A stretch of DNA of 64,000 bases from Ilumatobacteraceae bacterium. GTDB lineage: Bacteria > Actinomycetota > Acidimicrobiia > Acidimicrobiales > Ilumatobacteraceae. The position numbers and the translations under genes were made by a program. Shown here piece by piece: positions 1 to 64,000 of the stretch. Where the stretch lies: contig JAWPMO010000001.1 of NCBI GenBank assembly GCA_033344875.1, positions 4,737,595 through 4,801,594 on the forward strand, written 5' to 3'. Each line of letters starts with the position of its first letter. The stretch's first letter is position 1. The notes under the pieces were generated by a model. That model searched no databases and was not told the DNA's origin. It saw only the letters and a list, made by a program, of their open reading frames with translations.

Positions 1-900
1 GACTCGATGGTGATCTCGTTGACTGCGAAGGGGCTCACGACCGGTGAGATCGAAGCCCACCTGGCCGAGGTGTACTCGACGAACATCAGCCGTGAGACGA
101 TCTCGAAGATCACCGACCGGGTGCTGGGCGAGCTCGCCGACTGGCAGAACCGGCCCCTCGACCGGGTGTATCCGGTGGTGTTCATCGACGCGATCGTGGT
201 GAAGATCCGCGACGGCCAAGTCGCCAACCGGCCCGTGTATGCAGCGATCGGTGTGACCGTGGATGGTCAACGCGACATCCTCGGGTTGTGGGTCGGCACC
301 GGCGGCGAAGGCGCCAAGTACTGGCTCCAGGTCCTCACCGAGATCAAGAACCGTGGCGTCGACGACGTGTGCATCGTCGTCTGCGACGGGTTGAAGGGTT
401 TGCCGGAGTCGATCGAAGCGACCTGGCCGTTGGCGATCGTGCAGACCTGTGTGCTGCACCTGCTGCGCAACACGTTCCGGCTCGCCAGCCGCAGAGACTG
501 GGACAAGATGGCCCGCGACCTGCGACCCGTGTACACCGCCGTCAACGAAGCCGACGCAGCAGCACGCCTCGACGAGTTCCACACCATCTGGGGCAACCGC
601 TACCCGGCCATCAAGACGCTCTGGGCGAACGCATGGGCCGAGTTCGTGCCGTTCTTGGACTACTCACCCGAGATCCGCCGAGTGATCTACTCGACCAACG
701 CGATCGAGTCGCTCAACGCCAGGTTCCGGCGGGCGACCAGGGCGCGTGGGCACTTCCCCAACGAGCAGGCCGCCATGAAATGCCTCTACCTCGTGGTCCG
801 TTCGCTCGACCCGAAAGGCACCGGCCAAGAGCGATGGATGAACCGCTGGAAGCCCGCCCTCAACGCCTTCGCGATCACCTTCGAAGGCCGCCTCTTCTGA
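1..900 (+). CDS. IS256-family (mutator-type) transposase, 5' end outside window
   Basis: DDE transposase that cuts and pastes its own insertion sequence. The reading frame is already open at base 1, so the N-terminal part lies upstream; about 299 residues are visible against roughly 400 for the family. Counted from the Met at position 7, the DDE residues are D61 (in FIDAIVVKIRDG), D127 (VCDGLKGL) and E234 (NAIESLNARFRR). The CxxH pair is in QTCVLHLLRN. The C-terminus matches the usual MNRWKPALNAFAITFEGR ending, so the visible part looks intact. It lies at the outer edge of a segment with a second transposase remnant and an integrase. Confidence 0.93.
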   Translation, partial: DSMVISLTAKGLTTGEIEAHLAEVYSTNISRETISKITDRVLGELADWQNRPLDRVYPVVFIDAIVVKIRDGQVANRPVYAAIGVTVDGQRDILGLWVGTGGEGAKYWLQVLTEIKNRGVDDVCIVVCDGLKGLPESIEATWPLAIVQTCVLHLLRNTFRLASRRDWDKMARDLRPVYTAVNEADAAARLDEFHTIWGNRYPAIKTLWANAWAEFVPFLDYSPEIRRVIYSTNAIESLNARFRRATRARGHFPNEQAAMKCLYLVVRSLDPKGTGQERWMNRWKPALNAFAITFEGRLF

Positions 901-963
901 GGCTCTACGATCCCCAACAACAATGACCAGCCAGATCAGTTACACCAACGATCTGACAGTCCC
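901..963 (+). mobile_element. Right end of the IS256-type element
   Basis: Non-coding tail after the transposase stop. It ends in ACGATCTGACAGTCCC at about 948-963. The reverse complement begins GGGACTGTCAGA, like terminal repeats of actinobacterial IS256 elements as I recall them. The left end is outside the window, so the repeat cannot be paired and the exact boundary is inferred. Confidence 0.55.
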
Positions 964-1126
964 GTCCACGCAGAAGTACTCCGACGCTGCACCACTGGGT
1001 GTGGAGCAGGTGATGGATGTCGGCGTAGGACCGGCCCAACCTCATGCTCGGCATCGGGAGCAGCGGCTCCAAGTCGGTGATCTCGGTCAGGCTCTCCAGG
1101 TACTCGACCTCGATGCGCTCGTTCAC
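964..1126 (-). pseudogene. Small unknown protein truncated by the IS256 end
   Basis: Function not recognised. Reading leftward, a GTG start at 1126 is preceded by a strong AGGAGG ribosome-binding site. The product begins MNERIEVEYLESLTEITD and runs about 54 residues before it meets the inferred IS right end near 963. The frame then continues into IS sequence and stops at 905. The good start signal and the abrupt change at the IS boundary suggest a host gene whose 3' part was displaced by the insertion. Another small leftward frame lies 130 bp upstream and could be in the same unit. Confidence 0.5.
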
Positions 1127-1256
1127 AGTGCCTCCTCATCGCGAGGGACTCTCCCTCCTACTGCTGAGGTGTCGAACTCCTGCTTCCCACAGGGGCGAGG
1201 ATCAGTTGCACTTGCAACGACCATCCATAGCCGAGGACGGCTCTAAGGCGAGGACG

Positions 1257-1499
1257 TTATTCATCGTCGAAGCGCAGGTCGTACCGGCGGTAGCGGTCAG
1301 GCCGCTCTCGCCATCCGTTGACGCTCGTGACGTAGCGCACCGTCCCGTCGGACCGGAGGCTCGCAACGCCACCGGCGGTGAGATGTCCAATTGTTGGGGG
1401 CAGACGGTTGACGGTTCTGACGGTTGTGGTGCCATCGTCCAAGGTCGCCTCCACTACCACGTCGGTATCGGTTCCGTTGATGTTGAGTGATGCGCTCAT
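1257..1499 (-). CDS. Hypothetical small protein (80 aa)
   Basis: Not recognised. ATG at 1499; no convincing ribosome-binding site. The sequence is balanced rather than arginine-rich junk (MSASLNINGTDTDVVVEATL and so on) and alternates strand-like hydrophobics with charged residues, ending in a charged tail RYDLRFDDE. It reads like a small beta-rich protein. It is co-directional with the truncated gene at 964-1126. Overlapping frames on both strands are open here, so a real gene is only moderately likely. Confidence 0.4.
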   Translation of the reverse strand: MSASLNINGTDTDVVVEATLDDGTTTVRTVNRLPPTIGHLTAGGVASLRSDGTVRYVTSVNGWRERPDRYRRYDLRFDDE

Positions 1500-1865
1500 G
1501 ACTGACGATCATGATCGGTTCACCCTTATCAAATCCACACCCCCGGTCTCTCGCTCACTCGATTCCTCGCGTGCGGCGTGGGGAATGCGACTGTTGCGCA
1601 GGCGGGGCACGACCCGTCATCGCTCCTTTCGCCCTTTGCGGGTTACTAGCAAATTCGAGACGTGCCCCTCGGCACCTATATGAGGCAGCCGTGCCGTCAG
1701 TCTGTCACCTGTCATCGGATGGTTCGCATCCAGCAGCCGAGGCTCTACTGTGACGACCGGGGAGGTTGTCCCTGGAGCGATGGTGTAGGCGTCCGCCGTT
1801 GAGGTGAGGCCCCTTTGGGAGTCGTGGGTCTTCCACAACTCACCGACTCCAACAAGGAGGGACTC
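1500..1865. other. Gap without a recognised gene
   Basis: I see no convincing coding frame. The right-hand part, from about 1700, is probably the left flank of the IS481-type element, since its transposase start and ribosome-binding site lie just beyond. I could not identify terminal inverted repeats. Confidence 0.4.
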
Positions 1866-2675
1866 GTGACCCACGCTAGGACCCAGCACCCGAACGCGAG
1901 GCTGACACCGCGCCATCGCGGCACCATGGTCAGCTGCGTCGTCGATCGAGGCTGGACGATCGAGATGACCGCCGAGCGGTTCTCCAGGTCGATTCCAAGA
2001 CCGGGCTGCCGGCGTCGACGGTACAGAACACCTTGAACGCCGCCGGGGTGGGTCGGCTTGACCGTGGGGATCGGTCGATCGAGCCTGTCGTGCGATTTCA
2101 GCGTGACCGCCCGGGCGAGCTGTTCCACGTCGACGTCAAGAAGATCGGTGGGATCCCCGACGGCGGCGGATGGCGGATCAACGGACGCGGTCCCGGTCCT
2201 ACCGGCGGCCATGCCGGCGTCCCCGCCGCTACATCCACTCAGCCATCGACGAGCGCACCCGACGCGTGTACTCCGAGATACAACACGACGAGACCGCCGA
2301 CACCGCACGCGAGTTCTGGCAGCGTGCCGCCACGTGGTTCTCCGAACACGGGATCCGCTGCGAACGAGTCATCACCGACAACGGCACCTGCTACAAGAAG
2401 CGCTGGGCTGACGCACGCGCCGCCACTGGCACCACCGTCAAGAAGACCCGACCCTACCGACCCAGACCAACGGCAAGATCGAACGCTTCCACCGGATCCT
2501 GCTCGAGGAATGGGCCTACATCCGACCCTGGCACTCCGACCAGGAGCGTCACGTCGCCTACGACGGCTTCGAGCACTTCTACAATCACCACCGCGCCTAC
2601 GGCGCCCTCGGCTGGTCAACCGCAGCCGCCACCCTCACCAACTTCGAGGACAACCTCCCCGGCGAACACAACTAG
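1866..2675 (+). pseudogene. IS481-family transposase, broken by frameshifts
   Basis: Remnant of a DDE transposase. A GTG start at 1866 follows AAGGAGGG and gives VTHARTQHPNARLTPRHRG, the typical IS481 helix-turn-helix opening. The frame is lost near 1985, resumes with RPGELFHVDVKKIGGIPDGGG (first catalytic Asp region), shifts again near 2200 into YIHSAIDERTRRVYSEI and VITDNGTCYKK (second Asp), then again near 2455 into QTNGKIERFHRILLEEW (catalytic Glu region) to the stop at 2675. All motifs are present but spread over four frame segments, so no full protein can be made without several frame changes. Confidence 0.85.
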
Positions 2676-2694
2676 TTCAGCGCACGCTGTAGGG

Positions 2695-3315
2695 GTGAAG
2701 TATTCGCGAGCGTTCCTCATCCCCGCTGTGGCTGCCGCCTGGCTGCTCCTCGCAGCGAGCAGAATTGACACTCCACGTTGGTTCTACGCTGATCGTGTCG
2801 GCTCCGCCGGTGAATGGTTCTCGGGAATCATTGGTGCGCTCGTGCTGGTCTGGGCCTTGTGGGAACCGGCGAGGACCAGAGCTGCGATAACAGAACGCGA
2901 CGCTCGGCGGCGCGACGCCGAGGCGGCAGAGCAGTCGATCCGCGCAATCTACGAGTCGCGTATACGACACCAAGAGGACCTACCCGATGACCTTGGGCGA
3001 GCGTGCAGGCGGCTCTATGACGAGCTTGAGATTCAGCGCGAGATCGTCACCGATCCAGCAGCATCGCGACGGATGAGAGCGTTCATGGTCTTTCTCGCGT
3101 ACACCTGGGACGATACGAAGCGGTCACGGGAGGGTGTCGACGAAACCCTTTTGCACGACGAAGTGCGTCTGGTGTCCGACGCTTGCAAGGCGCAGCTATT
3201 TCACGTTTGGAAACATGAACCGACACGACCTTGGGCTTGGCCAGATGGTGAACGAACCGGTGACGGAGACCCGGTTGAGCAGTGGATCAGAGACAACTGC
3301 GCATCTACTCAATGA
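2695..3315 (+). CDS. Hypothetical membrane-anchored protein (206 aa)
   Basis: Not recognised. The reading frame is open from within the IS481 remnant; GTG at 2695 is the first start that yields a plausible protein, but it has no clear ribosome-binding site, so the start is uncertain. Two hydrophobic helices are visible at about residues 6-24 and 42-58, followed by a long charged helical stretch (roughly 60-95) and a soluble C-terminal domain with YDELEIQREIV and FMVFLAYTWDD. This looks like a hairpin-anchored cytoplasmic domain. It abuts a broken transposase inside the accessory segment, so it could itself be a gene trimmed at its 5' end. Confidence 0.55.
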   Translation: MKYSRAFLIPAVAAAWLLLAASRIDTPRWFYADRVGSAGEWFSGIIGALVLVWALWEPARTRAAITERDARRRDAEAAEQSIRAIYESRIRHQEDLPDDLGRACRRLYDELEIQREIVTDPAASRRMRAFMVFLAYTWDDTKRSREGVDETLLHDEVRLVSDACKAQLFHVWKHEPTRPWAWPDGERTGDGDPVEQWIRDNCASTQ

Positions 3316-3908
3316 TCATCGTCAGATGACGTGTGAACCGCCACGGACTATCCCCAGCGTCGGCAAGGGGTAGGTGCGAATCAGGTGCTCGAGCCGGACG
3401 GATAGTTCTCGATAGAACGAGTCGCATCCGGTCGTTCGCGGCGACTATTGCGCCCGTCGGGCGCTTCGAAGACCCCGGCGTCGACCCGCTACGTTCGATG
3501 AGGTCATGCAGCAGGTTTCTCTGGAAGCGCTTCTTCCCGTGGACTGCGGGGAAGTCACCGGGGCAATACTGCATGGCACGCTTGACGACCGCCCGCTGGA
3601 TCACCGCTGTGGATCGCGCCCGAGGCGCCGGCGGCTCGGAACGCGCTTCAGAGGTCCCGAAAAGGTCCCGGGATTCGCCGACGCGGACCGAACTTGGCCG
3701 CACTGCACGGACGGGACGGACCGCGGGCCCGCATGGAACGGGGACATCCGGACGGAACGGGATTGAACGGACGGTTTGCGTCGGTCTTAAACGCCTCTTG
3801 GAGCGGCGGGCCGTCGCCGCATCCCTGTTCGACTGTTGCTCACCCCGGTCCGAGCATGTAGCGAGTCCCACCCACCCAAACAGCGCCCGCGGCCATCCTT
3901 GCGCGATG
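3316..3908. other. Gap without a recognised gene
   Basis: Both strands carry long open frames here, but their translations are arginine- and proline-rich without recognisable domains. The stretch around 3700-3770 is built from short GGAACGG/GGACGG-like repeats (for example GGACGGGACGGACC). I could not support a gene. Confidence 0.4.
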
Positions 3909-5081
3909 TCAGCCGAGAACGTCCTCCATGAGGCGTGCGCCATCGATTGTCGGCACGACCGCGTGCCGGTAGACGAGCGCTGTCATCCGGGTGCCGTCGT
4001 GACCGAGCACGTCGGCGACCCGCTCGAGTGGCAGGCCCGCTGCGCTCATGATTGATGCTGCGCTATGCCTCAGCTCGTGCGGATGCCAGACACCGAGCCC
4101 AGCGGACGTCGTCAGCTTTGCGAACGAGCGGCGAAGGTTCGACGGGTCGATGGGGGAGCCGACATTCGTCGTGAAAACGAGGTCGTCCTCGTTCAGCCAA
4201 TCGGGACTGGCAATGACCTTCTCCTTGGTCTGTCGCTGTTGGTGCGCCTTGAGTGCGACGATCACTGCAGGAGGAGCATCGAGTGACCGTCGGGATTTCG
4301 ATGTCTTCAGTTGCTCGTCCACATGGAGTGTCCCCGCGACGCCGAACTTGAGCGAGCGGCGCACATGCACGACGCCGGCTCTCAGGTCGACATCGACCCA
4401 TGACAGGCCGGTGGCTTCGCCGGGTCGAAGACCCAACATCAACATGACGAGCCACAAAGCGTGCAGGCGATCGCCTTCGGCTTCCTGAACGAGCTTCTTG
4501 GCCTGATCCACGGTGAGTGCCCGACCAGGTGGAGTTCGTCTGGCCTCGGCCGGTAGCTCCACGATGCGTGCGACGTTCGTACCGACGAGACCTCGTCTCA
4601 TCGACCAGTCGAGAGCCTGGCCGAGCACACTGCGGACCTTCACCAATGACGCGCGACTCATTCCTTCGGACGCTCGTGTCGCGAATGCGGCTTCAACTGC
4701 GTCGGCACTCAGCTTGCGAACCCGTCGCGACCCGAGGTCAGCTGAAAGAACTCCGAGCGCCCATCGATAGGTTTCGGCTGTGCGAGGAGCGACGTCGCGA
4801 CCTGCCAGCGCCTTCGCTTCCCATCGGTCCAGGAGATCGCCGAGGGTGAGATTGCCGTCGGCGATTCCCAGTCCGGAATCGACTGCCGCAACCATCTTTT
4901 TGAGCGCTCGCTTGGCGGCCGCTTCGGTCGGGTGGAATGTGCGACGGTACTTGCCTTCGACACGTACCTGGGCCACCCAGCGACCGTTCAGGTCTTCGCC
5001 GAGCGAGCGGGCCCGCTTCGCTCCCTCCTGATAGACGGAGCCTTCGCCATTGCCACGCGTTCGCGGTGCTCTTGCGTCCAC
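3909..5081 (-). CDS. Tyrosine recombinase / phage-type integrase (390 aa)
   Basis: Site-specific recombinase that would integrate and excise the element. The N-terminal AP2-like arm-binding domain begins GNGEGSVYQEG and includes GRWVAQVRVEGKYRRTF; a SAM-like core-binding domain follows (TLGDLLDRWEAKAL). The catalytic domain shows R in GLRPGEATGLSW, HELRHSA (HxxR), GHDGTRMT and the nucleophile in ALVYRHAV. Full length for the family. GTG start at 5081 with AGGG eight bases upstream. A palindrome lies directly upstream (5107-5139), then an RNA-gene 3' remnant at about 5268-5297, which places the gene at one end of the integrated element. Confidence 0.93.
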   Translation of the reverse strand: MDARAPRTRGNGEGSVYQEGAKRARSLGEDLNGRWVAQVRVEGKYRRTFHPTEAAAKRALKKMVAAVDSGLGIADGNLTLGDLLDRWEAKALAGRDVAPRTAETYRWALGVLSADLGSRRVRKLSADAVEAAFATRASEGMSRASLVKVRSVLGQALDWSMRRGLVGTNVARIVELPAEARRTPPGRALTVDQAKKLVQEAEGDRLHALWLVMLMLGLRPGEATGLSWVDVDLRAGVVHVRRSLKFGVAGTLHVDEQLKTSKSRRSLDAPPAVIVALKAHQQRQTKEKVIASPDWLNEDDLVFTTNVGSPIDPSNLRRSFAKLTTSAGLGVWHPHELRHSAASIMSAAGLPLERVADVLGHDGTRMTALVYRHAVVPTIDGARLMEDVLG

Positions 5082-5106
5082 TTCAGACCCTTCCGTCGAT
5101 GGCGTG

Positions 5107-5139
5107 GCGTAACTCAGTGAGTCACTTGGTGAGTTACGC
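5107..5139. promoter_or_regulatory. Palindrome upstream of the integrase gene
   Basis: Perfect 10-bp arms GCGTAACTCA and TGAGTTACGC separated by 13 bp, lying 26-58 bp upstream of the integrase start. The position suits an operator or a recombinase/directionality-factor arm site. Which of these it is cannot be told from sequence. Confidence 0.5.
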
Positions 5140-5267
5140 TCAACGTATCATCACGAACGGCAGCGCACACCGACCAGACAAAAGACCAGGTAAACGTTGT
5201 GATCGAGGCACGTCTGCGAACTCTAGCAAACGTCAGAAAGGCGGCGATCATCCATGACACGGATGAG

Positions 5268-5297
5268 GTCGGGGGTTCGATTCCCTCTACGCCCACC
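5268..5297 (+). other. 3' end of a tRNA or tmRNA gene; probable attachment site
   Basis: The bases form a T-arm: GGGGG (5271-5275), loop TTCGATT, and CCCTC closing a 5-bp stem with one G-U pair. TACGCCC as a 3' acceptor strand and a discriminator A at 5295 follow. The matching 5' acceptor strand GGGCGTA and a D-arm are absent upstream, so this is not a whole tRNA. It sits beside an integrase and before a terminator, the usual layout where an element integrated into an RNA-gene 3' end. Whether the parent was a tRNA or ssrA is unresolved. Confidence 0.6.
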
Positions 5298-5303
5298 GCA
5301 GCA

Positions 5304-5336
5304 AGAACCTCAGGTCCCCGGGCCTGGGGTTCTTTC
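5304..5336 (+). terminator. Hairpin terminator behind the RNA-gene remnant
   Basis: Stem AGAACCTCAGG (5304-5314) pairs with CCTGGGGTTCT (5323-5333), 11 bp with one T-G wobble and an 8-base loop, followed by TTC. It is placed where a terminator of a tRNA or tmRNA gene would be, which supports reading 5268-5297 as the RNA gene's 3' end. Confidence 0.65.
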
Positions 5337-5461
5337 GCGTCCGGGGAACGTCGCGGGACGATGTCGGCTCGCAGCATTTCCACGGCGCGTCCGCTCGTGA
5401 GGCGGGAGCGATGGTGCAGAACCGGCGTGTCGGAATAAATAAGACTGAACAATGTTAAATA

Positions 5462-5488
5462 GGGGCGACTCCCAAGAAAGGTCGCCCC
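5462..5488 (+). promoter_or_regulatory. 5' leader hairpin around the ribosome-binding site
   Basis: GGGGCGAC (5462-5469) and GTCGCCCC (5481-5488) are perfect 8-bp inverted arms. The loop (5470-5480) contains the likely Shine-Dalgarno AAGAAAG, and the 3' arm ends directly before the ATG at 5489. In mRNA this would place the ribosome-binding site in a loop next to a GC-rich stem and could limit translation. The sequence just upstream is AT-rich and may hold the promoter. Confidence 0.5.
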
Positions 5489-5716
5489 ATGAAGAACCTC
5501 CCCACGTCCGTCCGCCTCAAGCTGCCATTCCTGATCGCCGGCTTCCTCTCGTTCCTCTTCTCCGTGTTCCTGTACTTCGTGCAGGACGAGCAGATGGCCG
5601 GCATCTTCGTCGGTCTCTGGGTGCCCTCGATCCACTCGCTGGGCACGCTGCTCCTGACTCCTACCGAGGCCGACTCCAGCGCTCCGGTGCAGCCCGAGGC
5701 GGCGTCGGCACGATGA
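5489..5716 (+). CDS. Small membrane protein (75 aa)
   Basis: Function unknown. After a basic N-terminus (MKNLPTSVRLKLP) there are two hydrophobic helices, about residues 13-32 and 38-57, then a soluble proline/alanine-rich tail. ATG at 5489 with GAAAGG nine bases upstream. The stop overlaps the next start by ATGA, so the three genes 5489-6302 probably form one operon. Its position just past the attachment remnant makes it the first chromosomal gene on this side. Confidence 0.75.
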   Translation: MKNLPTSVRLKLPFLIAGFLSFLFSVFLYFVQDEQMAGIFVGLWVPSIHSLGTLLLTPTEADSSAPVQPEAASAR

Positions 5717-5934
5717 GCGATCTGAACACCATCCTGTTCGCCGTCGGATCCTTCGTCTTCATGCTCACGGTCTACGGAGCGGTGCTCGCCGGCGGAGCGG
5801 CGCTCAAGCACAAGCAACTCGACGAGCTCCCGGACGGCACCAACGAGGTCGTCGACCGTGACGGTTTCGAGTACTTCGTCACCGCTCCCGATGCCGCTGA
5901 CGAGCCGGCGAGCGCGAAGAAGCCGACGCCGTGA
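5713..5934 (+). CDS. Small membrane protein (73 aa)
   Basis: Function unknown. One transmembrane helix at roughly residues 5-30 (TILFAVGSFVFMLTVYGAVLAGG), then an acidic cytoplasmic or extracellular tail of about 40 residues ending SAKKPTP. ATG at 5713 overlaps the stop of the previous gene; its own stop overlaps the GTG of the next gene. The tight coupling suggests the three products work together. Confidence 0.75.
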   Translation: MSDLNTILFAVGSFVFMLTVYGAVLAGGAALKHKQLDELPDGTNEVVDRDGFEYFVTAPDAADEPASAKKPTP

Positions 5935-6302
5935 AGTGGGTCGGCAAGGTCGCCCAGACGATCGCCGCACTCTGGATCCTCGATGTCTGGTTCCGCCGGT
6001 TCGACAAGGACACCGGCTACCGGGGCGGCGGTGCCACCAACATGCGCGAAGAGTTCGAGGAATACGGTTTGTCCGAGAACGTGATGTACGGGGTCGGTGC
6101 CGCCAAGGTGAGCCTCGCGCTGGCGATGTTGGCCGGACACGCCGTTCCCCGGCTGGTCCGACCGGCGTCGGCCGGATTGGCCGCATTCATGCTCGGCGCG
6201 ATCGGGATGCACGTGCGCGTGCACGACCCCGTCGAGCGTGCCATGCCGGCGATCACCGTCTTCACGCTGTCGACCACCGCCGCCGTGCTCGCCGACCGGT
6301 AG
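5931..6302 (+). CDS. DoxX-like membrane protein (123 aa)
   Basis: Resembles small DoxX/DoxX-like four-helix membrane proteins; the biochemical role is not settled for the family. Helices are visible at about residues 5-22 (VAQTIAALWILDVWF), 54-72 (YGVGAAKVSLALAMLAGHAV), 78-97 (PASAGLAAFMLGAIGMHVRV) and 102-120. GTG at 5931 overlaps the preceding TGA by four bases (GTGA). It is the last gene of the three-gene membrane operon and is tail-to-tail with the oxidoreductase gene at 6409. Confidence 0.65.
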   Translation: MKWVGKVAQTIAALWILDVWFRRFDKDTGYRGGGATNMREEFEEYGLSENVMYGVGAAKVSLALAMLAGHAVPRLVRPASAGLAAFMLGAIGMHVRVHDPVERAMPAITVFTLSTTAAVLADR

Positions 6303-6408
6303 ACCCGAGCGCGTGATCGCAGCGAGTGTTCCGGTGATGACGCGCTGGCGTGCCCGACGATGAGCTGACCGTCGCCACCGTCGCCGCCTTGGCGGATCCC
6401 ATAGCGAG

Positions 6409-7455
6409 TCAGTCGAGCTGTGCGACGGCGACAGGCCTGCCCGTCTCGATCGATCGGTAGGTCGCTTCGATGGCGGCGATCGCGATGGCGGCGTCGTCGA
6501 TCGTGTATCTGAGCGGTTGGCCATGGCGGATTGCACCCACGACGTCGTGCAACATCTCGGAGACCGCCTCGTGCTCTCCTCGCGATCCGGCGTGGATCGC
6601 GTCGACCTCGCGGTTGGCTCGATGGAGCGCCACGGCCGGCTTGCTGTCGTCGGCGAGCAGGTGGCCGTGGGACCCGACGATCCTGACCGTGCTGGCACCC
6701 GGTCCGGCGGACGGTGCGGCCGGAATGCGACCCACGGTGATCGTCGCAACGACGCCGTGTGTGAAGCGCGCCGAGACGACGGCAACATCCTCGGCGCCGG
6801 CTTCGCGGTGAAGTTCGGAGAACGCCGTCGCCGAATAGCCGAACACCTCGAGCGGTTCGCAGCCCGTGAGCACGCGCACCGAGTCGATGCAGTAGCCCAT
6901 GAAGTTCATGATCTCGCCGCCACCCGACAGCGTGGCATCGATGACGAGTTCTGGCCGCTCCACCGCTGTGGCGAACTGGGCGCCGTCGGAGAGGAACTCG
7001 ACGTCGACGCTGCGCGCGAACCCGATGTGGCCGGCGTCGATCGTCGCCTTGGCGCGTCGTGTGCTCGCCAGAAGCGTGCGGTTGACGCTGGTGCAGACGA
7101 GCTGCCGCTCTCGGCTCATCGCCCGGAGCGCCAGCACGTCGGCGAGCGTCGTCGCGGCCGGTTTGTCGATCAGGACGTGGTGCCCGGCTTCCATCGCGGC
7201 GAGCGCGCACGCAGCGTGGCGGGTCGGCTCGCTGCATACGATCACGAGGTCGGCGTCGTCGGGGATCGAGTCGACCACGGGGACACCGCTGCGTTCGGCC
7301 ACCGCACGGGTGTCGGCGTGGGCCCAATCGGGCGCGTCGTCGGAGTCGTGGACCGCCACCAGTTCGACGTCGGGATGGGCAGCGATCACGTCGGCATAGT
7401 TCCTGGCGTGGCGGACGCCGGAGAAGATGACGGTCTGCAACGGTGCGTCGCTCAT
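6409..7455 (-). CDS. Gfo/Idh/MocA-family oxidoreductase (348 aa)
   Basis: NAD(P)-dependent sugar or sugar-acid dehydrogenase family. The dehydrogenase signature appears as DKPAATTLAD rather than the common EKP. The N-terminal nucleotide loop is unusual, reading FSGVRHARNY with no GxGxxG, so cofactor binding may differ. The C-terminal domain has GGGEIMNFMGYCIDSVRVL, where the HD-type catalytic pair usually sits, but no His there. ATG at 7455 overlaps the upstream gene's TGA. It is the second gene of a two-gene unit with its paralogue at 7452-8471. A longer in-frame extension exists upstream but overlaps that gene entirely. Confidence 0.82.
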   Translation of the reverse strand: MSDAPLQTVIFSGVRHARNYADVIAAHPDVELVAVHDSDDAPDWAHADTRAVAERSGVPVVDSIPDDADLVIVCSEPTRHAACALAAMEAGHHVLIDKPAATTLADVLALRAMSRERQLVCTSVNRTLLASTRRAKATIDAGHIGFARSVDVEFLSDGAQFATAVERPELVIDATLSGGGEIMNFMGYCIDSVRVLTGCEPLEVFGYSATAFSELHREAGAEDVAVVSARFTHGVVATITVGRIPAAPSAGPGASTVRIVGSHGHLLADDSKPAVALHRANREVDAIHAGSRGEHEAVSEMLHDVVGAIRHGQPLRYTIDDAAIAIAAIEATYRSIETGRPVAVAQLD

Positions 7456-8471
7456 CGTGCACCCCCGGTCGGGCCGGTCGGTTCGAGATCGACCGGTTGT
7501 CCCGTGTCGTAGGAACGTTGGGCGGCGATGGCCCCGGCGAGCGCGATCCGGGAGTGGGCGAGCGGGATCGGGGACTCGATCTCGCCCCGCACGGCGAGGA
7601 GCCAGGTGCGGATCTCGGCGGTCATGGCGCCGACGGTCGACGACGGCGTGTCGGCGACGGTCGGGTTGACGAGTTCGGTCTCGTCCGTCGTCGAGTGGCT
7701 GAGCGTGCCGAGTGCACCGGCGGCGACGATTCGCCTGACCGGATCGGCCGGGGGTCTGAGGCCGTAGCTCGTCTCGAGTACGGCGAGGGTCCCGCGTCGG
7801 CCCCTGATCAAGACGTGGAAGCTGTCGGGGGTGGGCACGTCGGGGCTGTAGGTCTTCCAGCCACGGGTGAACACCGAGGCCGGTTCGTCGTCGAGCAGGC
7901 GGAGCGCGAGGTCGATCGAGTGCATCCCATTGTGGATGAGGTGGCCGCCCGACGATGCCTCGTCGAGTTGCCATCCGCGCCAGGCGCGCGGCCACACGTG
8001 GGCGACGTACCACGTGATGTGCACCATCGAGACCTCGCCGATCTCGCCGGCGTCGACCGCCGTGATGATCGCGTCCATGCCCGGCTGGAAGCGAACCGTC
8101 TGGCCGACCATCACCAGCCGGCCGCTGCGTTCGGCGGCTTCGGCGATGCGATCGAATGCTTCGAGCGTGATCGCCGGTGGCTTCTCGATGAGCACGTCCT
8201 TGCCGGCGTCGAGCGCAGCGCAGGCGACCGGGCCGTGGGCGAGGGTGTGACCGCACACGTCGACGGCGTCGACCGCAGGGTCGCCGATCACGTCGGCCAC
8301 GTCGGTCACGGTGCGGGCGCCTGGTGCGCGAGCCGCCAGCGCCCGGCCACGCTCGGGGTCGCTGGAGACGATGGTGGTCACCCGAGCGAGGTCGCCGAGG
8401 GCCAGATATGCGTCGAGGTGCGCCTCGGCGATCGCGCCCGAACCGGCGATGGCGATGTTGAGTGGTTGCAC
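7452..8471 (-). CDS. Gfo/Idh/MocA-family oxidoreductase (339 aa)
   Basis: Dinucleotide-dependent oxidoreductase of the Gfo/Idh/MocA superfamily, which oxidises or reduces sugars and cyclitols. Rossmann loop IAGSGAIAEAHLDAY at the N-terminus, EKPPAITLEAFD signature near residue 96, and GGHLIHNGMHSIDLALRLL around residue 185, with the conserved His and Asp of the catalytic helix. GTG start at 8471 with GGGAG about nine bases upstream. First gene of a two-gene unit with 6409-7455. A promoter overlapping the regulon operator at 8537-8547 lies about 65 bp upstream. Confidence 0.9.
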   Translation of the reverse strand: MQPLNIAIAGSGAIAEAHLDAYLALGDLARVTTIVSSDPERGRALAARAPGARTVTDVADVIGDPAVDAVDVCGHTLAHGPVACAALDAGKDVLIEKPPAITLEAFDRIAEAAERSGRLVMVGQTVRFQPGMDAIITAVDAGEIGEVSMVHITWYVAHVWPRAWRGWQLDEASSGGHLIHNGMHSIDLALRLLDDEPASVFTRGWKTYSPDVPTPDSFHVLIRGRRGTLAVLETSYGLRPPADPVRRIVAAGALGTLSHSTTDETELVNPTVADTPSSTVGAMTAEIRTWLLAVRGEIESPIPLAHSRIALAGAIAAQRSYDTGQPVDLEPTGPTGGAR

Positions 8472-8518
8472 GGCTGGCGTTCTCCCGGTCGGCGGTCGTT
8501 CACCGCGCTCGACGAGAG

Positions 8519-8547
8519 AAGCTACGTTCTGAGCGATTGTCTGTCAA
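8519..8547 (-). promoter_or_regulatory. Promoter for the two Gfo/Idh/MocA genes
   Basis: Reading leftward, TTGACA (8547-8542), a 17-bp spacer, then TAGCTT (8524-8519); transcription would begin near 8512, about 40 bp before the GTG at 8471. The -35 hexamer is part of the operator TTGACAGACAA, so a bound regulator would block RNA polymerase. Confidence 0.55.
8537..8547. promoter_or_regulatory. Regulon operator, copy 1
   Basis: TTGACAGACAA read on the minus strand (TTGTCTGTCAA on plus). It fits the imperfect palindrome TTGNCAGACAA found at four other promoter regions between 8.5 and 25.2 kb. FadR-subfamily GntR proteins commonly bind TNGTNNNACNA-type sites, and such a regulator is encoded next door. 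An additional exact palindrome TGTCAAGTTGACA covers 8542-8554. Confidence 0.65.
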
Positions 8548-8577
8548 GTTGACATCCGTCGCCGACGGCGACGGGGC

Positions 8578-9243
8578 TCACTCCGCCGGATACAGGTCGT
8601 CGAACCCGGACCACAGGTGCTCGCGGACCGTCGCGACCGCCGCCTCGGCGTCACCCTCCCGGATCACCTCGACCAGATGGCGATGCCCGGCGAGCTGGGC
8701 GTTCGGTGAGCCGAACTCGGCGCTGAGGTGGGAGGGCACGAGGCTGACCCAGGTCTCGGCGGACAGCATCTCGAAGTGACGCAGCAGACGAGGGCTTCCC
8801 GTCGCACCGACGATCGCGCGGTGGAAGGCGAAGTGGACCTCGAGATAGTCGACCCAGCTCACGTCGTCGGGGAGACGTTCCAACGCTTCGAGGGCCGCTT
8901 CGACCTGCTCGATGCCCTCGTGCGTCAGCGTGAGGCGGCGGGCGGCCTCGCCTTCGATCAGCTCACGCAGCTCGAAGATGTCCTTGGCGTCGGTGCGGGT
9001 GAGCACCGGCACCCAGTAGCCACGGTTCATCTCGTGGTGCAGGAGACCTTTGCCGTTGAGCTGGGCCAACGCCGCTCGCAGCGACTGCCGACTGACGCCG
9101 AGGTCTTGCGACAACTCGACTTCGCGGAGGTTGGCACCCGGTCGGAGATCGCCGTTGAGGATTCTGGTGGACAGCTCTTGCGCGATCGAATCCGTGAGCG
9201 ATACGCGCTGGATTCGATTGGTGGAACGTCCGCCATTGGTCAT
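8578..9243 (-). CDS. GntR-family (FadR/FCD subfamily) transcriptional regulator (221 aa)
   Basis: DNA-binding repressor or activator that senses a small organic acid-like ligand. Residues about 14-78 form the winged helix-turn-helix, with LSQDLGVSRQSLRAALAQL as recognition region; residues about 86-215 form the all-helical FCD ligand domain, with the metal-site type segment DYLEVHFAFHRAI. ATG at 9243 follows GAAGGTG. It lies inside the catabolic cluster, and operators of one type occur before its own gene and before four neighbouring promoter regions, so it is the likely master regulator. The binding assignment is inference from position and family. Confidence 0.93.
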   Translation of the reverse strand: MTNGGRSTNRIQRVSLTDSIAQELSTRILNGDLRPGANLREVELSQDLGVSRQSLRAALAQLNGKGLLHHEMNRGYWVPVLTRTDAKDIFELRELIEGEAARRLTLTHEGIEQVEAALEALERLPDDVSWVDYLEVHFAFHRAIVGATGSPRLLRHFEMLSAETWVSLVPSHLSAEFGSPNAQLAGHRHLVEVIREGDAEAAVATVREHLWSGFDDLYPAE

Positions 9244-9258
9244 CGTCACACCTTCAAT

Positions 9259-9269
9259 ATGCCAGACAA
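9259..9269. promoter_or_regulatory. Regulon operator, copy 2 (autoregulatory)
   Basis: ATGCCAGACAA, one mismatch from TTGNCAGACAA, placed 16 bp upstream of the gntR start codon. The position suggests autoregulation. Confidence 0.55.
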
Positions 9270-9319
9270 CCCGGGGTCTCCCCCCGATGGTCGGAGGATT
9301 ATTGGGTCCGGCGTGCCGG

Positions 9320-10396
9320 TCACGTCGGTGCTCCGGCGAGGAGTTCTCCCGCATAGGCGAACACCGCGGGGGTGCCGCCGGTGTGCCAGAACACGACCGG
9401 GCCGTCGGGGAGATCACCGGTGTGGTGATCGGACACCATCGCCGCAGCTGCCTTCATCGTGTAGATCGGATCGAGCATCAGCCCCTCCGTCCGGGCGAAG
9501 AGACGGGTGGCGTGCACGCCGCCCTCGGTCACCTGGCCGTAGGTGCCGGCGAACTCGAACGTGGTCCTGACATCGGCCGGGTCGATCCGGGTCTCGAGCC
9601 CGAGCATCTCCGCCGCTTCGTTGGCGAGCCGCGCGACCTCTTCCTCGGCCGTGCGGTCGGCCCACATGCCGTCGGCGTACGGCGACACGCCGATGACCTC
9701 GATGTCCGAACCGGCGGCGCGCAGGCCGAGGAGGAGTCCGGCGTGCGTGGTGTCGAGGCTGCAGATGTAGATCCGGGCGGCGTCGATACCGCTCGCTTCG
9801 AGCTGGTCCAGGAATTCGAACGCCGCCTCGAGGTACGGCAGCGCGTGCATGGTCTTGTCGTCCTCGCTCGCTTGGAGTGCTCGGTAGACCACCCGTCCCT
9901 CGGCCTCGAGCCGGTCTCCGAGGGCGGTCAGCGTGTCGACCTGGAGATCGCGGTCGTCGTCGACGAGTTCCACGTGAGCGCCGTAGAGGTGATCGAGCAG
10001 CAGCGAGCCTTGCGGGGCATCGTCGTCGCGGCCCTCCATGCGACGAAGCACGAGGTGGCAGTCGAGGCCGAGCTTGGCGCACGATCCGGCGAGCACCCTG
10101 GAGTAGTTCGACTGCGACGCCGAGCCGCCGATCACGGTGTCGCACCCGGCCGCGATCGCCTTGCCGAGCACGTACTCGAGCATGCGGACCTTGTTGCCGC
10201 CGAAGGCGAGGCCGGTCATGTCGTCGCGCTTGATGTAGATCGACCGATCGCCCAGACGTCGTCCGAGTCGGGGAGCCGCTTGGAGCGGCGTCGGTGTGAC
10301 CGCCAACTCGGCGCGAGGGAGCAGGCTGAGTGCGTCGGTCACCTGTTTGCGACGCCGGTCGGCTGCCTTCGCCGTCTCATCGTTCATCGTCACCAC
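9320..10396 (-). CDS. PLP-dependent D-cysteine desulfhydrase / ACC deaminase-family enzyme (358 aa)
   Basis: Fold-type II PLP enzyme, the family that eliminates or deaminates small amino acids such as D-cysteine or 1-aminocyclopropane-1-carboxylate. The internal-aldimine lysine lies in GLAFGGNKVRMLEY, near residue 69. A phosphate-binding and substrate loop is in GGSASQSNYSRVLAG, and the C-terminal VVFWHTGGTPAVFAY is typical. GTG at 10396 has GAGAGG seven bases upstream; an alternative ATG lies three codons in. It lies between the Ldh2-type gene and gntR on the same strand. A link to sulfur or amino-group release from the cluster's substrate is inference. Confidence 0.88.
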   Translation of the reverse strand: MVTMNDETAKAADRRRKQVTDALSLLPRAELAVTPTPLQAAPRLGRRLGDRSIYIKRDDMTGLAFGGNKVRMLEYVLGKAIAAGCDTVIGGSASQSNYSRVLAGSCAKLGLDCHLVLRRMEGRDDDAPQGSLLLDHLYGAHVELVDDDRDLQVDTLTALGDRLEAEGRVVYRALQASEDDKTMHALPYLEAAFEFLDQLEASGIDAARIYICSLDTTHAGLLLGLRAAGSDIEVIGVSPYADGMWADRTAEEEVARLANEAAEMLGLETRIDPADVRTTFEFAGTYGQVTEGGVHATRLFARTEGLMLDPIYTMKAAAAMVSDHHTGDLPDGPVVFWHTGGTPAVFAYAGELLAGAPT

Positions 10397-10423
10397 TTCG
10401 TTGCCTCTCGGGTCGTTCGTCGT

Positions 10424-11515
10424 TCATGGAGATGTCGTGCCGTGATCGCTCACGGATGCGGCGAGTGTGCGGAGGTCGTCCCAGCATCCGACCTCGATCA
10501 TGACGTCGCCGGGCTCGCAGGTCGACTCCCACTCGCGCTCCGGGTCGCCCGGGACCTTGACCGGCGTGTCCGGGTCGACCGGCGGCGAGTCACGCAGCGC
10601 GCCGATGAGTGTGTCGAGGGCTCTGTTGGTGGGCTCGACCCCGGCCAGATGGGCGGGGTCGATGACGATCACACTGTGGGAAACGTGGCCGGCGAAGCGC
10701 TCGGCGCCGGACTTGTGCGCCCGGAGGTCGCCGCCACCGCTCAGCACGGCGGATAACACCTCCACGAGCAGGCCCATGCCGTAGCCCTTGTGGCCGCCGT
10801 GTCCGGTGCCGCTGCCGCCGAGCGGAAGCAGGCCACCGGCGTGTCCCGTCAACATGCCGTCGATCAGGTCGGACGGCCGGTTCAGGGGTCGACCGTCGCC
10901 GTCGACGGCCCATCCGGTCGGAACGAGTTCGCCGGCCCGGTCGGCGAGCTCGAGCTTGCCCATCGCGACGGTCGACGTCGACATGTCGACGACGATCTCG
11001 TCGCGCTCGCTGCGGATCCCGAGCGCGAGCGGGTTCGTGCCCAACTCGGCGCGGGTGCCGCCGGTGGGGATGACGAGCGGACCACCGGACGTGAACGCCA
11101 TGGCGATCAGTCCGCGGTCGGCCGCGCGTCGGACCCAGTGTCCGGCGTAGCCGAAGTGGTTCGACCCGTGCACGACGCCGATGTGCGAGCCCACCTCGTT
11201 CGCCTGGTCGCAGGCGTGATCGACGAGTGCGGCCATGGCGACCTGGCCGAATGCGTGCTTCGCGTTCCAGCAGCTGGCGGCCGGAGCGCCGTGCTCGATC
11301 GTCGGCACCGCGGTGGGGTCGATCGACCCGGACGTGAGTCCGTTGAGGTACATCGGCACACGGGCGATGCCGTGCGTGTGGATGCCGCGACGGTCGGCCT
11401 GGATCAGGTTGTCGACGACCAGCGCGATGTGGCCGGACGATGCGCCGTGCGGCGCGAAGACGGTGCTCGCCGCGGCCGTGACCTCGTCGATGGGCAGGCG
11501 GACGAGATCGGTCAC
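10424..11515 (-). CDS. Malate/L-lactate dehydrogenase (Ldh2)-family oxidoreductase (363 aa)
   Basis: NAD(P)-dependent 2-hydroxyacid/2-ketoacid (or imino acid) reductase of the non-Rossmann Ldh2 family, like ureidoglycolate and diketogulonate dehydrogenases. Family motifs seen are ADRRGIHTHGIARVP, VVHGSNHFGYAGHW and GGHKGYGMGLLVEVLS. I chose GTG at 11515 because an upstream in-frame TTG at 11566 overlaps the predicted -10 and the operator. The product then starts VTDLVRLPIDEV, as relatives do. It is first in a leftward run with the PLP enzyme, and diverges from the CocE-type hydrolase. Confidence 0.88.
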   Translation of the reverse strand: MTDLVRLPIDEVTAAASTVFAPHGASSGHIALVVDNLIQADRRGIHTHGIARVPMYLNGLTSGSIDPTAVPTIEHGAPAASCWNAKHAFGQVAMAALVDHACDQANEVGSHIGVVHGSNHFGYAGHWVRRAADRGLIAMAFTSGGPLVIPTGGTRAELGTNPLALGIRSERDEIVVDMSTSTVAMGKLELADRAGELVPTGWAVDGDGRPLNRPSDLIDGMLTGHAGGLLPLGGSGTGHGGHKGYGMGLLVEVLSAVLSGGGDLRAHKSGAERFAGHVSHSVIVIDPAHLAGVEPTNRALDTLIGALRDSPPVDPDTPVKVPGDPEREWESTCEPGDVMIEVGCWDDLRTLAASVSDHGTTSP

Positions 11516-11555
11516 GTCGGCGCAGCCGCGAGGATCGGTGGGCGAGAGATGGACA

Positions 11556-11566
11556 TTGGCAGACAA
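11556..11566. promoter_or_regulatory. Regulon operator, copy 3
   Basis: TTGGCAGACAA between divergent transcription units. For the leftward gene it overlaps by one base a TATGAT -10 (11571-11566). For the rightward gene it lies 17 bp upstream of the -35 at 11584. The same spacing is found at copy 4. Confidence 0.7.
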
Positions 11567-11583
11567 TCATACACATTGAATGG

Positions 11584-11613
11584 TTGACATCTGCGCCGGA
11601 CCCTTCCTATCGT
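11584..11613 (+). promoter_or_regulatory. Promoter of the CocE-Gfo-sulfatase operon
   Basis: TTGACA (11584-11589), 18-bp spacer, TATCGT (11608-11613). Transcription would start near 11620, leaving a leader of about 28 bases before the ATG at 11648. Confidence 0.55.
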
Positions 11614-11647
11614 GCGTCGGGCCGCGCCACCGACGGAGAGTCCTGCG

Positions 11648-13237
11648 ATGATCACTGTTGACCACCCCTTGATACCGATGCGCGACGGTGCGACGGTGGC
11701 AGCGGATGTCGTCATGCCGTCCGGCCGTCCGACACCGACGCTGCTGGTCCGCACACCGTACGGCCGAGCCGGTTCCCGGATGACGAGCGATCCGGTGGGC
11801 CTCGCCGTCCGGGGATGGTCGGTGGTCGTGAGCGACGTGCGCGGACGCGGCGGTAGCTCCGGCGAGTTCGACCCGTTCCACCAGGAGACGAGCGACGGCA
11901 CCGACACCGTCGACTGGATCGCGAAGCAGCCGTGGTGCGACGGCCGGGTGGCCATGGCCGGTGGCTCCTATCGAGGAGCGGTGCAGTGGTCGGCCGCAGC
12001 CGGTGGGCATCGGGCGCTCCGAGCCATCGCGCCACTCATGACGACCGCTCGCTTCGGTCCCGGTTGGTCGAGCGAGAACGGCATCGCGCTCGCCGGCTTC
12101 CTGCGAGCCTGGGCCCTGCGGTTCGCCATGTCGGCCCCCGGTGCGGACGACGCGGTCGTCGAACGGGCGCGGGAGCTCGGGGATCGTCTGCTCGCAGCGC
12201 CGGCGACGCCGGACATCGATCGGGAGATCGGCGAACTGTTCCCCGTGTTCGAGCGATGGATGCAACCCGACGACCAGGCGTACTTCGGTCCGCTCGACCT
12301 GCTCGCCGACGGCCGCATCCGGACGCCGGCGCGTCAGACCGGCGGGTGGTACGACATGTTCTGCGAGGGCGGGCTGGACGCGTTCGCGACGCTGAGTTCG
12401 TCGCTCGACCCGGCGCGGAGCCCGCAGCGCATGCTCGTCGGTCCGTGGTCCCATATCGGCGCCGCGAGCGCGGTCGTCGGCGACCGCTACTTCGGGCCGG
12501 GCGCCGACCCGGAACGTCTGCGGCTCGTCGACCGGGAGATCGAGTGGCTCGGCGCCGCGCTCGCGCCCGGACCTCGCTCGGAGCTCGGCCACCGGCTGAG
12601 CGTCTACGTGCTCGGACGGGGCGATTGGATCGACCTTCCGACGTGGCCGCCGCCCGACGCGGAGGTCGAGCGTTGGCAGCTCGGTGCCGACGGCACGATC
12701 CTCGTGCCGGGGGAGACGCCGCCGACGCCGGGGGAGCGGGTGGTCGAACACGATCCGGACCGACCGTTGCCGACGCACGGCGGCCGTGGGTTCGGCTTCT
12801 GGCCGCGATCCGGGCCACTCGTCGGGTCACTCGAAGCTGCCGGCGACGCCGACCGGCGTCTGATCCGCTACGTGTCGGCACCGGTCGAGCGGCCGGTCAC
12901 CGTCGTCGGCCGCATCGCCGTCGATCTCGAGTTGGCTCCGGTCACCACCGGCTGTCATGCCGTCGTCCGCGTCGAATGCCTCGCCGTCGATGGTTCGACG
13001 ATGTTGATCGTCGAACAGGGAACGCAACTCGTGGCCGGCGCTGCGTCAGCCGAGGTGCAACTCGCCGCCGGGTCGACCGCCTGGCACATCGACGTGGGCG
13101 AACGGATCGCCGTGTCGGTGTCGATGTCGAGTTGGCCGCGCCTCGCCGTCGCCCCGTCTGCCGGGTCGCTCGTGGTCAGACACGGCGACCCGAACCGGTG
13201 TGCGATCCTGCTCCCCACGCTGGAGGTCGGACGATGA
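11648..13237 (+). CDS. CocE/NonD-family serine hydrolase (529 aa)
   Basis: Alpha/beta hydrolase of the X-Pro dipeptidyl-peptidase/cocaine-esterase class, cutting esters or amides. Nucleophile S107 lies in MAGGSYRGA; the acid is probably the Asp in GGWYDMF near residue 236, and the His is in LVGPWSHIG. SDVRGRGGSSGEF is the usual oxyanion-side motif. The C-terminal third is a jelly-roll PepX_C-like domain (RLIRYVSAPVERPVTVVG onward). ATG at 11648 follows GGAGA. No signal peptide, so cytoplasmic. First gene of a three-gene operon, overlapping the next by ATGA; it may deacylate the imported substrate. Confidence 0.9.
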   Translation: MITVDHPLIPMRDGATVAADVVMPSGRPTPTLLVRTPYGRAGSRMTSDPVGLAVRGWSVVVSDVRGRGGSSGEFDPFHQETSDGTDTVDWIAKQPWCDGRVAMAGGSYRGAVQWSAAAGGHRALRAIAPLMTTARFGPGWSSENGIALAGFLRAWALRFAMSAPGADDAVVERARELGDRLLAAPATPDIDREIGELFPVFERWMQPDDQAYFGPLDLLADGRIRTPARQTGGWYDMFCEGGLDAFATLSSSLDPARSPQRMLVGPWSHIGAASAVVGDRYFGPGADPERLRLVDREIEWLGAALAPGPRSELGHRLSVYVLGRGDWIDLPTWPPPDAEVERWQLGADGTILVPGETPPTPGERVVEHDPDRPLPTHGGRGFGFWPRSGPLVGSLEAAGDADRRLIRYVSAPVERPVTVVGRIAVDLELAPVTTGCHAVVRVECLAVDGSTMLIVEQGTQLVAGAASAEVQLAAGSTAWHIDVGERIAVSVSMSSWPRLAVAPSAGSLVVRHGDPNRCAILLPTLEVGR

Positions 13238-14268
13238 CGAGTGTGCAGATCGGGGTGAGTGGACTCGGGTCGATCGGCTGTCGTCACGCTCGCCTGCTCG
13301 CCGGGATGCCAGGCGTCGAGGTCCACGGTTTCGACAGCCACGGCGTGTCCGACGCGGCGGCGGCCGAACTCGGCGGACTCACCTCGATCGCTCCGAGTCT
13401 CGATGCGTTGATCGAGCGGGCGCCGACCGGTTTGATCGTGGCGACACCGGATGCCGTGCACGTCGAACAGGCGGAACTCGCCGTGCGAGCCGGGGTGCCG
13501 GTCCTCATCGAGAAGCCACTGTCGAACGACCTCGTGTCGGCGCAGGCGATCACCGATCTGGCAGCGGCGCAGGGCGTGCCCGCCATGGTCGGCTACGTGT
13601 TGCGACACCACGGCACGATGCGTCGGTTGCAGCGGGTCATCGCCGGCGGCGACATCGGTGCGCCGGCATCCGTGCACGCCACGCTCAGCGCGTACGAGAC
13701 GCTCGTGGTCGCCCGCAATCGGTTCGACGACGACGCCACGTATCGGCTCGTGTTCGACTACAGCCACGAGTGGGACTATCTCCAATGGTTGTTCGGCCCG
13801 ATCGTGCGGTGCGCGGCGACGTCGCGGGTCGCTCCGGGCGTCCGGCCGTCGCAGACCCCGAACGTGGTCGACGTGCTCTTCGACTTCGAGACCGACCTGA
13901 CGGGGAGCGTCCACCTCGACTACGTCAGCCCCGGGGTTCGACGCTGCCGGGTGATCGGCGAGGAGGGTGTCGTCGAGATGGACATCGCGACCGGGTCGAT
14001 CGTGATCAAGCCGCATGGCGGTGACGAACAGAGCGAGACCGTCCGAGAAGAACGCGACGTCGCATTCGTCCGTCAACTCGAACACTTCGTCGAGGTCGCG
14101 CAGGGTCGAGCGGAGCCGATCGTGTCGTTGCGTGACGGTGTGAACGCGATCGCGGTCGCCGACGCACTCGTCGTGGCCTGTACCGAGCGACGCTGGGTCG
14201 ACGTCTCATCGGTTCCGGGTCGAGGCGATGCCGAGCCGCAGATTCCACCGACCAGGAGGTCTGAATGA
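13234..14268 (+). CDS. Gfo/Idh/MocA-family oxidoreductase (344 aa)
   Basis: NAD(P)-dependent oxidoreductase. Rossmann motif VSGLGSIGCRHARLLAG at the N-terminus and EKPLSNDLVSAQ near residue 92. The C-terminal half carries FDYSHEWDYLQWLFGP, with the His and Asp arrangement of the catalytic helix, and the beta-sheet dimer domain. The ATG overlaps the stop of the hydrolase gene and its own stop overlaps the sulfatase start (AGGAGG before it), so all three are co-translated. Likely oxidises the sugar-like core, before or after desulfation; the order is not shown by sequence. Confidence 0.9.
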   Translation: MTSVQIGVSGLGSIGCRHARLLAGMPGVEVHGFDSHGVSDAAAAELGGLTSIAPSLDALIERAPTGLIVATPDAVHVEQAELAVRAGVPVLIEKPLSNDLVSAQAITDLAAAQGVPAMVGYVLRHHGTMRRLQRVIAGGDIGAPASVHATLSAYETLVVARNRFDDDATYRLVFDYSHEWDYLQWLFGPIVRCAATSRVAPGVRPSQTPNVVDVLFDFETDLTGSVHLDYVSPGVRRCRVIGEEGVVEMDIATGSIVIKPHGGDEQSETVREERDVAFVRQLEHFVEVAQGRAEPIVSLRDGVNAIAVADALVVACTERRWVDVSSVPGRGDAEPQIPPTRRSE

Positions 14269-15719
14269 GTGCAGCGAACGCGCAACCGAACATCATCTTG
14301 ATCGCCACCGACCAGCACCGGTTCGATTGTCTCGGCCTCGCCGGTCACCCGGTGTTGCAGACACCGAACCTCGACTTCCTCGGAGGATCCGGCACGCACT
14401 TCAGAAGTGCGTACGTCGAAGCGCCGAGTTGCATTCCCGCCCGCCGGACGCTGATCTCCGGCCAGGCTCCGGCGGCCAACGGCATGGTGGGATTCCAGGA
14501 GGGTGTCGCCTGGGACCCGCCCCAGACGATCGCCGGAGAACTGTCGAAGGCCGGCTACCAGTGCGAGATGGTCGGCAAGATGCACCTGTGGCCGCAGCGG
14601 AAACGGTACGGCTTCCACCGGATGGCGTTGGCCGACAGCACCCGCGGGCCCAACAACGACTATCTGGACTGGCTGTCCGGAGAGGTACCCACCGATCGTT
14701 GGGCGATGGCGCACGGCGTCAGCCCGAACGGTTGGATCGCCCGTCCAACGCATCTCGACGAGACCCAGACACACACCTTCTGGTGCATCAGCCAGGCGAT
14801 CGAGTTCCTCGAGAAACGTGATCCCGAGATGCCGTACTTCCTGTACATCGGCTTCATCGATCCGCACCCGCCACTGACCCCGCCTGCGTTCTACTACGAC
14901 CGGTACGCGCGCCAAGAGCTCCCGGGTCCGCTGATCGGCGACTGGGTCGACCCCGAGTTCCGGCCGCGGAAGGGGCAGGACCCCGAAGGGCCGGAGACGC
15001 GCGCCGACCTCGCCCTGGACGATGTCGCGATGCACGACTTCCGAGCGGGGTACTACGGCTTGATCAACCACGTCGACGATCAGGTCGGACGGCTGTTGCA
15101 GTACCTGCGCGACACGAGGCTGCTCGACGAGTCGTTCCTGCTGTTCACCTCCGATCACGGCGAGATGCTGGGCGACCATCACATGCTGGCCAAGGCAGCG
15201 GGGTTCGATGGTTCGGCTCGCATTCCGTTCCTCGCCCGCGCTCCCCGGTCGTTCGATCTGCCGAGCGGCAGGGTCGTCGATGCGCCGGTCGGTCTCCAGG
15301 ACGTGCTGGCGACCCTCGTCGACGTCGCCGGCGGGGAGGTGCCGCCAGCGGTCACCGGGCGCTCGGTCCTGCCGTTGATGGGCGAACCGTCGGCGGGTGA
15401 CGCCCCGTGGCGCGACGTGCTCCACGGCGAGCACTCGCCTGCATACTCGGGCGACTACGGGATGCACTTCCTCGTCGACGGGCACACGAAGTACATCTGG
15501 CACACGCAGAGTGGCCGGGAGTTCTTCTTCGATCTCGACGGGGCCGGCGAGGCGCACAACCTGGTCGAACACCCCGACCGGAGCGACCAGGTCGCGGCGT
15601 TCCGGCGGCGGTTGATCGAGATCCTGACCGACCGGCCCGAGGGGTTCGTCGACCGCGGTGAACTCGTCGCCGGTCGGCCGTATCAGGCGCTCATCGACCC
15701 GATCCGACCGGGGGTGTGA
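14265..15719 (+). CDS. Sulfatase, formylglycine type, cytoplasmic (484 aa)
   Basis: Type I sulfatase hydrolysing a sulfate ester. The formylglycine site is C56 in SCIPARRTLISGQ (CxPxR). Metal ligands are in IATDQHRFD and [14 protein letters not shown]. The chain ends in the usual small C-terminal subdomain (GREFFFDLDGAGEAHNLVE). There is no signal peptide: the protein starts MSAANAQPNIILI, so the substrate must be imported first. AGGAGG five bases before ATG. Last gene of the operon, tail-to-tail with a DapA-like gene. No formylglycine-generating enzyme is in the window, so activation depends on one elsewhere. Confidence 0.94.
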   Translation: MSAANAQPNIILIATDQHRFDCLGLAGHPVLQTPNLDFLGGSGTHFRSAYVEAPSCIPARRTLISGQAPAANGMVGFQEGVAWDPPQTIAGELSKAGYQCEMVGKMHLWPQRKRYGFHRMALADSTRGPNNDYLDWLSGEVPTDRWAMAHGVSPNGWIARPTHLDETQTHTFWCISQAIEFLEKRDPEMPYFLYIGFIDPHPPLTPPAFYYDRYARQELPGPLIGDWVDPEFRPRKGQDPEGPETRADLALDDVAMHDFRAGYYGLINHVDDQVGRLLQYLRDTRLLDESFLLFTSDHGEMLGDHHMLAKAAGFDGSARIPFLARAPRSFDLPSGRVVDAPVGLQDVLATLVDVAGGEVPPAVTGRSVLPLMGEPSAGDAPWRDVLHGEHSPAYSGDYGMHFLVDGHTKYIWHTQSGREFFFDLDGAGEAHNLVEHPDRSDQVAAFRRRLIEILTDRPEGFVDRGELVAGRPYQALIDPIRPGV

Positions 15720-15737
15720 TCCCGGCGCTCGCCCTGG

Positions 15738-16652
15738 TCACTCGATCAGGCCGAGTTCGACCAGATCTGCGTGCAGCGTGTCGAGTTCCGGGTCCGTGAG
15801 GCTGTGGTACGGGCTTCGGCGCCACCTGCCGTAGATGCCCTCGAGTTCGCACCAGCCGTGAATCGCCGCATCGAAGCCGCCCGTCGCTCGACGCAGGACA
15901 TCGAACATCGGTCGATCGACCTCGCCGATGATCCGTGCCATCTCGATCGCGTCGGCGTTCGTCGTGGCACCCCAGTAACGCCGAGCGATCTCCGGCCGGA
16001 AGGGGGTGAGCGTCGACAGGTAGCCCGACGCACCGTAGGGCCAGAGCTGGGAGTGCAGGGTCTTGCTGCCGCCGGCGATCACCGCCCACGACTCGGACAC
16101 GGCTGCGGTCATGCGACTCCCGAACTCGCCGCCGAAGTCGTCCTTGATCGCGACGACCCCGTCGACGCTCTCGTGCACGCGCTCGATGATCTCGAGGCTG
16201 TCGGCGACGCCGCGAGCCACCATGTAGGTGCTGACCAGCACGACCGGGATCTGCTCGGCGACGGCAGCGTAGTGGCCGACCAGTGTCTCGGCAGTTCCTG
16301 AACGGGTCCAGTCGGGCGGCAGCACCATCAGTGCGTCGACGCCGAGGTCGCGGCAGTACGCGGCGAACTCGACCGTCCGTCCGGTCCACCAACTGCGATC
16401 GGCAGCGACCAGGGGAACCCGAGCGCCGACGGCGTCGACGACGAGTCGGGTGACGAACTCGACCTCGTCGTCGGTCAGGAGCGAGTACAGGCTGTCGCCG
16501 TAGGTGAGCACGAGGGCGGTGGCGTCGTTGGCCACGCAACGGTCGACGTAGCGGGCGAGTCCTCCTGCGTCGATCTCACCGGTGGGGAGGAACGGGACCC
16601 GGACGCTGGCGATCGGACCGACGAGTCGTGTGGTCAGTGCATCTTGTGTCAT
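15738..16652 (-). CDS. DapA-family lyase/aldolase (304 aa)
   Basis: Class I aldolase-fold enzyme of the dihydrodipicolinate synthase/N-acetylneuraminate lyase superfamily. The Schiff-base lysine is K170 in VVAIKDDFGGEF. The usual YNxPGRT tyrosine loop is replaced by VLVSTYMVARG, and the phosphate/carboxylate loop GTTGE by LTYGDSLYS, so this is not a lysine-pathway DapA. A 2-keto-3-deoxy-acid or related substrate is more likely. ATG at 16652 with GGAGGT upstream. It diverges from the ABC importer operon and shares operator copy 4. Confidence 0.88.
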   Translation of the reverse strand: MTQDALTTRLVGPIASVRVPFLPTGEIDAGGLARYVDRCVANDATALVLTYGDSLYSLLTDDEVEFVTRLVVDAVGARVPLVAADRSWWTGRTVEFAAYCRDLGVDALMVLPPDWTRSGTAETLVGHYAAVAEQIPVVLVSTYMVARGVADSLEIIERVHESVDGVVAIKDDFGGEFGSRMTAAVSESWAVIAGGSKTLHSQLWPYGASGYLSTLTPFRPEIARRYWGATTNADAIEMARIIGEVDRPMFDVLRRATGGFDAAIHGWCELEGIYGRWRRSPYHSLTDPELDTLHADLVELGLIE

Positions 16653-16713
16653 CGTGACCTCCGAGGTCGGCGGCCGTGGAGCCACGGCGCGTCCCCGACC
16701 TCGATCGCGCCGA

Positions 16714-16724
16714 TTGCCAGACAA
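16714..16724. promoter_or_regulatory. Regulon operator, copy 4
   Basis: TTGCCAGACAA between the divergent DapA-like gene and the ABC importer operon. A leftward TAGTAT -10 (16729-16724) overlaps its edge by one base. The rightward -35 lies 17 bp away, exactly as at copy 3. Confidence 0.7.
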
Positions 16725-16741
16725 TACTACAGCCTGACTAG

Positions 16742-16771
16742 TTGACAAAGAGTTGGGTTGCTTCCTAAGAT
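16742..16771 (+). promoter_or_regulatory. Promoter of the ABC importer operon
   Basis: TTGACA (16742-16747), 18-bp spacer, TAAGAT (16766-16771). Predicted transcription start near 16778, giving a leader of about 175 bases before the first gene. Confidence 0.6.
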
Positions 16772-16782
16772 CGGCGCACTCC

Positions 16783-16886
16783 CGACCGAGAAGAACGCGC
16801 CGGGAACCGTGCTTCGGCTCGAAGCCCGGTGCGACGACTCCACTCGTTCGCCTGCGGCGGCGAGGGGAATCGGAACTTCTCGGTCG
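16783..16886 (+). promoter_or_regulatory. Structured 5' leader of the importer mRNA
   Basis: An exact 11-bp inverted repeat, CGACCGAGAAG (16783-16793) with CTTCTCGGTCG (16876-16886), would close a domain starting about 5 bases into the transcript. Inside it, GCGCCGG (16797-16803) pairs with CCGGTGC (826-832 of the same kilobase, 16826-16832) and GCTTCG (16811-16816) with CGAAGC (16820-16825), a nested hairpin. This could be a cis-acting RNA. I do not recognise a known riboswitch class. Confidence 0.45.
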
Positions 16887-16954
16887 AGCGTGAAGGCCGG
16901 CGGTGCAGCGTGCTCCGAGCAGGCGAACTCAACAGTCGAACTTGGAGGTTCGTG

Positions 16955-18727
16955 ATGATGGGAATGAGAAGAGTCGCCGTGGTGGTGGTCGCCGCATTGG
17001 CGCTCGCAGCCTGTGGTTCGGGTGACGACGATGCGACCGACGACGTCGACGACACCGTCGAGGACACCGCCTCGGGCGATGACGCCGGTGACGATGGTGA
17101 CGATGGTGACGACGGTGCGGGTGACGACGGTGCGGGTGACGATGAGCCGTCCGATGATTCGGACGCCGACGACACGACGGACGCCGGGGGCGACGACGGC
17201 GGGGACGACGCCGTCGGCGAACGGTCGATCAACATCCAGCTCTACCAGGGTCCGAGCTCGTTCAGCCCGCTGCTCGCGGCCACCGGCCCGAACGGCCTGA
17301 TGCAGCAGATCCACTGGGACGCGCTGGTCGGACTCGGCGGAGAGACCGACTACGTCGGGCGTCTGGCCGAGAGCTGGGACGTCAGCGACGACGCGACGAC
17401 CTGGACGTTCAACCTCCGTGACGACGTCCGCTGGAGTGACGGTGAGCAGTTCACCGCCGACGACGTGGTCTTCACGTTCGAGGCGCTGTCGAATCCGGCC
17501 ACCGGCAGTGGCAACACCGGCAAGTTCAGCAACGTCGCCGGTCACGCCGAATTCGTGGCCGGGGAGGCCGACAACATCAGCGGCTTCACGGCGCCCGATG
17601 ACTTCACCTTCCAGATCGAACTGCTGGCGCCGAACAGCGCGTACATGGTCGACATGGTCGAGCCGCTGATCCCGATCCTCCCCGAGCACGTGGTGTCGCA
17701 ACTGCCCGTGGAAGGGCTCGCGGAGAACCAGTTCTTCCGCGAACCGACGGTCGGTATCGGGCCGTACATCTTCTCGCGGTGGCTGAGTGATGACCAGGTC
17801 GAGTTCGTCGCGAACCCCGAGTTCCGCGACGAACTCGGACTCGACACGGTCTACACGACGTTCCTGGCGACCGACGTCGCCCAGGCGCAGTTGGAGACCG
17901 GCGAGATCGACTACACGCAGGTGTCCGCCGTCGACCTCGAGCGTGTCTCCGGCATCGACGGCGTCACGGTGCACAGCGTCGACGGCCCGAGCATCGCTGC
18001 GCTCCACACCGCTTGGGACACCAAGACCGAGCTCGTGCAGCCGCAGGTTCGCCAGGCGATGATGCACGCGATCGACCGTCAGGCGATCGTCGACTCCGTC
18101 ATCGCCGGCGAGGGCGACGTCATCAACACGATGGCGTTCGGACCGGATTGGGCCGTCCCGGACGGCTTGAACGAGTACCCGTACGATCCGGAGAAGGCCC
18201 AGGAACTGCTCGCCGAAGTCGGCTGGGATTCCGACACCGAGGTCACCATCGAGATCGTGCCGGGGCAGACCGATCGTGACCAGGTCGTCACGATCGTTGC
18301 CGGACAGCTGCAGGCGGTCGGCATCAACGCCGTCGTCGAGCCGATGGACGGCACGGCGATGGGCAGCGACATCGGCGACCGGAACTTCGATCTCCTCATG
18401 TCGATCTACGGTCTGTTCAACGCCGACCCTGCCGCGATGGGCTTCCGCCTGGCGTGTGCGCAGGGCAACGGCGGCGGCAACCTGTCGAACTACTGCAACC
18501 CGGAGCTCGACGAACTCCTCGCCGCAGGTGTTGCGACGACCGATCAGGACGAGCGGGCGGCGATCTACGCCGACGCCCAGAAGATCGTGAACGAGGAGTT
18601 GCCGGTGATCCTGCTCTACTCGCCGCGGACCATCTCGGCCACCAGCGACCGCCTCGAGGGGTACGTCGCGAGCCCGATCCCCACGCAGGCGTTCTGGAAC
18701 ATCGCCGAGTGGTCGGTCAGCGGCTGA
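16955..18727 (+). CDS. ABC transporter substrate-binding lipoprotein, family 5 (590 aa)
   Basis: Extracytoplasmic binding protein for a peptide/nickel/opine-type importer. Signal peptide MMGMRRVAVVVVAALALAAC with lipobox LAAC gives a lipid-anchored Cys near residue 20. An acidic Asp/Gly-rich tether of about 65 residues follows, and the SBP_bac_5 fold begins near SINIQLYQGPSSF. It contains the typical LAESWDVSDDATTWTFNLRD segment and VRQAMMHAIDRQAIVDSV. ATG at 16955 chosen because GGAGG lies six bases upstream; adjacent GTG and ATG codons are alternatives. First gene of a six-gene transporter and sulfatase operon. Confidence 0.95.
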   Translation: MMGMRRVAVVVVAALALAACGSGDDDATDDVDDTVEDTASGDDAGDDGDDGDDGAGDDGAGDDEPSDDSDADDTTDAGGDDGGDDAVGERSINIQLYQGPSSFSPLLAATGPNGLMQQIHWDALVGLGGETDYVGRLAESWDVSDDATTWTFNLRDDVRWSDGEQFTADDVVFTFEALSNPATGSGNTGKFSNVAGHAEFVAGEADNISGFTAPDDFTFQIELLAPNSAYMVDMVEPLIPILPEHVVSQLPVEGLAENQFFREPTVGIGPYIFSRWLSDDQVEFVANPEFRDELGLDTVYTTFLATDVAQAQLETGEIDYTQVSAVDLERVSGIDGVTVHSVDGPSIAALHTAWDTKTELVQPQVRQAMMHAIDRQAIVDSVIAGEGDVINTMAFGPDWAVPDGLNEYPYDPEKAQELLAEVGWDSDTEVTIEIVPGQTDRDQVVTIVAGQLQAVGINAVVEPMDGTAMGSDIGDRNFDLLMSIYGLFNADPAAMGFRLACAQGNGGGNLSNYCNPELDELLAAGVATTDQDERAAIYADAQKIVNEELPVILLYSPRTISATSDRLEGYVASPIPTQAFWNIAEWSVSG

Positions 18728-18744
18728 CCACGTGAGTGTTCTGC

Positions 18745-18796
18745 TGAGGTGTCGTGGCGCGGTCGCGCGGTGGTGCCGGCCGTCCACGACACCTCA
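18745..18796 (+). terminator. Intercistronic hairpin after the binding-protein gene
   Basis: Perfect 13-bp arms TGAGGTGTCGTGG (18745-18757) and CCACGACACCTCA (18784-18796). Not followed by a T-run. In ABC operons such hairpins often stabilise the upstream mRNA or partly stop transcription, giving more binding protein than permease. That role is inferred. It resembles other GTGTCG/CGACAC palindromes in the window. Confidence 0.5.
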
Positions 18797-18823
18797 ACGG
18801 TCACATTCGGATAGGAACTAGCG

Positions 18824-19795
18824 ATGCTCGCCTTCATCGCCCGGCGCCTGATCATCTCGGTGTTGGTCCTCTTCGGCATCAGCATCCTGCTGTTCGCGAT
18901 GCTGCGATGGATGCCGGGCGACCCGACCGAGGCGTTGCTCGACCCGATGTCGTTCACCGGTGACCGCGAGGCAGCGCTGGCCGACCTGCGACGCCGGCTC
19001 GGCCTCGATCGCTCACTGGTCGTCCAGTACTTCTCGTGGTTGCGCGAGGTGATGCAGGGGAATCTCGGCTATTCGTACGTGGACGGTCGACCCGTGACCG
19101 AGATCCTCGGCGATCGGTTGGGCGCAACGGCGCGCCTGATGTCGGCGAGCGTGTTCATCGGGTTGTTGGTCGGCGTCCCGCTCGGGATCGTCGCCGCGAT
19201 CCGCAAGAACTCGATCATCGACTATGTCTCGAGTGCCGGCAGCTTGCTCATGATCTCGGTGCCGTCGTTCTTCACGGCACTGATCGGCATCTACGTCTTC
19301 GGCATCAAGCTCGGCTGGCTGCCGACCTCGGGACAGAACACCCCGGGCGAGACCGGCCTCCTCGACTCGATCGAACATCTGATCCTGCCTGCCTCGATCC
19401 TCGGGCTGTCGCTGGCAGGGCCGTACATGCGCTACGTGCGCTCGAGCCTGCTCGAAGTCCTCAGCCAGGACTTTCTCGTGACGGCCCGGTCGAAGGGCCT
19501 GTCGCGAATTCGGGTGGTGGGGCGGCACGCGCTGGCGAACGCCCTGATCCCGTTGATCACGGTGATGGCCGTCCAACTGCCGGCGCTGTTCGGCGGCGCC
19601 GTCGTGATCGAGCAGATGTTCGCATGGCCGGGGATGGGCCGCATGGCGCTCGATGCGGTCAACGCCCGCAACTATCCGATCATCCTGGGGTTCGTCATGT
19701 TCGTGTCGATCCTGGTGCTGCTGTCCAACCTGGCGGCCGACGTCCTGTACGCCGTGGTCGACCCACGGGTTCGGACGGGGCAGGAGGAGTCATGA
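18824..19795 (+). CDS. ABC transporter permease, DppB-type (323 aa)
   Basis: Inner-membrane permease of the peptide/nickel importer family. Six helices, starting FIARRLIISVLVLFGISILLF. The family segment PGDPTEALLDP follows. The EAA loop is RYVRSSLLEVLSQDFLVTARSKGL, for docking to the ATPases, and the C-terminal helix precedes YAVVDPRVRTG. ATG at 18824 follows ATAGGA by eight bases. Its stop overlaps the next gene's ATG. Partner of the DppC-type subunit at 19792. Confidence 0.95.
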   Translation: MLAFIARRLIISVLVLFGISILLFAMLRWMPGDPTEALLDPMSFTGDREAALADLRRRLGLDRSLVVQYFSWLREVMQGNLGYSYVDGRPVTEILGDRLGATARLMSASVFIGLLVGVPLGIVAAIRKNSIIDYVSSAGSLLMISVPSFFTALIGIYVFGIKLGWLPTSGQNTPGETGLLDSIEHLILPASILGLSLAGPYMRYVRSSLLEVLSQDFLVTARSKGLSRIRVVGRHALANALIPLITVMAVQLPALFGGAVVIEQMFAWPGMGRMALDAVNARNYPIILGFVMFVSILVLLSNLAADVLYAVVDPRVRTGQEES

Positions 19796-20754
19796 CCACT
19801 CACGATCACGGTGCGCCGGGTGACCCCGAGTTCGTGGTCGCCGCCGATCTCGCTCCGGTCGATGCCTCGACCGACGCCGGAACCGACGGCGAACCGGAGC
19901 CGGGTGAACTGTCGCCATCCCGGCTGGCCTGGAAGCGATTCCTGGCGAACCGGTTGGCCGTTGCCGGCCTCGTCATCCTCTCGTCGTTGATCATCCTCTG
20001 CGTGTTCCTGCCGATGATCATGACGCTCGAACCCAACGCCGTGGACGCGGCGCAGTTCCGCAAGGGGCCTACCGACGGACGACCGCTCGGCAGCGACTCG
20101 GCGGGCCGTGACGTGTTCGCGAGGCTGGTGTACGGCGGGAGGGTCTCGCTGCTGGTCGGCCTGAGCGCTGCGTTCTCCGCCACGGTCATCGGCATGGCGC
20201 TCGGAGCCGCGGCGGGTTTCTTCGGTGGCGTCGTCGACGGATTCATCAGCCGCGTCACCGACGTCGTGCTCTCGTTCCCGACCGTCGTCATCATCATCAT
20301 CGTCGCTGCGTTCGCCGGTCCGAGCCTGAAGGTCCTGATCCTGTCGATCGCCCTGTTCGAGTGGCCGACGGCGTGCCGGTTGGTGCGCGGCCTGACGCTG
20401 TCGCTTCGTGAGCAGGAATCGGTCGTCGCAGCCCGCGGCCTCGGCGGGAGGTCCCTGCACATTCTGCGCCGACACATCGTGCCGGCGACGATCGCTCCGT
20501 TGACCGTGGTCGCAACCCTGCTGGTGGCGCAGGCGATCCTGCTCGAGGCGGCGTTGTCGTTCCTCGGACTCGGCGTCCCGCCGCCGACGGCGAGCTGGGG
20601 CAACATGCTCACCGAGTCGCAGTCGTTGTCGATCCTCGAGTCGATGCCATGGCTCTGGATGCCGCCCGGAGCTGCGATCGCCGTCGCGGTGCTCGCGGTC
20701 AACTTCGTCGGGGACGGGCTGCGTGAGATGGCGGATCCGAGGCAGCAGCGATGA
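19792..20754 (+). CDS. ABC transporter permease, DppC-type (320 aa)
   Basis: Second permease subunit. An unusual acidic, disordered N-terminal extension of about 40 residues (APVDASTDAGTDGEPEPGE) precedes the family start LAWKRFLANRLAVAGLVIL. GSDSAGRDVFARLVYGGRVSLLVGL and the EAA loop QESVVAARGLGGRSLHILRRHI are typical, as is the ending VNFVGDGLREMADPR. ATG overlaps the previous stop and has GGAGGAG upstream; its own stop overlaps the ATPase gene. Confidence 0.95.
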   Translation: MTTHDHGAPGDPEFVVAADLAPVDASTDAGTDGEPEPGELSPSRLAWKRFLANRLAVAGLVILSSLIILCVFLPMIMTLEPNAVDAAQFRKGPTDGRPLGSDSAGRDVFARLVYGGRVSLLVGLSAAFSATVIGMALGAAAGFFGGVVDGFISRVTDVVLSFPTVVIIIIVAAFAGPSLKVLILSIALFEWPTACRLVRGLTLSLREQESVVAARGLGGRSLHILRRHIVPATIAPLTVVATLLVAQAILLEAALSFLGLGVPPPTASWGNMLTESQSLSILESMPWLWMPPGAAIAVAVLAVNFVGDGLREMADPRQQR

Positions 20755-21752
20755 CCACCGAACCACTGCTGCGCATCGACGGGCTGGTCACGGAGTTCCA
20801 GACCCACTCCGGGGTGATCACCGCCGTCGCCGGCGCCAGCTACCACGTCGATCGCGGTGAGACCCTCGGGGTGGTGGGCGAATCCGGGTCTGGCAAGAGT
20901 GTGACGGTTGCCTCGGTGCTCGGCCTGCTCCCGCCGGCGAGTTCGCGCGTCCGGGCGGGGACCGCCATGTTCGACGGACGCGACCTCCTCGCGATGCCCG
21001 AGTCCGAGCTCCGTCGGGTGCGAGGCGCCGACATCGGCCTGATCTTCCAGGATCCGATGACGGCGTTCAATCCGGTGATGACGGTCGGCGCCCAGATCGC
21101 CGAATCGCTCCGCGAACACGGCGATCATTCGCGGCGGTCGGCCAAGGCCCGGGTCGCAGAACTCCTGGCCGAGGTCGGGATCCCCGACCCCGCTCGACGT
21201 GCCACCCAGTATCCCCATGAGTTCTCCGGTGGCATGCGCCAGCGGGCGATGATCGCGATGGCGATCGCCAACCGACCGTCGCTCATCATCGCCGATGAAC
21301 CGACGACGGCGCTCGACGTGACGGTCCAGGCGCAGATCCTCGACCTCCTGCGGTCGATCCAGGAAGAACACAACGCGGCGATGATCATGATCACCCATGA
21401 CTTCGGCGTGATCGCCGAGGTCGCCGAACGTGTGGTCGTCATGTACGCCGGACGTGTGGTCGAGTCGGCCGATGTCGACACGACGTTCCATGCGCCGCGC
21501 CATCCGTACACGTCCGGGCTGTTGCACAGCCTGCCCGTGGTCGACCGGCGCGTGGACGACCTGCCGACCATCGGAGGTCAACCACCGAATCCGATGCACG
21601 TCCCCGCCGGATGTTCGTTCGCTCCGCGATGCGACCGATCGCGCGGCCGACCCGAGTGCGCCGTCGAACCGAGCCTCGTCGAGGTGGTCGGTGGACATCG
21701 GGTGGCGTGCCACTTCCAGGAAGAGGCCGCGTCGATCGAGGTGGAGTCGTGA
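20751..21752 (+). CDS. ABC transporter ATP-binding protein, DppD-type (333 aa)
   Basis: Cytoplasmic ATPase energising the importer. Walker [10 protein letters not shown], signature [15 protein letters not shown], Walker [14 protein letters not shown] and switch His in [13 protein letters not shown]. The oligopeptide-type C-terminal extension with four cysteines is present ([19 protein letters not shown] and VACHF), which in relatives can hold an iron-sulfur cluster. ATGA overlap with the permease gene and GTGA overlap with the second ATPase. Confidence 0.96.
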
Positions 21753-22786
21753 CGTCCGAGACCCCCCTGCTCGAAGTCGTCGACCTGGTGAAACACTTCC
21801 CGGTCCGCGGCGGGGTGCTCCGACGTCAGACCGGAACCGTGCACGCGGTGAACGGCGTCTCGTTCGAGATCAACCGCGGCGAGACGCTCGCGCTCGTCGG
21901 TGAGTCGGGCAGTGGCAAGTCGACCACCGGTCGCACCCTGATCGGGTTCCAGCCGGCCACCTCGGGGACCGTGCGGTTCGATGGCATCGACCTCGCCTCG
22001 ATCGGTTCGGCCGAGCGCCGCGCACTCCGCGGTCGGATGCAGTACGTCTTCCAGGACCCGTACGCGTCGCTCAACGCGCGCATGACGGTCGGGGAGATCA
22101 TCGCCGAGCCGCTGCAGATCCACCGTCGGGGCGACCGGAGCGCTCGGCGGCGGCGGGCTCAGGAGCTCATGGATCTGGTCGGTCTCGACCCCACCATGCA
22201 TTCGCGCTATCCGCATCAGTTCTCGGGTGGTCAGCGACAGCGGATCGGTGTGGCCAGAGCGCTGGCGCTCGAGCCGGACCTGCTGGTGCTCGACGAACCC
22301 GTCTCGGCGCTCGACCTCTCGGTGCAGGCGCAGGTGATCAACCTCCTGACCCGGCTCCAGCGCGAGATGAACCTCGCCTATCTCTTCATCGCTCACGACC
22401 TCGCCGCCGTGCGGCAGCTCGCCGACCGGTTGGCGGTGATGTACCTCGGCGAGATCGTCGAATGCGGGGACGCCGACACCGTGTACGACCGTCCCTCGCA
22501 TCCCTACACGAGGGCGTTGCTGTCGGCGATTCCGCTGCCCGATCCGCGGCTCAGGGACCGTGCCGGGCGGGAGCTGTTGAGCGGCGATCTCCCGTCACCG
22601 CTCGAAGTGCCGAGCGGGTGTCCGTTCCGGAGCCGCTGCCCGCTGGCCGAAGCGCGGTGCACCGAGCACCCGGAACTGAAGGTCCGAACTGCCTCGGGAG
22701 CGAAGTCGGCGTGTCACTTCGCCGAGGAGATCCCGATCCTCGCCCGATCGGTGCCCGGCGGGCGACGAACCGACCCGGCGGGATGA
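21749..22786 (+). CDS. ABC transporter ATP-binding protein, DppF-type (345 aa)
   Basis: Second ATPase of the heterodimer. Walker [15 protein letters not shown], signature [15 protein letters not shown], Walker [14 protein letters not shown] and switch His in [10 protein letters not shown]. Cys-rich C-terminal segment [20 protein letters not shown] start at 21749 overlaps the preceding stop. Its TGA overlaps the ATG of the following sulfatase, so sulfatase and importer are translationally linked. Confidence 0.96.
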
Positions 22787-24306
22787 TGGTGTCGAAGCGG
22801 CCGAATGTGCTGCTCGTCATGACCGACGAGCACCACGCCCAGGTCAGCGGGTACGCCGGCGACCCGGTCGTCGAGACCGGCTGCCTCGACCGTCTCGCGA
22901 GTCGGTCGGTTGCGTTCGATCGTGCGACGTGTGCCGGACCGGTCTGCACCCCGAGTCGGATGTCGATGCTCACCGGGCGCGAACCGCACCGGTGTGCCGG
23001 GTGGTCGAACCACTGGGTGATCTTCCCCGAGCGCGTCACCTGGCCGGCGCACTTCGCCGAACACGGCTACCGCACGGCGCTGATCGGCAAGATGCACTTC
23101 GGCGGCCGCGATCAGATGCAGGGATTCCAGAGCCGCCCGTACGGCGACCTCCGCCACGGTCTCGGGCACCAGCCCGATCCGCTCAGCATGTTCCCGGGAT
23201 ACGCGCACACCGCCAGCGCCGGTACCACCGAGGTCCCGGTCAGCATGCTGCAGGACGTCGTCGTCAGTCGCGAAACCCGCGAGTTCATCGTCGAGCACGC
23301 CGACACGACGCCGGAGCAGCCCTGGTTCGTGTGTGCGTCGTACTCCCGTCCGCACGCCCCGCTCACGACACCGGGCCGGTACCAGCGGCGATACTCCGGT
23401 CGGGTTCCCGCCGCAGCCGGTACGTCGGCCGACGGATTGATCGAGCAGTTCGCGCGGAACCGCGTGCACGCCGTGTCCGAGGCACAGTCGCTGCGCGCCC
23501 GCGAGGCGTACTACGCCTGCGTCGACTTCGTCGACGACTGCATCGCCGAGCTGATCGAGCCACTCGAGCGCGACGGCCTGCTCGACGACACGATCGTCAT
23601 CTACACCTCCGATCACGGTGAGATGCTCGGCCTGCACAGCGTGTGGGGCAAACAGCTCTACCACCAGGCATCGGTCGGCGTCCCGCTCCTGATCTCCGGT
23701 CCCGGCCTTCCCGCCGGCACCGGGCGCAGCGACCCGATCTCGCTGATCGACCTGTTCCCGACCACCTGTGGACTCGTCGGCCTCCCCATCCCGTCGGATG
23801 TCGACGGAACCGACCTGAGCGGCAGTCTGCTCGGCGACGCGAACGCCCCGACTCGGCAGTACACGGCAAGCGCCGCCTACCGGTACGGCATCAGGATCGC
23901 GCACGACGCCACCGAGGAGTCGGCCCCGCACGAAGCCTGGCGGTGTGTGCAGGACGGCGAGTGGAAGTACGTCGAGGTCGAGCGCGGGGCGCGGTTGCTC
24001 TTCAACTTCGTCGACGACCCGTGCGAGACCGACAACCTGGTCGATCAGCCCGAGCACGGCGAGCGGGTCGAGCGGATGCGTGGCTGGTTGTACGAGTCGT
24101 TCGGCTGGGAGGACGTCCACGAGCAGTTGCGAAGCGACCGCGACCGTGTCCCCGATCACCTGTCGGGGCTGCAACCGTCGACGCCGAACCAGTACATGCT
24201 GCCCGACGGTCGGACCTTCGATGCCGAAGGTGGCTTGTACGGCGCTCGCTGGCTCCCGATCCCGGAAGGTGCCGACGCCGGCATCATCCCGCAGCAGTTC
24301 GGCTGA
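22783..24306 (+). CDS. Sulfatase, formylglycine type, cytoplasmic (507 aa)
   Basis: Type I sulfatase. Formylglycine cysteine is C55 in [16 protein letters not shown]. Metal-binding motifs are [12 protein letters not shown] and [17 protein letters not shown]. No signal peptide. Two start codons (22783 and 22786) are in frame; I chose the first, which overlaps the importer ATPase stop (ATGA). Encoded as the last gene of the importer operon, so its substrate is very probably what the importer brings in. It is a different family branch from the sulfatase at 14265, judged by different length and flanking motifs. Confidence 0.94.
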
Positions 24307-24343
24307 GGTGGCGGACCGAGCCGAGAGCGGTCGGCACCGGTGC

Positions 24344-25129
24344 TCAGACGGCGGTCCAGCCCCCGTCGACCATCAGGTTCACACCGTTCACATAGCTCGC
24401 AGCCGGTGACGAGAGGAAGACGATCGGTCCCTTGATGTCGTCGGGGCCGGCGAGGCGGCCGAGCGGCGTTCGCTGCGAGTAGGCCGCGACGAACGACTCC
24501 GGCTGGTCGGGGGTGGCGAGTCCGCCGGGGCTCACACAGTTCACCCGGATGCCCGACGGGCCGTAGTACGCCGCGAGATGTCGGGTGAGATTGATCATGC
24601 CGCCCTTCTCGAACGCGTAGAAGGCCGGGCTCACGATGTCGGTCCCCTCGTAGACCGCGAACTGAGGCCCGACGACCCCGTAGATCGACGCGACGTTGAC
24701 GATCGAGCCGCCGCCGCGCTCGACCATCTGCTCGGCGACCCGCCGTGTGATCTGCATCAGTCCGACGTAGTTGACCTCCGCGGTGGCGCGCAGGTCGTCC
24801 GACTCGACGGTCAACATCGCGCCACCGCGTCGGTATACGGCATTGTTGATCAGGATGTCGATGCCACCGAGTTCGGCGGTGACCGTGTCACAGGCCTCGG
24901 AGATCGAGTCGGCGTCGCCCTGGTCGAGACGGGTCGCCGTCGCCGCCAGCCCGTCGGCGACGAGTGTGGCGGCGGCTGCGTCACAGGCGTCGAGGTCGCG
25001 CGAGGCGATGACGACGTGCGCTCCGGCCTCCGCGAGCGCTCGACAGATGTGGCGGCCGTATAGACCTGCGCCTCCGGATACGAGCGCCACGTTGCCGTCG
25101 AGTCGGAACATGTCGGTGATGTGGGTCAT
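24344..25129 (-). CDS. Short-chain dehydrogenase/reductase (261 aa)
   Basis: NAD(P)-dependent oxidoreductase. Nucleotide-binding SGGAGLYGRHICRAL near residue 18, NNAVYRRGG near 93, catalytic Ser in NVASIYGVV, and YxxxK as YAFEKGG. The catalytic loop is longer than usual, with YEGTDIVSPAF before the Tyr. C-terminus NGVNLMVDGGWTAV is typical of gluconate-type SDRs. ATG at 25129 with GGAG upstream. Single gene divergent from the second catabolic operon, sharing operator copy 5. Confidence 0.92.
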   Translation of the reverse strand: MTHITDMFRLDGNVALVSGGAGLYGRHICRALAEAGAHVVIASRDLDACDAAAATLVADGLAATATRLDQGDADSISEACDTVTAELGGIDILINNAVYRRGGAMLTVESDDLRATAEVNYVGLMQITRRVAEQMVERGGGSIVNVASIYGVVGPQFAVYEGTDIVSPAFYAFEKGGMINLTRHLAAYYGPSGIRVNCVSPGGLATPDQPESFVAAYSQRTPLGRLAGPDDIKGPIVFLSSPAASYVNGVNLMVDGGWTAV

Positions 25130-25202
25130 GGGTGCTCCGTTCGTGGTGCCGGGTCGCCGTCCGCGACGCCGGGCCGGCAGGTCACGCGCCAAGATAGTCG
25201 GA

Positions 25203-25213
25203 TTGGCAGACAA
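25203..25213. promoter_or_regulatory. Regulon operator, copy 5
   Basis: TTGGCAGACAA, identical to copy 3, between the SDR gene and the operon starting with the DapA-like gene. The rightward -35 begins only 3 bp beyond it, so geometry differs from copies 3 and 4. Confidence 0.7.
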
Positions 25214-25216
25214 GAA

Positions 25217-25243
25217 TTGACATACAAGATGACAAAATATACT
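25217..25243 (+). promoter_or_regulatory. Promoter of the DapA-to-MFS operon
   Basis: TTGACA (25217-25222) and TATACT (25238-25243) with a short 15-bp spacer. The region is markedly AT-rich for this genome. The leader to the first long gene would be about 235 bases. Confidence 0.5.
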
Positions 25244-25329
25244 CTGTCCCGAGGAGACCAGGGGTGGCACGAACACCCTGTTCGAAAGCCAAGCCAAGCC
25301 AAGCCGGGCACGACCGGCAGGGAGACACA

Positions 25330-25491
25330 ATGCGACATCCGCGGGGGAAGCGGTGCACGATGCGGCCGACGGCGGCGCTCGGGCGCCGGCGAGGCGGTGC
25401 CCACTCCGAGCCCTCGGGTCTGCCCGCCCGCCCGTGCGTCATCGACACCATCACCACCCAGCGGGCAGTTCGCCCGATCGGAGCAGCATGA
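25330..25491 (+). CDS. Possible leader peptide ORF (53 aa)
   Basis: Hypothetical. ATG at 25330 preceded by GGGAG at five to eight bases. The product is arginine- and proline-rich (starts MRHPRGKRCTMRP) with no recognisable domain. Its TGA overlaps the ATG of the DapA-like gene by ATGA, the same coupling used throughout the operon. It could be a translated leader that controls or couples translation. Open frames are common at this GC content, so it could also be chance. Confidence 0.3.
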   Translation: MRHPRGKRCTMRPTAALGRRRGGAHSEPSGLPARPCVIDTITTQRAVRPIGAA

Positions 25492-26453
25492 ACCCCTCAG
25501 CCACCGACCGCGCGACGAACGCACGCGTCCCGATCCCCGCCGGCGGCATCATGCCGCCGATGGTCACACCGCTCCGACCGGATGGTTCGCCGGATCCGGA
25601 GTCGATCGACTCGCTCGTCGACTTCTTCGTCGACGGCGGTGCGACCGGTGCACTGGTGCTCGGCTCGTGCGGGGAGAACGGCGCCCTGAGCCGTCAGCAC
25701 CGCTTCGATGTCGCCGCCCGCACGATCGAACGCAGCGCCGGTCGGATCCACATCACCGTCGGCCTGCCCGCGCTCGGACTCGCCGACGCATGCGATGACG
25801 CCAAGGAGTACGCGACGATGGGCGCCGACTCGATCCTGGCGCCCGCCTCGTTCGTGTTCCCGAACTCGCAGAACGAACTCGAGCGGTACTTCGGGGCGAT
25901 CGGCGACGCCGCCGACGGCACCCCGTTGATCGCCTACAACGTGCCTGGTCGGACGGGGGTCACCTTCGAGGTGCCGCTGCTCCGCAACCTCGCCGCCAAG
26001 TCGGTCATCTCCGGCGTGAAGGATTCGTCCGGCAACATCGAAGGTCATCGCATGCTCGCCGAGGCGACCGCCGACCTCGAGGGCTTCGCCCGATTCAGTG
26101 GGAGCGAGCTGGCGATCGACGGCGTGCTCCTCGCCGGGTTCCACGGCGCGGTGCCGGGACTCGCCAACCCCTTCCTCGAGTTCCACGTCGAGCTCGCGCG
26201 CCGTGCGGCGGCCGGCGACTGGGTCGGTGCGTCGGAGATGCAGGGCAAGATCGCGGCGCTGTTCGACCTGTACTTCCATCCAGTGGGTGAGGGGAGCTTC
26301 AACGCCATGGTGTTGGGCACCCTCAAGGAGGGACTCGTGCAACGCGGTGTGATCGCCACCTCGACGACGTCCGCCCCATTCCGACAGATCGACGACGACG
26401 TGCGTGCGCACGTGTCCAAGATGCTCGATCTCGCCAAGGAGATCGCACCATGA
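25488..26453 (+). CDS. DapA-family lyase/aldolase (321 aa)
   Basis: Pyruvate-dependent class I aldolase or dehydratase superfamily. Y150 in LIAYNVPGRTG and the Schiff-base lysine K178 in ISGVKDSSGN are both present, with the loop GSCGENGALS in place of GTTGE. This differs from the divergent DapA-like protein at 15738 and is nearer the canonical active site. GGAG before ATG at 25488. First long gene of an eight-gene operon; ATGA overlap with the deacylase gene. Likely cleaves the 2-keto-3-deoxy intermediate, though dehydratase chemistry is possible. Confidence 0.92.
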   Translation: MNPSATDRATNARVPIPAGGIMPPMVTPLRPDGSPDPESIDSLVDFFVDGGATGALVLGSCGENGALSRQHRFDVAARTIERSAGRIHITVGLPALGLADACDDAKEYATMGADSILAPASFVFPNSQNELERYFGAIGDAADGTPLIAYNVPGRTGVTFEVPLLRNLAAKSVISGVKDSSGNIEGHRMLAEATADLEGFARFSGSELAIDGVLLAGFHGAVPGLANPFLEFHVELARRAAAGDWVGASEMQGKIAALFDLYFHPVGEGSFNAMVLGTLKEGLVQRGVIATSTTSAPFRQIDDDVRAHVSKMLDLAKEIAP

Positions 26454-27409
26454 CCGACTCGCACGGCGTCACGGTGACCGAGGAGACGCTCGGTGCCGAC
26501 ATCGACGCACCGATCGTGATGCACCGGTTCCGGTCGGCCGAAGCCGGCCCGACGATCACGCTGTTCGGCGGTGTGCACGGCGACGAACTCGAAGGCGTGC
26601 TCGCAACATCGATGCTGCTCGATCGGCTGTCCGGCCTGCTGTGCGGCGAGGTGCGCGTCGTGCCGCGAGCGAACCCGAGTGCCGTCGCGGGGTGCAACCG
26701 GGAGAGCATCGACGACGGCAAGAACCTGGCGAGGTGCTTTCCGGGCGACCCCGCCGGCTCGTACACCGACCGCATCGCCCACGTGCTGACGGAGTCGGCG
26801 ATCCGCGGCGTCGACGGGCTCATCGACCTGCATTCGAGCGGCTACAAGTACGCGATGCCGTTCTTCGGCGGATACGTCACCGGGTTGTCGTCGTCGGCCG
26901 AGTCGGCCGAGATGCTCGAACGGTTCGCCCCGCCGATCATGTGGCGCCACGACACCCTGAATCCCGGGCGGAGTCTGTCGGCTGCGGCCGACCTCGGTGT
27001 CCCGGCGATCTACGTCGAAGCGAGCCAGGGTGGAGGCGTCCTGCAGCACGCCGAGGTCATGGGATACGTCGACGGCGTGACGCGCGTCCTCGTCGGGTAC
27101 GGCATGCTCGACCAGGCGAGCGCGACACCCGGGCCCGACGTCAGCCACGCCATTCCAGGAGGCAGCGGCAACTCCGACGTGTCGATCCCGACGGCCCACG
27201 GTGGCTATTGCCTCAGACTCGCCGATCGTGGTGACACGGTGCGCGCCGGTGATCCGGTCGCCGAGATCCGGGACGATCGCGGCCACCTGCTGGAGACGAT
27301 CGTCGCGCCGTTCGACGGTGTCGTGATGCTGATCAGGGCCATCGCTCCGGTCGAGCCGGACGATGTGATCGTGATGGTCGGCCCGCCGTTCGAACCTCCC
27401 GAGTCATGA
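26450..27409 (+). CDS. Succinylglutamate desuccinylase/aspartoacylase-family hydrolase (319 aa)
   Basis: Zinc-dependent amide hydrolase of the M14-related AstE/AspA group, which removes an acyl group from an N-acyl amine or amino acid. Zinc ligands H43 and E46 in GGVHGDELEG and H128 in LIDLHSSGYK. RANPSA and the DDGKNLARCFPGD segment match the family's arginine-containing substrate loop. C-terminal beta domain has the typical GDPVAEIRDDRG and IVAPFDGVVM. ATGA overlaps on both sides. Its presence suggests the imported compound carries an N-acyl group. Confidence 0.9.
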   Translation: MTDSHGVTVTEETLGADIDAPIVMHRFRSAEAGPTITLFGGVHGDELEGVLATSMLLDRLSGLLCGEVRVVPRANPSAVAGCNRESIDDGKNLARCFPGDPAGSYTDRIAHVLTESAIRGVDGLIDLHSSGYKYAMPFFGGYVTGLSSSAESAEMLERFAPPIMWRHDTLNPGRSLSAAADLGVPAIYVEASQGGGVLQHAEVMGYVDGVTRVLVGYGMLDQASATPGPDVSHAIPGGSGNSDVSIPTAHGGYCLRLADRGDTVRAGDPVAEIRDDRGHLLETIVAPFDGVVMLIRAIAPVEPDDVIVMVGPPFEPPES

Positions 27410-28167
27410 CCGCGAAGCTCGTCGGGTCGGTGGTCGTCGTGACCGGAGGCAACGCCGGCATCGGCGCAGGCATCGTCGAGCGGCTGGTCGACGACGGAGC
27501 GACGGTCGTCGTCGGCGTCGAGAACGACACGATTGCCGACGAGGTTCGCCATCGCTGGGCCGAGACGGGAGCGATCGATCCGGACGACGTCGTGGCCGCG
27601 GATCTTCGCGATCGCGCGGCGTGCCGCTCGCTCATCGACGGATGCGTCGAACGGCATGGACAGATCGATGCGCTGGTGAACAACGCCGCGGTGACCGGGG
27701 CCGCAGCGCGCGGGGCGTTCCTCGACGTGTCCGACGACGCGTTCGACCACCTCATGGACGTCAACGTCGGTGCCGCGTTCCGGTGTGGTCGACGCGCCGC
27801 GCAGCACATGGTCGAACAGGGCGATGGCGTGATCGTCAACATCGGGTCGGTCGGCGGCTTCGTGGCCCAGTACACCGGGTCAGCGTACAGCACGTCGAAG
27901 AGCGCGCTGCTCGGATTGACGCGCGGCATCGCCCTGGAACTCGGCGCGCACGGGGTTCGCTCCGTGTACGTCGCACCGGGCGACATCGACACCGGCCTCG
28001 CGCCGAGCGACTACGCACCGTCGCACCCCTACGAACGCACGACGCCGTTCCGTCGGCGTGGCACGCCCGCCGACGTCGCCGGGGTCGTGGCGTTCCTCTG
28101 CTCACCCGACGCCGAGTTCGTGTCGGGCACCAGCTGGGCGGTCGACGGGGGCTGGTTGTCGTACTGA
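27406..28167 (+). CDS. Short-chain dehydrogenase/reductase (253 aa)
   Basis: Classical SDR. TGGNAGIGAG cofactor loop near residue 12, NNAAVTG near 89, Ser in NIGSVGGF, and catalytic YSTSKSALLG. C-terminus SGTSWAVDGGWLSY. ATG overlaps the deacylase stop. The 3-ketoacyl/sugar-alcohol type cannot be separated by motif alone. Third long gene of the operon; a 67-bp gap separates it from the 2-hydroxyacid dehydrogenase. Confidence 0.93.
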   Translation: MTAKLVGSVVVVTGGNAGIGAGIVERLVDDGATVVVGVENDTIADEVRHRWAETGAIDPDDVVAADLRDRAACRSLIDGCVERHGQIDALVNNAAVTGAAARGAFLDVSDDAFDHLMDVNVGAAFRCGRRAAQHMVEQGDGVIVNIGSVGGFVAQYTGSAYSTSKSALLGLTRGIALELGAHGVRSVYVAPGDIDTGLAPSDYAPSHPYERTTPFRRRGTPADVAGVVAFLCSPDAEFVSGTSWAVDGGWLSY

Positions 28168-28234
28168 TCCCGCCCATCGACCCTTCGCCCACCCGCGCTC
28201 ACGAACCATCAGCTCACACCGGAGAACCGCCTTC

Positions 28235-29230
28235 ATGTCATCGTCAGGAACCCGTCCACTCGTCGTGGTCTACGACCCGATCACCTCGATTCGCTGGGAC
28301 TACGACCACGAGCGGGCGGAGCTCGGCGCGCGTGACGTTCGATTCGAGTTGGCGGACACTCCGGAACGACAGCGCGAGCTGCTTCCGCAGGCCGATGTGG
28401 TGATCGTGTCGCAGCGTCTGCCGGACGACGCGTTGGCGACCATGTCGAACTGCTGCGGGATCCAGTGCTATTCGGTCGGGATGGATGGCGTGAACGCCGA
28501 CCTCGCCGCCGAGATGGGCATCACGATCTCGAACGTCCCCGGCTACTGCACCGAAGAGGTGTCCGACCACGGGATCGCGTTGCTGATGGCGCTCCAGCGT
28601 GTGATCGTGCCGTTCGCGACGGCGGCAGCGGCCGGCTCCTGGGCGATCCACGACCGTGGCGACTTCTACACCATTCGCCGGATCTGCGACACGACGCTCG
28701 GCGTGATCGGCGTCGGCCGCATCGGCAGCCGCACAGCGGAGAAGGCGCGCGGGCTCGGCATGACGACGATCGGGTACGACCCGTACGCCGATCAGGCGTC
28801 GCTGCCCGACGTCGAGTTGTTGGAGCTCGACGAAGTGCTGCGTCGTGCCGACGCGGTGATCCTGTGTGCGGCACTGACGAGCGGGTCCGAGAACCTGATC
28901 GGTGCGGCCGAGCTCGCGCACATGCGGCCCGATGCGCTGCTCGTCAACGTCGCACGAGGTGGGTTGATCGACGAGGCGGCGCTCGCGGACGCCCTCCGGA
29001 ACGGCCGTCTGCGCGGCGCCGGTCTCGACGTGCGCTCACCCGAACCGCCGGACTCGACGAGCGACCCGTTGCGGGGCCTCGACAACGTCGTACTGACCCA
29101 GCACGTCGGTTCGGTGTCGATGGAGGCGTTTCGCGACATGCACCATCTCGCGATCGGGCACGTCATCCGCATGCTCGAGGCAGACGGCCGGATCCCGGCT
29201 GCGAACAACAGTGAAGGAGCAACATCATGA
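28235..29230 (+). CDS. D-isomer-specific 2-hydroxyacid dehydrogenase (331 aa)
   Basis: NAD-dependent 2-keto/2-hydroxyacid interconversion (D-lactate, glycerate or phosphoglycerate dehydrogenase family; CtBP-like). Nucleotide loop GVIGVGRIGSRTAEKARGLG, catalytic Arg in VNVARGGLIDE, Glu in RSPEPPD and His in LTQHVGSVS. ATG at 28235 follows GGAGA at nine bases. Stop overlaps the next gene. Could reduce a 2-keto intermediate, or oxidise a glycerate-like product of aldol cleavage. Confidence 0.92.
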   Translation: MSSSGTRPLVVVYDPITSIRWDYDHERAELGARDVRFELADTPERQRELLPQADVVIVSQRLPDDALATMSNCCGIQCYSVGMDGVNADLAAEMGITISNVPGYCTEEVSDHGIALLMALQRVIVPFATAAAAGSWAIHDRGDFYTIRRICDTTLGVIGVGRIGSRTAEKARGLGMTTIGYDPYADQASLPDVELLELDEVLRRADAVILCAALTSGSENLIGAAELAHMRPDALLVNVARGGLIDEAALADALRNGRLRGAGLDVRSPEPPDSTSDPLRGLDNVVLTQHVGSVSMEAFRDMHHLAIGHVIRMLEADGRIPAANNSEGATS

Positions 29231-30264
29231 CGTACGGCGTCGGAATGGCCGGGTCCGGTTTCATGGGCCGCACCTGGTCGGAGGTCGCGCAGCACCACGC
29301 GCCCGGAACCCATCTCGCAGGGGTGGCGATCGGTCGGCGCGCCGCGCAACTCGCGACCGACTACCACGTGCCGCTCTACCGCACGTTCGACGAATTACTG
29401 GCCGCCGACGACGTCGATCTCGTCGTGTTGGCGACACCGCCTGCGGTCCACCTGGAGCAGACGCTGGCGGCAGCCGAGGCGGGCAAACACCTGCTCGTCG
29501 AGAAGCCGATGGCACAGAACGCCGACGAGTGTCGGCAGATGACCGAGGCGTGCGAGCGAGCCGGCGTGACGATGTCGATCGTCTCGCAGCATCGATTCCG
29601 CGCTGCGCCGGCGTTCGCGAAGAAGCTCATCGACGAGGGTGCGATCGGCCAGGTGAGAATGGTGCGAGCGATCGGTCCGGAGACGGGATTCTGGGACACG
29701 TCGGTGACGCAGGACGAGTGGAAGCTCGACCCGAACCAGCAGACGGCCTTCGCGTCGTGGGGAACGCACGCCTGCGACCTGTTGCGGTGGTTCATCGGCA
29801 GCCGGCCGACCCAGGGCTACGCCGTCATCGACCACTTCGACAGCACCCCGCCCCCCGGGAGCAGCGCGATGGCGACCTACCGCTTCGAGAACGGGGCGAT
29901 GGCCCAGGTGTGGATGAGCTACGACATCCCGCAACCCGGGCTCGGCACCGGCCTGCAGTTCGAACTCGTCGGCGAGCGCGGCATCATCCAGCTCGACTCG
30001 TACGGCGAGGTCCGCCTCGGTACCGACGACGGCTGGTCGGTGCCGTTCGTGATGCCACCGTTCGATCCGACGAACCCGGTCGATCCCGTTCGCCTGGAGG
30101 CCTACACCCTCGAGCTCCAAGATCTCGTCGACGCCGTCGACGAAGGTCGCCCCCCGATGCTCGATGGTGTAGGCGGCGAGGCCACGGTCGCGATGATCGA
30201 CGCCGCCGAGCACTCGGCGCGTACCGGTGAGGGCGTCCGCATCGTGCTGGGCGGCGAGGCGTGA
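29227..30264 (+). CDS. Gfo/Idh/MocA-family oxidoreductase (345 aa)
   Basis: Fourth member of this family in the cluster. Rossmann loop GVGMAGSGFMGRTWSEVA, EKPMAQNADECRQM near residue 97, SIVSQHRFRAAPAFAKKL, and the catalytic segment WGTHACDLLRWFIG with conserved His and Asp. This architecture matches myo-inositol or glucose-fructose type enzymes. ATGA overlap upstream and GTGA overlap with the enolase-superfamily gene. It is the most canonical of the four. Confidence 0.93.
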   Translation: MTYGVGMAGSGFMGRTWSEVAQHHAPGTHLAGVAIGRRAAQLATDYHVPLYRTFDELLAADDVDLVVLATPPAVHLEQTLAAAEAGKHLLVEKPMAQNADECRQMTEACERAGVTMSIVSQHRFRAAPAFAKKLIDEGAIGQVRMVRAIGPETGFWDTSVTQDEWKLDPNQQTAFASWGTHACDLLRWFIGSRPTQGYAVIDHFDSTPPPGSSAMATYRFENGAMAQVWMSYDIPQPGLGTGLQFELVGERGIIQLDSYGEVRLGTDDGWSVPFVMPPFDPTNPVDPVRLEAYTLELQDLVDAVDEGRPPMLDGVGGEATVAMIDAAEHSARTGEGVRIVLGGEA

Positions 30265-31427
30265 GCGACGAGCCCCCACCAGCCACGGCGCCGACCGGCC
30301 CGCTCGGCGTCGAGATCGTCGACGCCGAGGTCCTGCACGTCCGCAAGGCGCTGGAGCACCCCGCTGGGCCTGCCGGCGCGAGCAACGCGTGGAGAGAGTC
30401 GACGTTCCTGAAGCTCACCACCGACGACGGCACGGTGGGGTGGGGCGAGACCTACTCGGTCGCCGGTACCCCTGCCCGCCTCCGCCAGGTCGCCGAGACG
30501 CTCATCGGCACCCCGCTCGCCGCCATCGGTGGATGGCCACCGCCGTTCGGTCTCGACGAAGTCGGTGACTCGTTCGTGCTCGGAGCGATCGACATCGCGC
30601 GTCACGACCTGATCGGCAGCATCCTCGGTGTCCCGGCGCACGCTCTGCTGGGGCCGCAGCGGCGCACGACGGTGCAGGCCTACGCGTCCGGATTCCTGTA
30701 TCGGCAGGGGAGCGACCCGGCCGGTCACTGGCTCGACGAGGCGCAACAGCTCGTCGACGCCGGCTACCGCTCGATCAAGGTGCGGATCGGAGGGCTCGAC
30801 GTCGACGAGGAACTCGACCGGCTCACCGCGATCCGCGAGCTGGTTCCGACCGGGACCACCCTGATGGTCGATGCCTGGGGTGCGTACACCCCGGCGACGG
30901 CGATGCGGGTCGGCGATCGCCTGTACGACCTCGGCGTCGTCTGGTTCGAGGAGCCGTGCCCACCCGGGCCCGACTGCGCCGGCTACGAGGGGCTGGTCAC
31001 GTCGATGCGTGTGCCGATCGCCGGTGGCGAAGCGGCACGGACGCGGTCGGCGTTGCTGTCGCTGCTGCAGCGCCGAGCCGTCGACGTGATCCAGCCGGAC
31101 GCGGCGATCTGCGGAGGCATGACCAACGTCATGTTCGCGGCCGAGCTCGCCGTCCTCCACGGTCTGTCGTGTGTGCCGCACACCTGGAACGGTGGCGTGA
31201 TGGCAGCCGCGACGATGCACGTGCTGGCGGCGATGCCGCTCACCGGCCGGATCGCCGACGGCACGGGCCCGTGGCTCGAGTACGACACCACCGAGAACGC
31301 CTTCCTGCGCGGCGCGCTCGTCGATCCACCGCACCTGATCGACGGCTCGTTCCCGATTCCCGACGGGCCGGGGCTCGGCGTCGAGGTCGACGAAGCGTTC
31401 CTGCGCGCCCACCTGGTCGACGCCTGA
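30261..31427 (+). CDS. Mandelate racemase/muconate lactonizing enzyme-family protein (388 aa)
   Basis: Enolase-superfamily enzyme, probably a sugar-acid dehydratase. The general-base motif is K173-x-R175 in SIKVRIGG. Metal ligands are D204 in LMVDAWGAY, E230 or E231 in WFEEPCPPG, and E257 in IAGGEAART. H307 in CVPHTWNGG serves as opposite-face base. That ligand set fits MR-subgroup acid-sugar dehydratases. GTG start overlaps the preceding stop. Followed by an aldolase, which fits dehydration to a 2-keto-3-deoxy acid and then cleavage. Confidence 0.92.
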   Translation: MSDEPPPATAPTGPLGVEIVDAEVLHVRKALEHPAGPAGASNAWRESTFLKLTTDDGTVGWGETYSVAGTPARLRQVAETLIGTPLAAIGGWPPPFGLDEVGDSFVLGAIDIARHDLIGSILGVPAHALLGPQRRTTVQAYASGFLYRQGSDPAGHWLDEAQQLVDAGYRSIKVRIGGLDVDEELDRLTAIRELVPTGTTLMVDAWGAYTPATAMRVGDRLYDLGVVWFEEPCPPGPDCAGYEGLVTSMRVPIAGGEAARTRSALLSLLQRRAVDVIQPDAAICGGMTNVMFAAELAVLHGLSCVPHTWNGGVMAAATMHVLAAMPLTGRIADGTGPWLEYDTTENAFLRGALVDPPHLIDGSFPIPDGPGLGVEVDEAFLRAHLVDA

Positions 31428-31516
31428 GCTGCGACCACCCGCCCCGTTCCCGAGACCGTTCGCAGACCGAGACCACCGAACCGACAACCAGCAACCGACA
31501 CGACGAGGACACCTTC

Positions 31517-32326
31517 ATGAACGCACCTGTCAACCCCGCCCGCATCCTCCGCGACAAGATCGCCGACGACTCCCACATCACGACCGGAATGCTCTGCACC
31601 TTCCACTTCTGGCCCGGGATGGTGGAGATGGCGATGGAGGCCGGGCTCGACTACCTCATCATCGACCTCGAGCACCTCACCTACGATGCCGAGATGGTCG
31701 CGCACTCCTGCGCGATCGGGCGGCGGGAAGGTTTCCCGATCCTGATCAGGCCGCCGGCAGCCGAGTTCACGCCGATCCGCCTGGCGATGGACCTCGGACC
31801 GTGTGGCCTGCTCGTCCCGATGGTCGAGAACATGGAGATGATGCAGACCATCCAGGATGCGGTGTATCTCCGGCCGCGCGGCAAGCGTCGCCCGGGAGGG
31901 CTCGGCAACTTCTGGGTGTCCGACGTCAACCACGCGACCTGGGTCGACGAGTTCGAGAACGACTTCATCGTCCTGCCGCAGATCGAGAACCAGAGCGGCC
32001 TCGACCATGCCGACCAGATCGCCGCGCACGACATCACCACCGCGGTGGCGGTCGGGCCCTACGATCTGTCGGCGGCGCTCGGTGTGTGCTGGCAGCCGGA
32101 CTCGCCCGAATTGCAGGGCGCGCTGGCCAAGATCAAAGGTGCCGGCGAATCGGTCGGCAAGAAGATGTGGATGATCGGTGATGGACCAGACCTGGTGCAG
32201 CGGGGCTACCGCTTCCTGTGCATCGGTGAGCCGACGATGCATCTCCAGGCGTCGATCGCCGAACTCAACCATCGGACGAAGGGCACGGAGGGGTCGTCGC
32301 GTTTCGACGACCTGCCACTGCCGTGA
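31517..32326 (+). CDS. HpcH/HpaI-family aldolase (269 aa)
   Basis: Class II pyruvate aldolase that cleaves 2-keto-3-deoxy sugar acids or 4-hydroxy-2-ketoacids to pyruvate plus an aldehyde. Family features: YLIIDLEHLTYD, LIRPPAAEFTPIRLAMDLG, GLLVPMVEN, LPQIENQSGLDH and AVAVGPYDLSAALG. ATG at 31517 with GAGG nine bases upstream. The 89-bp gap before it is the largest in this operon. Two aldolase types (this and the DapA-like enzymes) imply two cleavage steps or alternative substrates. Confidence 0.93.
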   Translation: MNAPVNPARILRDKIADDSHITTGMLCTFHFWPGMVEMAMEAGLDYLIIDLEHLTYDAEMVAHSCAIGRREGFPILIRPPAAEFTPIRLAMDLGPCGLLVPMVENMEMMQTIQDAVYLRPRGKRRPGGLGNFWVSDVNHATWVDEFENDFIVLPQIENQSGLDHADQIAAHDITTAVAVGPYDLSAALGVCWQPDSPELQGALAKIKGAGESVGKKMWMIGDGPDLVQRGYRFLCIGEPTMHLQASIAELNHRTKGTEGSSRFDDLPLP

Positions 32327-32365
32327 TGTCCTGATGAGCGCCCCACGACCGACGGCGGGTGCACG

Positions 32366-33982
32366 ATGAGCGAGTCGTCGTCGATGGCGCCGCTCAGGAT
32401 CGCCGTGTTCCGACGGTTGTGGATCGCGCTCGTCATCTTCAGCCTCGGCCATCTCGTGCAGGTGGTCGCGTCGTCGTGGCTGATCCTCGAGTTGACGGGC
32501 TCGCCGTTGTGGGTCAGTGCGATGATCGGCGCCCCGACGCTGCCGTTGCTCGTGCTCTCGCTGCCGGCGGGCGCCGCCGCCGACCTTTTCGATCGGCGGC
32601 TGATCCTGTTGATCTCGTCGGCCGTGCTGGCCAGCGCGTCGGTGACGATGTCGGTGCTGTCGATGTTGGACGCCTTGACGCCCGCCCGCCTGGTCGGGCT
32701 CGGGCTCATGATCGGCTGCGGCATCGCGTTCTTCAACCCGACGTGGCATGCCATCGTGCCGTCGCTGGTGCCGGCCAGCCTCGTGCCGGGAGCCGTGTCG
32801 CTCAACTCGGCATCCGGCGGCGTCGCCACGGCACTCGGCCCGGCACTCGGCGGCCTCATGCTGGCGACCGTCGGGGCCGGCTTCTCGTTCGGTGTCGCGG
32901 CCGTCGGCTACCTCGCGGTGCTGGTGGCGATCGCGACGACTCGGACCGAAGAACTGGACCAGGAGAAGGGTTCGATGGTCGTGGCGATCGCGACCGGCAT
33001 CCGGTATCTCCGATTCTCCCGCGACTACCTGTGGCTGCTGCTGCTCGGTTCGCTCTTCGGCTTCGCATCGGCGAGTCTGCGGGCGATGCTGCCGAACCTG
33101 ACGAGCGATGTGCTCGGCGGTGGGTCCGCGCTGTACGGCATCCTCCTCGGACTGTTCGGCGCCGGGGCGATGGTCGGTGGGTTGAGTCGATCCCTGGCCA
33201 GCAGACGACTCGGGCCCAGGTTCCTGTCGATCTGCATCGCGTCGTTCGGCGTGATCGGTGTCACGGTCGGCCTGTCGCAGTGGGTGCCGGTCACCGCGGT
33301 GATCATCACGGTCGGCGGCGTCGTCTGGACCTGGATCCTGGCCACGTTGAACAGCATCTACCAGGTGCTCACTCCCGACTGGGTGCGCGGCCGGACGATG
33401 GGTGCGTTCATCCTGTCGGTCTTCGGGTTCATGCCGCTCGGGGCGATCACCTCGGGCGTGCTGGGCGCGTCGGTCGGCGCCGACGTGGCGCTCGTGATGT
33501 TCTCGGTGGCGGTCGTCGCCGTGGGTGGCCTGTCGTTTCGGATGCCGATCCCGGTGCTCGAGCAGATCGAACCGCCGGTGGTGCTCGAGCCGGACGCCGC
33601 CGCGATCCCCGAGGTGGAGGACACCGACGAACCGGTGCTCGTGATCACGACGTGGCACGTGGCCGAGGAGCAGCTCGACGACTTCCTCGAGGTGCTCGCC
33701 GACCTCCGCCGTGTGCGGCTTCGAACGGGTGGTTACCAGTGGTCTGCCTACCGGGACGCGACCGACCCCGGCTCGATCAGCGAAGTCTTCATGATCTCGT
33801 CCTGGGAGCAGCGGGTGCAGCAGATCAAGCGGCTCGACACCGTCGCCATGCAGGTGCTCCGACTGGCCGACACGTTGGGTTCGGCCGAGACGAGGGTCCG
33901 GCGAAACCTGATCGGTTTCGATGTCGACGGCGAGCTCAAACGCCGCGAGCCCCTGGAGATCCCGGACTATCCCGACCCGTAG
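32366..33982 (+). CDS. MFS exporter with C-terminal ABM-like domain (538 aa)
   Basis: Residues about 10-395 form a 12-helix major facilitator of the EntS-like transmembrane-effector group (starts FRRLWIALVIFSLGHLVQVV; loop ADLFDRRLILL). After an acidic linker, residues about 425-520 form a ferredoxin-like antibiotic-biosynthesis-monooxygenase-type domain: LVITTWHVAEEQLDDFLEVL through VFMISSWEQRVQQ. Such fusions are known in this MFS group; the soluble domain's role is unclear. ATG at 32366, 39 bp after the aldolase, same strand, so probably the last gene of the operon. It may export an end product such as an unused aldehyde or acid. Confidence 0.9.
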   Translation: MSESSSMAPLRIAVFRRLWIALVIFSLGHLVQVVASSWLILELTGSPLWVSAMIGAPTLPLLVLSLPAGAAADLFDRRLILLISSAVLASASVTMSVLSMLDALTPARLVGLGLMIGCGIAFFNPTWHAIVPSLVPASLVPGAVSLNSASGGVATALGPALGGLMLATVGAGFSFGVAAVGYLAVLVAIATTRTEELDQEKGSMVVAIATGIRYLRFSRDYLWLLLLGSLFGFASASLRAMLPNLTSDVLGGGSALYGILLGLFGAGAMVGGLSRSLASRRLGPRFLSICIASFGVIGVTVGLSQWVPVTAVIITVGGVVWTWILATLNSIYQVLTPDWVRGRTMGAFILSVFGFMPLGAITSGVLGASVGADVALVMFSVAVVAVGGLSFRMPIPVLEQIEPPVVLEPDAAAIPEVEDTDEPVLVITTWHVAEEQLDDFLEVLADLRRVRLRTGGYQWSAYRDATDPGSISEVFMISSWEQRVQQIKRLDTVAMQVLRLADTLGSAETRVRRNLIGFDVDGELKRREPLEIPDYPDP

Positions 33983-34051
33983 CCGAGGGGTTCGTCCGAG
34001 GGTGCACGTGCTGTTACCGGCCTGCTACCGGCCACGTTTAGGTTCCCACCC

Positions 34052-35941
34052 ATGGCGAGGACACTCACTTCACGCGGCGCGTGCGCCGCCCCACTCATCA
34101 CGGCGAGAATCTGGGCCATGGTCGGCGCGTTGCTGGCCACGGTCGTCGTCGGCGTCGCTGCGCCGGCGGAGGCTGCCGTGCTCGTCCAGTTCGAGGCCCT
34201 CGACGCTCCGCAGCGGATCGCCGACACCCGCCCGGACGGCGAGACCGTGGACGACATCGGCGCCAAGACCGGCACGATCAAGGCGGGCGCGACGATGCAG
34301 TTGCAGGTCGCCGGGCGAGCGGGCGTCGGCGACGACGCGGCGGCAGCGACCCTCAACGTCGTGGCGGTCGGTGGTGCCGGGCCGGGCTTCCTCACCGTGT
34401 TCCCCTGCGGTCAGGATCGTCCGAACTCGTCGAACGTCAACTACTTCGCGGGCACCGTCCACTCGAACGCGGTGTTCGCCGGCCTCAACGGCGCCGGGAA
34501 GACCTGCATCTACGCGCTGACCGAAGTCCACGTCGTCGTCGACGTCAACGGCTGGATGCCCGACGGTGTGTACGACCCGCTCGACGCGCCGCAGCGGATC
34601 GCCGACACGCGTCCGGAGGGCGACACGATCGACGGTGACAACGAGGCGACGGGAACGGTCAGGGCCGGAACCGACCTGGTGGTGCAGGTCGCCGGCCGAG
34701 CCGGTATCGACGCCGACGCCGAGGTCGCCGTCCTCAACGTGACCGTGGCGAACAGCGCTGCTCCGGGCTTCCTCGCGGCGTACCCGTGCGGCGAACCGTT
34801 GGCGAACTCGTCCAATGTCAACTACACCGCCGGTCAGATCACGGCCAACTCGGTGATCGCGAAGCTCGACGGCCAGGGCCGGACCTGCATCTACTCGCTC
34901 GCCGATGCCGACGTGATCGTCGACGTCAGCGGTTCGTTGAGCAGTGACTTCTTCGTGGGTCTCGACACACCGAAGCGGATCGTCGACTCGCGGCCCGAGG
35001 GAGAGACCGTCGACGACGACGTCGAGAAGGACGGCTTCCGGCGCAAGGGCACCACGCTGCAGTTCCCGGTCTCGGGCCGGGCCGACATCCCCGCCGAGGC
35101 GACGGCCGTGGCGCTCAACGTGACGATCACGAACGGCGTCGAGCCCGGCTTCCTGTCGTTGCATCCCCGCAACTCGCCGCGCCCGATCGCGTCGAGCGTC
35201 AACTTCTACCCGAACAGCGTGAACGCGAACATGGTGGTCGCCGGACTCGGCGGCGGGGGCATGGTGTGTCTGTTCGCATCGGCCGACGTCGAAGTGATCG
35301 TCGACGTGGCCGGCTACTACGTGGGTGACGAACCGGCCGACACCGGTACCGACTGCCCGGCCGAGTATCCGATTCGGGACCATTGGGACGGCTACCCGGT
35401 GGGCGAGTACCAGATGCCGCCGGGGCGCTACATCGCCGACACGCCGCCGGAGAACAACGTCTGGTGCGACACGATGCGGCTCCGGTTCCGGAGCTTCGCC
35501 GAGTACCGGAACGGCGACGACATCTTCGGCACGCACGGCGCGGCCGACGGCCGTCTGCTCGTCGACGTTCGCCCGGGTGACGGGTTCCTGAACTACCGCA
35601 CGATCTGGGGGATCGACACCGTCGGACCGTGCGACCCCCTGGTGCCGTACGTGCCCGAGGATCCGCCGATGCCCACCGGTTCGTTCGGCCCCGGAGACCA
35701 CATCGTCGGCCAACACATCGAGCCCGGCGTCTACCAGGCGGCCAAGCTGGCTGATCACAGCTGGTGCATCGTGAGCGTGCACGCCGCGTCGGTCGGTTTC
35801 GACGGGTCGGACAGCCAGTGGGCCGGGCACTACGACCAGTGGCCGATGCGCCGGTACGAGGACATCAACGGGGTGACCACCATCTCGGTCGCCCTGGGTG
35901 AGCACGTCTCGGTCGGAAACGGCTGCGACACGTTCGGGTGA
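34052..35941 (+). CDS. Secreted protein with three LDxPxRIxDTR repeats (629 aa)
   Basis: Exported protein of unknown function. Signal peptide with core WAMVGALLATVVVGVAA and probable cleavage after AEA (about residue 41). Three tandem domains of about 127 residues start near residues 50, 177 and 304, each opening LDAPQRIADTR or LDTPKRIVDSR and ending VVVDVNGW-like. They belong to the repeat type seen on actinobacterial surface proteins. The C-terminal part (about 435-629) has two related halves with MPPGRYIAD / IEPGVYQAA and paired cysteines. Monocistronic; two hairpins follow the stop. Confidence 0.85.
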   Translation: MARTLTSRGACAAPLITARIWAMVGALLATVVVGVAAPAEAAVLVQFEALDAPQRIADTRPDGETVDDIGAKTGTIKAGATMQLQVAGRAGVGDDAAAATLNVVAVGGAGPGFLTVFPCGQDRPNSSNVNYFAGTVHSNAVFAGLNGAGKTCIYALTEVHVVVDVNGWMPDGVYDPLDAPQRIADTRPEGDTIDGDNEATGTVRAGTDLVVQVAGRAGIDADAEVAVLNVTVANSAAPGFLAAYPCGEPLANSSNVNYTAGQITANSVIAKLDGQGRTCIYSLADADVIVDVSGSLSSDFFVGLDTPKRIVDSRPEGETVDDDVEKDGFRRKGTTLQFPVSGRADIPAEATAVALNVTITNGVEPGFLSLHPRNSPRPIASSVNFYPNSVNANMVVAGLGGGGMVCLFASADVEVIVDVAGYYVGDEPADTGTDCPAEYPIRDHWDGYPVGEYQMPPGRYIADTPPENNVWCDTMRLRFRSFAEYRNGDDIFGTHGAADGRLLVDVRPGDGFLNYRTIWGIDTVGPCDPLVPYVPEDPPMPTGSFGPGDHIVGQHIEPGVYQAAKLADHSWCIVSVHAASVGFDGSDSQWAGHYDQWPMRRYEDINGVTTISVALGEHVSVGNGCDTFG

Positions 35942-35989
35942 CCTGATCCCGCCACGGCCGCGGGGGTGGTCGTGGCGGGACCCGGCACG

Positions 35990-36025
35990 ACGCAGCCAGG
36001 AGCGGTGGTTCGCTCCTGGCTGCGT
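35990..36025 (+). terminator. Strong hairpin after the repeat protein
   Basis: Perfect 14-bp stem ACGCAGCCAGGAGC (35990-36003) with GCTCCTGGCTGCGT (36012-36025), 8-base loop, no T-run. A second hairpin, CCCGCCACG with CGTGGCGGG, lies just upstream (about 35949-35980). Together they probably end transcription before the TRIC-type gene. Confidence 0.6.
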
Positions 36026-36125
36026 CGGTCGTCCTGCCGAGCATCGCCGCGTCGGGTTACGCTCGCCCGGTCATGTCGGGGTCCCGGAGTTCGTCGAGCG
36101 GAGCGGTGCGTTCGGAGCGGGCTCG

Positions 36126-36737
36126 ATGAACTGGCTACAGATCCTCGACCTGGCGGGCATCTTCGTGTTCGCACTCTCCGGCTGTGTGGTCGCGGTCCGC
36201 AGCGACATGGACGTCGTCGGCGTGGTCGTGCTCGGTCTCGTGACGGCGCTCGCCGGCGGCGTCATGCGTGACATCCTGATCGCGGACCTGCCGCCGGCCG
36301 CGGTCCGGGAGCCGGGATACCTCGTGATGCCCCTCGTCGCCGCGGCGCTCGTGATCATGTCGCCGGCGCTCACCAACCGTCTGTGGTCGCCCGTGCTCGT
36401 GCTCGATGCCGCCGGCCTGGGGCTCTTCGCCGCCGTCAGCGCAGGCCGAGCGATCGACGCAGGTCTCGGCACGATCGGGGTCGTCCTCACCGGGACGGTC
36501 GCTGCCGTCGGCGGCGGCTTGGTCCGCGACATCCTGGCGAACCAGGTGCCGCAGATCTTCGCGACCGGCAGTCGTCTCTACGCCATACCGGCAGCGATCG
36601 GCGCCGGGATCGTCGCCGCCGCCCATGCAGCCGGGGCGCCCGACGGCGCCGCCCAGACGACCGCCGTGGCCGTGACGGTGCTGATCCGACTGCTCGCACT
36701 GCGGTTCGACTGGTCGGCACCACTCCCGCGCCGCTGA
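36126..36737 (+). CDS. TRIC-type cation channel / UPF0126 membrane protein (203 aa)
   Basis: Seven-helix membrane protein of the trimeric intracellular cation channel family (formerly YicG/UPF0126); homologues conduct K+ or Na+. Two inverted halves each carry the glycine-RD motif: GGVMRDILIAD near residue 44 and GGGLVRDILAN near residue 132. N-terminus starts directly in helix 1 (WLQILDLAGIFVFALSG). ATG at 36126 with GGAGCGGG upstream. Length matches the family. Upstream of, and separated by 23 bp from, threonine ammonia-lyase. Confidence 0.93.
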   Translation: MNWLQILDLAGIFVFALSGCVVAVRSDMDVVGVVVLGLVTALAGGVMRDILIADLPPAAVREPGYLVMPLVAAALVIMSPALTNRLWSPVLVLDAAGLGLFAAVSAGRAIDAGLGTIGVVLTGTVAAVGGGLVRDILANQVPQIFATGSRLYAIPAAIGAGIVAAAHAAGAPDGAAQTTAVAVTVLIRLLALRFDWSAPLPRR

Positions 36738-36760
36738 CGACGAGGTGCGATGATGTCGCC

Positions 36761-37996
36761 GTGGCAACCTCCGACGCTCCGTCCGTGACGATCGCCGACA
36801 TCCGAGCCGCCGCCGAGCGGATCGAGGGCCACGTGGTTCGCACCCCGACGGCCCACTCCTCGACGCTCTCGGAGATCACGGGGGCCGACGTCTTCGTCAA
36901 GTTCGAGAACCTCCAGTTCACCGCGTCGTACAAGGAGCGTGGCGCGCTCAACCGACTCGCCTTGCTCCCGGACGACGCGGCGGGGGTCGTCGCTGCGTCG
37001 GCCGGCAACTTCGCGCAGGGCGTCGCCCATCACGGCGCGCGGTTGGCGATCCCCACCGTCATTGTGATGCCGGTCACGACGCCGTCGATCAAGGTGTCGC
37101 GGACAGCCCATCTCGGTGCCGAGATCGTCCGGTTCGGCGAGACGTTCGACGAGGCCCGTGCCCACGCTGCGGCGGTCGCCGCCGAGCGCGGCTACGAACT
37201 GCTGTCACCCTTCGACGATCCTGCGGTGATCGCCGGGCAGGGCACCGTCGCACTGGAGCTGCTCGCCGACGTCCCCGAACTCGATGCCATCGTCACGCCG
37301 GTCGGCGGTGGTGGCCTCCAGGCCGGTATCGCGGTCGCGGCGCGGGCGCAGTCGCCCGGCATCCAGCTGGTCGGTGTGCAGAGCGAGCGGTTCCCGGCGG
37401 TCCACAACGAGGTGACGGGCAACGATCTGCCGGTCGGTGGTTCGACCATCGCCGAAGGGATCGCCGTGGCGACGCCGGGCGAACGCACGGTCGCGATCAT
37501 CCGGTCGCTCGTCGATCACGTCGAGGTCGTGACGGAGTCGCTCGTCGAAGAGGCGATCGGGCTGTATCTCGAGATCGAGAAGACCGTGGCCGAGGGCGCC
37601 GGTGCTGCGCCGCTCGCCGAGCTGTTGGCTCGCCCCCAGCGGTACCGCGGTCGCCGGGTCGGACTCGTCCTGACCGGTGGCAACATCGACCTGCGACAGC
37701 TCGCGTCCGTGACCTTGCGTGGGCTGGTCCGGAGCGGGCGGCTGACGACGTTCTGGGTCGAACTCGACGACCGGCCGGGCAGCCTGGGAGCGATCACGAC
37801 GGCGGTCGGGGAGATGGGCGGCAACATCGTCGAGGTCATCCACCGGCGTCTCGACGTGACGATGCACGCTCGGTCGAGCGAGGTGGAGTTGACCGTCGAG
37901 ACGAGCGACCGCGAGCACGCGTCGTCGGTGCTCGCCGGTCTGACCGAGCGGGGTTTCCGGGTGCGCGGCCCGAAGGTGGCCGACATCACCCCGTGA
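36761..37996 (+). CDS. ilvA: Threonine ammonia-lyase with ACT domain (411 aa)
   Basis: PLP enzyme converting L-threonine to 2-oxobutanoate and ammonia (isoleucine synthesis or threonine breakdown). PLP lysine in TASYKERGALNRL near residue 54, tetraglycine loop PVGGGGLQAG near 187, and a single C-terminal ACT domain (FWVELDDRPGSLGAITTAVGEMGGN onward) for allosteric control. The roughly 400-residue length with one ACT domain is the short actinobacterial form rather than the 500-residue enterobacterial IlvA. GTG at 36761 is the likely start; no strong ribosome-binding site. Convergent with an Lrp-type regulator, two bases apart. Confidence 0.92.
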   Translation: MATSDAPSVTIADIRAAAERIEGHVVRTPTAHSSTLSEITGADVFVKFENLQFTASYKERGALNRLALLPDDAAGVVAASAGNFAQGVAHHGARLAIPTVIVMPVTTPSIKVSRTAHLGAEIVRFGETFDEARAHAAAVAAERGYELLSPFDDPAVIAGQGTVALELLADVPELDAIVTPVGGGGLQAGIAVAARAQSPGIQLVGVQSERFPAVHNEVTGNDLPVGGSTIAEGIAVATPGERTVAIIRSLVDHVEVVTESLVEEAIGLYLEIEKTVAEGAGAAPLAELLARPQRYRGRRVGLVLTGGNIDLRQLASVTLRGLVRSGRLTTFWVELDDRPGSLGAITTAVGEMGGNIVEVIHRRLDVTMHARSSEVELTVETSDREHASSVLAGLTERGFRVRGPKVADITP

Positions 37997-37998
37997 CA

Positions 37999-38460
37999 TC
38001 ACCCCGTGACGAGGTGCACGACCGAGCGCGACAGGCTGGTGGCGAGTGCCAACTGCGACTGGCTTCGGAGCACGGTCGGAATGTGGGTGATCCGCTGCAG
38101 CACCTCGTGCAGGTGATCGTTGGACCGAGCGACCACGCGAACCAGCAGGTCGCCGGGGCCGGTGATCGTGTGGATCTCGACGACCTCGGCGATCGCGGCG
38201 ATCGCCTCCGTCGTCTCGTCGTGCGACCCCTGCGCGATTTCGAGCGTGCAGAAGGCGAGCACGTCCAACCCGGCGGCCGCCGGCGCGATCTCCGGGCCGT
38301 ACCCGATGATGACGCCTTCGTGTTCGAGACGGTCGAGTCGGGAGTAGACCGTGCCGCGGGCGATGTCGAGGTCGCGTGCCAGCTGCGCATGGCCGGCCTT
38401 CGGGTCGGCGTCGAGCGTCGCGATCAGACGTCGGTCGATGTCGTCGAGCGGTCGGCGCAT
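37999..38460 (-). CDS. Lrp/AsnC-family transcriptional regulator (153 aa)
   Basis: Amino-acid-responsive regulator. N-terminal helix-turn-helix: LDDIDRRLIATLDADPKAGHAQLARDLDIARGTVYSRLDRL; C-terminal RAM (ACT-like) domain from about residue 63, with GPGDLLVRVVARSNDHLHEVL. ATG at 38460. Divergent from the VOC-protein gene and convergent with threonine ammonia-lyase. Regulation of that neighbour by branched-chain or threonine-derived ligands is plausible but not shown. Confidence 0.93.
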   Translation of the reverse strand: MRRPLDDIDRRLIATLDADPKAGHAQLARDLDIARGTVYSRLDRLEHEGVIIGYGPEIAPAAAGLDVLAFCTLEIAQGSHDETTEAIAAIAEVVEIHTITGPGDLLVRVVARSNDHLHEVLQRITHIPTVLRSQSQLALATSLSRSVVHLVTG

Positions 38461-38609
38461 CGTCCAATCATGCCACGGCGGAACCTCTGTGGTGTGAACA
38501 CATCGCCCGCCTGCAGACGGCAGAGATGAGCATTCCGTTCACACCGGTTGCGTGGTTTCATGCAAGCGGCTTGGCTGACGGTCCGTCGTCGAGTGAGGGG
38601 AGTTCCGAC

Positions 38610-39233
38610 ATGAGCCATCTGAAGAAGGTCGACCACATCACGTACGCATGCCGGCAAGGCATGATCGAACAGTGGGCGTGGTTCCACATCGACGTGGAGG
38701 GTGGCACCCTCATCAACCGGATCGACGACGTGCGTCCCGACGACCCCGACAGCAGCATGAAGATCTGGTGCATCGACTTCGGCGAGTTCGGCGTGGCGCT
38801 GATCGAGGGCATCGACCGGGCCAAGAAGTCACAGGTCACCAAGTTCGTCGAGGTGCACGGCGACCACTCGTGTCAGCACGTCGCCTACGACACCCATGAC
38901 CTCGATGCGTTCGTCGATCACCTCAAGGCGATGGGTGGCACGCCGCGTGGCCAGGTGCTGGTGCGCAACGACGGGTTCGGCACGCTCAAGCAGATGTTCG
39001 CCCGCGGCTACGCCGAGGGTGACGCTGCCGAGGCGAGCTTCCCGGAGTACTGCCAGCGCCCGCGGGTCGACGACGAAGAATCGGTCGCGATCACGTTCGC
39101 CGAGGAGACCGGCAAGGGGTTCTACGACCAGATCGAAGACGCGGTCGCTGCCGGTGACGAGGCACCGTTCTTCGACTTCTCGAAGATGCCCGACGATTGG
39201 CAGGTGCCGGCCGCCGTCCCCAAGGGGAGCTGA
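38610..39233 (+). CDS. VOC-superfamily (glyoxalase/HPPD-like) protein (207 aa)
   Basis: Resembles the N-terminal half of 4-hydroxyphenylpyruvate dioxygenase-type vicinal oxygen chelate proteins. A first beta-alpha-beta module starts KKVDHITYACRQGMIEQWAWF. A second metal-ligand-type segment is GDHSCQHVAYDTHDLDAFVDHLKA, then GTLKQMFARGY and a Glu-rich part. At 207 residues it is shorter than HPPD (about 350), so it is a single-domain relative and full dioxygenase function is doubtful. ATG at 38610 with GGGGAG upstream. Divergent from the Lrp-type gene. Confidence 0.75.
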   Translation: MSHLKKVDHITYACRQGMIEQWAWFHIDVEGGTLINRIDDVRPDDPDSSMKIWCIDFGEFGVALIEGIDRAKKSQVTKFVEVHGDHSCQHVAYDTHDLDAFVDHLKAMGGTPRGQVLVRNDGFGTLKQMFARGYAEGDAAEASFPEYCQRPRVDDEESVAITFAEETGKGFYDQIEDAVAAGDEAPFFDFSKMPDDWQVPAAVPKGS

Positions 39234-39266
39234 GCTCCACGCCGGTCGGGTCGTCCGGCGACGGCG

Positions 39267-41495
39267 TCACTCCCGCGCCATCTGGGCCACGCCGGCTGCC
39301 TCGTGGTCGACGTCTTGGTCATGGTCCATGTCGACGACCACGCGGCGCAGGTTTCCGGTGAATTCGAACGGCGCGGCATAGTGCCCGACCGGACTTCCGC
39401 GATCGAGCCCGATGTCGAGTCCGGAGAACGAGATCAGCGTGAAGAAGGAGTGGTCGGTTGCCATCGAACCGACGTCGACGCCATCGACCGACAGCGTCCC
39501 GGTGCCGTGCCCGTCGACCCGCTCCATCCGGAACCCGAGTTCGTGGCGGCCCGGTGCGACCGGCTGATCGGAGCGGACCACGTGGTGGGTGCCGCCGACG
39601 TTGAGGTCGTGCACCAGATGGCCGCCGGCGAGGTGGAGGGAGTAGCCGCTCGTCGCGTCTCCGTGTGCCACGAGCACACCCTCGGCGCCGCCGTCGGGGA
39701 TCTCGACCTCGGCCACGATCCGGTAGCTGCGTGAACGCACGTCGGGTGCGACGTCGCTGGCGAGATGCCCCATCCCGGCCCAGAACTCGTAGTGGGTGCG
39801 TTCGCCGTGCACGCGAGCAGCGTTCTCGGCGAAGCGTTCACCGAACCGGTCGTCGAGCGGGAGTACCTGGTGTGCCTCGGCCTCCTGCCACCAGCGCTCG
39901 ATCATCGACGCCAGCCGTTCGGGGTGCTCGGCGGCGAGGTCGTGAACTTCGTTGAAGTCCTCGTCGAGGTGATAGAGCTCCCACACGTCGTCGTCGATCG
40001 GCGTGCCGGGCGCGTGGTAGGCGACCGCCTTCCACCCGTCGAGCCACAGTCCGCGATGGCTGAACATCTCGAAGTACTGGACCGACTTGCCGGTCTCGGC
40101 GGCCGGGTCGGCGAGCGTCGCGGCGAAACTCGTTCCCTCGATCGGCTGCTGTGCCGCGCCGCGCACCGTGGTGGGTGGCTCGATCCCGATCACGTCGAGC
40201 AGCGTCGGCACGACGTCGCTGCAGTGCGCGAACTGGTGACGGAGCCCGCCGTGGTCGCCGATGCCGGCGGGCCACGACACCACGAGCGGGTCGCGGATGC
40301 CGCCGCCATGCGTGTTCTGCTTGTACCGCTTGAGCGGGGTGTTGGCGGCCATCGCCCACCCCCACGGGAAGTTCGTGTGGGTGTCGGGACCGCCGATGTC
40401 GTCGAGTCGGGCGAGCTTCGTCTCGGTCGTCTCGTGGATCAGGTTGAACGGACCGAGCGCGTTGACGAACCCGAGCGGCCCACCCTCCTGCGACGCGCCG
40501 TTGTCGCTGAGCACCAGCACGAGCGTGTCGTCGAGTTGGTCGGTCGCCTCGAGGAACTCGACGAGCCGGGCGAGCTGCTGATCGGTGTGGTCGAGCATCG
40601 CCGCGTACGCAGCTTGGAGTCGCTGCGCAACTCGCCGCTCGTCGGCTGTCAGCTCGTCCCAGGGGAGCACCCGGGCGTTGCGTTCGGGGAGCACGGTGCC
40701 GGCAGGCACGATCCCCAGGTCGATCATGCGGGCGAGACGCCGTTCGCGAGCCGCGTCCCAACCGTCGGCGAACATCGGGTCGTAGTGGTCGATCAGTTCC
40801 TTCGGGCCCTGGTGCGGCGCGTGACAGGCTCCCGGCGCGACGTACATGAACCACGGAGTGTCGGGGGACCCGGCGCGGTGTTCGGCCAACATCCGGATCG
40901 ACTCGTCGACCAGGTCCTCGGTGAGGTGGTAGCCGCTCTCGTACGTGCCCGGCGCGGTCACGTGGGTGTTGTCGCGCACGAGTTCGGGCGAATACTGGTC
41001 GGTCTCGGCGTCGAGGAAGCCGTAGAACCGATCGAACCCGCGGGCGAGCGGCCATCCGTCGGTCGGACCGGTCGGACCAGTCTCGTACAGCGGGGTGACG
41101 TGCCACTTGCCGGTCATGTAGCTGCGGTAGCCGTGCGGCCGCAGCATCTCGGCAACCGTGCCGGCGCTGGTGGCGATCTTGCCGCGGTATCCCGGGTAGC
41201 CGCTGTCGAAGTTGGCGAGGCACCCGACGCCGACCGAGTGATGGTTGCGTCCGGTGAGCAGCGCAGCACGGGTCGTCGAGCACATCGCGGTCGTGTGGAA
41301 GCCGGTGTAGCGGATGCCGTCGGCGGCGAGCCGATCGATGGTCGGCGTCGCCGCGTCGCCGCCGTAGCACCCGAAGTCGCTGAAGCCCACGTCGTCGAAC
41401 AGCACCAGCAGGATGTTCGGTGCACCTTCGGGCGGACGTGGCGCGGCGGGCCAGTTCGGGGTGGAGTCGGCGACGGTCCGTCCGATCGAGGTCAT
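39267..41495 (-). CDS. Large arylsulfatase, formylglycine type (742 aa)
   Basis: Type I sulfatase of the long arylsulfatase group. Formylglycine site C72 in AMCSTTRAALLTGRNHH (CxTxR rather than CxPxR, common in this group). Metal motifs in LLVLFDDVGFSDFGCYGG and LVLSDNGASQEGG. A C-terminal beta-sandwich of about 150 residues (YRIVAEVEIPDGGAEG onward) follows the catalytic core. No signal peptide is visible from ATG at 41495, so it is probably cytoplasmic. It is outside the operator-marked regulon. Divergent from the acyl-CoA dehydrogenase gene, 65 bp apart. Confidence 0.93.
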   Translation of the reverse strand: MTSIGRTVADSTPNWPAAPRPPEGAPNILLVLFDDVGFSDFGCYGGDAATPTIDRLAADGIRYTGFHTTAMCSTTRAALLTGRNHHSVGVGCLANFDSGYPGYRGKIATSAGTVAEMLRPHGYRSYMTGKWHVTPLYETGPTGPTDGWPLARGFDRFYGFLDAETDQYSPELVRDNTHVTAPGTYESGYHLTEDLVDESIRMLAEHRAGSPDTPWFMYVAPGACHAPHQGPKELIDHYDPMFADGWDAARERRLARMIDLGIVPAGTVLPERNARVLPWDELTADERRVAQRLQAAYAAMLDHTDQQLARLVEFLEATDQLDDTLVLVLSDNGASQEGGPLGFVNALGPFNLIHETTETKLARLDDIGGPDTHTNFPWGWAMAANTPLKRYKQNTHGGGIRDPLVVSWPAGIGDHGGLRHQFAHCSDVVPTLLDVIGIEPPTTVRGAAQQPIEGTSFAATLADPAAETGKSVQYFEMFSHRGLWLDGWKAVAYHAPGTPIDDDVWELYHLDEDFNEVHDLAAEHPERLASMIERWWQEAEAHQVLPLDDRFGERFAENAARVHGERTHYEFWAGMGHLASDVAPDVRSRSYRIVAEVEIPDGGAEGVLVAHGDATSGYSLHLAGGHLVHDLNVGGTHHVVRSDQPVAPGRHELGFRMERVDGHGTGTLSVDGVDVGSMATDHSFFTLISFSGLDIGLDRGSPVGHYAAPFEFTGNLRRVVVDMDHDQDVDHEAAGVAQMARE

Positions 41496-41560
41496 GGCAG
41501 CATTGTCGCGGTTCGTCGGTCGACGCTCGCGATCGGACGGGCGCTGCGTACGGTGGACAC

Positions 41561-42706
41561 ATGCGAGATCTCTTCGACGACGAACACGACGCGTTCCGGG
41601 CATCGTTCGCGGGATTCGTGGCCAACGAGGTCACGCCGAACTACCTGCAGTGGGAGGACGACGGGATCGCGCCGCGCGAGCTGTATGCCAGAGCCGGTGA
41701 GTACGGGTTCGTCGGGATGGCGATACCCGAGGAGTTCGGCGGCGGGGGCTCGACGGACTTCCGGTTCAACCAGGTGATCGCCGAGGAGTTCGCGGCGGCC
41801 GGGATCGGCGGGGCGGGTCTCGGATTGACGCTGCACAACGACATCACGACCCCGTACTTCCTCGAGGTGTGCAACGACGAGCAGCGGGAGCGCTGGCTGC
41901 CCGGGATCGCGTCCGGTGAGCTCATCACGGCCATCGCGATGACCGAGCCCGGTACCGGCTCCGACCTGGCCGGTGTCACCACGACGGCGCTCCGTGACGG
42001 TGACGAGTACGTCCTCAACGGGTCGAAGACGTTCATCACCAACGGCATCAACGCCGACCTCGTGATCGTGGTGGCCAAGACCGATCCGTCCGAGCGTCAC
42101 GCCGGCATGTCGCTGCTCGTGGTCGAGCGTGACATGCCCGGATTCGAGCGCGGTCGCAACCTCGACAAGATCGGGATGCACAGCCAGGACACCGCCGAGT
42201 TGTTCTTCACCGATGTCCGCGTCCCGGTCGCGAACCTGCTCGGTGAAGAGGGCAAGGGGTTCAACTACCTGACGGCGAACCTGGCGCAGGAGCGGCTGTC
42301 GATCGCCGTGACGGGTGTCGCCACCGCCCGGGCCGCGCTCGGTTGGACCGTCGACTACGTGAACGATCGGGTCGCGTTCGGTAAGCCGATCGGATCGTTC
42401 CAGAACACGAAGTTCGTCCTGGCCGAGATCAAGACCGAGGTCGACGTCGCGCAGGCGTACGTCGACCAGTGCGTCATGCGGTTGAACGCCGGCACGCTCA
42501 GCGCCTCCGATGCCGCGCAGGCCAAACTGTTCTGCTCCGAACTCCAGAACCGGGCGGTCGATCGCTGCCTGCAGTTGTTCGGCGGCTACGGGTTCATGAC
42601 CGAGTATCCGATCGCCAGGGCCTACGTCGACTCGCGGGTCACCTCGATCTACGGGGGCACCTCGGAGGTCATGAAGACGATCGTCGCCAAGTCGCTCGGT
42701 CTCTGA
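41561..42706 (+). CDS. Acyl-CoA dehydrogenase (381 aa)
   Basis: FAD enzyme introducing the alpha-beta double bond in acyl-CoA. Family motifs: ITAIAMTEPGTGSDLAGV, YVLNGSKTFITNG, RVAFGKPIGSFQNTKF, QLFGGYGFMTEYPIARAY. The catalytic base Glu sits in SIYGGTSEVMK near the C-terminus. Standard length. ATG at 41561; stop overlaps the phosphotransferase-family gene by TGATG. Substrate chain type cannot be told. Confidence 0.95.
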   Translation: MRDLFDDEHDAFRASFAGFVANEVTPNYLQWEDDGIAPRELYARAGEYGFVGMAIPEEFGGGGSTDFRFNQVIAEEFAAAGIGGAGLGLTLHNDITTPYFLEVCNDEQRERWLPGIASGELITAIAMTEPGTGSDLAGVTTTALRDGDEYVLNGSKTFITNGINADLVIVVAKTDPSERHAGMSLLVVERDMPGFERGRNLDKIGMHSQDTAELFFTDVRVPVANLLGEEGKGFNYLTANLAQERLSIAVTGVATARAALGWTVDYVNDRVAFGKPIGSFQNTKFVLAEIKTEVDVAQAYVDQCVMRLNAGTLSASDAAQAKLFCSELQNRAVDRCLQLFGGYGFMTEYPIARAYVDSRVTSIYGGTSEVMKTIVAKSLGL

Positions 42707-43401
42707 TGCCCGACGTGCCGGGCCGGTTCCTGGCCGCAGGGCGCGCCGCCGACGTCTACGACCTCGGCGACGGCACGGTGCTGCGCCGGTACCGGACCGA
42801 TCGCGACTGCACCGCCGAGGCCCGGCTGATGATCTGGCTCGAGGCGAAGGGGGTGCCGGTCCCGACCGTGCACCGCGCCGACGGGAGCGACATCGTGATG
42901 GACCGGATCGCCGGCCCCACGATGGTCGACGACCTGGCCCGACGCCCCTGGCGGCTCGTGCGGCACGCCCGCAGCCTGGCCCGGCTGCAACGGGAACTCC
43001 ACCGGTTCGAGGCGCCCGACTGGATGCCGACACCGTGCGGTGTGACCGTCGGTGACCGTGTGCTGCATCTCGATCTGCATCCGATGAACGTGATCATCGG
43101 CACCGACGGCCCCGTGGTGATCGACTGGACCAACGCGAGCCGAGGGGACCCCGCGTTCGACGCGGCGATGACGTACCTGCTGATGGCGAGCTACGAGGCG
43201 GAGGGCGCCGTCGAGCGAATCGGCCGGTGGGTGCTCGTCACGGTCTTCGAGCGGGCGAGGGGGCGCGCCCTCGTGCGCAGTGGTGTGGTCGATGCGGCTC
43301 ACCACCGCTTGGGCGATCGGAACGTGACGCCGGGCGAGCGGGTGAACGTCGAGCGTCTGCTGGAGCGCGCTCAGGTCAGCGGTCGAGCAGCGCGGCGGTG
43401 A
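42706..43401 (+). CDS. APH-family phosphotransferase (231 aa)
   Basis: Aminoglycoside/choline-kinase-like fold. Catalytic loop VLHLDLHPMNVII (HxDxxxxN) and DFG-equivalent VVIDWTNASRGD. The N-lobe is short, with GRAADVYDLGDGTVLRRY as nucleotide loop. At 231 residues it is compact. Start overlaps the acyl-CoA dehydrogenase stop, so the two are co-translated, which hints at a lipid- or CoA-linked role. The 3' end overlaps the convergent oxidoreductase gene by 26 bp. Confidence 0.82.
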   Translation: MPDVPGRFLAAGRAADVYDLGDGTVLRRYRTDRDCTAEARLMIWLEAKGVPVPTVHRADGSDIVMDRIAGPTMVDDLARRPWRLVRHARSLARLQRELHRFEAPDWMPTPCGVTVGDRVLHLDLHPMNVIIGTDGPVVIDWTNASRGDPAFDAAMTYLLMASYEAEGAVERIGRWVLVTVFERARGRALVRSGVVDAAHHRLGDRNVTPGERVNVERLLERAQVSGRAARR

Positions 43402-44191
43402 CCTGGTCGAGGTCGACCGCCGCGGTCGCGTCCTTGAAGCCGGCCATCCTCCGGTAGATCTCGGCGGCGCCACGGTGGAACTCGGGTGGGAGCCCGACCG
43501 CCTCGAACGTCGCCGCGATCTCGTGCATCTCGCCCTCGAACCTCCACGCCTTGGGAGCGGTGCCGACGGCGGCGGCCTCGGATCGGGTGACGAACTCGGG
43601 GACCGACAGCTCCCACTCGCCGCGGATCGCATCGGTGACCCCGTACGCGTCCGCCAGCGCGTTGATCGCCAGCATCAGGGCTGCGTTGTGCTTGCCCCAG
43701 CCGGCGTAGAGCATCTTGACGGCCGACGCGGCACCGATCCCGCCGTCGATCGCACGGGCATCGAGCGGCGAACCCTCCCACCGGGTCGCGACCTGAGCGG
43801 CCTCGTCGCCGCTGAGATAGAGGCGAGTGGTTCCGGCCGACGTGGCGGGAGGGCCGATGATCCCGCCGTCGACATAGCGGGCGAACAGGCGGCCGATTCG
43901 CTGCGTGGTCGCCGGTGCGATCGCGTTGGCGTCGACGTAGCGGCCGTCGAAGCCGGCCGCCGCGACCTGCTCGGCGACGGCGAGCGCCTCGCCCGGGGGA
44001 CAGACCGAGACGATCGTGTCACACCGAGCAGCGAGGTCGGTGAGCGTGGCGACGGCGGTCAGTCCGGCGGCATCGGCCCGCTGCCGGGTCGCATCGGAGC
44101 GGTTCGCGGAGCACCACAGGCGTTCGCCGCCGCATGCCGCTGCGATGGTGACGCCCATGGCGCCGGGGTGCAGAAAGCCGGTCGTCGTCAC
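43376..44191 (-). CDS. 6-phosphogluconate/3-hydroxyisobutyrate dehydrogenase-like protein (271 aa)
   Basis: NAD(P)-binding oxidoreductase with a DUF1932-type C-terminal helical domain. N-terminus GFLHPGAMGVTIAAAC is the nucleotide loop; TIVSVCPPGEAL and YVDANAIAPATTQRIG are typical of the beta-hydroxyacid group, and GAASAVKMLYAGWGKHNAALM carries the catalytic Lys region. GTG at 44191, four bases after the nitroreductase stop, so the two are in one unit. Substrate unknown. Confidence 0.85.
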   Translation of the reverse strand: MTTTGFLHPGAMGVTIAAACGGERLWCSANRSDATRQRADAAGLTAVATLTDLAARCDTIVSVCPPGEALAVAEQVAAAGFDGRYVDANAIAPATTQRIGRLFARYVDGGIIGPPATSAGTTRLYLSGDEAAQVATRWEGSPLDARAIDGGIGAASAVKMLYAGWGKHNAALMLAINALADAYGVTDAIRGEWELSVPEFVTRSEAAAVGTAPKAWRFEGEMHEIAATFEAVGLPPEFHRGAAEIYRRMAGFKDATAAVDLDQVTAALLDR

Positions 44192-44195
44192 GAGG

Positions 44196-44849
44196 TCACG
44201 ACCACGCGCTGCCGAAGGTGTCGCGATAGGCGAGCACGCTGGGTGGCTGGCGGGTGATCGGCCCGTGGCCGCGGCCGACCGGATAGCCGATCGGCACCAT
44301 CGCGACCGTCGCCCAGCCGTCGGGTACGTCGAGCAGCTCCTTGACCTCGGCTTCCTTCAGGCAGTGCAGCGTCGTCAGCGTGCATCCGAGTCCCTCGGCG
44401 ACGCAGGCCAGCATCGCGTTCTGCACGGCCGGGTAGACCGAGCCACCGCCGACCATGCTGATGCGGTCGAGCTTGGCGTCGGTGATCGCCATCATCTTCG
44501 GATCGGCGCAGAACATGAGAATGGCCGGCGCTTCGTGCAGGTGCGCGGCGAGGTGATCGCCGGCTGCGGTCACCCGGTTGCGCTGCTCGAGATCGTCGGG
44601 CGAGAGCGCCGCCATCCGGGCGGCCATCCCGTCGATGTACCGGCGCCATTGCGGCTCGTAGATCTCCTGCAGGCCCGCCTTCTTCGCCGGGTCGGTGACG
44701 ACGATCACACGCCACGGCTGCTGGTTGCCGCCGGTCGGAGCCCAGCAGGCGGCTTGGAGGACTCGCTCGAGCACGTCGTCGGGGATCGGGTCGGTGCGCA
44801 GCTTGCGGACGGCGCGCAACGTGCTCATCGTCTCGTAGAGGTCGGTCAT
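44196..44849 (-). CDS. Nitroreductase-family FMN protein (217 aa)
   Basis: FMN-dependent NAD(P)H oxidoreductase. N-terminal MSTLRAVRKLRTDPIPDDVL matches the FMN phosphate-binding RxxR start; CWAPTGGNQQPWRVIVV is the next conserved block, and GLGCTLTTLHCLKEAEVKELL with VAMVPIGYPVG completes the core. ATG at 44849. First gene of a two-gene unit with the dehydrogenase-like gene. Upstream lies the 72-bp tandem repeat. Confidence 0.9.
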   Translation of the reverse strand: MTDLYETMSTLRAVRKLRTDPIPDDVLERVLQAACWAPTGGNQQPWRVIVVTDPAKKAGLQEIYEPQWRRYIDGMAARMAALSPDDLEQRNRVTAAGDHLAAHLHEAPAILMFCADPKMMAITDAKLDRISMVGGGSVYPAVQNAMLACVAEGLGCTLTTLHCLKEAEVKELLDVPDGWATVAMVPIGYPVGRGHGPITRQPPSVLAYRDTFGSAWS

Positions 44850-44918
44850 GGCCCCGACCCTACGACGCGGTCCCACCCCACCCGGACTCGAGCCTCGCCG
44901 GCGCGCCGCCCGACCGGT

Positions 44919-45059
44919 GGTGGATCGACCGGTGGATCGGCCGTGTCGCGCTCTAGTGCGTGATGGCCCCAGGTTCGCGACACGGTTGTGGGTGGATCGA
45001 CCGGTGGATCGGCCGTGTCGCGCTTTGGTGCGTGATGGCCCCAGGTTCGCGACACGGCG
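44919..45059. repeat. Two tandem copies of a 72-bp unit, each with a palindrome
   Basis: Units begin at 44919 and 44991 (both GGTGGATCGACC). They differ at only a few bases. Each contains CCGTGTCGCG and CGCGACACGG as 10-bp inverted arms (44940-44949 with about 44977-44986, and again in copy two). The arms suggest a stable hairpin. Related single hairpins occur at 47446-47486 and, more weakly, 52157-52196. Confidence 0.75.
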
Positions 45060-45080
45060 GATCGCGGCGGGTCGGCCGAG

Positions 45081-46196
45081 TCAGGCGCCGTCGAAGAAGT
45101 CGGTGAAGCCGGCGGGGGCGTATGGTCCGATCACGATCTGTTCGAGCACGCCGATGCCGGTCCGGTCGCCGTCGGTGGCGCGCACGACCTGCTGGGCGTG
45201 GATGTTCTCCGGGGCGAGCAGATCGAGTTGGTCGAGGTCGAACGTCTCACCGCCGATCGCGAGTTCGTCATGCCACACGCCCTGCTTCCAGACGGGATGC
45301 CCGTAGCCGAGCCCCTGCATCTGGAACCGGAGCGTCGGGGTGAGCGAGATCGTGCGGACCTCGCCGCCGAGGCGCACGAGGTCGATCTCGGCCGACGCCG
45401 CGAGCCGCGTGCCCGGGTGATAGCTGACCCGGTGGGCGGCCGTGGCCATGCGACGGTCGGTACTCGTCAGGTCGGGCGGGATCTGTGACTCGGCGTCGTA
45501 CAGCCTCGCCTCGATGCCCTCGCGGACCAGCGGCTCGCCGCTCGGTCCGTCGAAGAAGATGGCGTGGCTCACGTGGTCGTCCCAGATCAGTGGCGCCCAC
45601 AGGAAGAAGATGCCGGTCGGGAGATGCGGAGCACCTCCGGTCTCGCGCTCGCCGACCGGGCGGATCCCCCACGAGCGGTCCTTGGTGCCGTGCCACTCGT
45701 CGACGACGAACTCGCCGTCGGGATGCACGACCGTTCCCGACCACCGACCGAACTGGTCGAAGCGGGTGGCGTCCATCCATCGACGGTGCCCCGCCCACAG
45801 CGTCTGTCGTGCCTCCTCGATCGGTGCGGTGCGAGCCGAGAACGTGAGGTCGCAGGCGACGCCGGACTCGTTGTCGTCGAGGATCACGCGGGTTCGTCGC
45901 AGCGGCTCGACGACCTCGAGCCGGAACGGTCCGACTTGCATGTCGGTGCGTTCGAGCGGCGCACGGCGAGAACCGTAGAACGCGTGCTGGCGACCTCCGG
46001 CCTCGACCGTGCTCACGGCGCCGTCGAGAACGCCCCGATGCGGGTACACGGCCATGCCGATGCCGAAGTACTGCGAACCGTCGGTGCTGTACCCGTTGAA
46101 CCAGGTGCGGTCGTACAGGTTGCGGTCGGAGGAGGCCGGCACCGCGATCGGCTCGGGTGTCTGATGGATCGGGTAGTCGTCGAGCCGGTTCAGCAT
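45081..46196 (-). CDS. Hypothetical protein, lipocalin/AttH-like beta protein (371 aa)
   Basis: Not firmly recognised. Sequence is strand-rich with no signal peptide or membrane helix. Segments such as YFGIGMAVYPHRGVLDGAVS, VEPLRRTRVILDDNESGVACDLTFSART and VDEWHGTKDRSWGIRPVGE resemble AttH/CrtC-like hydratase-fold proteins often found with acyl-CoA and steroid genes. ATG at 46196, divergent from the hydrolase gene at 46466. Could bind or hydrate a lipid-like substrate, but there is no active-site proof. Confidence 0.6.
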   Translation of the reverse strand: MLNRLDDYPIHQTPEPIAVPASSDRNLYDRTWFNGYSTDGSQYFGIGMAVYPHRGVLDGAVSTVEAGGRQHAFYGSRRAPLERTDMQVGPFRLEVVEPLRRTRVILDDNESGVACDLTFSARTAPIEEARQTLWAGHRRWMDATRFDQFGRWSGTVVHPDGEFVVDEWHGTKDRSWGIRPVGERETGGAPHLPTGIFFLWAPLIWDDHVSHAIFFDGPSGEPLVREGIEARLYDAESQIPPDLTSTDRRMATAAHRVSYHPGTRLAASAEIDLVRLGGEVRTISLTPTLRFQMQGLGYGHPVWKQGVWHDELAIGGETFDLDQLDLLAPENIHAQQVVRATDGDRTGIGVLEQIVIGPYAPAGFTDFFDGA

Positions 46197-46465
46197 GGTC
46201 CGATCATGCCGCGTCGGCCCGAACCGGCCCGCAGCAGAAGCAGCGCGGTCACACCGGTTGCGACGTCGCACGGTTGCGGTTCGGCGTGTCCCGAACCGTT
46301 CGGCCGTGCGAGTCACCGGCCGCCGGTGACCCGCCCCCGAGTTCGCCGACGTCCGGCCGGCCGCTCGGCATCATCGCCGCCAACGAGATCGTGCCCGATT
46401 CGCGCCTCGACGGGAACGAACGGCCCGAGCCCGGGCCGGGGACGGCGTGCCTGCGAGACTGGGGC

Positions 46466-47425
46466 ATGATCGATCATCGATTCGAGACGGTGTCCAACGG
46501 TGACATCGACATCCGAGTGGCGGTGGCGGGGGAAGGGCCCCTGATGCTGTTCGTGCACGGGTGGCCCGAGCTCTGGTACTCCTGGCGTCATCAGATGGAG
46601 CACTTCGCCGACCGCTACACGGTGGCGGCGATGGACGTGCGCGGCTACGGCGGCAGTTCGAAGCCCGCCGAGATCGAGCGGTACAGCTTGCGCGAGTTGG
46701 CGAGCGACGCTGCTGCCGTCATCGACGCGATGGGTGGGAGCGCGATCGTGGTCGGCCACGACTGGGGTGCGCCGATCGCGTGGCAGACGGCCCGACTCCA
46801 CGCCGATCAGGTCTCGGCGGTCGCCGGCCTCAGCGTGCCGTACCTGCCCGTCGGGCCCGATTCGCCGATGGCGCTCTGGGATCTGCTGTACGCGGACAAG
46901 TTCTTCTACATGAAGTACTTCCAGGAGCCCGGTGTGGCCGAAGCCGAGCTGTCGGCCGACTGCGCTCGGAGTCTGCGGATGGTCTGGTACAGCGCCAGTG
47001 CCGACGGGCGTGGCGCGATGATCATGGACAAGCCGGCCGACGCCACGATGCTCGACGGTCTGATCGACCCCGATCCGTTCCCCGCGTGGTCGACGCCCGA
47101 CGACCTCGCGGTGTACGTCGAGGCCTTCGAGGCCGGCGGGTGGACCGGGCCGCTCAACCGGTACCGGGCCCAGGGCGTCGACGCGGAACAGCTGGGTTCG
47201 CAGTCCGAGCCGCAGAAGCAGGTCCTGCAGCCGTCGACGTTCATCGGCGGCGAGTTCGACCCGGTGCGGAACTTCGCCGCCGGCATCGACCTGTTCGGCG
47301 ACACCGGCGCCAACTGCGCCGACTTCCGGGGTGCGACGATCGTGCCCGGCGCCGGTCACTGGGTGCAGCAGGAGGCTCCCGAGGCCACGAACGCCGCCCT
47401 CGACGCCTTCGTCGCCTCGCTGTAG
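46466..47425 (+). CDS. Alpha/beta hydrolase, epoxide hydrolase-like (319 aa)
   Basis: Cytoplasmic hydrolase. HGWPELWYSWRHQ gives the oxyanion HGxP, nucleophile Asp is in VVGHDWGAPIAW, and base His in VPGAGHWVQQEAP; FIGGEFDPVRN holds the acid region. An Asp nucleophile rather than Ser supports epoxide hydrolase or dehalogenase chemistry. ATG at 46466. Stop is followed by a CGCGACAC palindrome and then by the convergent BVMO gene. Confidence 0.9.
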   Translation: MIDHRFETVSNGDIDIRVAVAGEGPLMLFVHGWPELWYSWRHQMEHFADRYTVAAMDVRGYGGSSKPAEIERYSLRELASDAAAVIDAMGGSAIVVGHDWGAPIAWQTARLHADQVSAVAGLSVPYLPVGPDSPMALWDLLYADKFFYMKYFQEPGVAEAELSADCARSLRMVWYSASADGRGAMIMDKPADATMLDGLIDPDPFPAWSTPDDLAVYVEAFEAGGWTGPLNRYRAQGVDAEQLGSQSEPQKQVLQPSTFIGGEFDPVRNFAAGIDLFGDTGANCADFRGATIVPGAGHWVQQEAPEATNAALDAFVASL

Positions 47426-47445
47426 CTCGGCGCGCCCGACGGGGT

Positions 47446-47486
47446 GTGTCGCGCTCTTGGGCGTCGTGGCCTCGGAGTCGCGACAC
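47446..47486. repeat. Palindromic intergenic element
   Basis: GTGTCGCG (47446-47453) and CGCGACAC (47479-47486), 25-base loop whose sequence resembles the loop of the repeats at 44919-45059. Lies between convergent genes and could double as a bidirectional terminator. Confidence 0.6.
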
Positions 47487-47525
47487 GGCTCGCCCGGCTG
47501 TGGCTGAGCCGGGCCGGCGTTCGCG

Positions 47526-49013
47526 TCAGCGGTCGACGGCGGCGGTTGCCCGTGCGTGGTGGAACTGCATGACGTCGTCGTCGACCGGCGCCTTGGAGAT
47601 GAGTTTGACGTCCTGGTGATAGCGCTGGGTGTTGACCCACGGGGCCCGGTCGCCCTGCTTGGGCATCATCGGCATGATCCGCTGCATGTACCCGGCCGAG
47701 AAGTCGTCGATCCACGGCCGCTGCGGCATGTCGGCATCTGACGGGCGCAGCCTCGGCACGCAGTAGTCGGTGCCGGTGTCGCGCATGTGGTTGAGGAGGC
47801 GGCACACGAAGTCGCAGGTGATGTCGGCCCGGAGTGTCCACGAGGCGTTGATGAACCCGAACGACGACACCAGGTTGGGGACGTCGGAGTAGGCGAGACC
47901 CTTGTAGGTCCAGGTCTGGCTGAAGTCGAGCGGCTCGCCGTCGATCGTGAAATCCATCTCGCCGACGGTCACGAGTTGCAGCCCCGTGGCGGTCACGATG
48001 ATGTCGGCGTCGAGGTGTTCACCCGACTCGAGTTGGATGCCGGTTCGCGTGAACGTCTCGATGTGGTCGGTCACCACCGACGCCGACCCGTCCTTGAGCG
48101 CCTCGTAGAGGTCGCCGTCGGGAATCAGGCACAGCCGCTGGTCCCACGGGTTGTAGGTCGGTGTGAAGTGTCGGTCGACCATCTCGTCGCCGAGTTCCTT
48201 GCGGGTGAGCCCGAGGAGCTGTTCTTTGACCTTGGCCGGCTGCTTGCGGGTCTTGTCGTAGAAGAACTGGCCGAGGGCCACGTTCTTCTTCCTGACGATC
48301 TTGTACGCGAGCGACTCGGGCAGGATCTTCCGGAGTCGGTTGGCGATGCCGTCGCGAGCCGGGCGGGCGACGACGTAGGTGGGTGAGCGCTGCAGCATCG
48401 TGACGTGGCCGGCGTCGTTCGCCATCGCCGGGACGAGCGTCATCGCCGTGGCACCCGACCCGATGACGACGACCTGCTTGCCGGCGTAGTCGAGGTCGTC
48501 GGGCCACTGCTGGGGGTGGACGACCTGGCCCTCGAACTCGTCGGCGCCGGGGAACTCGGGCGTGTAGCCGCCCCGGTAGGAGTAGTAACCCGAGCACATG
48601 AACAGGAAGGAGCACGTGTAGCTGACCGTCTCGTCGGTGTCGGTGCGGGTGGCCGTGATGGTCCAGCGGGCGTCGTCGGTCGACCACGATGCCGCGTCGA
48701 CGTGGTGGTTGAAGCGGATGTGCCGCTCGATGTCGTACTCGTGGACGGTCTCGCGCAGATAGTCGAGGATCGCCGGGCCGTCGGCGATCGACTTCTCGTG
48801 CTTCCACGGTTTGAAGCTGTACCCGAGTGTGTGCATGTCGCTGTCGGAGCGCACGCCGGGATAGCGGAAGAGATCCCACGTGCCGCCGATGTCGGCGCGC
48901 CCCTCGAGGATCACGAACGAGCGGTCGGGGGAGGACGTCTGCAGGTGGTAGGCGGCGCCGATGCCGGAGATCCCGGCTCCGACGACGACGACATCGACAT
49001 GTTCAACGGCCAT
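47526..49013 (-). CDS. Flavin monooxygenase, Baeyer-Villiger type (495 aa)
   Basis: FAD- and NADPH-dependent oxygenase converting ketones to esters. FAD loop VVVGAGISGIGAAYHL at the N-terminus, the BVMO fingerprint FEGQVVHPQQWP (FxGxxxHxxxW) near residue 158, second Rossmann VVVIGSGATAMTLVPAM, and DIIVTATGLQL. Full length. ATG at 49013. Neighbours are an epoxide hydrolase-like gene and a lipoprotein esterase-like gene, a typical ketone/ester degradation grouping. Confidence 0.94.
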   Translation of the reverse strand: MAVEHVDVVVVGAGISGIGAAYHLQTSSPDRSFVILEGRADIGGTWDLFRYPGVRSDSDMHTLGYSFKPWKHEKSIADGPAILDYLRETVHEYDIERHIRFNHHVDAASWSTDDARWTITATRTDTDETVSYTCSFLFMCSGYYSYRGGYTPEFPGADEFEGQVVHPQQWPDDLDYAGKQVVVIGSGATAMTLVPAMANDAGHVTMLQRSPTYVVARPARDGIANRLRKILPESLAYKIVRKKNVALGQFFYDKTRKQPAKVKEQLLGLTRKELGDEMVDRHFTPTYNPWDQRLCLIPDGDLYEALKDGSASVVTDHIETFTRTGIQLESGEHLDADIIVTATGLQLVTVGEMDFTIDGEPLDFSQTWTYKGLAYSDVPNLVSSFGFINASWTLRADITCDFVCRLLNHMRDTGTDYCVPRLRPSDADMPQRPWIDDFSAGYMQRIMPMMPKQGDRAPWVNTQRYHQDVKLISKAPVDDDVMQFHHARATAAVDR

Positions 49014-49075
49014 GATCGGACGCTACTTGACCGACGGGTCAAGTGCGAGAGGCGGAACGACGCGACGTCGTAGGG

Positions 49076-50002
49076 TCAGGGCGACAGCGAGCCGGTGATC
49101 ACCCCGACGACTGCGGCCCAGGCGGGGTCGGACGGCTCGATCAGATCCATGTGACCCGCACCGTCGACCTCGATCACGACGACCGCTCCGGGCAGCGTCG
49201 GGTCGACCGAGTAGCGCGGCGGGACCACGGTGTCCCGGACACCGACGACCGAGACCATCGTCGGGCCCGCGTCAAGCCGCGGCCGAGCTGCTGCGTACCG
49301 TTCGGGAACCTCGTCGGGTGCTCCGCCGAGCAGTTCCATGACCGCACCGTTGCCGAGCGGTGCGGCGGCCGCTCCGAGCAGATCGACGACCGCTCCCTGC
49401 CCGACGGCCACCACCGGCGTCACCACGGGGGAGGCTCCCGGCACGTCATCGGGGAGACCCGCCCGTCCGGCGGCCCACAGTGCGAGGTGCCCGCCGGCGG
49501 AGTGCCCGACGATCGCCACCCGGGTCAGGTCGAGCGAATGGTCGACCGACAGCGCTGCGAGCGCGTCGACGGCCGCGGCGACATCGGTCAGCGTGCCGGG
49601 CCAGCCGCCACCGGCATCACCCACGCGGCGGTACTCGATGTTCCAGACGGCGTGGCCCCGCTCGACGAGGTCGGTCGCGAGCGGGTCCATCAGCGACAGG
49701 TCGTAGGGGTTGCGCCAGAATCCGCCGTGGACGAGGACCACGACCGGCAGCGGACCGTCGACGCCGGTCGGGAGGTGGAGCTCGCCGAACTGTTCGGGTG
49801 CGTCGCCGTAGCTGTGCCGGATCATGCGTGCTCCCGTGGTCGTCTCATCGGAGTTCGCCTCCTTCGGTCGAATGGTGGCTTCGGATGGCATCGAGTTGAT
49901 CGGTGCGGCGTCGTCGTCCGAGACGCTCGGCGCGCACGCCGACAGCAATCCCAGCAGGCTCGTTGTCGCCATCGCGAATCGAATCGGTCGCCAGGGTTCC
50001 AC
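49076..50002 (-). CDS. Lipoprotein alpha/beta hydrolase, BD-FAE/esterase-like (308 aa)
   Basis: Exported, lipid-anchored esterase-type protein. Signal MEPWRPIRFAMATTSLLGLLSAC with lipobox LLSAC (Cys about residue 23), then a charged tether. Catalytic core: VLVHGGFWRNPYD (HGG oxyanion), nucleophile in IVGHSAGGHLALW, acid region VVGVRDTVVPP, His in VDGAGHMDLIE. GTG at 50002 chosen because it supplies basic residues needed before the hydrophobic core; an ATG ten codons later would remove them. No clear ribosome-binding site. Confidence 0.85.
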   Translation of the reverse strand: MEPWRPIRFAMATTSLLGLLSACAPSVSDDDAAPINSMPSEATIRPKEANSDETTTGARMIRHSYGDAPEQFGELHLPTGVDGPLPVVVLVHGGFWRNPYDLSLMDPLATDLVERGHAVWNIEYRRVGDAGGGWPGTLTDVAAAVDALAALSVDHSLDLTRVAIVGHSAGGHLALWAAGRAGLPDDVPGASPVVTPVVAVGQGAVVDLLGAAAAPLGNGAVMELLGGAPDEVPERYAAARPRLDAGPTMVSVVGVRDTVVPPRYSVDPTLPGAVVVIEVDGAGHMDLIEPSDPAWAAVVGVITGSLSP

Positions 50003-50222
50003 GACGACGGTTCGGAGCCCGACCCACCAACGGATCGGAGCGCGCGACGGGTCACCGGGACGTTCAGCTGCTCCTGCCGCGGAGCTTCCGTCACTCGGTC
50101 GTCATCCCGGTGAGCGGGTTCGCCGAACGCGATCCCCACGTCCCCCGGGACCCGGGCGAACGGTGCCGTGGGGGTGGTGGTGCGAGTCGTGGCGAGCCGT
50201 CCCGAGCGGTCACACTCGTGGC

Positions 50223-52118
50223 ATGCCGACGTTTCCGAAGGACGCCTCGACCCACACCCAGCAGGCCAATGCGCCACGTGATCTCGGCATGGACCCGGCC
50301 GATTTCGAGCGGGCATCCCGTGGACTGGTCGCCCAGCACCCGACGGGAGTGATCGAGGGCGCGTGGGGCACCGCGTGGGACATCAACAAGTACGACTTCA
50401 TCGAGCAGGGCGCGCCCAACCCCGACACGGTCAACCCGAGCCTCTGGCGCCAGGCACAGCTCAACAACATCCACGGTCTGTTCGAGGTCGCGCCGAAGGT
50501 CTGGCAGGCCCGCGGGTACGACATCTCGAACATCACGTTCATCGAGGGCGAGACCGGCTGGATCGTGATCGACCCCCTCACGGTCGAGGGCTGCGCTCGG
50601 GACTGTCTCCGGCTCGCCAACGACACGCTCGGCGAACGGCCGGTGACGGCCGTGATCTACACGCACTCGCACACCGACCACTTCGGTGGCGTGCTCGGCG
50701 TGACCACCCAGGAGGAGGTCGACGCCGGCCGCTGCCGCGTCATCGCCCCCGAACACTTCCTGCGTGAAGCGATCTCCGAGAACGTCATCGCCGGGTTCGC
50801 GATGGCCCGCCGTGCGCTGTACCAGTTCGGGCCACTGCTCCCCGCAGGGTCGCGTCAGCACGTCGACTGCGGCCTCGGCAAGGCGATCCCGCTGTCGCCG
50901 CCCGGCCTGATCGCGCCGACGGAGGACATCACCCACACCGGACAGGAGCTGATCGTCGACGGCGTGCGTGTGATCTTCCAGCTGACACCCGAGACCGAGG
51001 CGCCCGCGGAGATGAACTTCTTCTTCCCCGACCGCGGTGATGGCGGCGGGTGGCTGTGCATGGCCGAGAACTGCTCGCACAACATGCACAACCTGATCCC
51101 GATCCGCGGCGCCCAGGTGCGCAACTCGCTCGCCTGGTCGAAGTACATCGACGAGGCGATCGACCTGTTCGCCGATCGGACCTCGATCATGTTCGCGTCG
51201 CACCACTGGCCACGCTGGGGGAGCGACGACGTGCGCGGTTTCCTCGAGAAGCAGCGCGACATGTACCGCTACATCCACGACCAGACGATGCGGTTCGCCA
51301 ATCACGGCCACACCCCGCTCGAGATCGCCGAGATGATCGAACTGCCCGAGGAGTACCGCACCGAGGCCCACACGACCGGTTACTACGGCCACCTCGCCCA
51401 CAACGTGAAAGCGGTCTACCAGCGCTACCTCAGCTGGTACGACGGCAACCCGGCCAACCTCTGGAAGTTGCCGCCGACCGAGGTCGGTCGACGTTACGTC
51501 GACCTGGCCGGGGGAGCGGATGCGCTGCTCGCCAAGGCCCGTACGGCGTTCGACGAGGGCGACTACCGGTGGGTGGCCGAGCTCGTCGGACACGTGGTGT
51601 TCGACGATCCGACCAACACCGAGGCCCGTGAGCTCCAGGCCGACGCCTTCGAACAGATCGGGTACCAGAGCGAGTCGGCGACGTTCCGGAACGCGTTCCT
51701 CACCGGGGCACACGAACTCCGCCACGGGCACCCTCCCCGGAACCCGGCGATGCGTCGCGGCTACATGGAAGCGATGACCGTCGACCAGTTGATGGACGCG
51801 ACTGCGGTCCGACTCAAAGCCGAAGAGGTGGGAGGCGTGCGCGTGTCGGTGAACCTCCGGTTCACCGACGTCGACGAGGAGTGGCGGACCCGCATCTCCA
51901 ACCGCACGATGCAGACGGCACCGGGCTTCGCCGATGGAGCGGACGCGACCGTCGAACTCGACCGTGAGGTCATCATCCGGATCGCGACCGGAGAGTCCAC
52001 CGCCGCCGAGCAGGTCGAGACGGGTCGAGCGACGGTCACCGGCGACCACGCTGCGTTCACCGTGCTGTTCGAGCACCTCGACGTCTTCATGTCGATGTTC
52101 CCCATCGTCGAACCCTGA
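50223..52118 (+). CDS. Metallo-beta-lactamase-fold alkyl sulfatase, SdsA/BDS1-like (631 aa)
   Basis: Zinc hydrolase cleaving alkyl sulfate esters with inversion; unrelated to the formylglycine sulfatases. Zinc motif THSHTDHFGG near residue 148, with further ligands in CMAENCSHNMHNL (about 280-292) and ASHHWPRWG. The dimerisation domain lies around 330-480 (TTGYYGHLAHNVKAVYQRYL, then ARTAFDEGDYRWVAELVGHVV). A C-terminal SCP2-like lipid-binding domain begins near 520 (MTVDQLMDATAVRL). No signal peptide. ATG at 50223 without an obvious strong ribosome-binding site. Needs no formylglycine maturation. Confidence 0.94.
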   Translation: MPTFPKDASTHTQQANAPRDLGMDPADFERASRGLVAQHPTGVIEGAWGTAWDINKYDFIEQGAPNPDTVNPSLWRQAQLNNIHGLFEVAPKVWQARGYDISNITFIEGETGWIVIDPLTVEGCARDCLRLANDTLGERPVTAVIYTHSHTDHFGGVLGVTTQEEVDAGRCRVIAPEHFLREAISENVIAGFAMARRALYQFGPLLPAGSRQHVDCGLGKAIPLSPPGLIAPTEDITHTGQELIVDGVRVIFQLTPETEAPAEMNFFFPDRGDGGGWLCMAENCSHNMHNLIPIRGAQVRNSLAWSKYIDEAIDLFADRTSIMFASHHWPRWGSDDVRGFLEKQRDMYRYIHDQTMRFANHGHTPLEIAEMIELPEEYRTEAHTTGYYGHLAHNVKAVYQRYLSWYDGNPANLWKLPPTEVGRRYVDLAGGADALLAKARTAFDEGDYRWVAELVGHVVFDDPTNTEARELQADAFEQIGYQSESATFRNAFLTGAHELRHGHPPRNPAMRRGYMEAMTVDQLMDATAVRLKAEEVGGVRVSVNLRFTDVDEEWRTRISNRTMQTAPGFADGADATVELDREVIIRIATGESTAAEQVETGRATVTGDHAAFTVLFEHLDVFMSMFPIVEP

Positions 52119-52156
52119 ACCGGGTACGCCCCCATCCCGCCCCCGAGGACCTCGCC

Positions 52157-52196
52157 GTGTCGCGGCGGTGTGCGTGCGGGTGTCGGGATCGCGACG
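52157..52196. repeat. Degenerate copy of the palindromic intergenic element
   Basis: GTGTCGCG (52157-52164) opposite CGCGACGC (about 52190-52197); the second arm has one mismatch. Lies between convergent genes, as does the copy at 47446. Confidence 0.4.
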
Positions 52197-52248
52197 CGCC
52201 GACGTCCACGAGGTCGCGCCAGACCGCTCGAACTCGAGACGAACCCCG

Positions 52249-55200
52249 CTATTCGACGATGACGAGTTCGCTCGCGCTGCGGCCGAACACCTCGGGGGAG
52301 TAGATCTCCTCGGCGCGGGTCGGCGGTACGACGAAGGAACCGGGCGTGGTGGCCCTCGCGATGTAGGAGTACTCGTAGGTGCCACCCGGGAGGTAGCTGG
52401 CGAACGCCTCGGCGCGGTCGTCGCGCAGGTTCTGGTGCTCGTACCAGTTCCAGCCCCAGAACCAGGAGCTCTCGAAGGTCGCCTCGTCGGCGTCGCCGTC
52501 GCCTGGCGGCGGGGTGGTCTGCGACACGCCGAGGGCCGGGTTGACCGGTTCGAGACCGGCGGGGAGGGGGTCGATCAGCGCGACGTGGGTGCGTCGCGCA
52601 TCCGCGACCATGGTCAGCTCGACCCTGACCTTGGCGCCGGCACGGATCGTCCAGGAACCGTCGGCGTTCCGCCGGACGTCGTCGGGATCGTCGATCGCCT
52701 GATACTCGCGCTCGACGACGAAGCCCTCGTCGCGTGCGTCGAGCTGGAGGTCGCTCGGGGCGTACCGGAGCCCGAGGCGGTAGTAGAGGCGCCCGTCGCC
52801 CTCCTTCGAGAGCACGATGTCGGTGTCGCCGGCGTTGATCACCTGGGGCATCGGCACGAGCGTGTTGACCCGATCGGTCGTCCGGCCGTCGAACGTCGCC
52901 TCGGCTGCGTAGAGGTCACCGAGCCAGGCGCGGGCGACGAAGTCGGGGGTGACCGACTCGAACGTTCCGAAGTACCGATCGAGCGCGATCAGGATGAAGG
53001 CGTTCTCGTGGGCGTTGTTCCAACGGCCGCGGGTCTGGCCGCCGAGCAGGCCGGCGACGACCTTGGGGATCAGGTCGCTCGTCGGCGCCTCGCTGATCAA
53101 CGCGTCGAGGATGATGCCGTCGGTCTTGCGGTCGCTGTTCGCGATCACGTAGGCGTCCTCGCCGTACGACGTGGCGAAGGTCGCGGCGCCGGCCGTCTCG
53201 ACGGCGGCGTTGCCGAAGCGGCCCTCGATCTCGTCGCGCAGACCGGGGTCGGTGATCGACGGCCACAACCAGGCGACGGCATCGAGCTCCAACTCGTCGC
53301 CGACGCGCTCGTACAGGTTCGTCGCCTTGGTGGTGTCGGTCCGGCCGGCCTCGTCGCGAACGGACAGTGCGTACGAGCTGAGCGAGTTGCGTACCTGCTC
53401 GCCGTAGGTCGACGGGTAGTACTCCTCGATCGAGGCGAGATGGTCGAGTGCCCGGTCGAGCGTGTCGTCCGGCACGGAGAAGCCGGCATCCCGAGCGAGG
53501 ACGAGCGCGTGTGTGGTCTGGATCGACTGCCACGGGATCGACTCGCGGCCGCGCTGCCAGTACGGGAACCCGCCGTCGTCGTTCTGGAGTGCGGCCAGTG
53601 CGTCGACATCGCGGCGAACCGCGGCGTTCAGCTCGGCCGTGCTCGGCAGGCCGGCCGCGTCGAACGCGTCGAGGACGTCGCGCAGGGCGGCGATGGCCAT
53701 GATGCGAGAGGCGAGACCGTCGGACGAGGCATAGCGGTACTCGGTGAGGTAGATGACGGCATCGGTCAGCGCCTGGAGCGCCGTCGACGACGTGTTGATC
53801 TCGAGCCCGCCGAACTGGGGGAAGACGCCGGTCGGCGCGATCGTCGGCTGGGCGATCGCTCCGTCGTCGATCACCCCGTAGGTGGCGAAGGCCTCGGCGG
53901 TCGCCGGGGTGTACACCGGCAGTTCGATCGCAGCGGCGTCGCTGAACTCGCCGCTGACGGCAACGACTCGGAACCGGGCGGTGCCGACCGCGTCGGTCGT
54001 CGCCGGGAATCTGACCTCGATCCGGTCGTCGGCGGGCACGGTGACCCGCAGGCCGGCCGGTCCGGTCAGCTTCAGGTTGGCCGTTTCGATCGCGACCTCG
54101 ACCTCGATCGGCTCGCGGGTCTGGTTCTGGAGCACGACCGGCAGTTCGAACTCGTCACCGAAGTTGAGGAATCGGGGCGCCGACGGGCGCACCTGGAGCG
54201 GGAGGCGGGCCGTGATGGTGGACTCGCCCTTGCCGAATCGGTCGGCACCGTCGATCGCGACGGCCATGACCCGGTAGCGCGTGAGGCTGTCGGGCAGGGG
54301 GACATCGACGGTGACCTCGCCGTTGCCGTCGGTCGACTCGGCCGGCGCGTACACGGCCAAGGCGTCGAAGTCCTCGCGCACGTCGATCTGCTGGCCGGCG
54401 CCGGCGTTACCGCCGCCGTCGTCGCTGTCGTCGGCCGACTCCTCTGCCATGTCGTCGCCGCCGTCGGCGGCTCCCGCGGTCGGTGCGGCGTCGGCGCGAT
54501 CGCCGGCTTCGCCGGTGACGAGGTCGGCGCGGGTCAGCAGGATGCTCGATCGCATGTACGTGCTGTTCACCTGTGACCACACGTCGCGGTAGAACACGTC
54601 GAGCGGGTCGGCCAGGTCGTAGCCGGTGAGGGAGAGCACGGCTTCGTCGACGACCACGATCGCCACGTCGGCGCCCGAGACGGCCGTGCCGTCGGCGTCG
54701 GTCACCGCGACCGTGACCGAGGTGTCCTGGCCCGGTTCGAGTTCGGTGTCGGCCGGCGTCGCGACCACGTCGAGCGCGCGGGTGACCGGCGGGATCGAGA
54801 GGCCGATGCGCCCGGTGGCGAACGCGGCCTGCTCGGGGAGGTCGGGTTGGGCGACCCCGTCGTCGTCGACCCGGGTGCTCGCTCCCACCATGTCGATCTG
54901 GATCTCGACGTTCGGGACGAACGCGTCGTCGATCGGGATCTCGAGCACGGCACTGCCGTCCTCGGCCTCGAACGACTCGGTCGAGACGATCCCGCCCCGG
55001 GCGATCGTCACGATGCCGGACGCCGGAGCGAACGGTGCCTGCACCAGGAGTTCGGCGGTCGCGCCGGGCTCGTAGGTCTCCTGGTCGGGGACGATCGTGA
55101 CCGTGCCCTGTTCGAGACCGCGCACCGGACGGCCGGTCGATCCGCTGACCCACTGCGTGAGCTGTGTGCGGTTGGTGTGGCCCTCGTCGTCGACGACGAG

Positions 55201-58200
55201 GGCGGTGATGCGGTAGGTGCCGCCGACGTCGGTCGCGAACTCACACCGCATCGCCGTGTCGGTGGCATCACCCGTCGAGGTGAAGACGCACGTCTGCTCG
55301 TCGGCGAGTTGTTCGGTCCATTCGCCGTCGACGAGGACCCATTCGAGTCGGCCGGCCGTGACCGTGACATCGCGGCCGGGCACGGTGCCTCCGTCGACGT
55401 CGGTGACCACCCCGTCGATGCGGATCGGCGTGCCCTGGCGAACGAACGCGCGGTCGCTGCGGAGACCGACGTAGTACTCGGCCGGGTGGACCAGCAAGTC
55501 GGTACGCGACGACCAGGCCTGACGGTTCACGTCGAAGACGGTCGCCTCGGCCGTGACCGTGGTGGGCAGATCCACGTCGGGTCCGTCGAAGTCGATCTGG
55601 AGGTAGTGGGAACCGCCGGCGTCGGTCGATCCGGAGAACTCCTCGTACTCGACCGGCGTCCCTGGCCAGCAGTCGAAACAACCATCGGACGCGACGTCGC
55701 CGTCGCCGGAACGGCTGTCGGCCCACCACCATGGGACCCAGACACCGAACACGTACTGATCCCACTCGGGCGGACGGTACGTGGTCTCCCGTTTCGACAC
55801 GAGCCAGTCGACGTCGGCGTCGGGCAGCGGTCCGCCGGAGAAGTACTCGGCGTCGACCCGGACGGTGGCGGGCCGTCCGACGTAGAACGGGCCTTCGGAC
55901 TCGTTGCCGGCGGTGACCTCGAACTCGGGTCGACGGAACTCCTGGACGGAGAACGAGTGGCCGCTCGAGGCGTTTTCGGCGTCGACACCCGTCGCGCGGA
56001 ACTCGACCCATGCCTGACCGAGGTTGGCGCCCTCGGGGAGATCGATCGAGAGGTTGAACCCGCCGAGCGCGTTCAGGTCGACGGTCCCGCTCGCGAGTTC
56101 GTTGCCCTGCGCGTCCCAGGCGTCGTAGCGAACCGTCACGTCGCCGTCGTAGAGGGCGAGCTGGGCGTCGGCCGACCAGGCGAACTTGCGGAGCCAGCCC
56201 GTGAGACGGACCGTCTCGCCCGGCCGGTAGATGCCGCGGTCGTCGAACACGTACCAGCGGCCCTCGTCGCTGCGCTCGTTCGCCGTCCAGCCGTCGTACC
56301 AGTCGGCGGGCAGGAACGCGGTGCCCTGCCCCGTGCTGGCCCACAACCCGACGATGCCGTTGTCGCCGAGGTCGAGTTCGACGAGGCCCTCGCCGTCGGT
56401 GGTGGCGACCCGGCCGTCGCCGATCAGTTCGACCGGTACCCCATCGAGCGGCTCACCGGTGGCGAGGTCGGTCGTCCAGATCACCAGCTGTTCGTGGTCG
56501 TAGAAGGCGTCGATGCCGACCGTGGTCGATTGCACCCAGGCGACCGTCGGACGGTTGCGCCAGTAGTCGTCGTCGTTGCGTGAGAACTCCCGCGTCGGGT
56601 CGATGCGGACGACGATCTGCGAGTCGACCTGGTCGAAGGCGCTCGACAGATCGATCGACGTCTCGACGTACTGGTCCTCAGAGGCGTCGATCTCGACCAC
56701 GTCGTCCATGACGACCGGCCACTCCGGCTCGTCGGCCGCCTCGTCGGACCACATGCGTTCGAGGTAGGTCCGGAAGGCGGCGAGGTCCGTCGGGGACACC
56801 GCCCAGGCCCGGACGCGAACGGCGTCGTGGTTGACGGTGGAGATGCTGACCTGCGGGCGTTCTGCGGTGGGGTCGGTCGTGATCCACTCGCGCGGGAGGC
56901 CCAGCAGGGCCGGTCGCGCGGAGCCGACCCGGAAGTCGACGGTGGTGTCGGTGCCCAGGGTCTGGCCGAACACGTCGGTGAGGTCTGCGTCGAGTGTGAC
57001 CTGATACGTGGTGCGGCCCCGGGTGGCGCCGGAGAGCTCGATGACGTTGCCGTACACGTTGATCGTCAGTTGCTCGATCGCCGGTTCGACGTCGACGAGG
57101 TCGGCGGCGAACAGCTGGGCGTCGAGCGCGTTGCTGAACTCGATCACCAGCGGCGTACCCGGTTCGCAGCCGTCGCCGTAGCCGCAGTCGGTCCGCTCGA
57201 CACGGAGGGAACCGAAGGTGCGACCTCGATAGGTCGCGGCGAGGCTGCTGGTGCGGTCGCCCTCGGCGGACGGTGTACCCGGACCGATCGTCACGGTGAA
57301 CGCGGTGTCGGCGGGCAGTTCGGAGACGGGTCGGAATGCGACCGCCCGCGCCTCCAGCGCCTGATCGACGGCGGACCGGGCGTTCCGGTCGGCTTCGATC
57401 TCGTCGTCGGTCGCGAGTCGGACCGCCCTCGTGGTGCCGTCGGCCTCGAGGGAGATGGTGGAGAGTACGGCGGCGGCGTCGACCCGCTGGTCGAAGACGG
57501 CGACGAACACCGGCTGCAACGAGGTGGTCTCGGTGTCGCCGACGAACGACTCGACGGTCGGGGCCGGGGTCGCGAACGTCCAGCTCACCGTCTCCGCCAG
57601 TCGACCGCCGGTCTGGGAGGTCGTGCCGGCGGGCACCGTGACCTCGTACACGGTGGCGGCAGGCAGACGGTCGATCTCGCCGGGCTCGACCTCGAACCGG
57701 AGCGTGCGCGTGCCGATCCAGCGCCACCGACCATCGATCGCCGGCGAGACCTCGACGGGTACGTCGGCATCATCGAGCTGGTCGAGCGTCGCGATCGGGA
57801 CCATGGGCTGATCGAACGTGACGCTCAGGAACGGGGCGAGGTCGACCTCGCCCTCGGGCTGGTACCTCACGACCTCGAGCGGGCCCTCGGCCGGTGGGGG
57901 CGCAGCGTCGTCGCCGGTCGGCGGGAACACCCCGTCGATCGTCTCGCCGACCAGCGGCGGTGGCAGGGTCTGCGCCGGCAGGTTGAACTCGTCGCGGTCG
58001 GCGTCGGGCACATCCCAGGGCGGCAGTCGGTCGAGCAGTTCCCGAACGGCCTGTTGGCCGAGTGGGGTGCCGTCGACCACGTCGACCGTGGTGGGGGTGT
58101 CGTCGGCCGGCGAACCCTCGCTCAGGCGGAGGCCGAGCTGGGCGATCGACGCGTCGGCGTCGGCGCCGTCGACGTTGACGCGAGGACCGGCCGGTTCGGT

Positions 58201-58326
58201 CGACGTCGGAACGGTGGTGATCGGCGATTCGGCATCGTCGTCGTCGCCGCCGAACCAGCAACCCGTCAGCGCGAGCGCCAGCGCGACGACGGTCGTCACC
58301 GTCCTTTTCGTCGTCCCGCTCACCAT
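52249..58326 (-). CDS. Alpha-2-macroglobulin family lipoprotein without thioester (2025 aa)
   Basis: Giant cell-envelope protein of the bacterial alpha-2-macroglobulin (YfaS-like) class, thought to trap proteases or support the envelope. Signal with VVALALALTGC lipobox (Cys about residue 22) and an acidic DDDD tether. MG-type domains include YDGWTANERSDEGRWYVFDDRGIYRPGETVRLTG broken into MG1/MG2 parts, the A2M bait-like and A2M domains (DEAVLSLTGYDLADP), an Asp-rich linker near residue 1300, then the alpha-toroid. Where thioester homologues have CxEQ, this one reads YRYASSDGLASR near residue 1530. ATG at 58326. Monocistronic. Confidence 0.92.
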   Translation of the reverse strand: MVSGTTKRTVTTVVALALALTGCWFGGDDDDAESPITTVPTSTEPAGPRVNVDGADADASIAQLGLRLSEGSPADDTPTTVDVVDGTPLGQQAVRELLDRLPPWDVPDADRDEFNLPAQTLPPPLVGETIDGVFPPTGDDAAPPPAEGPLEVVRYQPEGEVDLAPFLSVTFDQPMVPIATLDQLDDADVPVEVSPAIDGRWRWIGTRTLRFEVEPGEIDRLPAATVYEVTVPAGTTSQTGGRLAETVSWTFATPAPTVESFVGDTETTSLQPVFVAVFDQRVDAAAVLSTISLEADGTTRAVRLATDDEIEADRNARSAVDQALEARAVAFRPVSELPADTAFTVTIGPGTPSAEGDRTSSLAATYRGRTFGSLRVERTDCGYGDGCEPGTPLVIEFSNALDAQLFAADLVDVEPAIEQLTINVYGNVIELSGATRGRTTYQVTLDADLTDVFGQTLGTDTTVDFRVGSARPALLGLPREWITTDPTAERPQVSISTVNHDAVRVRAWAVSPTDLAAFRTYLERMWSDEAADEPEWPVVMDDVVEIDASEDQYVETSIDLSSAFDQVDSQIVVRIDPTREFSRNDDDYWRNRPTVAWVQSTTVGIDAFYDHEQLVIWTTDLATGEPLDGVPVELIGDGRVATTDGEGLVELDLGDNGIVGLWASTGQGTAFLPADWYDGWTANERSDEGRWYVFDDRGIYRPGETVRLTGWLRKFAWSADAQLALYDGDVTVRYDAWDAQGNELASGTVDLNALGGFNLSIDLPEGANLGQAWVEFRATGVDAENASSGHSFSVQEFRRPEFEVTAGNESEGPFYVGRPATVRVDAEYFSGGPLPDADVDWLVSKRETTYRPPEWDQYVFGVWVPWWWADSRSGDGDVASDGCFDCWPGTPVEYEEFSGSTDAGGSHYLQIDFDGPDVDLPTTVTAEATVFDVNRQAWSSRTDLLVHPAEYYVGLRSDRAFVRQGTPIRIDGVVTDVDGGTVPGRDVTVTAGRLEWVLVDGEWTEQLADEQTCVFTSTGDATDTAMRCEFATDVGGTYRITALVVDDEGHTNRTQLTQWVSGSTGRPVRGLEQGTVTIVPDQETYEPGATAELLVQAPFAPASGIVTIARGGIVSTESFEAEDGSAVLEIPIDDAFVPNVEIQIDMVGASTRVDDDGVAQPDLPEQAAFATGRIGLSIPPVTRALDVVATPADTELEPGQDTSVTVAVTDADGTAVSGADVAIVVVDEAVLSLTGYDLADPLDVFYRDVWSQVNSTYMRSSILLTRADLVTGEAGDRADAAPTAGAADGGDDMAEESADDSDDGGGNAGAGQQIDVREDFDALAVYAPAESTDGNGEVTVDVPLPDSLTRYRVMAVAIDGADRFGKGESTITARLPLQVRPSAPRFLNFGDEFELPVVLQNQTREPIEVEVAIETANLKLTGPAGLRVTVPADDRIEVRFPATTDAVGTARFRVVAVSGEFSDAAAIELPVYTPATAEAFATYGVIDDGAIAQPTIAPTGVFPQFGGLEINTSSTALQALTDAVIYLTEYRYASSDGLASRIMAIAALRDVLDAFDAAGLPSTAELNAAVRRDVDALAALQNDDGGFPYWQRGRESIPWQSIQTTHALVLARDAGFSVPDDTLDRALDHLASIEEYYPSTYGEQVRNSLSSYALSVRDEAGRTDTTKATNLYERVGDELELDAVAWLWPSITDPGLRDEIEGRFGNAAVETAGAATFATSYGEDAYVIANSDRKTDGIILDALISEAPTSDLIPKVVAGLLGGQTRGRWNNAHENAFILIALDRYFGTFESVTPDFVARAWLGDLYAAEATFDGRTTDRVNTLVPMPQVINAGDTDIVLSKEGDGRLYYRLGLRYAPSDLQLDARDEGFVVEREYQAIDDPDDVRRNADGSWTIRAGAKVRVELTMVADARRTHVALIDPLPAGLEPVNPALGVSQTTPPPGDGDADEATFESSWFWGWNWYEHQNLRDDRAEAFASYLPGGTYEYSYIARATTPGSFVVPPTRAEEIYSPEVFGRSASELVIVE

Positions 58327-58424
58327 GTCGCCACCAATCCTCTCCGGGTCAACCTTACGAACTCGTCATCGGTTTGACGTGGCGAGGAGGCGTCTGGTTC
58401 CCCTGATCTGTCGGTGGCGTCGGG

Positions 58425-59396
58425 TCAGACACCCCAGACGATCGGTGTCCACCTGAGGATGTCGACCGGGTCACCGTCCGCGACCTTGGTGCCGATCACC
58501 TCGAAGCGCATCAGCCGGCCCGCGCCGACGTCGGTCTGCTCCACGAGGCGATGGCGGAACTCGATCAGGTCACCCTCGTACGCGGGCCCGATGTGATCAC
58601 ACCCGTCCCAGCCCTGCACGCTCGCCAGCCCGGGGAGCATCCTCGTGAGGGAGGCTTGCGCCAAGCCCTGCACGTGACCGCCGTACACGAGACGACGGCC
58701 GTCGGCCGTCGTCGTGTGGTCGCGATGCACCGCGGCCTGGTTGAACGTCAGCCGGGCCAGCGGCGCTGCGAGGTCGACGTGGTCGCGCAGGGGATCGACT
58801 CGGGTCTCGTCGACCGCCCAGTCGGTCGAGATCGATCCGGCGAGGTCCCAGTCGGGCACACCGTCAGCGAGATCGGCGAGCGGTGTCGGATCGGACGGCC
58901 CCGGAATCGCATCGGCATGACCCGGCTGTCCGGGCCCACGGCCACGCACGAGCGCACACCGTTCGTACTCGACGACCGGCCCGTCGTCGGTCTCCGACGT
59001 GATGCCGAGCCAGACCTTGCCGCGGAACTGGTCGCCCTTCGGTGCCGAGTCCTTGAGACCGAGCACGGTGGTCGTCGTGCGGAGCGTCTGACCGAGCTCG
59101 ACGGGCCGGAGCACTCGAACCGAGCGGTAGTACAGGTTCGCGATCGCCTGACGCGTGGCCATGGTCGTCTGACCGATCGAGTACTGCATCACGAGCGCCG
59201 GGTTGGCCAACCGTCCGGTCGATCCGGAGGCGGCACGGTATGCGGCGGCGTCGGAGGCGAGTGCGTGCTGGTCGCCGGTGATCGCCCGGTAGACCGCGTT
59301 GTCCGCATCGGTCAGTGTGATCGCCGGGAGCGGCGGCAGCGTGGCGCCCACCGTGAAGTCCTCGTAGAGCGGGCCGAGTCGCGAGGTGTCGAACAT
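58425..59396 (-). CDS. MaoC-like dehydratase, double hotdog (323 aa)
   Basis: Hydratase or dehydratase acting on acyl-CoA or acyl-carrier substrates. The N-terminal hotdog starts GPLYEDFTVGATLPPLPAITLTDADN, a FAS1-like MaoC N-domain. The second hotdog has LTFNQAAVHRDH and GGHVQGLAQASLTRML, and ends LRWTPIVWGV. ATG at 59396; a GTG one codon upstream is possible. Divergent from panB with 60 bp between the starts. The conserved D/H dyad of MaoC is present only loosely, so substrate and activity are uncertain. Confidence 0.78.
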   Translation of the reverse strand: MFDTSRLGPLYEDFTVGATLPPLPAITLTDADNAVYRAITGDQHALASDAAAYRAASGSTGRLANPALVMQYSIGQTTMATRQAIANLYYRSVRVLRPVELGQTLRTTTTVLGLKDSAPKGDQFRGKVWLGITSETDDGPVVEYERCALVRGRGPGQPGHADAIPGPSDPTPLADLADGVPDWDLAGSISTDWAVDETRVDPLRDHVDLAAPLARLTFNQAAVHRDHTTTADGRRLVYGGHVQGLAQASLTRMLPGLASVQGWDGCDHIGPAYEGDLIEFRHRLVEQTDVGAGRLMRFEVIGTKVADGDPVDILRWTPIVWGV

Positions 59397-59456
59397 CACG
59401 CCATCGTGGCATTCGCGAGTGGCCGCGGCCCACCTCGCGCGGCCTACGGTGGACAT

Positions 59457-60311
59457 GTGAGCGACGAACAGCGACCCTACGGCGGCGGTGCCGACAGCAA
59501 CCCCGCCTTGAAACGAGTTCGGACCCGTCATTTTCAACGTGCCAAGGAACAGGGCATCAAGATCACCGGCCTGACGAGCTACGACTTCCTGTCGGCGGCG
59601 ATCTTCGACGAGGCGGGGATCGACTTCCTGCTGGTCGGCGACTCCGCCGGCAACACCGTGTTCGGGTACGACACCACGATCCCGGTCACACTCGACGAAC
59701 TGATTCCGTTGACCCGAGCGGTCGTCCGCGGTGCGAGCCGGGCGTTCGTGATCGCCGACATGCCGTTCGGTTCGTACGAGAACGGGCCCGACGAGGCGCT
59801 CGCCACGGCGATCCGTTTCATGAAGGAGACCGGATCGCACGCGGTCAAGCTCGAAGGTGGCGTCCGCAGCGCCAAGCAGATCAAGCGGGTGGTCCGGGCC
59901 GGTATCCCGGTGATGGGCCACATCGGCTTCACCCCGCAGAGTGAGCACGGCCTCGGTGGGCACATCATCCAGGGGCGCGGTGACGACGGCGCCGAGCAGT
60001 TGCTGGCCGATGCCCATGCGGTCGAGGACGCCGGCGCGTTCGCGGTGGTCCTCGAGATGGTGCCGTCGGCGATCGCCGGACAGGTCACCCAAGAACTCGC
60101 GATCCCCACGATCTCCGTCGGTGCCGGCCCCGAGTGCGACGGACAGCTGTTGGTCTGGAGCGACTGGGCCGGGTTCACCCGCGGCCGGATCCCGCGGTTC
60201 GTGAAGCAGTACGCCCAGATCGCCGACACCCTGCTCGCAGCGGCGCAGGAGTTCCGCGCCGACGTCGAGTCGGGCGTCTACCCGGCGCTCGAGCACGAGT
60301 ACGGCGAGTAG
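59457..60311 (+). CDS. panB: 3-methyl-2-oxobutanoate hydroxymethyltransferase (284 aa)
   Basis: First step of pantothenate synthesis: transfers a hydroxymethyl group from methylenetetrahydrofolate to 2-oxoisovalerate, giving ketopantoate. Typical motifs are ITGLTSYDFLSAAIFDEAGIDFLLVGDSAGN, FVIADMPFGSYE, VKLEGG, MGHIGFTPQS and LVLEMVPSAIA-like VLEMVPSAIAGQVT. Octameric cytoplasmic enzyme in relatives. GTG at 59457 overlaps an out-of-frame ATG; a short N-terminal extension precedes the conserved part. Followed three bases later by trmB. Confidence 0.97.
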   Translation: MSDEQRPYGGGADSNPALKRVRTRHFQRAKEQGIKITGLTSYDFLSAAIFDEAGIDFLLVGDSAGNTVFGYDTTIPVTLDELIPLTRAVVRGASRAFVIADMPFGSYENGPDEALATAIRFMKETGSHAVKLEGGVRSAKQIKRVVRAGIPVMGHIGFTPQSEHGLGGHIIQGRGDDGAEQLLADAHAVEDAGAFAVVLEMVPSAIAGQVTQELAIPTISVGAGPECDGQLLVWSDWAGFTRGRIPRFVKQYAQIADTLLAAAQEFRADVESGVYPALEHEYGE

Positions 60312-60314
60312 CCG

Positions 60315-60986
60315 GTGGGGTCGGACCCGCGACCGGCCCACCGAGTCCGGACCTTCAAGCCCCGTCGCCGTCAGCTGACGCCGGCACGGGCTGAACTGTT
60401 CGAACGGTTGCGACCGTCGCTCTGCCTCGACGTCGAGGGCGAGCGGTTCGATCCGATCGTCGAGTTCGGGCGAGCGGCACCACTGATCCTCGACATCGGG
60501 ATCGGCCACGGCGATTCGGTGACGACGGCGGCCGCCGCCGAACCCGACACCGATGTCATCGGTGTCGATGTGCACACACCCGGCATCGCGTCGACGTTGG
60601 CTCGGATCGAGTCGATGCGGCTCGACAACGTCCGGCTCGTGCACGGTGACGCGCTCCAGTTCGCCGAGCGGCTCGCGCCCGCCTCGCTCGACGGGATCCG
60701 GATCTACTTCCCCGACCCGTGGCACAAGGCGCGTCACCGGAACCGTCGGTTGGCGAGCGGGCCGAACTTCGACCTGTTCGGTGCGCTGCTCGCGTCCGGC
60801 GGCACCGTGCACATCGCAACCGACATCGTCGACTACGCCCTGCAGGTCCAGCGCCTGATGGAGGTCCGAGACGACTTCGTCGGCGGTGTGGTCGATCGGC
60901 CGGTGTGGCGTCCCGAGACGCGCTACGAGCGCAAGGGCCTCGCTGCCGGCCGAGCGGTCACCGACCTGATCTACCGTCGACGGTGA
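60315..60986 (+). CDS. trmB: tRNA (guanine-N7)-methyltransferase (223 aa)
   Basis: SAM-dependent enzyme making m7G46 in tRNA. SAM-binding ILDIGIGHGDSVTTAAAAEPDTDVIGVDVH and the diagnostic IYFPDPWHKARHRNRRL are present, as is TDIVDYALQ. C-terminus carries RYERKGLAAGRAVTDL, matching the family's T-x-Y/F-E end. GTG at 60315, three bases after the panB stop, so likely co-transcribed. Confidence 0.96.
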   Translation: MGSDPRPAHRVRTFKPRRRQLTPARAELFERLRPSLCLDVEGERFDPIVEFGRAAPLILDIGIGHGDSVTTAAAAEPDTDVIGVDVHTPGIASTLARIESMRLDNVRLVHGDALQFAERLAPASLDGIRIYFPDPWHKARHRNRRLASGPNFDLFGALLASGGTVHIATDIVDYALQVQRLMEVRDDFVGGVVDRPVWRPETRYERKGLAAGRAVTDLIYRRR

Positions 60987-61011
60987 AGCCGGTGCGGGTA
61001 CGGTTCTGCAC

Positions 61012-61638
61012 ATGTCGGTACCCGGATCGGTCGCAGCGCGCCGCCGCCCGCGACCGCTGCTGTCGCAGCGGGCCGAGGCCGAACTCGGGCCTCGCCACCG
61101 CGAGGTGCTCGACGACCTCGAGTCGCTGTTCTTGCGTGACGGGTTCTCCGGGTTCAGCGTCCGCGAGTTGGCGGCGCACGTCGGCTGTTCGCGACGGACC
61201 CTGTACGAGGTCGCCCCGTCGAAGGACGAGCTGGTCCTCATCGTGCTCGACCGGTTCCTGCATCGCGTCGGGCGTGATGCCCTCGATGCGATCGACACGA
61301 CTCGGTCGTATGCGGATCAGATCACCGCGTACTTCCTCGGCGGGGTCGAGCTGCAGCGCCTCACCCACGTGTTCGGCGAGGACCTCGCCGACGAGGCCGC
61401 CGCCCGACGGCTGTTCGATCGCCACTACGGGTTCGTGATGGCGGTGACGGAGCAGCTCGTCGCCGACGGTGTGGCCGCAGGGGAGTTCCGCCCGGTCGAG
61501 CCGGCGGTCGTCGCGGGCGTCCTCGCCGGGACCGGCATGTTCTTCCACCAGCCCGACGTCCAGAGCGACAGCGGCCTCGACCTGCAGCACGCGATCGACG
61601 GCGCCCTCGAACTCGTCGTCCGCTCCATCCGAGCCTGA
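61012..61638 (+). CDS. TetR/AcrR-family transcriptional regulator (208 aa)
   Basis: One-component repressor. N-terminal helix-turn-helix at about residues 30-75: LDDLESLFLRDGFSGFSVRELAAHVGCSRRTLYEVAPSKDEL in parts. The C-terminal ligand domain is helical and ends VVRSIRA. ATG at 61012, 25 bp after trmB. Followed 42 bp on by the thioesterase gene, a possible target. Cognate ligand unknown. Confidence 0.93.
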   Translation: MSVPGSVAARRRPRPLLSQRAEAELGPRHREVLDDLESLFLRDGFSGFSVRELAAHVGCSRRTLYEVAPSKDELVLIVLDRFLHRVGRDALDAIDTTRSYADQITAYFLGGVELQRLTHVFGEDLADEAAARRLFDRHYGFVMAVTEQLVADGVAAGEFRPVEPAVVAGVLAGTGMFFHQPDVQSDSGLDLQHAIDGALELVVRSIRA

Positions 61639-61680
61639 CGATCACCGTTCGCGAACGGGCGCGCCTGGCACGATGCGGGG

Positions 61681-62493
61681 ATGGGGGACTTCGTGCTCGA
61701 GACCGCGGTGACGCCGGAGGGCGACGGCGTCTGGGCGACCGAGCTGTCGACCGACTGGAACATCGGCGACAGCGCCAATGGCGGGTACGCCCTCTCGCCG
61801 GTGCTCCGAGCGGCCCGCGAGATCGGCGGGCACCCTGACCCCATCTCGGTCACCACGCATTTCCTCCGGCCGGTGCAGGGTGGGGGAGTCGGACGTGTCG
61901 AGGCGAGCCTCGTGCGGGCCGGCCGGAGCGTGTCGGTCGCCACGGGCAGGCTCCACCAGGCCGGTCGGGACCGTCTGGTCGTCAACGCCGTCTTCGGTGA
62001 TCTCGAGGGGCCGGCCGATGCCGACGGCGACGAGGGTGCCCCCACGATCGAGGTGGGGCCGCCGGCGATCCCACCGCCCGAACGCTGCGTCGACCGCACC
62101 GAGCTGCTGCAGGGCGTCGAGTTGCCGATCGCGAGTCGCGTCGACGTGCGGATCGCACCGGAGCGAGCGATCGCCGGCGCATCCGCCGATGCGGTCATGG
62201 AGGGGTGGATCCGCCTGGCGGACGGATCGCCGCCGTCGACGATGACACTGCCGCTCTTCTCCGATGCGTTCCCGCCGTCGCTGTTCGCGAAGTTCGGTCG
62301 CGTGGGCTGGGTGCCGACGATCGAGCTGACCGTCCATGCCCGCCGTCGCCCCGCAGCGGGGTGGTGTCAGGCGAGGTTCGAGTGCGACGATCTCATCGAC
62401 GGCCGCATGGTCGAGACCGGCACGCTCTGGGACTCGACCGGTCGCGTGATCGCTCGCTCGCGACAGCTCGGGTTGCTGCTGACCGGCGGTTGA
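61681..62493 (+). CDS. Acyl-CoA thioesterase-like double-hotdog protein (270 aa)
   Basis: Resembles TesB-like/TE_II thioesterases. First hotdog: STDWNIGDSANGGYALSPVLRAA and ISVTTHFLRPVQGG; second hotdog: PLFSDAFPPSLFAKFG and TLWDSTGRVIARSRQLGLL. The GG in NGGY and the Asp and Thr/Gln region are typical. ATG at 61681. Convergent with nitronate monooxygenase, seven bases apart. Confidence 0.85.
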   Translation: MGDFVLETAVTPEGDGVWATELSTDWNIGDSANGGYALSPVLRAAREIGGHPDPISVTTHFLRPVQGGGVGRVEASLVRAGRSVSVATGRLHQAGRDRLVVNAVFGDLEGPADADGDEGAPTIEVGPPAIPPPERCVDRTELLQGVELPIASRVDVRIAPERAIAGASADAVMEGWIRLADGSPPSTMTLPLFSDAFPPSLFAKFGRVGWVPTIELTVHARRRPAAGWCQARFECDDLIDGRMVETGTLWDSTGRVIARSRQLGLLLTGG

Positions 62494-62500
62494 ACGGCGA

Positions 62501-63643
62501 TCAGCCGTTCATCTGGGTGTTGAGCCGTTCGACCGACTCGATGAACTCCTCGATCATGTCGTACACCACGCGCGTGGCCGACTTCGACTCGTTCATGTTG
62601 CCGACGATCTGCCCGACGAAGTAGTTCGCGAGTTGGTTCGCTCCGCTGCCCTCGTGGTGTGCGGCCCGGTCGATCCGGCGGATGGCCCGGTCGATCAGGA
62701 TCGGTTGGAGCGGCATCCCGAGGGGGTCGGGCGTGTCGGGACGGTCCCACTCCTCGGTCCAGGCGGTCTTCAACTGGCGTGCATGCTTGCCGGTGCGCGA
62801 CCGTGAGCGGATCGTGTCGGCGGAGGTCGCGTGGAGGAACTTCTCCTTGACCGCCGGGTGGGTCTCGGCTTCTTCGGTGGTGAGCCACACCGATCCGCAC
62901 CAGACACCTTGGGCGCCCAGCGCCATCGCGGCGGCCATCTGGCGTCCGCGGCCGATCCCGCCGGCGCCGAGGACCGGGGTGTCGCCGACGGCGTCGACGA
63001 TCTCGGGGATCAGGACCATCGTGCCGATCTCGCCGGTGTGGCCGCCCGCCTCGGAGCCCTGGGCGATGATCACGTCGACGCCTGCGTTGACGTGCCGTTC
63101 GGCGTGCTGTGCGGCGCCGGCGAGCGCGCCGACGAGGCGACCCTCGGCCCGCACGCGTTCGATCATGTGGGCCGGCGGCGGTCCGAGCGCGTTGACGATC
63201 AGGCAGGGTCGGTGCGCGAGCGCGATCTCGAGCTGCACGTCGGCCCGATCGGCGGAGAACGGGGCGTTGTCGCCGCCGCCCCCGACGAGACCCCCGGCCC
63301 CTGCGTCGTCGGGGAGGTCGGGGACGTCGTACCTCGCGAGGATGTCGTCGACGAACGCCCGGTGCTCGTTCGGGATCATCGCCACGAGGTCGCTCAGCTT
63401 GATGCCGCCCTCGTCGGAGCCGGCGTACTTGGCCGGCACGATCAGGTCGACGCCGTAGGGGCGGTCACCGATCTCGTCCTCGATCCATTCGAGGTCGATC
63501 TCGAGCTGTCGATCGCTGTGGCCGACGGCGCCGAGCACCCCCAGCCCGCCTGCCTTCGACACGGCGGCGACCACGTCGCGACAGTGCGTGAACGCCACGA
63601 TCGGTACGTCGATGCCGAACATCTCGGTGATGGCGGTCTGCAT
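62501..63643 (-). CDS. Nitronate monooxygenase / 2-nitropropane dioxygenase-like (380 aa)
   Basis: FMN TIM-barrel oxidoreductase. Begins TAITEMFGIDVPIVAF, contains AVSKAGGLGVLGAVGHS, the phosphate-binding IIAQGSEAGGHTGEIGTMVLIPEIV and VLGAGGIGRGRQMAAAMALGAQGVW in parts. ATG at 63643. The canonical class I histidine is within the EAGGHTG loop. Many relatives act on enoyl or nitro compounds of lipid origin, so true substrate is open. Divergent from the operon at 63798 across the 11-bp iteron array. Confidence 0.9.
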   Translation of the reverse strand: MQTAITEMFGIDVPIVAFTHCRDVVAAVSKAGGLGVLGAVGHSDRQLEIDLEWIEDEIGDRPYGVDLIVPAKYAGSDEGGIKLSDLVAMIPNEHRAFVDDILARYDVPDLPDDAGAGGLVGGGGDNAPFSADRADVQLEIALAHRPCLIVNALGPPPAHMIERVRAEGRLVGALAGAAQHAERHVNAGVDVIIAQGSEAGGHTGEIGTMVLIPEIVDAVGDTPVLGAGGIGRGRQMAAAMALGAQGVWCGSVWLTTEEAETHPAVKEKFLHATSADTIRSRSRTGKHARQLKTAWTEEWDRPDTPDPLGMPLQPILIDRAIRRIDRAAHHEGSGANQLANYFVGQIVGNMNESKSATRVVYDMIEEFIESVERLNTQMNG

Positions 63644-63691
63644 GGATTCGACGGTACCAGTCGGCGCCGACCGGTACCGGGCCGGAGGGGG

Positions 63692-63742
63692 TTGACATCG
63701 ATGATGTCGCTATGACATCATGATGACATCACTACGACATCA
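63692..63742 (+). promoter_or_regulatory. GACATCA operator array with 11-bp period
   Basis: GACATCA occurs at 63714, 63725 and 63736, exactly 11 bp apart, so on one face of the helix. A fourth GACATC at 63694 overlaps a TTGACA -35-like hexamer (63692-63697), and an inverted TGATGTC lies at 63702-63708. This is a strong candidate for cooperative regulator binding controlling the rightward operon, and perhaps nitronate monooxygenase as well. Confidence 0.6.
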
Positions 63743-63797
63743 TTCGGGGTTCGGCACGGGCCGGTCCAACGAGTGGTCACGACGAGGACGAGACACC

Positions 63798-63932
63798 ATG
63801 TACGAGAGTCATCCCGATCTGCTCAGAGTCCTGCACGACCAACGGGTCGAACGGTTGCGACGCGACCGGGACGCCGGCCGGACGCGGACGCGTCGCCGCG
63901 CCGGCACGAGCCGCCTGCGCCGGGACCGCTGA
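63798..63932 (+). CDS. Small arginine-rich protein (44 aa)
   Basis: Not recognised. ATG at 63798 gives MYESHPDLLRVLHDQRVERL followed by an Arg-rich tail; a longer in-frame version from 63720 would start inside the operator array. The TGA overlaps the ATG of the next gene (TGATG), which supports a real translated, coupled ORF. First gene downstream of the iteron array. Could be a nucleic-acid-binding peptide or a leader. Confidence 0.5.
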   Translation: MYESHPDLLRVLHDQRVERLRRDRDAGRTRTRRRAGTSRLRRDR

Positions 63933-64000
63933 TGCAGGTCCAACCGATCCTCAACGGGCTTCGCGCCTCGCTCGAGAGCCAGCGATCGCTGGCGGGTGGC
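63932..64000 (+). CDS. Partial gene at window end, function unknown
   Basis: ATG at 63932 overlaps the previous stop and the frame stays open to the window edge, reading MQVQPILNGLRASLESQRSL and on. Only 23 residues are visible, too few to identify. Confidence 0.5.
   Translation, partial: MQVQPILNGLRASLESQRSLAGG

Follow-up and report, generated by a model that had tools for sequence, protein, structure and literature searches.

A phased box array before an RHH/Toastrack operon as its probable autoregulatory operator

Introduction

Operators on which RHH dimers stand side by side are known from MetJ and Arc. The half-sites of Arc lie about 11 bp apart. The boxes of the plasmid regulator omega recur every 7 bp and those of MetJ every 8 bp, as against 11 bp at the locus described here, whose boxes have a GACGTC core in common with the MetJ box, AGACGTCT. 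For omega, the accessible part of one account describes 5'-NATCACN-3' heptads, with one dimer on each heptad (PMC4803016). Autoregulated RHH operons whose operators consist of tandem boxes are, as a kind of system, already known; this particular operator and its conservation were not found in the literature searched, most of it outside subscription journals.

The second protein of interest carries a DUF4097/Toastrack domain. The portion of an article available to us describes an operon of actinobacterial origin that joins Toastrack to a transcription factor of the RHH type, and proposes that Toastrack domains help assemble sub-membrane signalling complexes (PMC11237479). The literature searched contained nothing that joins DUF4097 with HicB, or MetJ with Thr25, and publications on DUF4097 and Streptomyces, as far as their titles and the beginnings of their abstracts tell, are not about this system.

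The locus studied here lies at the end of a 64,000-nucleotide stretch of DNA from an Ilumatobacteraceae bacterium (GCA_033344875.1, contig JAWPMO010000001.1, forward strand, 4,737,595 to 4,801,594), which we call the window; positions refer to it unless stated otherwise. A preliminary description, made from the letters of the window, had drawn attention to helically phased GACATCA boxes at 63692-63742.

Materials and methods

The analysis covers 174 loci, among which no RHH protein and no upstream region occurs twice. Before counting, 14 of 188 loci had been left out, namely L001, L002 and L013-L016 (all of them the window's locus itself), L012 (a weak match in a 491-aa frame), L117, the distant matches L143-L144, and L145-L148, which are weak or fragment matches. 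Also outside the sample are 15 of 89 matches with at least 76 bits, a contig-edge fragment in G200 and weaker RHH-only matches.

Boxes were scored against the model TGRYRYCA, with at least 7 of 8 matches required and position 3 kept neutral for A or G; at least two boxes at 11 bp make a chain. In the comparison of operator and protein, the base scored is half-site position 3 and the residue scored is the one aligned with Thr100. L174, L177 and L183, which the residue pattern had missed, were counted as Asn loci. Two copies within one genome were compared in five genomes (G119, G782, G129, G793 and G777).

Results

The three GACATCA copies, at 63714-63720, 63725-63731 and 63736-63742, keep the exact 11-bp period that the preliminary description had claimed for them. 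It had also placed a fourth box on a -35-like element and listed an inverted copy, and both statements need some correction. GACATC at 63694 does overlap TTGACA, but this box reads GACATCG instead of GACATCA and is out of phase. The inverted copy is likewise present (GATGTC from 63703), but it is no separate element: since it lies exactly 11 bp before the first direct copy, it is in phase as the first box of an array of four. The phased boxes start at 63702, 63713, 63724 and 63735, and a fifth, out-of-phase box sits on TTGACA. The elements of this region are as follows.

63692..63697, + strand: -35-like hexamer TTGACA, predicted by promoter scan
63693..63700, + strand: out-of-phase box TGACATCG, which overlaps the -35 and precedes phased box 1 by 9 bp
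63702..63709, - strand: phased box 1, inverted, reading TGATGTCG on the + strand, 11 bp before box 2 and between -35 and -10
63713..63720, + strand: phased box 2, TGACATCA, overlapping the -10
63716..63721, + strand: -10-like hexamer CATCAT, predicted by promoter scan
63724..63731, + strand: phased box 3, TGACATCA, covering the inferred start of transcription
63735..63742, + strand: phased box 4, CGACATCA, after a further 11-bp step

The two hexamers make up a sigma-70-like promoter, TTGACA-18-CATCAT (63692-63721), with 10 of 12 matches; it is the sole promoter predicted in 63600-63940, where shuffled sequence gives a mean of 0.1. Judging from the position of the -10, transcription would start near 63728, and the boxes cover the spacer of the predicted promoter, its -10 and this inferred start. 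By eye, TTGACA, a 17-nt spacer and CATCAT are found again in L004 and L008, and L007 has TTGACT. Near the arrays, a loose -35/-10 pattern is present in 146 of 164 chain loci, and TTGAC, TTGC or TTGAA in 151 of 164, counts that are both uncontrolled and to which we give no weight.

A search of the genome for the same phased array, which the preliminary description had proposed as a check, found three phased boxes at one place only. In the single contig of 4,968,626 bp, GACATCA-N4-GACATCA-N4-GACATC occurs once, and the four matches to TGAYRTC-N5-GAYRTC-N5-GAYRTC (two per strand) all lie at the array; the reversed control gave 0 for either pattern. The single word GACATCA, with at most one mismatch, has 233 matches in the window compared with a shuffle mean of 193.66. 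It is the phasing, not the single box word, that sets the array apart.

We also considered a wider regulon in the same genome and rejected it. A looser two-box pattern occurs at 19 further places, and the 15 of them that were inspected yielded no second target; the sole good match among these, with at least 7/8 in both boxes, is intragenic, inside a coding ORF of 752 aa.

The operon had been described as starting with a 44-aa Arg-rich ORF and running past the edge of the window. Reading on bears this out in both respects, the number of residues included, and shows that an RHH gene and then a DUF4097 gene follow. With this extension, which had been suggested as a way to identify operon and regulator, the best regulator candidate turns out to be the RHH protein that starts at 63932, in the same operon.

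63798..63932, + strand: ORF1, 44-aa Arg-rich protein, its TGA overlapping the RHH ATG by one base
63932..64000 (first 23 codons), continuing to genome position 4801978, + strand: ORF2, RHH regulator of 150 aa, by Pfam match
4801989-4802756 of the genome, outside the window: ORF3, DUF4097/Toastrack protein of 255 aa, starting 10 bases after ORF2

In ORF2, residues 98-136 match the Pfam family TacA1 with 25.9 bits and residues 94-130 match HicB with 23.9 bits (cut-off 21 for both), and ORF3 matches DUF4097 with 68.9 bits (cut-off 22.9). The 44-aa ORF1 has no match in Pfam or NCBIfam. Within A1, the nine-member set behind our RHH model, HicB of Pfam was found in all nine proteins and TacA1 in seven. 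When solved structures were searched, significant PDB matches were confined to DUF1778 proteins and KacA (E 1.6e-4 to 6.1e-4), and MetJ was not among the 13 matches. In plasmid records, tblastn found no match at E 1e-5. The distance from the RHH stop to the DUF4097 start falls between -60 and 150 bases in 156 of the 174 loci.

Two unusual frames were seen along the way. In L060, a single 287-aa reading frame encodes both an RHH domain and Toastrack-like repeats; its contact residue is Ala, and no phased chain precedes it. It may be a natural fusion of the operon partners, or, as a single locus, an assembly artefact. L117 (G000:C1:2564642-2564779, - strand) is a second, weak RHH match in the window's own genome, in a 73-aa frame (E 2.1e-4).

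The preliminary description had made its operator depend on the presence of the array in orthologous promoters. This was tested, and the array is present: a phased array stands upstream in 164 of the 174 RHH loci, the five closest orthologs (L004-L008) included, which supports the claim of a dense operator on the promoter. Those five loci have two to five boxes before the operon, with direct and inverted boxes intermingled in four of them. Across the whole sample, 164 of 174 loci have two or more boxes at 11 bp and 109 of 174 have three or more, compared with 32 and 0 in 5,220 dinucleotide shuffles. For the other lags between 7 and 21 bp, two boxes were found in at most 35 of 174 loci; at a lag of 22, that is twice eleven, they were found in 126. 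Since the box model had been drawn up after the first loci had been seen, 16 pseudo-palindromic classes were also scanned without preference, and in the first 134 loci only GAyrTC (76) and GGyrCC (12) came up at lag 11. The ten loci without a chain are L011, L029, L060, L080, L086, L092, L108, L115, L116 and L174, of which L115 and L116 are incomplete genes.

Downstream of the RHH gene, 168 of 174 loci have DUF4097. The divergent upstream gene (62501-63643) was found in a single one of the 174 RHH loci, the window's own, about 1.5 kb of upstream sequence being covered in most of them. Array and operon are inherited together, and within the stretches covered the divergent gene does not travel with the array. 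The operon itself is patchily distributed. A query with the single RHH protein matches 10 of 61 genomes, including 5 of 10 of the window's genus (own genome counted). The A1 model, whose genome counts take in weak RHH-only matches and come from sets that share some genomes, finds matches in the class in 109 of 296 genomes and in the phylum in 55 of 296; in the sets around G349, G432 and G412 the counts are 96 of 246, 11 of 41 and 1 of 16, respectively.

The distance between array and RHH gene defines two layouts. At least 90 bp separate them in 63 loci, including the window's. In 79 of the 164 chain loci, the last box ends right before the RHH start codon or on its first base (0 and +1); L046 (TGGCGCCATG), L051 and L070 are examples. 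With the last box touching the start codon, operator and start codon would share constraint, and the mRNA may be leaderless; from promoters of this layout, transcription would set in at the start codon or close to it.

A small ORF is present in 61 of the 63 long leaders and in 616 of 1,260 shuffled ones, and since shuffled leaders so often hold such an ORF too, the length criterion alone says little. The small ORFs of L004-L008 and further long-leader loci resemble one another in composition, and related sequences recur among them (for example MLWYNNPE... in several loci and MHPFLYP... in L006-L008). Changes between homologs fall on third codon positions in 15 of 20 cases for L007/L008, in 20 of 30 for L043/L074 and in 20 of 30 for L043/L078, but in only 5 of 10 for L019/L021. 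The likeness of the sequences and the third-position excess in three of four homolog pairs argue that the small ORF is translated. Its putative products look like a small basic protein family without a name, of about 25-60 aa, with a hydrophobic start and an Arg-rich end, coded between array and RHH gene; the genes are often near the RHH start codon or overlap it.

The array also appears to vary with the protein. Loci with Thr at the scored residue have 509 A and 62 G at half-site position 3 (108 loci; 101 with a majority of A, none with a majority of G, 7 ties), and those with Asn have 33 A and 162 G (36 loci; none with a majority of A, 33 with a majority of G, 3 ties). The counts are 56 A and 33 G for Ser (16 loci; 9 A-majority, 3 G-majority, 4 ties) and 18 A and 1 G for Ala (4 loci). 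This suggests that the half-site base varies with the middle one of three alternate beta-strand residues, Thr going with TGA and Asn with TGG. In AmrZ, according to the accessible part of PMC3325190, bases are contacted by Lys18, Val20 and Arg22, which alternate along the beta-strand, and RHH proteins generally have a neutral hydrophilic residue at the middle one of these positions. Going by the matched ranges of a non-significant match (3qoq, E 0.52), the AmrZ residues would correspond to R98, T100 and R102 here.

Among the genomes with two copies, G119 combines an Asn copy, L081, with 0 A and 6 G and a Thr copy, L103, with 4 A and 0 G. The Asn copy of G782 (L179) has 1 A and 3 G, and its Thr copy (L180) has a mixed array with 2 A and 2 G. 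In G129, the Thr copy has 4 A and 0 G and the Asn copy is without a chain. Both copies are Asn and G-rich in G793 and in G777.

Shared descent limits what these counts can say. Independent pairs of Asn and another residue number one on supported branches and four to five on best trees. The supported pair went in the expected direction in 192 of 200 draws, showed no difference in 8 and never went the opposite way; with a concatenated RHH and DUF4097 tree, 182 of 200 draws were as expected and 18 showed no difference. A tree of 132 rows, built earlier, agreed with this. Because so few independent switches are below what a sign test needs, we do not take the Thr/Asn code as established and have downgraded it: one supported independent pair is too few for significance. 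A Ser-specific operator class was rejected as well. Mixed boxes such as TGGCGTCA are frequent in Ser loci, but they also occur in the Thr loci L119, L131 and L140, and no Ser/Thr effect is left once kinship is allowed for (independent pairs: 0.3 with, 0.5 against, 3.2 no difference).

Two further box forms were noticed. In a few loci whose contact residue is Ala (L106, L109 and L110), boxes resembling TGATATCA, with TA in the centre, stand 11 bp apart; they may represent another operator class. The distant relative L143 (Paractinoplanes) is of the Asn type at the contact residue, and boxes resembling TGGTGCCA and TGTGCCA can be made out by eye ahead of its start codon.

Discussion

On our data, the array most probably serves as a cooperative operator by which the RHH protein encoded in the operon keeps its own promoter repressed. 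Several lines of evidence were counted for an RHH operator: direct and inverted boxes alternate, which fits a symmetric dimer; the operon codes for an RHH domain, is inherited together with the array, and shows covariation between half-site and residue; and the Asn and Thr paralogs of G119 have differently made-up arrays. On the other side of the balance stand the ten loci without a chain, the small number of independent Thr/Asn switches, the missing Ser/Thr effect and the other four two-copy genomes. In keeping with RHH autoregulators, the regulator has an RHH domain (HicB/TacA1 of Pfam), and repeated two-fold-symmetric sub-sites with fixed spacing stand upstream of its own operon.

Together, these findings suggest a model for the control of the operon. 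RHH dimers would bind the phased array, one dimer per pseudo-symmetric box. Adjacent dimers, one helical turn apart and on the same face of the DNA, would touch, making binding cooperative. The row of dimers would cover the spacer between -35 and -10, the -10 and the transcription start, and would thereby exclude RNA polymerase. The small ORF and the RHH and Toastrack proteins would be kept low until a signal releases the promoter.

An RHH protein could also bind the array and activate, or do both depending on occupancy. AmrZ and H. pylori NikR are the two characterized RHH proteins that both activate and repress, according to the accessible part of PMC3325190. We consider such a role improbable here, since in the window the predicted -10 and the inferred start both lie under boxes and the last box is at the RHH start codon in 79 of 164 chains, positions suited to blocking polymerase.

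It is slightly less probable still that the array serves an unlinked or neighbouring regulator and that the RHH protein is a mere passenger. A TetR-like ORF, recognized by eye, lies at 61012-61638, 2 kb from the array, and would be a candidate. However, the array is common to orthologs in whose covered stretches the divergent upstream gene was not found, and the identity of the half-site base goes with that of an RHH-protein residue, both of which speak against a regulator from the neighbourhood.

Very unlikely, in our view, is an activator of the SARP type. Three heptamers with 4-nt spacers are the classical 11-bp SARP repeat, as given in the accessible part of PMC5930380, and GACATCA-N4, three times over, has exactly this form of heptameric direct repeats at 11 bp. 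SARP sites, however, share one orientation and lie at or upstream of the -35, whereas the boxes here occur in both orientations, reach over the -10 and, in other loci, to the start codon, and recur with the RHH operon in 164 of 174 loci. That the array travels with this operon also speaks against reading the word “iterons”, used in the preliminary description, in its replication sense. A chance or low-complexity repeat without function can practically be dismissed, given the single place in the genome, the reversed control of 0 and an array kept in 164 of 174 loci.

Returning to autorepression by the RHH protein, the question arises what the Toastrack protein contributes. It is a reasonable guess that it is a direct partner of the RHH protein (ORF2-ORF3), judging from the proposal that Toastrack domains belong to signalling complexes, the RHH/Toastrack operon in the accessible part of PMC11237479 and the possible fusion in L060. 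A joint reading goes further, and we think it rather doubtful as a whole: the operon would be a phylum-wide, toxin-free relative of antitoxin operons, Toastrack would be an envelope-linked sensor that strengthens or releases the RHH autorepressor, and the switch between Thr (TGA) and Asn (TGG) would insulate paralogs from each other, a code of one residue and one base pair.

The RHH and Toastrack pair is widespread and, in the literature searched, has so far been annotated by domain only. With its operator located precisely and a concrete circuit proposed, its regulon, its inducing signal and the part played by Toastrack become testable. The correlation of Thr and Asn with TGA and TGG offers a natural set for probing how RHH beta-sheets recognize bases by single residues.

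Among known systems, TacA/DUF1778 and HicB antitoxins have in common with our protein an RHH domain above the Pfam cut-offs. Type II toxin-antitoxin systems such as HicAB and TacAT differ in what follows the RHH gene, here DUF4097 and not a toxin gene, and ORF1-3 have no match to a toxin family in Pfam or NCBIfam. Databases presumably label such RHH genes HicB-family antitoxins, after the Pfam name, an annotation that would mislead because DUF4097, not a toxin, follows. The DUF4097/Toastrack domain of ORF3 is shared with the PSP/Lia envelope-stress systems. The actinobacterial operon of PMC11237479 is likened there to one with ABC transporter genes, and neither an operator nor a small ORF is described in the portion of that article available to us.

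The phage P22 repressors Arc and Mnt likewise have an RHH domain, although in the search of solved structures they reached only E 0.057-1, which is not significant by sequence. In the alignment, the Asn of Arc stands where the N-type proteins described here have Asn. The protein here differs from Arc and Mnt in being longer, with an N-terminal region of about 90 residues, in having two to five boxes in a row, and in sharing its operon with a Toastrack gene. Omega and MetJ have tandem boxes with one dimer per box, the same arrangement that we propose for the array described here.
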